Source of the DNA: Agelas oroides
Taxonomy: Eukaryota; Porifera; Demospongiae; Agelasida; Agelasidae
NCBI GenBank assembly: GCA_949130485.1
Contig: OX422201.1
Span: forward strand, 5,136,516 to 5,200,515
Direction: 5' to 3'
DNA: 64,000 nucleotides
Under the pieces are notes generated by a model. That model was given only the letters and a program-made list of their open reading frames with translations. It had not been told where the DNA came from and did no database searches. The position numbers were made by a program, and so were the translations under genes. Positions 1 to 64,000 of this stretch are shown here, in pieces; position 1 is the stretch's first letter, and every line of letters starts with the position of its first letter.

Positions 1-1720
1 ATCACTCTGGTAGCTATTAACAACTGATCCACTGGCCGTTTGATGTGGTTTGCACAGCAATGTAGTATTGGAGGTCAGTGTTGGCATGCAGGAACAAACT
101 CCCAGCCCTGCACCCTTTCATCACTCTTGCAGTATGGGGTAGATGAGTTGCATAGGAAGACTGGGACATGTAACCTACCAACCACCCTAACCAACCACTT
201 AAGATCAAAGATTTTACAATCAGTTGATTCACTTTAATTTGACTTTATGCTTTCACTCTGTTGTTGCAAGTCAACCACCATATCGGCTCCACACTGAAGA
301 ACCAATCAGAGCAAAGTCTACAACACTCACACCAACACATATAGTATGAGTTTAATAGAGCTGTATATAGTATAATGGGAGGTTGGACATAATCCTAATT
401 CTCCTTCACTCCATGCACAACTCTACAATTATTGGCAGGTGATTGCAGTGCTCTTCACCATGCACAATCCAAATTGCATACGATTGATTCCAAAATTGTT
501 TCTGTACTAATTTGAGCACAACATCTCAGTTGATAAAAGGATAGCTCCACTCCTTTGTAGGCTCTCATAATTATATAGCATATCCTCCATGAGACGAGGA
601 GGCCAAAAATGGCTTTACTGCAATACTGACTCTTTGTTACAGATTCAGAGTGCATGATGGAGGATCATAAATTTTGGGATGCTGAGTTGACAGCTGCAAC
701 AGTTCTTAAAGCCCCAGACAAACTTTGCTGACATGTCAACAAAATACTCATGGCAAAGCGAACCCTCTTAGGTCTGTGAGTTACATCATGAGCACTCGTG
801 TATCACCTATATGTTTAATCATGCACTGCCATTTATCCACAACATAACTCACTCTCCATGCATGTATACTACAGCCCACAACTTGAACTGGGCCCTCATC
901 CTGTGCAGGAGAAATGGACTGTGACTGAGGTCACCTGAATTACATAGTGTCTCCAATGGTTTGTCTAGTTTACAATAGTACAAGCCAATATTGAAGTATC
1001 ATGTAACAATAGCCGGTAACTGGTTATTGTTGCGTGTTATATGATTATGTCATCAAGGCAGTTAATTGCCCTAGCAACCAACACAAATTTCCATGCCAAC
1101 GTAAACATGAAAGGTCACTGATCCACCTGTAGATTTTGACATATCACCTGTGCATTGTCAAAATCCACAGGTCTGTGAACCATGCATTCTTAACTCCCAC
1201 AAAGACAGCTGGGTTTCGAAACCTGGCTTGTAAATATGCAAGCTAGTGATCTTCTAAAGCAGCTACTTGAAGATCAAGTTGTAAACCCCAGAATGGAAGG
1301 AATTACTGCCACCTGGAAAACCTCGTTGATGACCTCTGCCTCCCCTCTCGAGATCCAGCAGCTCTTCAGTATCCACCTCCCCCATGCACAGCAAAAAGAG
1401 CTAAAATAAGCGCCTTTTGATGCAAGTATATATTTCTCCTGAATGTGAGAACTGGCTACGTAGCTACTTCTTAAAGGCAACCTATCCTCCCGATACAGCT
1501 CTGCTCGCAGCAACGAACTTGCCCAAATCGGGGTACTCCCCTAAATAGCTGCTTTACTAAAAATAAAAGAAGGTTGTCTCCAGATTCTTCCGAGCAGGCA
1601 GATATGGTGGTTATGTTCTGATTTCAACAGTACATTTTTCAACGCGCTCGCAAGCACGCTACCGCAATGCGAAAGATTTTGCAAACGTCACAATAATTAC
1701 GTACCATAGTCTGATGCGTG

Positions 1721-1752
1721 CAGAGTTCCACGGCGCGGCCGTGTGGAACTGC
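1721..1752. repeat. GC-rich palindrome upstream of the UNC93-like gene
   Basis: GAGTTCCACGGC and its near reverse complement GCCGTGTGGAACTGCTC face each other around a CGCG core. It lies about 370 bp upstream of the UNC93-like ATG in a CpG-rich stretch. It may be a small hairpin element or a protein-binding palindrome; the sequence does not decide. Confidence 0.45.
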
Positions 1753-2042
1753 TCACTTTACATAGCAAGACTGGAGGGCACACATCAGGGGCTGTCGAGC
1801 TGTGTGCGTAAGCGCGCAGAAGCTAGGGGGTCTGGGGGCATGCCCCCATGCGATGCTTGGGGATAGCTTCTGAGAATGTTTTCGAGCCCAAAAAATGAAA
1901 GTGGCTCGTAGTTGGTAAGTCCGACTGCGTGGCTGTGCCAAAGGTAAGTGTTTAGTTTGCTTTCATATATGATTACAGTACTAGCGAACACAGCTAGCTC
2001 ATTACTTGCAACGTGCATGGGCGTAGCATAACCATTGGACGG

Positions 2043-2048
2043 CACGTG
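2043..2048. promoter_or_regulatory. E-box (CACGTG) just upstream of the UNC93-like ORF
   Basis: A palindromic CACGTG inside GGCACGTGCC lies about 80 bp before the chosen ATG. The core is shared by bHLH factors, including the TFEB/TFE3 family that controls lysosomal genes, so it is at least a reasonable site for a gene of the endolysosomal UNC93 family. A single six-base match is weak evidence. Confidence 0.25.
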
Positions 2049-2125
2049 CCCCCGGGCAGTGCTCACGATCACTCGATCGGCCGTCAATCTTGTTCATCCG
2101 ATCTCTCCATGACCATGACACTGAC

Positions 2126-5100
2126 ATGACCGAGAAGGAAAGCGCAGAGCATGAGCTGAAGCATGGTGGCTCTAGAAATGAATGCAGCAAGAAGACTAAT
2201 GACCCAACGAAGTGGGGATATAAAAACATACTTGGGCTAAGTGTGACTTTTTTAATCGTTTTTTCCGTCTTTCTGGGTCTACAGAACCTCCAGAGCAGTA
2301 TTAATTCTGCAGGAGGGCTGGGCCTTGCCTCTCTTGCCACTTTGTATGCTACCTTCATCCTTGCAGGATTTGTAGCACCAGCCATTGTGAAAGTGCTTGG
2401 GACCAAGTACTCCTTGCTGGTTGGTTTCATCTGTCATCTTGTCTACACCCTCACAAACTACTACCCTAGCTGGTACACCCTGATTCCGAGTTCAATCCTC
2501 ATTGGGTTTGCTTCAGCGCCACTTTGGGCTGCTGCAAGCACACACATTACTAAAGTGTCCATTGAAATTGCTCCAGCCTTGAGGAAGGACACCGCACTGG
2601 TCATTAGCAAATCAACTGGCATTTTCTTCTCCTTTTTCCAGTTGGCTCAACTGCCAGGAAATTTACTGTCTTCCTTGATATTGTTCCCCTACACAAATCA
2701 GAATCACTTGGCAAACACTTCAGAAACATGGAATGGTACAGCAGAGAGAAATGCAACTGCAACTGTGCCAAGTGACCTCTGCAACTACCATCAGCTGAGA
2801 TCCAATATCTCTGTTGAAACAGCCACCATAAGCAGAACATACCTGTATGCACTCGTTTCTGTCTACACTGGTTTTGTGATGGTAGGAATCATTATTCTCC
2901 TCATTTTTGTTGATCGACTTCCTACAGACAACCAACATGTCTCTACAAAAAAGAAATTTCACCTTTTTATAAAGAAACCATTCTTTGAGCTTCTGCAGGT
3001 GATCAAAGATTGGAGAATGCTGATGATAACACCAATGGCAATTTTCTCAGGAATGGAGATGGCATTCGCTTTTGGATCTTTCACCGAAGTGAGTTTTAAC
3101 TTGTGTGTTCTCCATGCATGAATTAATTTAACGTGCTGTTCACCTAAAATTTAACAAGCATGTCAGTTATCTCTTCATACTATTGACTATTTGACCTCCT
3201 TTTGGTAAACCGTTTCACAGTGTGGTACTAGTGGTGGATTTAGAAATTTAGAAAGGGGGGTTCGGACACTGGCACGCGAAGTGCACCCAAAAATTTTTGG
3301 GTTGCCATGCCCACTTCTGTCACGTGAATGCATTTATGACACACGTAATTATTGCTAGTGAGTTGTTTAAATAGCTGGAAGTCCGAACTGAATATCTCGA
3401 AGCAACTCTAGGCCTAGTCAAACGTCTGGAGATCAGTAAGGAACTGATACGTGAGTGTGTAACTGTGCCTGGTTGTTATTGCTGCATGCCGCTGCTGCAT
3501 AATCATTTGATGGACTTGTGCAGTTATGTACGCAAAAATACACTACTAGCTACCAAAGCACCCCCCTTACCCCCCCCTAAATCCGCCACTGGGTAGGTCC
3601 TCTCTACAGAGTGGTATAAAGTGCACAGTTAGCACTACATGATCCATCAATTGCCAGTTGTACAAAGCCACAAACTGATCCCCTCTTGACAACATGTGGA
3701 GTATACAGTTGTGGTAACATCTGACAACATAGTTTCACTGGAACCAACAGCTTCATCAATACATGTACATATAGGTATAGGTGTGGCTCAAAAGCGTATT
3801 ATAACATGCAACCATTGATGTGGATTATGCAAGTAGCAACCTGTCGTAATGTATCCATCTAACCTTATTACCACCATAAGTTTTGATTGCTGTGAAAAAG
3901 TGCCTTTTTCTGTTCAGAGCACAGGCTAATACATTTCCTTGGCTTGGGACCCTTCTTCCCCTCAGTCTACCCATAGTTCTATTAAACATTGGTAGTGTGA
4001 GAGCAAGAAAGTTGGGATCAACTGAGGGATTGGTGGGAAGGCCTGGCAAGCCAGGCTATATCTAAGAATGCTTCAGGACTATTAACATTTTGACTGATTG
4101 TCACCTGGGCTAATTATAATGAAGACGTGAACAACATCATTGTTTGCACTACATGTATTAGCTCAGAATACATATCACTGGAGAGAAGATCACTCAATGC
4201 AGTTCACTATCACAGTTGCAGCACTCCTCTGATGGTGTCATCTGTATGTGTAGAGCTTCCTTTACCAGTATAGTTCCCCCTTATCTTCAATGTTGGCATA
4301 ATCCAAGCACTGATGTCTCCTCCCAGTTGATTTTTTTGGTCTCATCTCCAGTCTCCATTTGATCTCTCAAACGTAGACCTGGACATGGCCACATTGGATG
4401 TGGGCACCATACGCAGGGGATAGAGTACATCACAATCTATCCTGCATGAGGTAATCCTCATCAACAATGAGCAGAAAGTTAGCCCAGATCTGAAACTAAA
4501 CTTATGTCAAACTTTAGGCAAGCTCACACAGGTGCTGATCCAGGATTTCTGCGAGGAGGGTGGCTGATAGGATTTTTCCCACTAATTACTTTGAGGTGTA
4601 TTATTGCCATGGTAACATGTAGAATTTTGAATCCTTCTGTTGGTCTGATTAGTAATTTGATGATGATACTTGAAGCAGTAAGAAAATGCACAAAGTAGAG
4701 AACAGGTGGATGGCTAGCCTGTCACCTGATATCCTCACTATAGGTTGGAAGTTACTGAGGTTGTCAATGAGCTAAGCCAGTTGTTGCCCGGCTAGTCCAT
4801 CACAGAAAGAGCAAAGACTATTTTCAGAGTTGGTCATTACATGAGCTACTATAGATCATATGATGAGATGTAGCCCTGGAAACACACACATACACATACA
4901 CACACATGCATTGTACAAACACACTTCTCTCCTAGATTTATATATCAGAGTGCTTTGGAACGTACCAAGTGGGATTCACACTTATTGCATTAGGGCTATC
5001 AAGTGCTACAGTGAGTATTGCATATGGAAAAGTGATCAAGTGCATTCCTCGATTCATCGTTGTGCTTCTTGGAGCTGCCATTAATGTCATCCTCCTTGTG

Positions 5101-6217
5101 TTCCTGTTTGTTTGGGAGCGAGTGCCAAGCTATGAGGTCATCTTTGCCTTTGCTATTGGCTGGGGGGTGGCAGATGCAGTCTGGCACAATGTGTCATGCA
5201 GTAGGTTGCTGTACATGCATAAGTATGCCTATATTGTTAGTAGCTAGCCTCGTTTCATACTCAAAGCTTCCCCCCCCCCCAGCTTTTGTTGCATGCTATA
5301 CATGCACAGCTGGGCTGGGGAGGAGCCTGGGAGCAAAGGAGGTTAATTACACTTCAACAGGCTTCTTTGCAGTGCTAGACAGTACAGCTAGGCCAATGCT
5401 CTGCAAGCTAAATGTATAGGTGCATGTCTGTTACACGCCTACAATCATTCATGAATGTTTCAGTATCTTCACTATATGATTGCACCAATGTTACTTTTGA
5501 TATATTGCTTGCTGGTAGCAGTTCAGTTTAGAACATAAGAGAACATTGATGTCTACCACCATCATTTCTCGTGATGCTCATACCAGGAGGGTGTTGGCCT
5601 GTTATATGAAGTTCTCTGGCTACATGCATGGTTATTTCAAGTTGCATGCATTTGTGTATCATCCACATGAATACTGCACACCAACATTCACAGACCTGTA
5701 CGACTATGTATCTTTTGCAGGTCTGACTGGAATCCTGTTTTCTGACAGATCAGAGACGGCCTATAGTATAGTTCGTATCTGGCAAGCATTTGGTTTTACA
5801 GCTGGATTTGGCACTGCTGAGTTACTGTCTTTGGAAGCACGCCTGTGCCTTCTGCTGGCTACTGTATCCTTTGCAACACTCTGCAGTCTCGTGGTGGAGT
5901 TTAAAACCCAAACAAAGGCACAGCTTCTCCCATGTGTTTCCAAGAGTGACAGTGGACCTGGGAATGCTCCTCGTAATGAGAAGAATTTACCTGCTGATGC
6001 ACCATTTGCTACATACAGTGGAAGATCAAGCTGCTCTTGCATACATACAACCATAACCAGTCCAAGAAGTTCAACCATTCCAGATCCATTGACTGTGACT
6101 ACACTGGCTGAAGGTGATCAGTGCTACTACAAGCCTGAAGGGCTTCAAAGAAACTATTCCATCTATCATTCACCGTCATACCTTGCTGCTCTCAACAACT
6201 CTCCATGTCTTATATAG
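2126..6217 (+). CDS. UNC93-like multipass membrane protein (3 exons)
   Basis: Exons 2126-3088, 4936-5200 and 5721-6217 join in phase (0, then 1) to give 574 aa. The start is the ATG at 2126; the frame is open 36 bases further upstream but only to a TTG. The protein is hydrophobic with 11-12 predicted membrane segments of the MFS fold. Family-typical stretches are visible: NLQSSINSAGGLG near the start of the first helix, FASAPLWAAASTHITK, WGVADAVWHNVS across the exon 2/3 junction, then IWQAFGFTAGFG. A loop with several N-x-S/T sites lies between helices, and the C-terminal ~110 residues form a polar Ser/Tyr-rich tail not expected in UNC93A. UNC93 proteins act in endolysosomal trafficking (UNC93B1 carries nucleic-acid-sensing TLRs) or as K+-channel regulators (nematode unc-93). 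Which role applies is not visible. Intron 1 holds a 363-bp palindromic element. Confidence 0.88.
3229..3591. mobile_element. MITE with terminal inverted repeats of the CAGTGGCGGATTTAG type
   Basis: The left end reads AGTGGTGGATTTAG and the right end CTAAATCCGCCACT, followed inward by G-runs on one side and C-runs on the other. Length is about 360 bp with no coding capacity. Such CAGTGGCGGAT ends are common on hAT-like non-autonomous elements in invertebrates (recollection, not a search). I could not see a clean target-site duplication. It sits in intron 1 of the UNC93-like gene. Confidence 0.65.
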
Positions 6218-6408
6218 TACCAGTTCAAAACTAGCCAGAAAGTACATCTCCGAGCTGCATGATCCGTTGCTGTTGCTTATTCATGATGTTGCTAGCCCGT
6301 AGTCTCGTTCCCAGTGTTTGGCATGGAACCGGCTATATTTAGTCTAGTCTTGTTCCCATACTGGGTAGCTTGTGGGTGGGGCTCGCACACGCTTGTGAGT
6401 CGAAAAAG

Positions 6409-7224
6409 ATGCGATCGCGATGGAGGGCAGATCACCCAAGCAAGGAATTTGGAGAGAAATTTGCCTTTCTCTATTCCACAATATGGATGAGTTTTCTAGC
6501 CATCGTTGTGTTTTTTAAGTGGTATGAGTTCTTCACTCCTAACGACTACCTGATGGTAGGGCTTGGTTTAGCTCTGCCGTATGTGGTGGGTCCTTTGGTC
6601 CTAGCGAGGGGGGAAGAGAGACGACTGCCCCTTACACAACGTTATATCATGAAGGCGAACCTGTTTGTGGCCATCTTGAGTTACATTGGGAACCATTTCT
6701 ACACGCACTACTTCTTCAATGTACTTGGGGTGCGCTATACTGGTCCACTTGCTCAAGGAATGGGATTCGAAATCAACAAAGTTCCAATTTCAATGTTTTT
6801 GATGACCCACGTCTATTTCATGTCTTACCACATTCTGATTACCCCACTCATTCGAACTCTGAAGAACACATTCAGATCCTACAGTGCTACAGTCCAGTTT
6901 GTGGTTACTACCATTGGTATTGTCATCATGGCATTCTTCACTGCTGTTGCAGAAACGTGGACAATGAGTAGCTTTCCTTACTACACTTACCCAAATGCAA
7001 GTGAGATGCTCACAAAGGGCTCGGTGTTCTATGGAACCTACTTTGTGGTGACCTTTCCATGGTTCTTTAGGTTAGATGAAGACACCAAGCATCCCTGGAG
7101 GCTAAGTAGGGTTGTTGTGGAAGCCTTAGCCTCAATGATGGCGGTTCTTCTCTGCGCAGATTTCTGGAGACTAATCCTGGAGTATTTTGAACGCCTGCCC
7201 TCTCAGAGACTTCCATATGCTTAA
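6409..7224 (+). CDS. CPI1: Cycloeucalenol cycloisomerase (cyclopropyl sterol isomerase), intronless
   Basis: 271 aa from the ATG at 6409, no intron. The family opens the 9beta,19-cyclopropane ring of cycloeucalenol to obtusifoliol in phytosterol synthesis in the ER. The match runs over the whole length: WRADHPSKEFGEKF near the start (plant WLA..PSKRWGE), SYIGNHFYTHYFFNVLG (plant SYVGNYFWTHYFF.VLGA), PISMFLMTHVYFMSYH, ETWTMSSFPYYTY (plant ETIAIANFPYYEF), GTYFVVTFPWFFRLDED and LSRVVVEALAS....DFWRLIL. Length matches plant CPI1 (about 280 aa). Five to six hydrophobic segments are present. It lies in tandem 191 bp after the UNC93-like stop and convergent with the filamin-repeat gene. Animals normally make sterols via lanosterol, which lacks the cyclopropane ring, so the substrate is unclear. 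Lack of introns in an intron-rich locus fits horizontal transfer or retroposition, but other genes in this window are intronless too. Confidence 0.93.
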   Translation: MRSRWRADHPSKEFGEKFAFLYSTIWMSFLAIVVFFKWYEFFTPNDYLMVGLGLALPYVVGPLVLARGEERRLPLTQRYIMKANLFVAILSYIGNHFYTHYFFNVLGVRYTGPLAQGMGFEINKVPISMFLMTHVYFMSYHILITPLIRTLKNTFRSYSATVQFVVTTIGIVIMAFFTAVAETWTMSSFPYYTYPNASEMLTKGSVFYGTYFVVTFPWFFRLDEDTKHPWRLSRVVVEALASMMAVLLCADFWRLILEYFERLPSQRLPYA

Positions 7225-7872
7225 TGCACTTTTATTTAGTGTTTGTAACTGTTGTTAAAATGATCCTCATTCCCAGTCCCCAGTAATCCAGATGCAATGG
7301 CTCACGTGCACTAGCCTCATTCCCATGCAGGCTAGCCCTAGACCATCCAGTTTTTGGTTTCATACAGTATGGAGTACTGCATGGTTCATTTTTCATGGTA
7401 GGTCTGGGAACAAGACTAACTAGCTTGGACACGAGACTCATGAAACAGATCATACAGCAATTAATTTGCCTTCAAATACTGGACACAGGGAATAGTCCAG
7501 GAATGAGGCTAGGCCAACACTAGACTAAACAGCTACAAATGTACATTGTGGAGTATAGAGCTGCTATTATATGCTGGTATAATTTTTTGTGTGCAGTACT
7601 CATCTGTACATATTTTAGCATGAAGCCATAATAGTTTCATCTGGTGATACATGCATATCTGAAATACTTTCTACCACACCACATCCAACATGTCCATATT
7701 TGGTTAAAATGTGATGACCACTAAAATCGAATTACTACAAAAATGAGCCACTCACCACCATGCTGATTTGGTACAGGTATAAGGTTACAGCTACAATCAA
7801 AATAAATTCGACAAATTAAGGAATGCAAACATGATTCGGACTACAGAATGACTACGTTTTCTTGCTTGAATT
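7225..7872. other. Convergent spacer between the cycloisomerase and filamin-repeat genes
   Basis: No gene. It holds degenerate pieces of the TAGCCTCATTCCCAG palindrome family (about 7264-7440 and 7490-7515), otherwise unique AT-rich sequence that should contain both 3' UTRs. Confidence 0.5.
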
Positions 7873-9825
7873 TCAGTTCTTCTCCACCATGATCAAGAAT
7901 GGGCTGCCATAGATTTCATTTTCTGCTCCTTCATCTCCCCACAATAGGTGGAGCTTATACGAACCATGGTCTTTAGGAATGAATGATACAAGCATTGTTC
8001 CATCCTCATTACGAGACAGCTGGAGATCAGCTTTTGAAGGACCCTCTAGCTTTGCACGAAGTGGTCCTGCTCCAGCCCCTTCCTTTGGTTCTACAGTAAT
8101 AGTGCCAAGCTGATTACACTTCATGCCACTACCACTTAAGATCTCTCCACTAGCAAGTACATTCTTAGCATTTCGAACAGCCTTGCCTGTGACGGTGGCA
8201 GTGAACGGACTTCCAGAGATATGTTGGTTGGCCCACAAGATATCAATCTTGTAGTCACCTGGTGCAATGGGATGATAAGTAACCTGCATTGTACCATCTT
8301 CATTGTTTTGGATCTCTATCGGCTTTGGAGGATGAGGACCAGAGACTGAAACTCCCAGGGAGCCAGGGCCCGCTTCATCAGGGATCTTGACAGTAAAACA
8401 GGCTGGTTTACCTACCTCACCACGTGACGTACCTTCTCCAGATGCAGTGCATAGCTCAGGTTTTACCGCTCGACCTTCTCCTTTGACTTTGATCGTCCAG
8501 GGGCTAGCTGGAACTTCATCACTGCCCCACTTCAGAATTAGTTGATACTCACCAGGATCACGACACACAATAATCACTTCAACACCCTCTTCACTGGAAT
8601 TATCTGCTTTGATATCTGGTTTTGATGGTCCGACCATTCTCACTCCAAGGGGCCCGGGCCCAGCTCCAGCCTCACCCTCAATGAATATCTTAAGTGGTTC
8701 TCCAACATCTCCACCCTCAAGACCTTTGCCTGTGACATTAACTTTCGTTGGATCATTTATAGTGGTTCCACTGACGGGAACAGTGAAGGGGCTTCCATGC
8801 ACATGTGCTTCCCCCCATAGCACTCGAATAGTGTAATCTCCAGGCGCTGAGGGATGGTAAGTCACACCAACTGAGTGATCTTCCGGGTTTTCTACCATCT
8901 CAACTGGTTCAGCCTTCGACGGCCCAAGAATATGGATACGCATTCGTGCATAGCCTGCATCCTCCTTGCATCTGATAGTAAAATGACATGGCTCTTCTGT
9001 TGAACCTGACATGAGACCAGGTCCTTCTGCGGAGCATTTGTCTGTGTACGATGCAAACTGGACGTGAGCGGTGAAGGGGCTACCTGGGATGTGTTGCCCT
9101 TTCACTTTGATTGAAACGGTGTGGTCACCAGCAACTGCTGGAAGGTAGGAACACGAGAATTGACCATTTCCGTGTGCATCAATCTCAACTGGCTTGGTTC
9201 CTGATGGCCCAGTCACCACAACTTCAAGGTCATCTTTATCAGTAGTGTGTGGACAAGACACCTGGAAGTCTCCAAAGCAGTTCACTTCAAAGGTCTCCAA
9301 ACCAGGCCCAAATGCAACCATTGCAACAGGCTGCTGGACAGCAGGTACGATGCCACCAGCGAGATCTTCAGTCTCGCGCCCTTTGGTTGCCGTTGCCACT
9401 ACCTTTTGGTGCAGCACGGACGGGGCAGGTGGGGGCTCGGGGGCGGATGGGGGTCCCTTCTTCACCGTGGAAGGAGGCTCCCCACCCCCAGCGCTCTTAA
9501 CTTGCATCGTGTAGGAACTAACGTGGATCTTCCTCTTGGGCTTTGGGGCGACCGGAGGCGGGGTCTTCTTCTTGGTTGACGTCTTCCCAGCGAAGCTGAT
9601 CACCGAGTCGAAGAGATCATCAATTTCTTTCTGCGCGTCGTTTGGTGATTTCTTTACCTTCAAGCTCACCGTCGACGCCTTTGTGGTAGCAGGTGGAGGA
9701 GGGGGAGGAGGAACCGGCACCGAAGAGGAGCTCTTCACAGTCACAGTAGCTGTCACCGTTCCGCTTCCACCACCGCCAATCCCAAGTTCTTCCAGGAGGT
9801 TATCAGTCGCCAAATCCACGTTCAT
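7873..9825 (-). CDS. Filamin-repeat protein with proline-rich N-terminus, no actin-binding domain
   Basis: A single 650-codon exon. Residues 1-175 are low complexity: an opening amphipathic stretch ATDNLLEELGI that resembles an LD motif, a run of prolines (PVPPPPPPPA), a second acidic-hydrophobic stretch EIDDLFDSVISF, and an SH3-ligand-like PPPVAPKPKRK. From about residue 176 five consecutive filamin Ig-like repeats follow, each ending in a signature such as HIPGSPFTAHV, HVHGSPFTVPV, EVPASPWTIKV, HISGSPFTATV and EIYGSPFLIMV. There are no calponin-homology domains, so this is not a full filamin. Filamin repeats bind integrin tails, receptors and scaffold proteins, so an adaptor at adhesion sites is a reasonable inference. 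The next gene, PHF12, is on the same strand upstream with its stop 352 bp from this ATG. Confidence 0.9.
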   Translation of the reverse strand: MNVDLATDNLLEELGIGGGGSGTVTATVTVKSSSSVPVPPPPPPPATTKASTVSLKVKKSPNDAQKEIDDLFDSVISFAGKTSTKKKTPPPVAPKPKRKIHVSSYTMQVKSAGGGEPPSTVKKGPPSAPEPPPAPSVLHQKVVATATKGRETEDLAGGIVPAVQQPVAMVAFGPGLETFEVNCFGDFQVSCPHTTDKDDLEVVVTGPSGTKPVEIDAHGNGQFSCSYLPAVAGDHTVSIKVKGQHIPGSPFTAHVQFASYTDKCSAEGPGLMSGSTEEPCHFTIRCKEDAGYARMRIHILGPSKAEPVEMVENPEDHSVGVTYHPSAPGDYTIRVLWGEAHVHGSPFTVPVSGTTINDPTKVNVTGKGLEGGDVGEPLKIFIEGEAGAGPGPLGVRMVGPSKPDIKADNSSEEGVEVIIVCRDPGEYQLILKWGSDEVPASPWTIKVKGEGRAVKPELCTASGEGTSRGEVGKPACFTVKIPDEAGPGSLGVSVSGPHPPKPIEIQNNEDGTMQVTYHPIAPGDYKIDILWANQHISGSPFTATVTGKAVRNAKNVLASGEILSGSGMKCNQLGTITVEPKEGAGAGPLRAKLEGPSKADLQLSRNEDGTMLVSFIPKDHGSYKLHLLWGDEGAENEIYGSPFLIMVEKN

Positions 9826-10177
9826 GGCTACTCCCTCGTTTTTATTAGTCGATTTGTTGATTTAGTGCTGTTATAAGTGGCGCTAAAGGTTGCAGCAAAG
9901 TCTGGCTTGAAACAGTCGTACCGTAAAAGCTGCTTACACAACCTTCTAGGTACAAACGGATGGTCGCGGAAGCCACAAAGCACACCACAATTAGATCATG
10001 CAGGGCCAACAAACACATTCCAAGCAATAGCCGATTAGTTATTTCGCTAATTTAGGGAATTGCATAATGTGAAAAAAACAGAGCATTGCATGATAGTAAA
10101 ACGAGGAATAAGAATCCAAAAAATTGAGATGAATGGACAGAAATATGTAACAGAAAAAATTCAAGAAAAAATATACA

Positions 10178-23870
<13,693 letters not shown>

Positions 23871-24454
23871 GTTTCTTCACAGCTTGTCACAACAGACCTC
23901 TGTAACTTCAAATAAGGTTGTGGGTCCTAGCCGCTAGACGTACGTTCGGCTTTTATGATCGTTTGGCCCCGTACGATCCAAAGACGAAGCTTCGTGGTGG
24001 CGAACCAGGGAAGCGGGCTTGGTACACAGCCTCACACAATGGACACACTAAGCAGTCACGAATCCGTCTTTTTAGGGTGGCTATACTACTTGTCTCCACC
24101 CTGTAGTTCCCACAGCATATCGCTTTAGTTTGTTGGCCGTTGTCACCAGCTGTAGCCGCATGCACGACCGAAGTTGGGGCAGTGTCAGTGGTGTCGGTGT
24201 TCGTAACCACAAGAAACCGTTGAATTTTAATGTAGCAGTTCTGCGCAGACGAAGGTAAAGTCTCAAATACTGGTGTAATTAGACAACAGTTTCTTCAGGA
24301 GGCGAGGAAAACTCCATCGTGGGTTCGCATCTCTTGTCGGCGGCCATGTTGCTTCCAAAAATTTTCGTCGGCGTGACGATTATGACGTCACGTCCAATTT
24401 TTTACGCTGCGCAGTTTCGTGTGCGCCATCGCTGACAAGTGTCGGTCGTTGAGA
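23871..24454. promoter_or_regulatory. Head-to-head promoter region of PHF12 (-) and UNC119 (+)
   Basis: 584 bp separate the two start codons. The UNC119-proximal part is CpG-rich and holds a full CRE (TGACGTCA, 24383-24390) and a YY1-like GGCGGCCATGTTG (about 24339-24351), both typical of CpG promoters of housekeeping genes. An 85-codon - strand frame (23953-24210) upstream of PHF12 has no family match and is best read as 5' leader. Confidence 0.6.
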
Positions 24455-26888
24455 ATGAGTCAAAAGAACCCAAAGACGTCCTCTAAGGCCGCTGTGTCGA
24501 AGGGAAGCGGTGCAAAGAACAAGGGCAACTTTATCTCGCGCCAGGCCAAGGCGAAGAAGGCCGTCACGGAGGAAGACCTCTTGACAAAACAGACAGTCAC
24601 TCCTGACCATGTTCTGGCGTTGGAGGCGGCAACGGAAGGTGCTGGACAATGTTTTATCTGCGGTTGTCAGCTAATTAATTAGTTGTACATAACCTACAAA
24701 GGTGTAGAAACCACTGTGATGTATGCATATGGACCACTGTTTGAATGCGTTGGCGGGAATAGGTAGAATTGGAAAAAAAAAAAGGAGGAAAGCGTAGGGT
24801 CCAGAAGGAAACACACCTTGTGATTCCTATATCTAAGTGTGCAGTGATAAACGTTAACACTATTCACTGGAATACATAAGTTTAGATTGGCCTGTAATAT
24901 ACCTTGAGAAGGTGCAAGCACTTTTGCAGACTGGTGCTGGTTACTGCCATAGATTCGTTGACTTTGTGGTAAAAGTGAATCGTGTTTAAAAAGTCCCAGG
25001 TTTAAATTTCAGTTGGTTCTCAGATCTTTCGATCTGCAGGTGTCCTTCTCTGTCTCGGCCAAGTTTGTGGCACGTAGAACCACTGTTCAGCTAAAAGAGG
25101 ATGGCATCATAGATACAGTCTCGCAAGCCAGATCACTTTGCGGAAGTGGTCTGGCTTACAAGACTACCATAGATAGGACATAATAGGTAGATTCTTTAGT
25201 GTTGTGGAGAGAAGCTAGTAGCCAGCATTGAGCTACTACCTTGGATAGCTTTGTTGGACAATGGGCTCAGTGTTTTTTTTTCTTGTTTAGGGGGGGGGTT
25301 AGTCCTGAAGTTGTTGTGCCTCCTAACGATGCAAACAGTCAGCCTGGGTTGCCAAGCTAGGGCCAGTGTTGATGAAGCAGGGTTAGTGTAGCGTACAATG
25401 TATGGTGTGCTCTATTTAGAATAAAGACCTACACAGTTGTGACACACCACCTAACTCAGCTTTCATATTGTGGGAGCATTCCAACCAACCAGTGTGCATA
25501 TTTTGTGGTTCTAACATGAATGTGGATGAATATGACTAGGTATAAATTCAACAAACAACATTTAGTTGCATAGCAGTACCCTCGAGCTAGTTCAAAGACC
25601 TCCTGAATCCCCATTCCTACCACAATACTTGCCCTTCATGACACAGCGCAAGTCCTCATGATGTAGCTGTCTTTCCACAGGCTACCTTTGCCCTCTTGAG
25701 GCCAACACGTACAACATTGAATTTACACGCTTCAAGCTTCGTGACATGGATTCACAGGCAGTGCTGTTTGAGATCTGCAAGCCCCCAGACGAGGAGCTAC
25801 AAGACGCAGATCTCCCCCCTGATGCATCCCGCTTTGTCAGATACCAGTTTCCTCCCGACTTCCTCAAGCTCAAGACTGTTGGAGCCACGTAGGTTTATTT
25901 ACCAGCCGTTAGGGTACACAGTGTACATGTAGCCTCGTTCCTGTGTCTGACCTGAGAATGAGGCATGTTTTGTAACATTCTTATGGACTTTACTTTGGCC
26001 ACACAAAGTTAATTTCTTGTTCCTGTTCCGTCAGAGTTACCTGACTTGTGTAATCAGATGTAAACAGTGTTCCACTGCACTCAGTGGCTTCACCATCCAG
26101 TCTGACTGGCTGCACAAGTGTCTACATTTTTGTAATCTTGACCTCACCCTCCACAATGCATTCCGAGGCTTGTACAACTAGATAGATTTGTACCATTTTC
26201 GTTTTGCTTGGGTTTCTAGTCGTTTTTAAGCGACTTGAGGACCAAAAACAGGAAATTGACTTTGCTTGGCCTTAGAAAGAAGTTGTGTGTTAGTTTATGA
26301 ATAAGACTACACCCACCTCTGGCTTACTAAAAACACAATTAACTACTGCATTCATGTGCTATATAGCTACACACCTACAGGTCCAATATCCAGCCATATT
26401 GCCTTTTTGTAGTATTTGTATTGGCAGTAACTGTTTGCTGGGTGGGTAGCTCTCTACCAAGTAAGATCTCAGTTTGGCTAGTCTGTACATAAGGATGAGT
26501 GATATTGGGTACATCCACCGCTTTGTGTCTAGGCTATTCCCATGTCCCAGTTTTGATTGGCATACAGTGGAACCTCTCTAACGTGGACACCATTGGGACC
26601 AAGTGCTGATTAGTGAGGTGTCCTTATTTCAGGGGGACAATAACATGTATCATGGCGTACGGTAGTACGCCATATGTAGGGATGACCCCGAAAAAAAATG
26701 GCGGCCACATTCAAAGTGCACAAATGACACGCTCGAAATGTCCGCGTTAGATAAGTCAACGGCCTCCATGAGCCATATCAGACATTATCGAGTGCTTCCA
26801 TGGGCAACAGGATCGTTAAATTTGCTGGAAAGCATCGCTAAGTACCTGACAGTCAAGTCGCTAAAAAAGGCAAATCGTCTATCTTCTG

Positions 26889-26919
<31 letters not shown>

Positions 26920-29859
26920 TTGCTCACCACGATAGCACGACAACAGCTGAAGCTATTACAACGATTCAAACGCGAAAGATCAGCATAAATTACTGGGTAT
27001 TGTACCCACCACTCATCGTTCTCAAAGAAAGAAGTCGAATTAATCGGCGATTCTCAGGTAACCCCACGCTTATGCTTGCTGCTATACGCCATTTTGTTAG
27101 AATAGAATATTCATAGCGATTACGTCAACAGAAGTTCAACAGCTACAGCACGTGAAGTTGGCATGCAGCTGCGGTTATTCTACTTCCGTAGAGAACTTGA
27201 CGATCGATTGATTCCCAAACGATTGCATATGTTGCTACTTTCATACAGCAGTTGACGTACTTGTGCTGGATTTGACAAGGAACGCAGTATGCGTAACGTC
27301 CACAAGAAACGGGCGCGGGATAAGCAGAACTATCTGCGAAACAAAGAAAGCAAAAGGCAAGCGTCCCGTAACAAGTACTGGAAGAACCCGGAAAAACACT
27401 CTTACTCTCCAAGGGTTCCTTTACCACAGTTATGCCTTACCTCTTTATGACCTATGTACCTGCCACCCACCATACACAACCTACACACACCTGCCCACAA
27501 TGTATAACCAGCTATAGAAACTGTTCCTTGGACAACACACAACATACAGTGTTACAACCCTGTCATACAACAGAACAGGTAGACAGTCATGTATATACCA
27601 CAGTGCCTTAGAACAACCACTCACACACACATGCACATACCCAATTAGACAACAGTTACACCCATGATTCCATTGTCAAGTGGATAAGTGCAAACAGCTA
27701 ACATCCTCCAGAAATCCATCAACATCAACAATAAACTACATAACAAGTCATTTCACTTGGGGTGTGGTTACACAACAACAAAAAAAAAAAAACAGAAACA
27801 AGTCACAAAAAAGTTTGCCAAACGCAAACAAGCACATGTAGGGATGAAATCCTCAAAAACCAACCAAACAAGACGGGAACGACACCACAATACTTTTACA
27901 CCATCCCTACATCTTGTGCCATTTTGCCACCTGTACACAACACAAAACCCTCTACATTTGTACTTATTAGCCCACACCAACCACAAACAAACATAGTACT
28001 TCACTCCATTCAACTATCTCACAAAATAACCCATCCTTCACAAAGCATTACAAAATTACCACTACTCACTTCACAGCCACCTGTATACAAGACAACCCAT
28101 ATCTATCATGCTAAACAGGCATAAAACTTAACAACATAATGCACATTCCAACATAACACACACACTCACCACTCCTCACTCACTCCACACCTTCTACACA
28201 CAACTTGGACCATACCTGCTACACTCAGTAGCAACCACCAACAACACAACATACTCACTATGCACAACACACCCATGCCACACCCTTCCATCTACAAGAC
28301 AACCCTCTTCTACACACAACTAAAAAACAAATACAAACACACAGTTTTGGCAAAATGGCACAAGATGTAGGGATGGTGTAAAAGTATTGTGGTGTCGTTC
28401 CCGTCTTGTTTGGTTGGTTTTTGAGGATTTCATCCCTACATGTGCTTGTTTGCGTTTGGCAAACTTTTTTGTGACTTTTTATATAAAGTTGGGACTTGGT
28501 CAAGTGTCCTGATTAACCAGGTGTCCTTATTTCAGAGGTGAGAGGTTCCACTGTATACCCATCCAGTAAGGGGTATACATTATAAAGATTCCTTCAGGAT
28601 TTGCTGCTGGAGGTAGGAGTTTCGTAATTTGTTTGGAGCCGTTTCCCCCAGGGGGTTCTTGGAGTGCTGCCCCAGCAAATTGTGGCTTCTCAAGCCAAAA
28701 TAGTGGATACTGGCTGCTACTCTAAACAAATTCAGGGGAGGGACATTTTGTAATCTTGACCTCATCCTACACACATTATGATGTACCTCCTCCCCCTCCC
28801 CTCCCCTTCCCCCTCCTCCTTCTCCTCCCCCTCCTCCTCCTTCTCCTCCCCCTCCCCCTCCTCCTCCTCCTCCTTCTCCTCCCCCTCCTCCTCCTCCTCC
28901 TCCTCCTCCTCCTCCTCCTCCTCCTCCCCGTCCCCCTCCCCCTCCTCAGGATCGAGTTCACAGTGGGGGATAAGCCAGTGAACCAGCTCAGAATGATAGA
29001 GAGACACTACTTTAGAAACCGGCTGCTCAAGTCCTTTGATTTTGACTTTGGATTCTGCATCCCCAACAGCAGAAACACCTGTGAGCACATCTATGAGATG
29101 CCAGAGCTCACTCCAGAGGAAAGTAAGTCCTTCAACTCTCCCTCTTCTCCTACCCTCCAAAGACTCTTTTCCTACATCCATTGCAAGTGCTTTGTGTATC
29201 TAACTCAATTTCATGAAGTAGAACTGCTTGCTTCATTCAGTTTGCATTGATGATAATACAAGGAGCCAGAATTCTTCTATTTTTGTGTTGTTGTCAATCC
29301 AATCAAAAACATAATTCCCTGGGAGCTAGTTGCCAAGCCAGCTACAATGTCAGGACTTTAAACCCACTTCCTTTTGGAGCATTCTTCCCCTCCAGGAAAA
29401 AATCATTACCTTGCTTAACAAAATCACCTGACTTAAGATATGGGGGAAACACTGGCTTCCTTTATATTACTTCACTGCATAATTGTATAGATGCAGCCTG
29501 AAGCCACTTTTGCTACTCACTCACTAGTGTCCTGGAGAGGTTGTTTAGTGGAAATACAGTGGAAGGCCAACACTAACCCTAGCCTCATTCCCAGGCTTTT
29601 GCAACATTTGTCACTTACAGTATAAAATCTGTCCTGCAAGCGACAAATGTGACGAAGACCTGGGAACAAGGCTGACCCTAGGTTTACAAAGTAGCAATGG
29701 TGGACTATTCAACTTCATCACCTTGCCACTCTCTTCCCTGCAGTGAAGGAGCTCATAGAGCACCCGTACGAGACACGGTCAGACAGCTTCTACTTTGTTG
29801 AGGGCACTCTTATCATGCACAATAAGGCAGACTATGCATACAATGCAGAAAACCAATAG
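24455..29859 (+). CDS. UNC119: UNC119 lipid-binding chaperone (4 exons)
   Basis: Exons 24455-24638, 25681-25888, 28950-29122 and 29744-29859 join with consistent phases (1, 2, 1) to give 226 aa; vertebrate UNC119 is about 240 aa. After a variable basic N-terminus, the GMP-PDE-delta beta-sandwich is recognisable from [19 protein letters not shown], through [34 protein letters not shown] and [17 protein letters not shown], to [15 protein letters not shown] and [10 protein letters not shown] at the C-terminus. UNC119 binds N-myristoylated proteins (transducin alpha, ciliary NPHP3, Src kinases) and releases them under ARL2/ARL3-GTP. Start is the ATG at 24455 ([10 protein letters not shown]); an upstream in-frame codon would only add leader. 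Intron 2 is 3 kb and is mostly a DNA transposon plus a pyrimidine tract before exon 3. Confidence 0.95.
26565..28553. mobile_element. 2-kb non-autonomous Tc1/mariner-like (pogo-type) DNA transposon
   Basis: Terminal inverted repeats CAGTGGAACCTCTC at 26565 and GAGAGGTTCCACTG ending at 28553 are each flanked by TA, the Tc1/mariner target duplication. The motif AGGTGTCCTTATTTCAG occurs near both ends in the same orientation. No transposase was recognised; the short open frames inside have no family match. A perfect 130-bp inverted repeat and a G-poor stretch lie inside. It sits in UNC119 intron 2 and the gene appears intact around it. Confidence 0.85.
27800..28477. repeat. Perfect 130-bp inverted repeat (arms 27800-27929 and 28348-28477)
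   Basis: Reading both arms base by base I find no mismatch over 130 bp, with a 418-bp spacer. The arms begin AAGTCACAAAAAAGTTTGCC and end CTTGTGCCATTTTGCCA. Such identity is unusual against the decay of the outer transposon and may mark a nested younger insertion, gene conversion, or an assembly fold-back. Confidence 0.85.
28788..28948. repeat. CTC/CCT pyrimidine tract before UNC119 exon 3
   Basis: About 160 bases of C and T, mostly CTC triplets, running straight into the exon 3 acceptor. The Ser-, Leu/Pro- and Glu/Arg-rich open frames here are artefacts. Confidence 0.95.
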
Positions 29860-30532
29860 TAGCACACGCCAGCCTTGTCCCCAGGCTCTTTTCATACCAA
29901 ACCTGGGAACTAGGCTAACACCCTATACTTACATCTTCTTTATTTATACTTCTTCTCTATATTTTATTAATGAAAAGTTTATGTCTGAAGCCGTCACTGT
30001 GCATGCCTGCGCAGTGACCAGTTTAGAGCCTGGTCTACTTGCTGGCTTGTGTAGAATTTAGAACTCGATAGCAGCACTATTCCATTAGGCCTTCCTGCTA
30101 TCCAGTTTTGACTAGCCTTGTTCCCAAGAGAGCCTGGGAATGAGGCCACCTTTGGATGCTGTAAGAAGATCCGCATACCTTCCTATATACTTTCTGTGTT
30201 ACCACTTAAACATGCTGTTTCATGATCGAAAATTTGATGCTCGGAAGGCCTGGGAACAAGGCAGGTACTCATGCCGTATGTTCATGCATAAGTCAGTTTA
30301 CTAAGTCCACTGTTTACAGCTGGAATAGGGCTGGTTTCCAACCTCTATTAGGAAGTTTGACACTAACCAAAGCAAGGTACCTGCCATAGCACAATGTACA
30401 TGACAACAAAAGTAATAAGAAAGCCTATATAATAAGAAAGGATGCATAAAATTACAGTCCTATTTTAACCAGTTAGTATTGTACATGAGAAATCAGAATG
30501 AACGAGATGTGTATCAGTACTTAATATAGTAT
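29860..30532. other. Convergent spacer between UNC119 and PRPF19
   Basis: No gene. It contains three or four fragments of the TAGCCT.GTTCCCAGG palindrome family (29871-29915, about 30085-30150, 30240-30265) in both orientations. Confidence 0.5.
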
Positions 30533-33500
30533 TCATGCCTCTAGTCCAAAGTATTTGAGGCTACGGTCCATGCCCACAGAGGCAACAAACCCTGCATTCT
30601 TGCCAAACTTCACACCTGTCACCAAACCAGTATGGTCTGAGTGTGTGTGTGTGTGTTGGGGATGGGTGAAAGTTATCTGAATAAAAGCGAGACTGAGGGA
30701 GCACAGTTGAAAGTAGCTACACAATACCTGTGAAGGTCTTCAGAAGGTGCCACTGCTTACACAGATAGACCCTTACAAAAGCAAGCAAACAAGGTCAATA
30801 CAATAATGTCGTGTGTGTTTAATTAACAATGTCACTTTCATTAGAGAAGGGTTTAACTCACTGGACATCAGAGCCAGCCACGGCAAGGAAGGTTCCCGTC
30901 TGGTCAAAGCAGAGAGACTGTACCTGGTGTGTTACATACAGGAGGGAAATGATACAGAGCACTGCACATAGGTCGGTGGCTATGTCTTACTATGACACAC
31001 AAATCTGATAGCCTCGTTCCCAGTTCTCCACCACAGCTATTGGCCCAACACCACACACAAAATACTTCCAGGCCTTCTCTGTGTTACTCGTGATAAACAT
31101 GATGATAGTCGTGGTGGTGGACTGTGAATAACTGGCCCTCTTACTTGATATCTATGTGCTAGCTCAATGGTTTTGAAGTTCTTCAGCTTCCGCAAGTCCC
31201 ACAATTTTACCACTGAGTCATCAGCAGCTGTAGCAAGGTAGTACCTACACAAAAAGAACCCTTGTGGTTACAATACCGCTCGAATAGAGAGCCACAGCCG
31301 TGTGTCGCTTACCCATTCTCGGAGAAGGAGATACTGATGATCTGTCCAGAGTGACCGGGGAAGTTTGCCACGTTTGCACGCTCCTTGAGATCCCATATCT
31401 TAACAACACTACGGAAAAATAACAAAAGGCTTATAACAAGAACTGTAGTTGCTGTAAGGTGAGAAAGATTGAGAGAAAAAAAGCACACCAATGTCTTACC
31501 TGTCTGAAGTGCCAGTGCCAAAGATCAGGCCATCAGGATGAAATTGGGCACAGGTTAGAGCTGCAGAACACACAAGCCATCAAACAGGTAACTTTTCGTA
31601 ATAAACTTTCAAGGGAAGTGTTTAGCATTTATTGCACAATGGTCCTGTATCATTGGTCACCCACCAGCATTGGAGGTTGGGTCACTTCCTTTGCTAAGCA
31701 CACGACCCGAACGAATGTCTGAGAAGGCCCAGTTCTGTGGAGAAGAGACAGAGGTGTGCACAAGGGAGAAAGAGGTATATGAGGACAGGGGGGAGAGTGC
31801 GTAAATGATGGACAGGAGGAGGCAGAAGTGGTTTCAAATCATGCTACAGCAGCAAAATTTGATGTACAATTGTGTGTAAACAACAGCATGCTATGGTTGC
31901 GAACAAAGGAGGGCAGGGCAGGAGGAGTAAAAGAAACAAAAGCAGACAAAAGTTACATGTGGTTCGTGGAGATAGTGTAGGCTCTGGTTACTACGGAAAC
32001 ACCTTGTGTACACAATAGTATTCTGTGGTTGTGTGGTCTTGTGCAGCGCACCTGGTCAGTTGAGGAGCTCAGGAGATAGTCTCCAGTTGCATGCAAGCTG
32101 ATGCCTGTCACCGGGCCACTGTGAGCCTGTGGTGGAACACAGTGAGAACATCACACAGCAAACCACATCTCACACCACAATCAGCCGCTAAACACTGCAA
32201 CACAGTGGTGCATCCTTCCACTGTGGTTGGTGTGTCATGCATGTTTGCTATTATTGTGCTACCCTCAAGCAGAGGAGAATAGTTAGTAAGCCAATTTCTA
32301 AATGAGTAGCTTGCAAATCATTTGCTAAATTACCCACACAACTGATTTCAACATCACATGCACGCACAAAAGCACATGCGCGCGCGCACGCACGCACACA
32401 CACACACACACACACCTACCCTGATCACTTGGTGACAGGCACTGGTGTCCACATCCCAGACACGAATGGTGGCATCAGGAGATGACGTAATGGCTACTTC
32501 CTGAGGGACAGAGTGGCACCAGCAGGACAATTACACACTCCGATCTAGTGTTGTTCCCTTCCACCTTACAAACACTCTACTCAAAGACACCCAACAACTT
32601 TGATAACAAGGATTCTTTCCCAACTTAACAACTTCATAATTATAGGCATTTCCCACGGACATGAAAATCCCCATTTGGCTCAAGGGCATCTCCTTACAGG
32701 GTTCCATAGGTCCCCCCCACCAGTTGCTTCCTTCGGTACATGCTATATGTGTAGCTTGCTAAATTTAGTGACAGTGCGTACCTCTCTTGGGTGGTAGACA
32801 GCGCCAGTGACCTTCTTTGTATGTCCCTTCAGAGTGGCAATAATCTGTTTTGAGTCCTTGTGGAAGACAATGGCAGTTTTGTCTGCCCCACCTGTTTGTG
32901 AGTGTGAGGTCCGATTGTGAGGGTGGGTGGGATATGCAAGAGTGTAAATCAGAGTGGGGTGTGCACGCACACACACGCGCACACACACACTCACTCACCA
33001 GTGAGAGCTCGAGTGGAGTCTCCAGAGAGATCCAGAGCAAGAATGCCAGGCACACTCGCACTGTGCAGACCCTACACAGGGAGATAGAACAAATATTAGA
33101 GATAGGTCACATACTGCACTACAACAAAGAAGTCATGATTATTATGGAACTAAGTTTGAGTCCACATGCTCCAGAACATGTCTGTGACCAACTATCCTCT
33201 GAACCTCATTCCTGAACCATTGTGGAACGAATATCTAGTTACAGATACAGAGACTGAGACCACTAGACAGGTTCCATGTCTCGTTCCCGAAAGGCCCATG
33301 AGCTGGGAAGTCCTTACTGGGTGGGAAGCGACCAGTTGGAAGTTGCTGATATCTTCTGGAGCAGTGAGACCTTCTGGAACTTTCTTGCCTCGCTGGAAGT
33401 GAGAACAGGACAAAATCAACATGAAAGAAACCGTCAGTGGTGGGCAAATTTTAACTGGTCTCTTTTTGATGTGTGGTTAATTGAAACATTAAACCTGCCC

Positions 33501-35967
33501 TTTCAACTACTCAGTGTAGATAAGTCAACTTACAGCATCATGGATGACTTCATCACATGATTATGGTTTTACGACAGACAGCCACGGTAATCAAAAATCT
33601 TTTCATTGACTGGCCTACATGTCAAACTTCAACAGTGCATCCCTTACCTTCTTTCTCTCAGCAGTGAGGAGGGCAGCAGTGTCTTGCAGCTAGGGAGGAA
33701 GGAATGAAGAAGAGGGAGGACGATGACAGAGAAAGAGGAGGAGGAGGAGGACAATCATAAAGAGAGGGACGAGAGAGAAGAGCCAAGTGAGGAGAGGAAG
33801 CAGTTCCACAGGTTTGTTGGAGCCTGTACCTTCTGCAGAATATCTTCAGTCATCTCAGCTGGTACCGGCTACATGGGAAAAGATGATATGCATAAAAATA
33901 TAAAAATAAATACTCCAATCCCTCAACCAAAGGATTCACCTCGGTCTCCATTGTCTCAACAACTGGGTGTGGTCCCCCCTCCATCTGGGTGTATAACAAA
34001 CATACAGTAGCCACCTTCAACAATCTTCTATCAGAGCTTTCCTCTACACCACTGTCAAATCAGAGGTGACACTTTGTTACCTGTTCAACACCTGCTGGTA
34101 TGTACCCAGCAGCTTGAGGCTTCAAGGAGGCCAGAGCTGAAAGGAGAGGGGAAGATGGAGGGGGGTGAACAAGAGAGGCCAGCTAGACTACAGTAGATCT
34201 TGAATACAACTGTACACGTGATAGTCCTTGGTACAAATCAAACAGTATTGTGAATGTGTTCAAACCACTGCATTACTGGACTTCAGTTAAAGAGTGGAGC
34301 TCATGTTTCTCAGACACATCAGACATTGACACATCCGACAATGCAGATGAGCCAGTATACCACTTCAAAAGCACTATGCAGCTATAAAGCATGTATGAGC
34401 CCTGCCCATCACATAAGGGCTGTGATACAGTACTTGGAATGCACTAACATGATCAAAACACGACAGAACCATCTTTGATCTATCTCCAGGAGTGTGACAT
34501 ATGGCCTCTCAGAACATAATGGTGGCTTCACCAGGTGGAAGTCAAGTTAAAGATGGTTCCCCCCCCTCACTATAGCACTGTATCTCTCCCCATTCCTCCC
34601 TGTACTAGAATATCTCACCTTCTCTTGCAGCTGTAACCTCCTTGGTCAACCTAGCAATCACACGGCATGCAGCGTCGTGTTGGTACAGAGCATGGGATAA
34701 CTCTGGGAAGGGAGGGAGGGAGGGAGGAAAGACAAAGGGGGCAGGGGGGTTTGGGGGAAGGGATAGGCAGGAGTACAAGTCATCCTTGATCAGACATAGA
34801 GTGAAAGGATGGAGTCACCTTGTCTGGCTGTTTGCAGCTGCTGACGGAGAGTGAAACTATGCAGCATGCAGGCATCCTGCAGCAAGGATACCGAAAGCAA
34901 ATAAACTTACCAACAGAGACAGACGTCCATGCCTCCTCAGCACAGAAAACTCTGCTCAGTGAGCAATGTAACCAGCACAACACTGTCCTTGTGTTGCCTC
35001 TGGATTCTGCTATGTATAAGTCTTGTACATGTATTTATACTACTAATGTTAGGTATCTAACCAGCCTATCCCTATTTTGCTACAGCAAGGAACCATAAAT
35101 AAATATATGTAACAGTATTCATATGCAAAACTACACAAAGACACCCAAGGCATATATTAGTAAGGCATCTCAGCATTTGATGGTGGGGTCATTTGTACAC
35201 ATAAAGGTACATCAACATTGCTTCTCATCACTGATGCCTATCGAACTGCCACAAGGTTTCAAGAAAAGCTATCATTGGACTGACCCACTCATCCTGCAGC
35301 AGCTTAAGGATTGCAGGGATACTCGTTGCTGAGGGTGGGCGTGGCTTCACCAGAGGGTTCACTGCAGCAAGAGAGAAGGAGGAATTCAATGTGTATGAGT
35401 ACACACGATCTGGTACCTCAACAATTGCATCTTTCATACAGAGAGGCTGCTTCGGGTCAGCTAAGACAGGAGCTCATAAGTTTCGATAAACTAGGCATGC
35501 TGAGCTTCATCAGTTGCCTTATTATAACAACTGGTCTACTCCAGTTTGTTTATGGCCGTTTCATGTACTCCACTTTAATGTGGTGTTACACACGGCCATG
35601 CACACACTGTTATGTGCATCATAACACCTTCTAGGTGGGCTCTTATTAGAACCACACACTTCAGAATCAATTTGCACACTTTGAGGTAATATCTCAAATC
35701 ACCTTTTATCTCCAGCAGCTGATCCACGTCGAGAGGCTCTCCGTTGATTGGGTCCACACCGTTCCCTTCGATGTACTTGACAACCAGACGCCTCTCGAAC
35801 ACATTGTTGGAAACAGGCGAGAGGACGGGCTCCTCTGGCACTTCGTTGCAAACTATGGAGGAGACAGATTAAATAGAGAGCAGAATAGTACGTTAAAAGG
35901 CGGCTAAGAGCCTCCGTTTAGAGTCCTAGCCTGCAAGATGAAACTTACTTGAGCAGATCAGCGCCAT
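30533..35967 (-). CDS. PRPF19: Pre-mRNA-processing factor 19, U-box E3 ligase (21 exons)
   Basis: Exons (- strand): 35967-35949, 35852-35703, 35361-35285, 34876-34819, 34702-34619, 34136-34081, 33984-33940, 33868-33830, 33689-33648, 33392-33318, 33071-32999, 32891-32782, 32500-32420, 32126-32052, 31734-31665, 31560-31500, 31408-31313, 31244-31145, 30923-30862, 30771-30728 and 30636-30533. All phases agree, giving 506 aa against 504 in human. The U-box starts [20 protein letters not shown], with VFERRLV and [11 protein letters not shown]. Then [19 protein letters not shown] and the tetramerising coiled coil ([36 protein letters not shown]). Seven WD40 blades follow, such as [28 protein letters not shown] and [22 protein letters not shown]19 is the core of the NineTeen complex that activates the spliceosome and also acts in DNA repair. 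Many exons are only 39-110 bp. Confidence 0.97.
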
Positions 35968-36294
35968 TTTCTAATTACACGTGTGCTGTTGCCTGGTCTA
36001 ATTCCCAGGCTATGTGCGACATTGCAAGTGGGAACGAGACCAACACAATAATTACGTCACTTAAGAGTCATGTGTGCATCATGTGATAATAAGTCACGCC
36101 CACAAGGATCAAGACCCAAGTTTCTCTTTGCTGCAGATTCTCTACAGCATAGTAAGTAGTTTGAGTTAACAACCATCACAAATGGTTAAAAGGTTGACTG
36201 ATCGGTTGAACCCATCTTCAATAAGTGACTTGCTTGTCCTGCACATATCATCCCCAATTATGTACATGTGATTCTATTGGCTCCAGGTTTTGAG
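35968..36294. promoter_or_regulatory. Bidirectional promoter region of PRPF19 and BLOC1S1, with a 5' UTR intron
   Basis: Only 327 bp lie between the two start codons. An ACGTCA half-CRE occurs near 36053. A likely 5' UTR intron of BLOC1S1 runs from a GTAAGT donor at 36152 to the acceptor CTCCAG ending at 36286, eight bases before its ATG. A short palindrome of the TTCCCAGG family (about 35994-36045) lies within the spacer. Confidence 0.6.
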
Positions 36295-36699
36295 ATGCTA
36301 TCCCGGGTGGTGAAGGAGCACCAAGACAAGCAGGCTCTCTTTCGTGAACAGCAGGAGCAACGTCGCAAAGCAGCCTTTGCCGCTGTGCAGAAATGCACTA
36401 ATACCTTGGTGGACTCCTTAAATTCCGGAGTAGAGAAAGCATATGAGAATCAGAAGAAGCTAGACCATGAGGCTAAAGCCCTGCAGGCACACTCTTCACG
36501 ATATGTGAAGCAGACAACGCAGTGGTTGAACCTTGTCGAAGGCTTCCACAAGAATATGAAGAGTTTGGGAGACCTGGAGCAGTGGGCAAAGACCATTGAG
36601 GCAGACATGCAGACAGTAGTGGCCACTCTGGAGTATGCCTACAGAGGGTCAGGGGAGGTACACGTACTGCACGAAGCACAGACGTTGGATTCAAGATAG
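36295..36699 (+). CDS. BLOC1S1: BLOC-1 subunit 1 (GCN5L1)
   Basis: 134 aa in one coding exon; human BLOC1S1 is 125 aa. The start MLSRVVKEHQDKQALFREQQ aligns with vertebrate MLSRLLKEHQAKQ, and VDSLNSGVEKAYENQKKLDH, YVKQTTQWLNLVEGFHK and QWAKTIEADMQTVVATLEYAY match the rest. It is almost entirely helical. BLOC1S1 is shared by BLOC-1 (lysosome-related organelle biogenesis) and BORC (lysosome positioning), and has been linked to mitochondrial acetylation. The upstream frame is open without a better start, and the ATG directly follows a probable 5' UTR splice acceptor. Confidence 0.95.
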   Translation: MLSRVVKEHQDKQALFREQQEQRRKAAFAAVQKCTNTLVDSLNSGVEKAYENQKKLDHEAKALQAHSSRYVKQTTQWLNLVEGFHKNMKSLGDLEQWAKTIEADMQTVVATLEYAYRGSGEVHVLHEAQTLDSR

Positions 36700-37499
36700 T
36701 GTCTGACTTGTACTTTTGTGGTGTGTTCAAGCCTATCCATTTCTTGTTGTATGTTGTCCTAAACGATGTCACTTTTGTGCAATTTTATTGCAGTCAGTAC
36801 CTGTAAGTTACTATAGCCTTGTTCCTGATCCACTGTACCTACCATTTGTTGTTTAGGACTGAAAGTGAGGCCAACGGCATAGGACTCCATTAAGGGTAGC
36901 AAGACTTTAAACTAGGATTTGAGACACAAAGTTACATACCTAGTGCAGACTCATAATAGTCTGGACTCCAGATCCTCCTTGCTGGTCAGAATGGTCTGGG
37001 GTCCTCAGAAGTACCCGTTTCTATATTGGTAGTGTGTAGCGCTATCCTTCCACCCTTCCTACTTCAAGCCAAGAAATCGCTGTGTCTACTTATAGACTGT
37101 CAAATAGTGACACATAACACATTTAGAGGAAAATGAAAAGCTGGCAATCACTGGAATAGAGCCAAGGCCCCGAGCTGGCTTTGGTTCAATTCCCAGCAAG
37201 TGCCAACTTAAAAGGATCTCTTATTTACCTCCTAATAACATGTCTTCATTTTTATTTCTAGCTTCCAATCTCCACCGAATGCCTAGTCTCTTGTTCAGAA
37301 CAGGGTTTGAGCATGAGACTAGCAGGTGCCAGCTTTTAAATGTCCTCTCATACAACCTTTGAGCCGAGGTGAAGAATTTTAACAGTAAACGGAACAGTTT
37401 GCCATAGCTCTAGCTAAATACTTCTCATAGAAAGTAACACAGAATACTCTTCCTGTTTACAAAAAGTGGAACGGGTTGCCGACATATATCAAAAGAGCA
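36700..37499. other. Convergent spacer between BLOC1S1 and DNAAF4
   Basis: No gene seen. It should hold both 3' UTRs. A degenerate hairpin-family fragment lies near 36958-37015, and a lone box B-like GGTTCAATTCC occurs at about 37181. Confidence 0.45.
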
Positions 37500-38675
37500 C
37501 TACTCTGAAGTGTCTCTTAGAAGTGCTTCCTTCAACGTCTCATAATCTTGCCTCAACTGTTTGTCTGTTGGAGACAGTTTCAGTGCTGCATCATAATCTT
37601 GCAAAGCTAAGTCCAGACTACCAACATTAGCATATGCAGTTCCTCTCCTCACGAAAACTTTAGTCCGTGAGGCATAGTTTGATGGCACTACAGGGTAAAA
37701 CAGCCCCAGCGCTCTGCAGCAATCACTGATACAACTGTCATTGTCTCCGGTTGCTAGGTAACAAGCAGCTCTGTTTGAAAACAAGTGAGGTAAGTTAGGA
37801 TTTAGCTTGATTGCCTCAGAGAAGGCATTGATGGCAGCCTCAAAATTCCTAGCCTTGAAAAATTCTACTCCTTTGTCTTTGAGAAACTCTGGGTTTCTCT
37901 CATTCAAGTCTCCATCGCTGTTGTTCTCTGGTGGTTTGATCCGGCGAGCAGCAGCCATCTTTGCAAGCCACTCCTGTTCCTCTTGCTCCTTTGACTCTCT
38001 CGCAGCTGTTGGAAACACACGGGGAGTGAAGTGGACTTGAATACTACCTGCTTTTCGAGGAGGTTTGGGTGGAGCACTAGTGTCCTTCTCCTTCCAGATC
38101 CTTCGAGACGATGACTGAGATGTCTGCTGAGCAGCTAAACTGGCTGCTTCTCTCTTTGCTTTGGCCTTGATTCTCTTCTCTTCTTTCCACCTCTCAAGCT
38201 CCTTCTCAGCCTTTTCTCTCTCCTCCTGCTTTTCTTGCTTGATCCTCTCTCGCTCTTCCTCCTCCAGCTTCATTTGCTGTTTGATCGCATACCGTTCTTC
38301 CTCTCTCTTCTTCTTAGCTTTCTGCTCTGCCAACTCAGCCGCTTTCTTATGGGCATACTCAACCGCTTCCACTCGCCTGTCTACCATGAAATTCCTGTCC
38401 TCTGACTCGGCAGAACTCAATCTGCCCCACAGTCCAGGCTCCTTTTTGATTAGTCTAAAATCAATGACTCCATTCCCCACTTTAGCAGTACACTGCTCCT
38501 CCACAACAGGTGCGTAAAGATGCACCTCGAATAAATAGGGTGGGTAATTCACTTTGACATACTGGTCAGAGGAGAATATGTCTGCCTTGCTGCTCTTCAC
38601 CCCCTTTAGGGGTAGAGTGATGCTCACTTCTGTCTCCGTCTCCCTCCAAGTATAGTCCTTCACCGCGACAGGCAT
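37500..38675 (-). CDS. DNAAF4: Dynein axonemal assembly factor 4 (DYX1C1), intronless
   Basis: 391 aa in a single exon. Residues 1-90 form a CS (p23-like) domain: VKDYTWRETETEVSITLPLK, VKVNYPPYLFEVHLYAPV and VGNGVIDFRLIKKEPGLW. A charged coiled coil follows at about 100-190 (KKREEERYAIKQQMKLEEEE). The conserved linker IQVHFTPRVFPTAARES comes next, and from about 265 three TPR units (NPEFLKDKGVEFFKARNFEA, LFSNRAACYLATGD, VFVRRGTAYANVGSLDLALQ). Human DNAAF4 has the same order and is about 420 aa. With HSP90/HSP70 it helps pre-assemble ciliary dynein arms in the cytoplasm, so this implies motile cilia or flagella. The start codon is 111 bp from the divergent SEL1-repeat gene. Confidence 0.95.
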   Translation of the reverse strand: MPVAVKDYTWRETETEVSITLPLKGVKSSKADIFSSDQYVKVNYPPYLFEVHLYAPVVEEQCTAKVGNGVIDFRLIKKEPGLWGRLSSAESEDRNFMVDRRVEAVEYAHKKAAELAEQKAKKKREEERYAIKQQMKLEEEERERIKQEKQEEREKAEKELERWKEEKRIKAKAKREAASLAAQQTSQSSSRRIWKEKDTSAPPKPPRKAGSIQVHFTPRVFPTAARESKEQEEQEWLAKMAAARRIKPPENNSDGDLNERNPEFLKDKGVEFFKARNFEAAINAFSEAIKLNPNLPHLFSNRAACYLATGDNDSCISDCCRALGLFYPVVPSNYASRTKVFVRRGTAYANVGSLDLALQDYDAALKLSPTDKQLRQDYETLKEALLRDTSE

Positions 38676-38786
38676 CTTTCTGCTGGTCCTTCACACCCGA
38701 GCAGAAGTTGATGCGCATCTTTTAGAGTAGGTTTTGGACTCTAATAAAGTGAATCCAGTAATATTAAACGCAAAATTGAGAGTGGC
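38676..38786. promoter_or_regulatory. 111-bp spacer between divergent start codons of DNAAF4 and the SEL1-repeat gene
   Basis: The two ATGs face away from each other with only 111 bp between them, so 5' UTRs and core promoters must overlap or be very short. No TATA box or clear ciliary X-box was seen. Confidence 0.6.
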
Positions 38787-41700
38787 ATGCCAGTATGCAG
38801 CATGGCTCTGTTTAGAAGGTGCAGATTGCAGGCTGTGATGCCCATCATGCGGTTGCAGCAAGTTCAGCAGCCCTCAAGGAGTTTTGTGTGCACTTATTTT
38901 CTGTCAGCATATCTGTGGAGAGACTGGAGCAGTACCAACTACTGCAGATGGTCAACAGGTTTTGTATTAAATCGTCGCTGCAGATTGGCACATTCTAACC
39001 ACTTGCATCCTCCCAGTGCTCTGATGGTTTCTTGCTACAGTCTCAGCTATGCCTATGGTATGAGACGAGCTTAGCAAGCAGCAAGAGCTCATGATGACAT
39101 CATGATCCCATCATCATGAATTCTTGCAAGCAATCAGTAGTCTTGCAGGCCAGACTGTCTAGCATGCAAGACTATGTAATCAGGCTGACTACAACTAGAG
39201 AGGTGGGTGTGGTTATTTCTTGTGAGATCAAGTCACGTGGTAACAGTCATAGGAGCTTTAACTTTATAATCACATGGTTTCAGCCACTTTGTTGACAGCC
39301 ACAAATCATGGTCTGAACACAAGCTGTATTCTTTGGTATTCTGGTACTGCCAAATTCTAGCTTGCAGGAAGTATACAGTTTTTGATCTGACGTCATCACC
39401 TTCAAGAGCACAAAATAATTCCTGTTTATTCCACTAATCCCAGAATGCAGGCACCAGCTGCTGCAGGCAGTGGAGGGGAAGCTGAACAGTGACCCAGGAG
39501 TGAGAGAGAGACAACTGCAGCTACTGTCAGCCATCATCAGTGACGTCTCTGAGCCCACCAAGGAGCTACTGGTGAAACTAAACTGTGGGCCCAAATGTGA
39601 GTGCAGTTCTCCACTTATCCCCAAAATTATATTCATCAGGAGCTTATGAACCGCTACGCCGCTTCACGGCACTCATAAGCTCCTGTATTCATACAGCAGC
39701 TTCTTTTACGACCGAATTAAGTTGAGCGCTTCTTCCCCATGTGTAGTATTGGGAGAAGAGATGTACCAGATGGCAGCTGCCACGTTTCAAGTTCGAGAAC
39801 AAGGTACGTCTCATGTTCACTACCAGGCCAGAAATGAGGCTGAGGCTATTAAGAATTCAAAGGGCCTTCACTGTATGAACACCAGGCTGGTTGCAAGGTG
39901 AACATGCATGGTTTGAGTTAAGCACTAGCCATATCATCCATATGAGTCGTAGCTCCTACACTGTGTTATGCTTGGACCTAGCCCAACTGCAGCTATAAAT
40001 GTTGTAGAGCTGTCAAGACACATTATCACGCAAAGATGTAAGAAAAAAGGTTTTGTAACTCTTGTCAGCCGTACAGCAGAAGAAATGGCCATCCAATCTG
40101 AATGCATATTATTTGGTGCCAAATATAATCCACTTACCAAATTTTAGCTAAATGTGCATGTACTGAACTTCTTGCAGTTGGAAATCCATTGAGGGACCTT
40201 GAATGTGATCTCTTTGTACGTATAGAGGTGTTCTTGTTTCAAAGGTTAAACATTACCTTGGAGGTCAGTAAACAAGCATTCCTCAACAGTCAGGATACAT
40301 GTCGTAAATAGCTGCAGTGAGTACTGTTATTAGCCTCGTTCCCAGGCCACTCCCAGATTTTATCTCGCAGCCGTGGAGCGAGATAAAATCTGGGAGTGGC
40401 CTGGGAACGAGGCTATACTGTTATAATGCTACACTGCAAGATCCACAAACCACTGCTGCTGTGTCAAAGATTAAAATGAACGCTGGTTCCCCAGGCCTCC
40501 TCCCAATCTCCATGATATTTCAACACTACAGCTGAGATAAGTAATGAGTGGCTTCCACAGTTGCAATCCTCTCATCTCCATGCCGACTCCACAGTTCTTT
40601 GCTCTTGTTGCAGTTGGCTCCAATGTGCTGGAAATTGTAGTTCCTTTGTTCCAGTATGCTGGAGACCTGGGAGATACAAACGCTTTCTACACATATGCTC
40701 AGCTGCTCAGAACTGGTAAAACACACAGACACACACACACACATGTACGTGCATGCACATACTCCTCCAGTTACAAAGACACCCATTCACCTTCTCCCTT
40801 CAGGGCAAGGCTGTACACCAAATGCTTCTAGAGCTGCAGAAATCTTCACTGACTTGGCAATGAAGGGACACCCATATGCCCAGGTAGCCACTGGAAGTGT
40901 TACTAACTTTGCCATCCCAACACCAAGCATCTGCGCTTTCTCTTCCATCATACAAGGCTTGTGTCACAGATGATGTGTTTTGTGGGTTCTTTTTCCCCTC
41001 CTGTAGTTTGCTCTGGCTGGGATGTACTATGGCGGTGTTGGTGTGGAGCAGAATTTCACAAAAGCTTTTACCTTGTACAAAGTGAGTTAGGAACACCAGA
41101 ATCTTGGAGTAAGGAGGGACAGTTAGGAAGTTAGGAACATCTAGCCTCGTCTTGGGGTGTGAGAGGGACCTGGGGATGAGGCTAAGCCTTCCACTTAATA
41201 GCAAACGTGTAGAGCCTTTTTCGCAGGCTTCTGTCTGGAGTATCACAGATTATGACACACAGAGCTGGGATTGTAACTGCAGTCACACACACTGTATGTA
41301 TATAGCCTTAATCCAAGGCATGCAGGAATGAGACGACACTGTGTTCTTTCTCACCCAGGTGAGTGCTCAGAACTTTGTGCCTCAAGCATACAATGTTTTA
41401 GGTAGGTATGATGCACTATACCCCTTGCTGTACATTTCCAGGCTGTGTAGCTTTAAAACCAAATGCAAAAAATGTATGCAAACTCAAACACACACACACA
41501 CACGCAGGTGAAATGTACCGCCATGGCCAGGGGGTTGATGAAAACATTGATGAAGCCATCAACCATTACAGAAAGGGAGCTGACCTAGGTATGAAAGAGA
41601 TCTCCACCATGCATCATGATTCTGCTAGCTATATAGCAGCTGTGACTCTTTTCCTACCAAACAACCTGCAAGTCAGATCTTACCTCTCCCCTATACTCCG

Positions 41701-42541
41701 GCTCAGGTGATCCACTGGCCCACTTGTCCCTTGCTCGATGCTATACCAAGAGCAAGGGAGTAAAGCAGTCATTTGAGAAGGCATTTCAACACCACCTGAA
41801 AGCCAGTGAATCAGGTACACAAAGAGTTAGTCTAGCCGCCCAGCTAGACCCCTCTTTTTCACACACATGGGAAAAAACATCTCTCTCGATATTAATGTGT
41901 GCTAGGGATGACCAACAGACCAGCACATAGTTTGTTAACTTGTTATCAGGCACACGAGAAAGCCTGGAGAGAGATCAGACAAGCAACAACACTAGCTTCA
42001 TACCCAGATTTTCCAAGCTCCTAACTTTTAATCGATTGCAATAGACAAAAGCCAAGGGGAGAAAGGTGGAAGGGCCTGAGAGAGATTGCAGTCATTGTAG
42101 ACAGAGGGGACCGTAAAGCTTCCAGGATGTGTGCGGTCTAAACATTTACTGATTCATGTCTCCTCATCCTCAGTACAGTAGCTTCTCAGATTTCATCTGA
42201 ATTTTTCATTGGACTAGTACCAATGCTTTAGTGCAACCTTGTATCCTTGTGCACATACCCAGGCAATGCTGTGGCTCTCTATAATGTTGGTGGACACTAC
42301 TTTTCAGGGAAGGGGGTGGGGCTCAACTTTGAGAAGGCAGCCGAGTACTACCAAGAGGCAGCAAAGCTGGGATTTGCACCTGCCCAGGTGTGTACATGAG
42401 GAGGATGCAATCCACCCGAGCATTTAAGGATAGTTGTCACATTGTAGCTATATGGTAAGATCCTGAGAGGATAAAATGAGTGGTGTTGAAAGCAACAATG
42501 TATGATATATACCCCCTCCCTCCCTTCCCCCCCCCCCCCCC

Positions 42542-42574
<33 letters not shown>

Positions 42575-42808
42575 CACACACACTCACACTCACACTCACA
42601 CTCACATTAGGTGAACCTTGGTAACATGTACTACAGCGGGCTTGGTGTGTCCATGAGCAGACAGAAGGCCAAGGAGCTATACAGACAAGCGGCAGACAGA
42701 GACAAGAATGCTAAACTGCTACTAGAGGAAGTGGAGTTAGAGGAACAGAAGGAACAGCAAGAACACCAAAACCAGGGTAATACCAGTGAGGATCATATCA
42801 AGTCATGA
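38787..42808 (+). CDS. SEL1-repeat (TPR-like) protein with probable mitochondrial presequence
   Basis: Exons 38787-39057, 39444-39596, 39697-39803, 40614-40715, 40804-40883, 41007-41081, 41359-41401, 41508-41588, 41707-41814, 42263-42387 and 42611-42808, about 447 aa. The first ~60 residues are rich in Arg and free of acidic residues (MALFRRCRLQAVMPIMRLQQ), as in mitochondrial targeting sequences. From exon 4 on, at least six SEL1 repeats are visible: YAQLLRTGQGCTPNASRAAE, GMYYGGVGVEQNFTKAF, GEMYRHGQGVDENIDEAI, ARCYTKSKGVKQSFEKAF, GGHYFSGKGVGLNFEKAAEY and GNMYYSGLGVSMSRQKAKEL. A Glu/Gln-rich tail follows. All junctions agree in phase except exon 2 to 3 (see findings). A 42-bp cassette exon at about 40179-40220 is possible. 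SEL1 repeats are protein-binding solenoids; the specific role is unknown. Confidence 0.8.
39636..39684. repeat. Short palindrome CAGGAGCTTATGA...TCATAAGCTCCTG
   Basis: Arms of about 13 bp around a CpG-rich loop, inside the 100-bp intron between SEL1 gene exons 2 and 3. Confidence 0.7.
40331..40415. mobile_element. Perfect 85-bp palindromic element (TAGCCTCGTTCCCAGGCC ends)
   Basis: Two 38-bp arms are exact reverse complements around the 9-base loop AGCCGTGGA. It begins TAGCCTCGTTCCCAGGCC and ends GGCCTGGGAACGAGGCTA. It lies in intron 3 of the SEL1-repeat gene. It is the most intact copy of the dispersed family. Confidence 0.92.
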
Positions 42809-43553
42809 GCATCAGTGACAACTTGTGTAACTAAAATCATTTCTCAGTTGAAATACAAGAAGAAGAGCAAGAATGGGTGTGTAGGAGTGGGTTGGTTTAG
42901 TACCACATTCTCAAGCTTGCACTATCTCAAATATGTTATCCATGCAGGACAGTTCTAAGTTCCAAAACATGTTATTGCTAGTGTGTGAAACTGTGTGGAA
43001 TTTGCATGAACAATCAAGTATAGTGCCAGGTGTAGAGTGGCAATTTCGTGTTTTCAAGTTGATGTAATGGTTGCTGGCTGTAAATTATGCAAAGCACCCT
43101 TCCTGTATAACATGTATACTCTATGTACAGTGGCAACAGGCAACATTAGATGGACCTACTAACAAAGAACAAAAGCAGGAGTTGTCTAGAATCCTGGTTG
43201 ACCATGCTGAAGGTTGAATGGGTGAACTGCACTCGGGATACATTTGATCATAGGTTAGTTCTGAAACAAAGGAAGTAGCCACACATCCAGAGGGTACACA
43301 AGCTCTACTTGACACTAGTCACGGGAAAAACAAAAGCACATTATCACATGCAAGAAAATATTTATAATTAAAAAGAAAATAGTAGTGTTGAAAAAGCTAC
43401 AAAACACTCAAGATAAATTGTCGGCTAAGAACACAATGCATGTCTGTGAAACTTGGTACATAAAAAAGGCGCTGGCATACTTATGCAAGTTGTAATAAAT
43501 AAATAAGGGTGTGGCTATATAAAAAAAAATTTGGGCTATGGACAACAAGTTGG
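42809..43553. other. Convergent spacer between the SEL1-repeat and receptor-kinase genes
   Basis: AT-rich sequence without a recognisable gene or repeat; presumably both 3' UTRs. Confidence 0.45.
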
Positions 43554-49864
<6,311 letters not shown>

Positions 49865-50793
49865 TTTGCTACACCCTCATGCAGTTCTCCTCTCCACTAA
49901 CAGCACTCGCTCTCTTGAATGTGGTTCTAGACGTCCGTAGTGAATGATACACGCCCTTCTCGCTGCATCTGTGACATCACTACTTGAATGTTGTAAACAA
50001 CCAATTAACAATGTGCATGCGGTAGGTACCATGAATTTGTTGCCCACTAGCACTAGCATTCATAGTCAAGTACAATCCAGCCCCACCCCCACATGTACTA
50101 TTCGCTAAGCTAATAATAAGCGCTAACTGTTAAGTGGATCACGTGAGCAAACAGCAGCGCATAATGTGTTGTTGCTGCCGCGCCGCGTTGCCTGTCGGTT
50201 ACTGAAGCAGTGAAGTCCTTGGATCGCCAATAAAAACGGTACTTTTGCACTGTCCATTTGTTTGTTCGTGTTCATAATGTTCGTAACCGCGGTTCTAGTC
50301 GAAACAGCTGTAGCTGTGTAACTCGTGGCCTTAAAATATCATATGACATGCGTTCCAAATAAGAATCAATTTCCTAGATCAAGAGCGCATAAGAACGGCC
50401 GTTCTCATGCGCTCTTGCTAGATCCATTAGCTTGCATTATTTGGATGATGAATTTAAACCTGTCTACATGGATGACACCACATGCATTTACGACTAGCTA
50501 ATTGTTAGTGTATTGGGCAAGAGAGAGCCAAGTCTTATAGATTGCTTAGTTTCCAAAAGTATGAGACTGTCTTTTTCTGCCAACACTGGTATGAGCCTGT
50601 CGGGAGCACAAGCCTGGGTGGGAAGAGAACTTCTTAATCAAGACCCTCTTCACTCTCAGCTCAATACTGTAATCAATAGGTGAACTGGTTGAGGTCTGCG
50701 AACAAAGGATTTCAGCACAATTGTAAACTTGTACATGTATATACATCTCCATCACTTTTGAACTATCTTTCCTTGCTCTAGCATCAAACTAAG
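49865..50793. promoter_or_regulatory. Head-to-head intergenic region of the RTK-like and HCFC1R1-like genes
   Basis: 929 bp between start codons, with a CpG-rich part around 50150-50300 as the likely promoter. A 51-bp palindrome (50374-50424) lies within. No other gene was recognised. Confidence 0.5.
50374..50424. repeat. Near-perfect palindrome CTAGATCAAGAGCGCAT...
   Basis: Arms reading CAAGAGCGCATAAGAACGGC and its reverse complement (one base differs) meet at GGCCG in the centre, so there is almost no loop. It resembles the other small palindromes in size but not in terminal sequence. Confidence 0.8.
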
Positions 50794-55241
<4,448 letters not shown>

Positions 55242-55760
55242 TGCTTCATCACACATGAACTTTTTAATCCTCGGGAAGTCTCATATGCAGCACTTCTTAT
55301 TGCTATTATCTCTGTTCTGTTCTGGACTTTGCTGACAATGCTGTTATCTATTCATCAAATTATGAAAGACGATCAATGGACTACGTGTCTGTATCTCTTT
55401 AACTGGGCTTATGTGATTTACACAGTCACATAGTACAAGCATCTCTATAGCTAGATGTCTCTGTTCCAGACCTGACTGTCAATAATTATTGAAGTGAGCT
55501 TCCCAAGTGCACTGAAATAGGGGAGATGTTTATGAATCAAGTCTTGTCTCACAGAGCAGCATGCATGCATGTGTAGCTTGTACCTAGGCTCATTCAGCAC
55601 AATACGTGACTTATTATGCAGTCACATGCAGCTGAAACTCTACTCCACTTCAAAGCTCCTTTGCAGTCGTTTACTTTATAGGACTGTTGACAAAAATAGA
55701 AAAACACAATCTCTTTCAAAAAGGAACTCAATAAAATATATCATACAAAATCTAGCTCTA
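55242..55760. other. Convergent spacer between the HCFC1R1-like gene and AOAH
   Basis: No gene. A + strand AATAAA at about 55730 may be the polyadenylation signal of the HCFC1R1-like gene, close to the AOAH stop codon. Confidence 0.4.
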
Positions 55761-58438
55761 TCAGTACCCTCCTTGATCCCCAAACTTCTTCTCGATGAGG
55801 TCATTGTAAGGGTTGACAGGCGGAAGGACCTTGGGGCTAAGGTTCTGTAGCCTCTCCCACATGATCTCTGTCTCAAGAGCGTTGGCTTGCTGGTTAGGAT
55901 GGAAGCCATCGACAGGTTCAATCAGTTGCCATGGCTCTCCTCCCTCCGCTACCCACCTCTTGAAAGCTTCTTGCACTGGAGGATCAAAGTAGTACAGCCT
56001 CATGTTTTGGAAGGTTTCGTTAGCAACCAGCTCCCTGAGGGCCACATTGAGCTGCATGGCTCTTTCAGTGGTCAGATTTCTCCAAGTCGCATTGCTGTTC
56101 ATCCACCCAAAACAAGGGGATATCTGGAGACAGTTAAAGTAGTCATAGAACTGGGAATAAGTCACATCTTTATGTAGTGAGCCTATTGGGTGGATGCGTG
56201 TACTCAGAGAGTCATAGAGCACTCTACCATCAACCAAACCCAAGGCAATGAGAACAGAACCAGGGGCCACTATGGAATCTACATAACGGAAGGTTCTCAA
56301 ATTGTTTGCATAGAACTCTTCAGGAGTGGTCATGTGCGAGGTACCAGGGTGTCCACTACACACATCGTTTCCCAGCAATGCAAATGTAAGAAGTACTGGA
56401 TTATCCTTTGAGCCATGCCTGGAAAAACTCTGCACTATTGTGTCTGCCATCGCGGAGGACCGAGCTCCATTAACAGCTATGCTCTGGTAGTCTCTATGGT
56501 TACAACGATTGAGAGCCCTTGCCCTGAGGTATCCAGAATCAACAGGACCCTGGATATCTTTCCAAGTAGAGTTCTTGTAGCCAGTTGCACTCGAGAGCAT
56601 TGGCCAGTCTAACTCATTCTCCAGAATGAAAAAGAGGTCTTGAAATGCCTCCACACTCAGGTTCTTGCTGGTAAACCATGCTGGGGGGAGGTGGAAGTGA
56701 GCCCCAACACTGTCCCCCAGGATCACCGTACCCATCTGACCAGTCCCATTGCACCACATAGACTCATAGGTTTTTCCTGTGTCTGGATCCACTCCATATA
56801 CCCCATTGCAGTTGGTATCAAAAACTGCATCATCCGTGGTGTATCTTCCAGGGTAGATATTCTTATCCGTATCCATACAGTCCTTCCCACGCCAAGAGGT
56901 ACCTCTGAAAGTTGAAATGTCAGAGAAATAATCCCCATCAATGTCGTCTACAGGAAGGTGGTCAGTTCCAAACCGGTCGATAATGTCACAGATTGGCTTT
57001 ACCACACTGATGTTGCACAGATCTGGAAACCTGGCAGAACAGAATAAGGTGAGACATTCCCAATAGACAACCACTTTGATGCTGACTATTGATGTGAGTA
57101 TAACATGCTGCTATAGGAGGTACATAGGACTATGAAGCTCCAGATTGAAGTACTATCACTCCAAACTGCAGTCACAGAATAACAGATTTAAGAATTCAAT
57201 TTTAGTTAGCATCAATGAAAGAAGTCTCAGAAAACTAAGTTTACACCACATACTTTAGCAGGACTATCAGGTATCAATACACTAAGCTCTACAGCAACAA
57301 CCTGTGTGACTCTCTGACTAAGAGAAATACTTCAGTGGATGGTGGCATCCATGGACGGGATCTCTTGGATAGGACTAATATATCACTGATTAGGAGAACT
57401 AATACAACACTTTGATCCTGCAACTACCAAACACAGCTACGAAAACCCCACAACCGAGGAATTTTTTATATATAGCGAACCGAAGGTTATATGTGCCAAA
57501 ATATGGGATTTTTTCTCTTATATGGGGGTTATATATGTTTGTTTAATGGACGGTAGCCATGTATACTCAGTGTGTGGGATGTGTTTTTTTTTCATCTATA
57601 TCACTGATTAGACAATGCACTTCCCTACTACAACAGTCAATCCAACCCAGACCAAAGGTTCAAAGGTTCGTCATGATGGTAGCCATCATCAACACCTCAC
57701 TTGTAGTACAGAGTTCACCTATAGCACAGAGTCCACTTATGCAAACTGCTGAAGACAAATGGCCAGTCTCGAACACTGTGTATATTTTACGTCCCTACAT
57801 ACACTGCACGATATGGCTACATGTTTATACTAGGACTGCAGCGCAATGTGATAGCCAATGGAGAACACAGCGGTTGGCATCGTCTTATGCCCAGTTCTCC
57901 TGCCAACATTCCAGGTCAAGTCCTACAACACACTCTAAAACTTTAACATTGTCTTCAGAAGCCATGTACAACAAATAGCTAACCTAAAGTTAGATAGCTT
58001 TTTCCGAGTGGACGCTGCCATCTCTCTAGCCCGACGGATCCTCTCGCTCAGCTCCTCTTTCGTGCCGTGAGGCAGCGGAAACAAATGGCACACTTCTCCA
58101 TTCTCTTCCTCACAGAGATCAATTGCCAGACACACCACGTCCGGTGTCTCCTTCTTTTCCAGCATCTCGATGACTACTGGACCGAACGTGTCCACCAGGG
58201 CTTCGCATCCCTCGCGAAACCCGCTTGGTAAAAAGCTACAGAACCGGGACAGAGCGTCCGATACGGAGATGTTGTAGATCTCCGTGAGTTGCTCAGCTAG
58301 TCCGACCAACACAGCGCATGTTGCACACGTCGTTCCACCGTTGACTCCTCGCTGGAGAAAGGGAGGCACCCTTACCGCGTCCACACTTGATGGAGCACGA
58401 GAGAGCACCAAGATCAACACAGCAGACGCCAAAAACAT
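55761..58438 (-). CDS. AOAH: Acyloxyacyl hydrolase (2 exons)
   Basis: Exons 58438-57984 and 57030-55761 join (AG|G, Arg152) to 574 aa; human AOAH is 575 aa. A signal peptide (MFLASAVLILVLSRAP) is followed by a saposin-B domain (about 35-120) with paired Cys, such as CATCAVLVGLAEQL. Then comes the calcium-binding-like DDIDGDYFSD and the GDSL esterase fold. Block I is VILGDSVGAHFH with nucleophile Ser259, block II NGARSS, block III GNDVCSG, and the catalytic His529 lies in EPVDGFHPNQQ. The C-terminal FGDQGGY matches the vertebrate FGDQGG end. AOAH removes secondary acyl chains from lipid A of bacterial LPS, detoxifying it in endolysosomes or outside the cell. In a microbe-rich filter feeder it could tune responses to symbiont or food bacteria (inference). 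The two-exon structure is much simpler than the human gene. Confidence 0.96.
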
Positions 58439-58660
58439 GCCTTACTAATCAACAAGTCAATTGTCTAATTAAGCGAAAGGGGTGGGGCTGGATTCTCCAA
58501 GACAGTGATATGATAAAGGTAGTCTATATAGGAGGAGTGTATACAGGTCGTTATATCTGGTGCCACAGCACTTAAGGAAAACAAAAGCAAACCAATGCCG
58601 AAGACTGGGTGACAGGAAAAAAAAAAAAAAAAACGACACAATAAGGGAGAGCTCTGAGAT

Positions 58661-59242
58661 CTATGATTCCTCATCCAGTATTGAGTCTAGTGATGTGTGA
58701 AATGTAGCATGCTCCGTGGAAAGAGAGTTTGCAGAGTAACCAGCTGGGCCTGTGTTGTAGCCACTGGTCATTGTCCCATCAGGATCACTCACCCCAAGGT
58801 AGTACAGGTCCCTGTAAAAAAAAAATACAAAAATACACTGCAACTCAGGTCAGTGTGCTAGTGAAATGCAGTAGGTATCCTGGCTCCCTCTCACTCCCCA
58901 CCCCCCCCCCCCCCCCCCCATCACTCCCACTCCTTACCCTCCCCATTTGAGTCATCTTCCTCCCCTTCTCCCTCCCTCCCCCTCCCACTCCTTCTCCCCT
59001 CTCCTTCCTCTCCCTCCCTTCCTCTCCCTCCCACCTGTTGGCCTCTGTAACTCCATCCTGTTGTAGCCGTCGTCTTCTCTGCCAGCAGCAGTAGATGCAA
59101 CATCCCATGGACCAGACAAAAGAGGTGATGAGGACAGACACTGCAGCCAGGGTTGCCACACCATAGGGGGTGTAGAGGAATGACTCAAACTGTTGTGAAA
59201 TGTCTGTTGAATTTGACATTATTGTACTCTGCCTTAGTGTTG
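58661..59242 (-). CDS. Last two exons of a single-pass membrane protein (start uncertain)
   Basis: Exons 59242-59035 and 58811-58661 join in phase (AG|G). The first codes for a short extracellular-looking stretch (SNSTDISQQFESFLYTPYG), a membrane span (VATLAAVSVLITSFVW), a Cys-rich juxtamembrane part (MGCCIYCCW) and a basic stop-transfer RRRRLQQ. The second codes for a 49-residue cytoplasmic tail rich in Ser, Thr, Tyr and Gly. The upstream exon ends with one base of a split codon; I could not find it in the remaining 4.7 kb, so the gene may continue beyond the window. Alternatively the ATG at 59219 starts a 111-aa type III membrane protein with a 5' UTR intron. No family recognised. Its stop lies 222 bp from the AOAH start, on the same strand. 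Confidence 0.6.
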
Positions 59243-59943
59243 CTGAATGTAAGAAGAGAGAGGCACAGAGAGACATAGTGGGAGGGAGAGGGGAGGAGGG
59301 GAAGGAAAAAAGAGACGGAGAAAGAGAGAAAGCAGCAACAATGATTAAGTCGTATCAGAAAACAGGACCCTCCCATGATCATACCCAATTCTCTATTGCC
59401 TAATTGTATTGGTATCACTCAGTAGCATGTTTGTGCCAGGGCCCAGGTCGTTACCATGCAGTTCCTTTATGAAACTGGGACAATTTGCACTTAGTTGACC
59501 TTCTCTCATGAGACAAAATCCAGAACGGAAAGTGTGGTTTTGAGGCCATATATAGTTCATGGGTAAGTTCTGTTTATGTTCATGAAATACAAAACATCAA
59601 CACACATTAAGTGCGACTGCCGGCCTTCTCTCCCAACAGAGGCTGTATAAACTTTCAAGCAGCCTCTAGATATGGCTTTACACTGCAGCAAACCCATCAC
59701 CTCTGTGTACGTTTAGTTTTGAGGCATTTCACATAATTACTACAAGGCCCTCTCCACTCACCATGTCCACCCGTCCCCCACTGTAATTAGCCTGCATCAG
59801 AGCTTGCTTGACAACATACTTGCCAAGCAGTGCACAATTTATTTTTACGTGATTGGAGTTGTTTATGGGTAGATCTGTTTGTGCTCTCAAAATTCAGAAC
59901 ATCAAAACACATTGACTGCAGACTTTATAAGTCTTCTTAACAC

Positions 59944-60117
59944 ACTGGATCATGTGACTCTTACAACTGGGTCATGTGGCTCTTACAACTGGGTCATGTG
60001 ACTCTTACAACTGGGCCATGTGACTCTTACAACTGGGCCATGTGACTTACAACTGGGTCATGTGGCTCTTACAACTGGGTCATGTGACTCTTACAACTGG
60101 GTCATGTGACTCTTCAC
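59944..60117. repeat. 22-bp tandem repeat, about 8 copies
   Basis: Unit TGGGTCATGTGACTCTTACAAC repeated head to tail with single-base variants (GACT/GGCT, GGTC/GGCC) and one shortened copy. Each unit contains the near-palindromic TCATGTGAC. Confidence 0.92.
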
Positions 60118-61254
60118 TATAGACCACTTGAGGTTTCCATGTCATACTGAAGATCAAGGAATGCCACAAATCAAAAGCTCAAAAGTCTATTTAATCAATT
60201 AAAGATCACAATGAAGCAACCAAAATCAAAAATGCCATCTCATGAACTTCATACCAGCACAGAGATTCTCCAGCCTTGTTTCCAGGTTCTCCCCACATGT
60301 GAACAGCGACAGAAAGCTGGGTGGGGTCTATTAACAAGGCTAGACCTTCAGTTGGGAACTCTTAGAAAAGAATGTATCATGTACATGTATGTCTGCCAAC
60401 ATTGTGCCAAGTCACATCCAGCTAAATGTAAGGATGCATGTATACTAAAGTATTTATTGGGGAAAAGGCCTAGCCCCACTTAGTATGCGTGTGTTGATGT
60501 TTTGAAATTTAAGAATGCAAACAGATTGCCTATGAACTATAAACAGGTGAAAACAAAGTGGCACACGTTGACGAGTAGTTTGCAGAGCCTTATGACCATT
60601 AATGCAAAGGATTCTCTCATGCTGACTTGAAATCGGATGACACTGATGACGACTGAAGCATTTTGATTTCAAGGAACTTTCTTTTGCAATTATTGTGTCA
60701 GCACCTTCTATGCCATGATAATAGCTATGGTAGTAGCTAGTGTCATTCACTGTTGATCGCAGCACCATACCACAGCTCTCTGACTTCCAATTGCAAGAAT
60801 GTTAATGGTGTGAACCAATCAGAGAGCAGAATTGATTCTCCCTCTTGTAACCAGAAAACCACAGCAAGTGGCGAATGCTGTTGGGAATGAGAGTTTATAC
60901 TACTATAAATGGTAGCGCTTGGCACAATTGTTAGGTGAAAGACTATTCGAGTGTAGTAAAGTCTGGTTTGTAGGCAGGTGGTTACCGTCCAGGATCCACA
61001 AAGACTCTAAACAAGTAGTACGTGCATACATATGTATACGTTTCTGGTATATAGTCTCTCCTAGAACTGGTGGATTATGACTCTAAATATCTAAGTGGTC
61101 ATCATATTGTGGCACTGCTCCCACTATATAACATATTGTGGCACTGTGCATCCCTTTGTTTACCTAGTCTTTCTGGAGCCGGCTAATACGAATATGGTTT
61201 TGAAAGTTGATACATTTATATGCTCAACTCCTCCAGACTCTTGTTGCTGGTTTA

Positions 61255-61255
<1 letters not shown>

Positions 61256-61350
<95 letters not shown>
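61256..61350. repeat. (TG)n microsatellite
   Basis: About 95 bases of nearly pure TG; no gene was found next to it. Confidence 0.95.
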
Positions 61351-62402
61351 TCTGGTTCACTTAATTCAACACTGTTTCAGTACTGCACCTGACTATAAAA
61401 TTTGTCAACGTACAGTGGTTTATGGTTGCTATGGAGATGGCATTTCTGACCACTATATGGACAGGAAGCTACCTTCTAGAGAGCAGAATGTATTACAAGG
61501 TTAGCCTGTTGGAAAGATCAAACAATCTTGTACCCAGACCATGTGCACCTCCCGGTGAGAATGGTCTGGTTAACACCAAAGTCAAATTCTTGGGCCTATA
61601 AACAATTTGATAAGGACCAATCAGATTGTGAGATTTATGTAGCACTCCCTCACGACAGGGAACAAGGGTATACTACTGTGAATGGTTGTGTTTGGCACAA
61701 TTGTTAGGTCAGTTACAAGAGTTGGCTCTCTAAAGATGATTGGCTTCGGATCAAACCGGGGCGTATTGAATCGTGGTTCATTCCTGGCAGCCGTGCAATG
61801 GCATGCATGCATATACAAGTTACATTTCTGGATTAATTGTTCAATTGACTTGGTAATATATCTTACTGCATTACTAGGATAGCAGAAATACCAATAGACA
61901 AATATATTATTGGTGTTTATGCACTGTGAAAGTGATACACACACACACACACACACAAGTGATACAGTTAGCCATACATACATACATACTTATTACGTCT
62001 TTGAACAAAACGTTTCACATGCAAAACTTGACCTAGTACGTACCAGAAGTACCCAACCCAAACAATTGGGCCATGTTTAGAGACAGTAAATAGTAAATAA
62101 AAACAAATACAGAGCGTGGTCGAAACATTTTATTATTTAAAGGTTTCTGCCTCACTGTCTCATTCCCAGGCCCCGATCTGGGAATGAGACTTCTAGCCTA
62201 GCAATTACTAGTAAAAGTGACTTGTTGGCAGGCGTAAAACTGGCATCAACATAAAATCTATCTTAAGATCCTTAAAGAGTGATACCTGTGTAACTCCTCC
62301 TTCCTTGGGCATTACAGCAACTTGCAGCTCGAAGCCTTATGCTTGGTGGTGCGGTGCTATATGGCCAGTCATGAACTCCAATGTAGAAGACGTGCACAAT
62401 CA

Positions 62403-62490
62403 ATGCTCCTCCCTGCTTAGGCTTTACCACACATGCATGCTCCTTCCTGCTTAGGCTTTACCACACATGCATGCTCCTTCCTGCTTAGGC
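62403..62490. repeat. 34-bp tandem repeat, about 2.6 copies
   Basis: Unit TGCTCCTTCCTGCTTAGGCT plus TTACCACACATGCA, repeated nearly identically. Confidence 0.85.
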
Positions 62491-63737
62491 TAGGCTTCTA
62501 TACTTACAGGCTTCTACAGCAAAACATGTGGCAAGAATTACATGTAACAGTGAATGCACAGGCGTAGTTTGGCAGTTAGTCCAATATGCATGGTCGTCTC
62601 CTTCTAATTTGTAAATCATGTTTTTGTATTATGTGACCACTGTTTACTGTATTTAGCCGCCCCATTCTCTTATGAATGCTTGAAGAAGGTGGCCATTGTG
62701 CTCATAAACAAAGTATAATTTGCCAGCTAGTGTAACCGTCCAAGAACTATTGTTGTTGAATAAGGCCTGAGCTTACTTGATATTCAAGCAACAATAGCCT
62801 ACTCTAAACCTCACCCAAACCCCAGCCCTATCTCCTCAATTGTTCCCAGTCTATTGTACTTTCTACCACACTAAAGAGAGACCAATTAGCCAGTCTCTTT
62901 AGATCTCTAGTTCAGTGGCCACTGAGGAATTGAACAGGTCACTTACCAAAGATTGACATCATTGGAGCATTACATTCCTGCATGTGACTACACCATGGCA
63001 ACAACTAAGAGGCCAGCTGGATGTATGTACCACAAATGTATTTTACCTACCCTCAGCCCTTAATTATAGATTTCTTTCTTCAGATTTGATCATGTAAGCC
63101 AGCTAGACTCAAATTGAAAGTTGCAAGACAAAATCTGGAACAGCTATAGAAGGCCAGGGTTCAAGGCTAGCTAGTATTATAAACCAGCTAGCCTCAAACC
63201 CAGGCTTTCTATCCAAATTTTGTCTCGCAGCTTTGGAGAAAATGAGACAAATTCAAAGCAAGATGCTAAGGCTATTCACAAGCTGTAAAACCCTGAAAAA
63301 TTTCAATAAGCCAAGAATGTTCGCATTATGTTCCAGATTAGACTTCACTGAGCTTTGAGAGAGTGAGACAGTGATTACTTGGTCACACTTAGAGTCAGCA
63401 AACCCAAAGTTTGGTTCATATCCTCTGTTATGTATGAAATGTCCAACTGAAGCCACCAAACGAAGGGAGCATAGACGACTGTAACTTTGATGAAATTGCT
63501 CAACTACATGATATGTCTCCAGGAAAGGTATACATAGCATAGTCTCAATACTAGGGCCAATTTACTCGTTCATTTTGTCCAAATCGTCCTTTCGTCAGTA
63601 TAGTCTGTTAGATGGGTGTTTACACACTGTTGGCATGCAGTACATTACATAAGGAGTCTTGGTTGGGTGTAAGTCTTCTATGGGCATACATTAATCACTG
63701 AGTTTCTTGATTGCAAACTATTGTAGCACTTCCTGCC

Positions 63738-63825
63738 ATGTGTGGTAGAGATAATCTATGCTTTGTCACAATGTGTGGTAGAGGCAATCTATGCTTTGTC
63801 ACAATGTGGTAGAGGTAATCTATGA
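63738..63825. repeat. About 33-bp tandem repeat, 2.7 copies
   Basis: Units containing TGTGGTAGAGATAATCTATG and CTTTGTCACAA, with minor differences between copies. Confidence 0.85.
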
Positions 63826-64000
63826 CAATGACCACAGACACCATGCACACTTCCTGTATTCCTGTACCAAATTTGTACATGTAATTACTAGACACATAGT
63901 TATTGTTTGAGAATAAATACACATGACCAAATTAGGAATGACTCCTCAACTGCTCAACATGAGCAAAACACATTTGACATTATCTTGAAGACATAAGGCA

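What the first reader, a model, noticed from the sequence alone, without database searches (positions are those of the whole stretch)
6409..7224. Plant-type cycloeucalenol cycloisomerase in an animal locus
The protein matches CPI over its full length with the family's invariant segments (GNHFYTHYFF, FPYYTY, TFPWFFRLDED). CPI opens the 9,19-cyclopropane ring, which exists only in cycloartenol-derived sterols. Animals use lanosterol, so they should not need it. Yet the gene lies between an UNC93 gene and a filamin-repeat gene, both animal. Either the host makes or salvages cyclopropyl sterols (sponges have unusual C24-alkylated sterols), or the enzyme has a new substrate, or it was acquired by transfer from an alga, protist or bacterium. 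The lack of introns fits transfer.
Basis: partly seen in the sequence, partly recalled or inferred. Interest (0 to 1): 0.88.

Follow-up and report, generated by a model that had tools for sequence, protein, structure and literature searches.

The report
Sponge cyclopropyl-sterol isomerase gene (CPI)
This is a real sponge gene for the enzyme that opens the three-membered ring of plant-type sterols; it looks odd in an animal that makes lanosterol, but sponges were already reported to carry this gene and to convert cycloartenol.

Summary
Window 6409-7224 (+) is one intact 271-aa reading frame, 40% identical over 264 columns to Arabidopsis CPI1 (recalled sequence). It sits inside a multi-megabase contig of a 259-Mb genome, with one match there, itself, near animal-type genes. 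The genome carries silicatein-type motifs, so the host is a sponge.

The puzzle is genuine but already in print. A 2016 paper says CPI1 orthologues had been found in several sponges and a choanoflagellate, and reports one in Capsaspora (PMC4967820). A 1989 study is described as showing that most sponges convert cycloartenol as well as lanosterol, though symbiont enzymes were not excluded.

New here: the only oxidosqualene cyclase locus found has the lanosterol-type residues T381/C449/V453, so this sponge is not expected to make cycloartenol. SMT, EBP-family, squalene epoxidase and sterol-reductase genes are also in the genome. Best reading: a CPI inherited from holozoan ancestors and kept to process cyclopropyl sterols from food or symbionts. 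Recent transfer has no positive support: other ORFs here are intronless and base composition is ordinary. Substrate and phylogeny are untested.

The parts
6409..7224 (+). CPI1-type cyclopropyl sterol isomerase (cycloeucalenol cycloisomerase) gene, coding region in one open frame, 271 aa
   Evidence: ORF; 40% identity over 264 columns to recalled Arabidopsis CPI1; single match in the genome
2090..3121 (+). exon/ORF of an UNC-93-type gene upstream (context)
   Evidence: Pfam PF05978, E 6.1e-19
7873..9825 (-). 650-aa filamin-repeat ORF without introns, convergent with CPI (context)
   Evidence: Pfam PF00630, E 3.9e-85, five stretches

Best explanation
The gene encodes a sponge CPI1: a membrane isomerase that protonates the 9beta,19-cyclopropane ring of cyclopropyl sterols and releases the C8 proton to give a delta-8 sterol (the chemistry is recalled from the plant enzyme, not shown here). 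It is a host gene, probably inherited from a holozoan ancestor rather than recently acquired. Because the one cyclase found in the genome is lanosterol-type, the substrate most likely comes from outside: cycloartenol-type sterols from filtered algae or from symbiotic microbes, which CPI converts into intermediates that the host pathway (sterol reductases, EBP-type isomerase, SMT) can finish. Shown: the gene, its family, host linkage, single match, lanosterol-type residues of the cyclase found, presence of the other families named. Inferred: activity, substrate, vertical descent.
For: Near-full-length similarity to CPI1 far above shuffles. Single match at 5.14 Mb of contig C19. Silicatein motif with Cys to Ser in 2 of the 7 loci that showed a papain-type active-site motif, of 9 loci examined (the silicatein search had 65 matches). 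The cyclase is one locus on C4: all 11 matches at E up to 1 with TIGR01787, each below that family's whole-protein cut-off because the gene is split, and all 16 matches at E up to 10 with recalled Arabidopsis CAS1 lie there. Its exons read GTNGSQLWD and GGFPFSTVDCGWTVSD, i.e. T381, C449, V453 in human numbering, by alignment with Y410, H477 and I481 of recalled CAS1. PMC4967820 and PMC4919349 give these as lanosterol-type, V453 being the residue that tracked the product in bacterial cyclases. SMT on C17 (exon motifs), EBP family on C7, squalene epoxidase on C19, ERG4/ERG24 family on C21 and C10. Capsaspora shows the same combination: CPI1 at 38% to Arabidopsis with a T381/C449/V453 cyclase. 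Sponges are reported to transform cycloartenol and lanosterol, without the cyanobacterial symbionts (passage in PMC10077716, citing Kerr et al. 1989; title seen in reference lists).
Against: No assay and no expression data. No phylogeny was possible, so vertical descent rests on the published distribution only. The lanosterol assignment is from residues, not product. PMC10070321 says of the early sponge feeding studies, Kerr et al. among them, that enzymes of bacterial symbionts cannot be excluded (passage), so the 1989 activity need not be this gene's. Another lanosterol-only lineage, Symbiodiniaceae, has no CPI (PMC7527140 passages), so such organisms do not generally keep the gene. The cyclase search is exon-wise, and PF13243 missed even the cyclase that is there (0 matches), so a divergent second cyclase could be missed. 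PF05241 does not tell EBP from EBP-like proteins, which lack isomerase activity.
Confidence: 0.66

Rival explanations
1. The host makes small amounts of cycloartenol itself, as a by-product of its lanosterol-type cyclase or through an undetected second cyclase, and CPI recycles it into the main pathway.
For: Would explain retention in Capsaspora and sponges alike without an outside source; the exon-wise search can miss genes.
Against: The one cyclase found has all three lanosterol-type residues, and all 16 matches to a recalled plant cycloartenol synthase fall on that locus.
Confidence: 0.14
2. The sponge enzyme has a different substrate, for example another isomerisation in sterol rings or the cyclopropane in the side chains of some sponge sterols.
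For: No cycloartenol synthase was found in the host; side-chain cyclopropane sterols are known from sponges (PMC6278499 section 4.3, passages).
Against: CPI1 also occurs in Capsaspora and S. rosetta; that these lack side-chain cyclopropyl sterols is recalled. Similarity to the plant enzyme runs over nearly the whole length. An EBP-family gene is present, though EBP and EBP-like were not told apart.
Confidence: 0.1
3. The gene came into the sponge lineage by transfer from an alga, protist or bacterium.
For: Coding region without introns; family best known from plants and protists.
Against: Other ORFs of this genome lack introns too. GC 0.453 and GC3 0.518 against window GC 0.457, filamin ORF GC3 0.441 and UNC-93 ORF GC3 0.468. 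CPI1 in other sponges and in unicellular holozoans. No relative confirmed in genome contigs, viral contigs or plasmids; searches are short-pattern scans and weak.
Confidence: 0.08
4. Assembly contamination from an alga or symbiont.
For: Sponge samples hold many organisms (general knowledge).
Against: The gene lies 5.14 Mb into a contig that also carries squalene epoxidase exons and animal-type neighbours, at host base composition.
Confidence: 0.02

Closest known systems
Arabidopsis CPI1 (cycloeucalenol cycloisomerase)
   Same: Homologue over nearly the full length, 40% identity over 264 columns, conserved segments (reference sequence recalled).
   Different: Plants make phytosterols from cycloartenol (PMC8172173 passages); in this genome only a lanosterol-type cyclase was found.
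Sponge and S. rosetta CPI1 orthologues (Gold et al. 2016, as reported in PMC4967820)
   Same: Same gene in the same kind of host, as stated in section 2.1 read. Gold et al. itself is not held.
Capsaspora CAOG_06065 CPI1
   Same: CPI1 in a genome with a lanosterol-type cyclase and an SMT.
   Different: Capsaspora is unicellular and has ERG2 homologues; ERG2/Sigma1R gave no match here, but no control rang either.
EBP sterol delta8-delta7 isomerase
   Same: Also a membrane sterol isomerase that works by proton transfer (recalled).
   Different: A separate EBP-family gene is present on C7; CPI matches no Pfam family.

Membership tests
CPI1 / cycloeucalenol cycloisomerase | Full-length similarity to a characterised CPI1 | tested here: met
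   All present in the alignment; only two sequences were compared
CPI1 / cycloeucalenol cycloisomerase | Polytopic membrane protein | tested here: inconclusive
   Four hydrophobic peaks here, five in the Arabidopsis protein by the same rule; single-sequence model all helical but pLDDT 45.9
CPI1 / cycloeucalenol cycloisomerase | Opens the 9,19-cyclopropane of cycloeucalenol | not testable with these tools
   needs an enzyme assay
Organism of the cycloartenol route | Cycloartenol synthase with Y381/H449/I453 | tested here: not met
   the only cyclase found has T381/C449/V453
Lanosterol synthase (host cyclase on C4) | T381, C/Q449, V453 | tested here: met
   exons at C4:11594367 and C4:11594984 (positions; translations)
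Silicatein (host identity) | Cathepsin-like protein with active-site Cys replaced by Ser | tested here: met
   QGQCGASYAFS in L024 and L026, against QGQCGSCWAFS in L018

The most novel reading that the evidence does not exclude
Sponge CPI has shifted its substrate from the ring cyclopropane to the side-chain cyclopropane of sponge sterols, opening it to build the unusual alkylated side chains used as sponge fossil biomarkers. The genome data (CPI kept while no cycloartenol synthase was found) do not exclude this.
Probability: 0.04. Interest if true: 0.8.

Novelty: already known. Interest (0 to 1): 0.27.

Why it matters
A CPI in an animal whose only detected cyclase is lanosterol-type suggests that the animal can finish sterols begun by algae or microbes. 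That bears on who really makes sponge sterols, and so on how sponge steranes in ancient rocks are read. The gene's presence in sponges is already in print; what remains open, and testable with this gene, is its substrate.

Tried and rejected
Rejected: contamination (contig position, neighbours, composition). Rejected as evidence: lack of introns as a sign of transfer. Replacement of a lost EBP-type isomerase looks unlikely, with the caveat that EBP and EBP-like were not told apart. Led nowhere: Pfam and NCBIfam gave no match; prokaryote scans with the single protein (19 pattern matches, 0 confirmed) and with alignment A1 (46, 0 confirmed), and viral contigs (36, 0 confirmed) are short-pattern scans, so absence is not shown; plasmids by tblastn at E up to 1 gave none; PF13243 missed the split-exon cyclase; the ERG2 family gave nothing and no control rang; the single-sequence structure model was too poor to search (mean pLDDT 45.9), so no fold search was made; Gold et al. 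2016 and the paper looked up by DOI 10.1093/gbe/evp036 are not held. A lead from a search listing that CPI occurs in the fungus Mortierella alpina was false: that paper says no homologue was found (passages). In one search my script translated the C449/V453 exon in the wrong frame; the reading rests.

Full report
What was checked. The ORF at 6409-7224 (+) exists as described and codes for 271 aa. No Pfam family (E up to 0.001) or NCBIfam family (E up to 1) matches it. As a control, 500 shuffles of the protein were compared with the same reference: 442 gave an alignment, the best at 28.9 bits, against 206 for the real protein under those settings.

Where it lies. The window is G000:C19:5136516-5200515 of a genome of 259,295,671 bases in 141 contigs; CPI has one match there, itself (2 candidates scored). 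ORF 2090-3121 matches UNC-93 and ORF 7873-9825 (-) has filamin repeats. The ORF just upstream of CPI (5546-6217) matches no Pfam family. Squalene epoxidase exons lie on the same contig at 2.35 Mb (6 matches, all there). CPI has GC 0.453 and GC3 0.518; the window GC is 0.457, the filamin ORF has GC3 0.441 and the UNC-93 ORF 0.468. Nothing found suggests foreign or contaminating DNA.

The host. A recalled silicatein sequence gave 65 matches from 75 candidates. I examined 9 loci from that search: 7 showed a papain-type active-site motif, and 2 of these 7 (L024, L026) read QGQCGASYAFS, where silicateins have Ser in place of the catalytic Cys; the other 5 read CGSCWAF or CGSCYAF. The host is therefore taken to be a sponge with silicatein. 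That silicatein marks siliceous sponges is recalled.

The sterol pathway of the host. One oxidosqualene cyclase locus was found: all 11 TIGR01787 matches at E up to 1 (none over the family's whole-protein cut-off, as expected of a split gene) and all 16 matches of recalled Arabidopsis cycloartenol synthase at E up to 10 fall within C4:11590234-11598593. A search with PF13243 found nothing, which shows how exon-wise searches can miss a gene; a PF13249 search did not complete. The two diagnostic exons read GTNGSQLWD and GGFPFSTVDCGWTVSD (splice context), that is T381, C449 and V453 in human numbering, matched through Y410, H477 and I481 of the recalled CAS1. Two papers give these as lanosterol-type (PMC4967820 section 2.1; PMC4919349 section 14). 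Sterol C24-methyltransferase lies on C17 (82.5 bits; further exon motifs), an EBP-family gene on C7 (two exons; EBP and EBP-like not told apart), and ERG4/ERG24-family reductases on C21 and C10. The host thus has much of a lanosterol-to-24-alkyl-sterol pathway plus a CPI for which it makes no evident substrate. CYP51, the C4-demethylation enzymes and DHCR24 were not searched for.

Introns. The neighbouring filamin-repeat ORF (650 aa) and the C21 sterol-reductase ORF (425 aa) also lack introns in the coding region, so the sign carries little weight here.

What is already known. PMC4967820 (sections 2.1 and 3.1 read) reports CPI1 in Capsaspora, 38% identical to Arabidopsis, with a T381/C449/V453 cyclase, and says that Gold et al. 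2016 found CPI1 orthologues in several sponges and in Salpingoeca rosetta; Gold et al. is not held. PMC10077716 (passages) states that most sponges transform cycloartenol and lanosterol into 4,4,14-demethyl sterols and that symbiotic cyanobacteria are not involved, citing Kerr et al. 1989 and a second paper; I saw the title of Kerr et al. in the reference lists of PMC10077716 and PMC10070321, not the paper. Against this, PMC10070321 (passages) says that in those early studies the enzymes of bacterial symbionts cannot be excluded. The gene in sponges is thus in print, and the activity is in print for sponges with their symbionts. Against a general rule that lanosterol-type organisms keep CPI: Symbiodiniaceae have lanosterol synthase and no CPI (PMC7527140 passages).

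How it most likely works. CPI protonates and opens the 9,19-cyclopropane ring to give a delta-8 sterol (recalled chemistry of the plant enzyme). The substrate most likely comes from eaten algae or from symbionts. PMC10070321 (passages) reports bacterial sterol gene clusters in demosponge metagenomes and a sponge whose cyclase transcripts were bacterial, so outside supply is plausible; that those bacteria make cycloartenol is not stated in the passages I saw. Rivals are by-product cycloartenol from the host cyclase, a changed substrate, and transfer. A tree could not be built, since the collections that I could search hold no eukaryotes other than this genome; prokaryote, viral and plasmid searches confirmed no relative, which for the first three is weak evidence.

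Verdict. Real, correctly identified, host-encoded, and already known in kind. The contribution of this window is an example from a highly contiguous sponge assembly in which CPI stands in one genome with a single detected, lanosterol-type cyclase. On rechecking, the confidence in the best explanation was lowered slightly (0.68 to 0.66), because of the symbiont caveat; the transfer and contamination rivals were each raised by 0.01 to match.

Noticed in passing
L014:681-1336 (G000:C4:11590280-11590935): In the lanosterol synthase gene, an exon end with its apparent splice donor is repeated as a 73-bp tandem array, 9 copies, 98% matches. Which donor is used is unknown.
   Followed up: partly
L014:5877-7407: A 23-bp minisatellite of about 67 copies inside the same gene.
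   Followed up: no
G000:C21:6753014-6754246 (L032): A sterol reductase of the ERG4/ERG24 family is a single 425-aa ORF without introns, while a second one on C10 is split.
   Followed up: partly
G000:C19:2352287-2358467: Squalene epoxidase matches cover the end of the family profile twice (201-272 near 2352.3-2352.6 kb and again near 2357.1-2357.5 kb), which may mean a second, partial or tandem copy.
   Followed up: no
window 55764-57074 (-) and 57938-58438 (-): A GDSL-lipase-like ORF beside a saposin-like ORF.
   Followed up: no
window 37503-38675 (-): An ORF without introns with a CS domain and TPR repeats; it resembles the ciliary dynein assembly factor DYX1C1/DNAAF4 (recalled).
   Followed up: no
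window 14319-15563, 19894-20865, 53482-54246: Long low-complexity stretches (purine/pyrimidine-rich or CA repeats) that give long, probably spurious ORFs on both strands.
   Followed up: no
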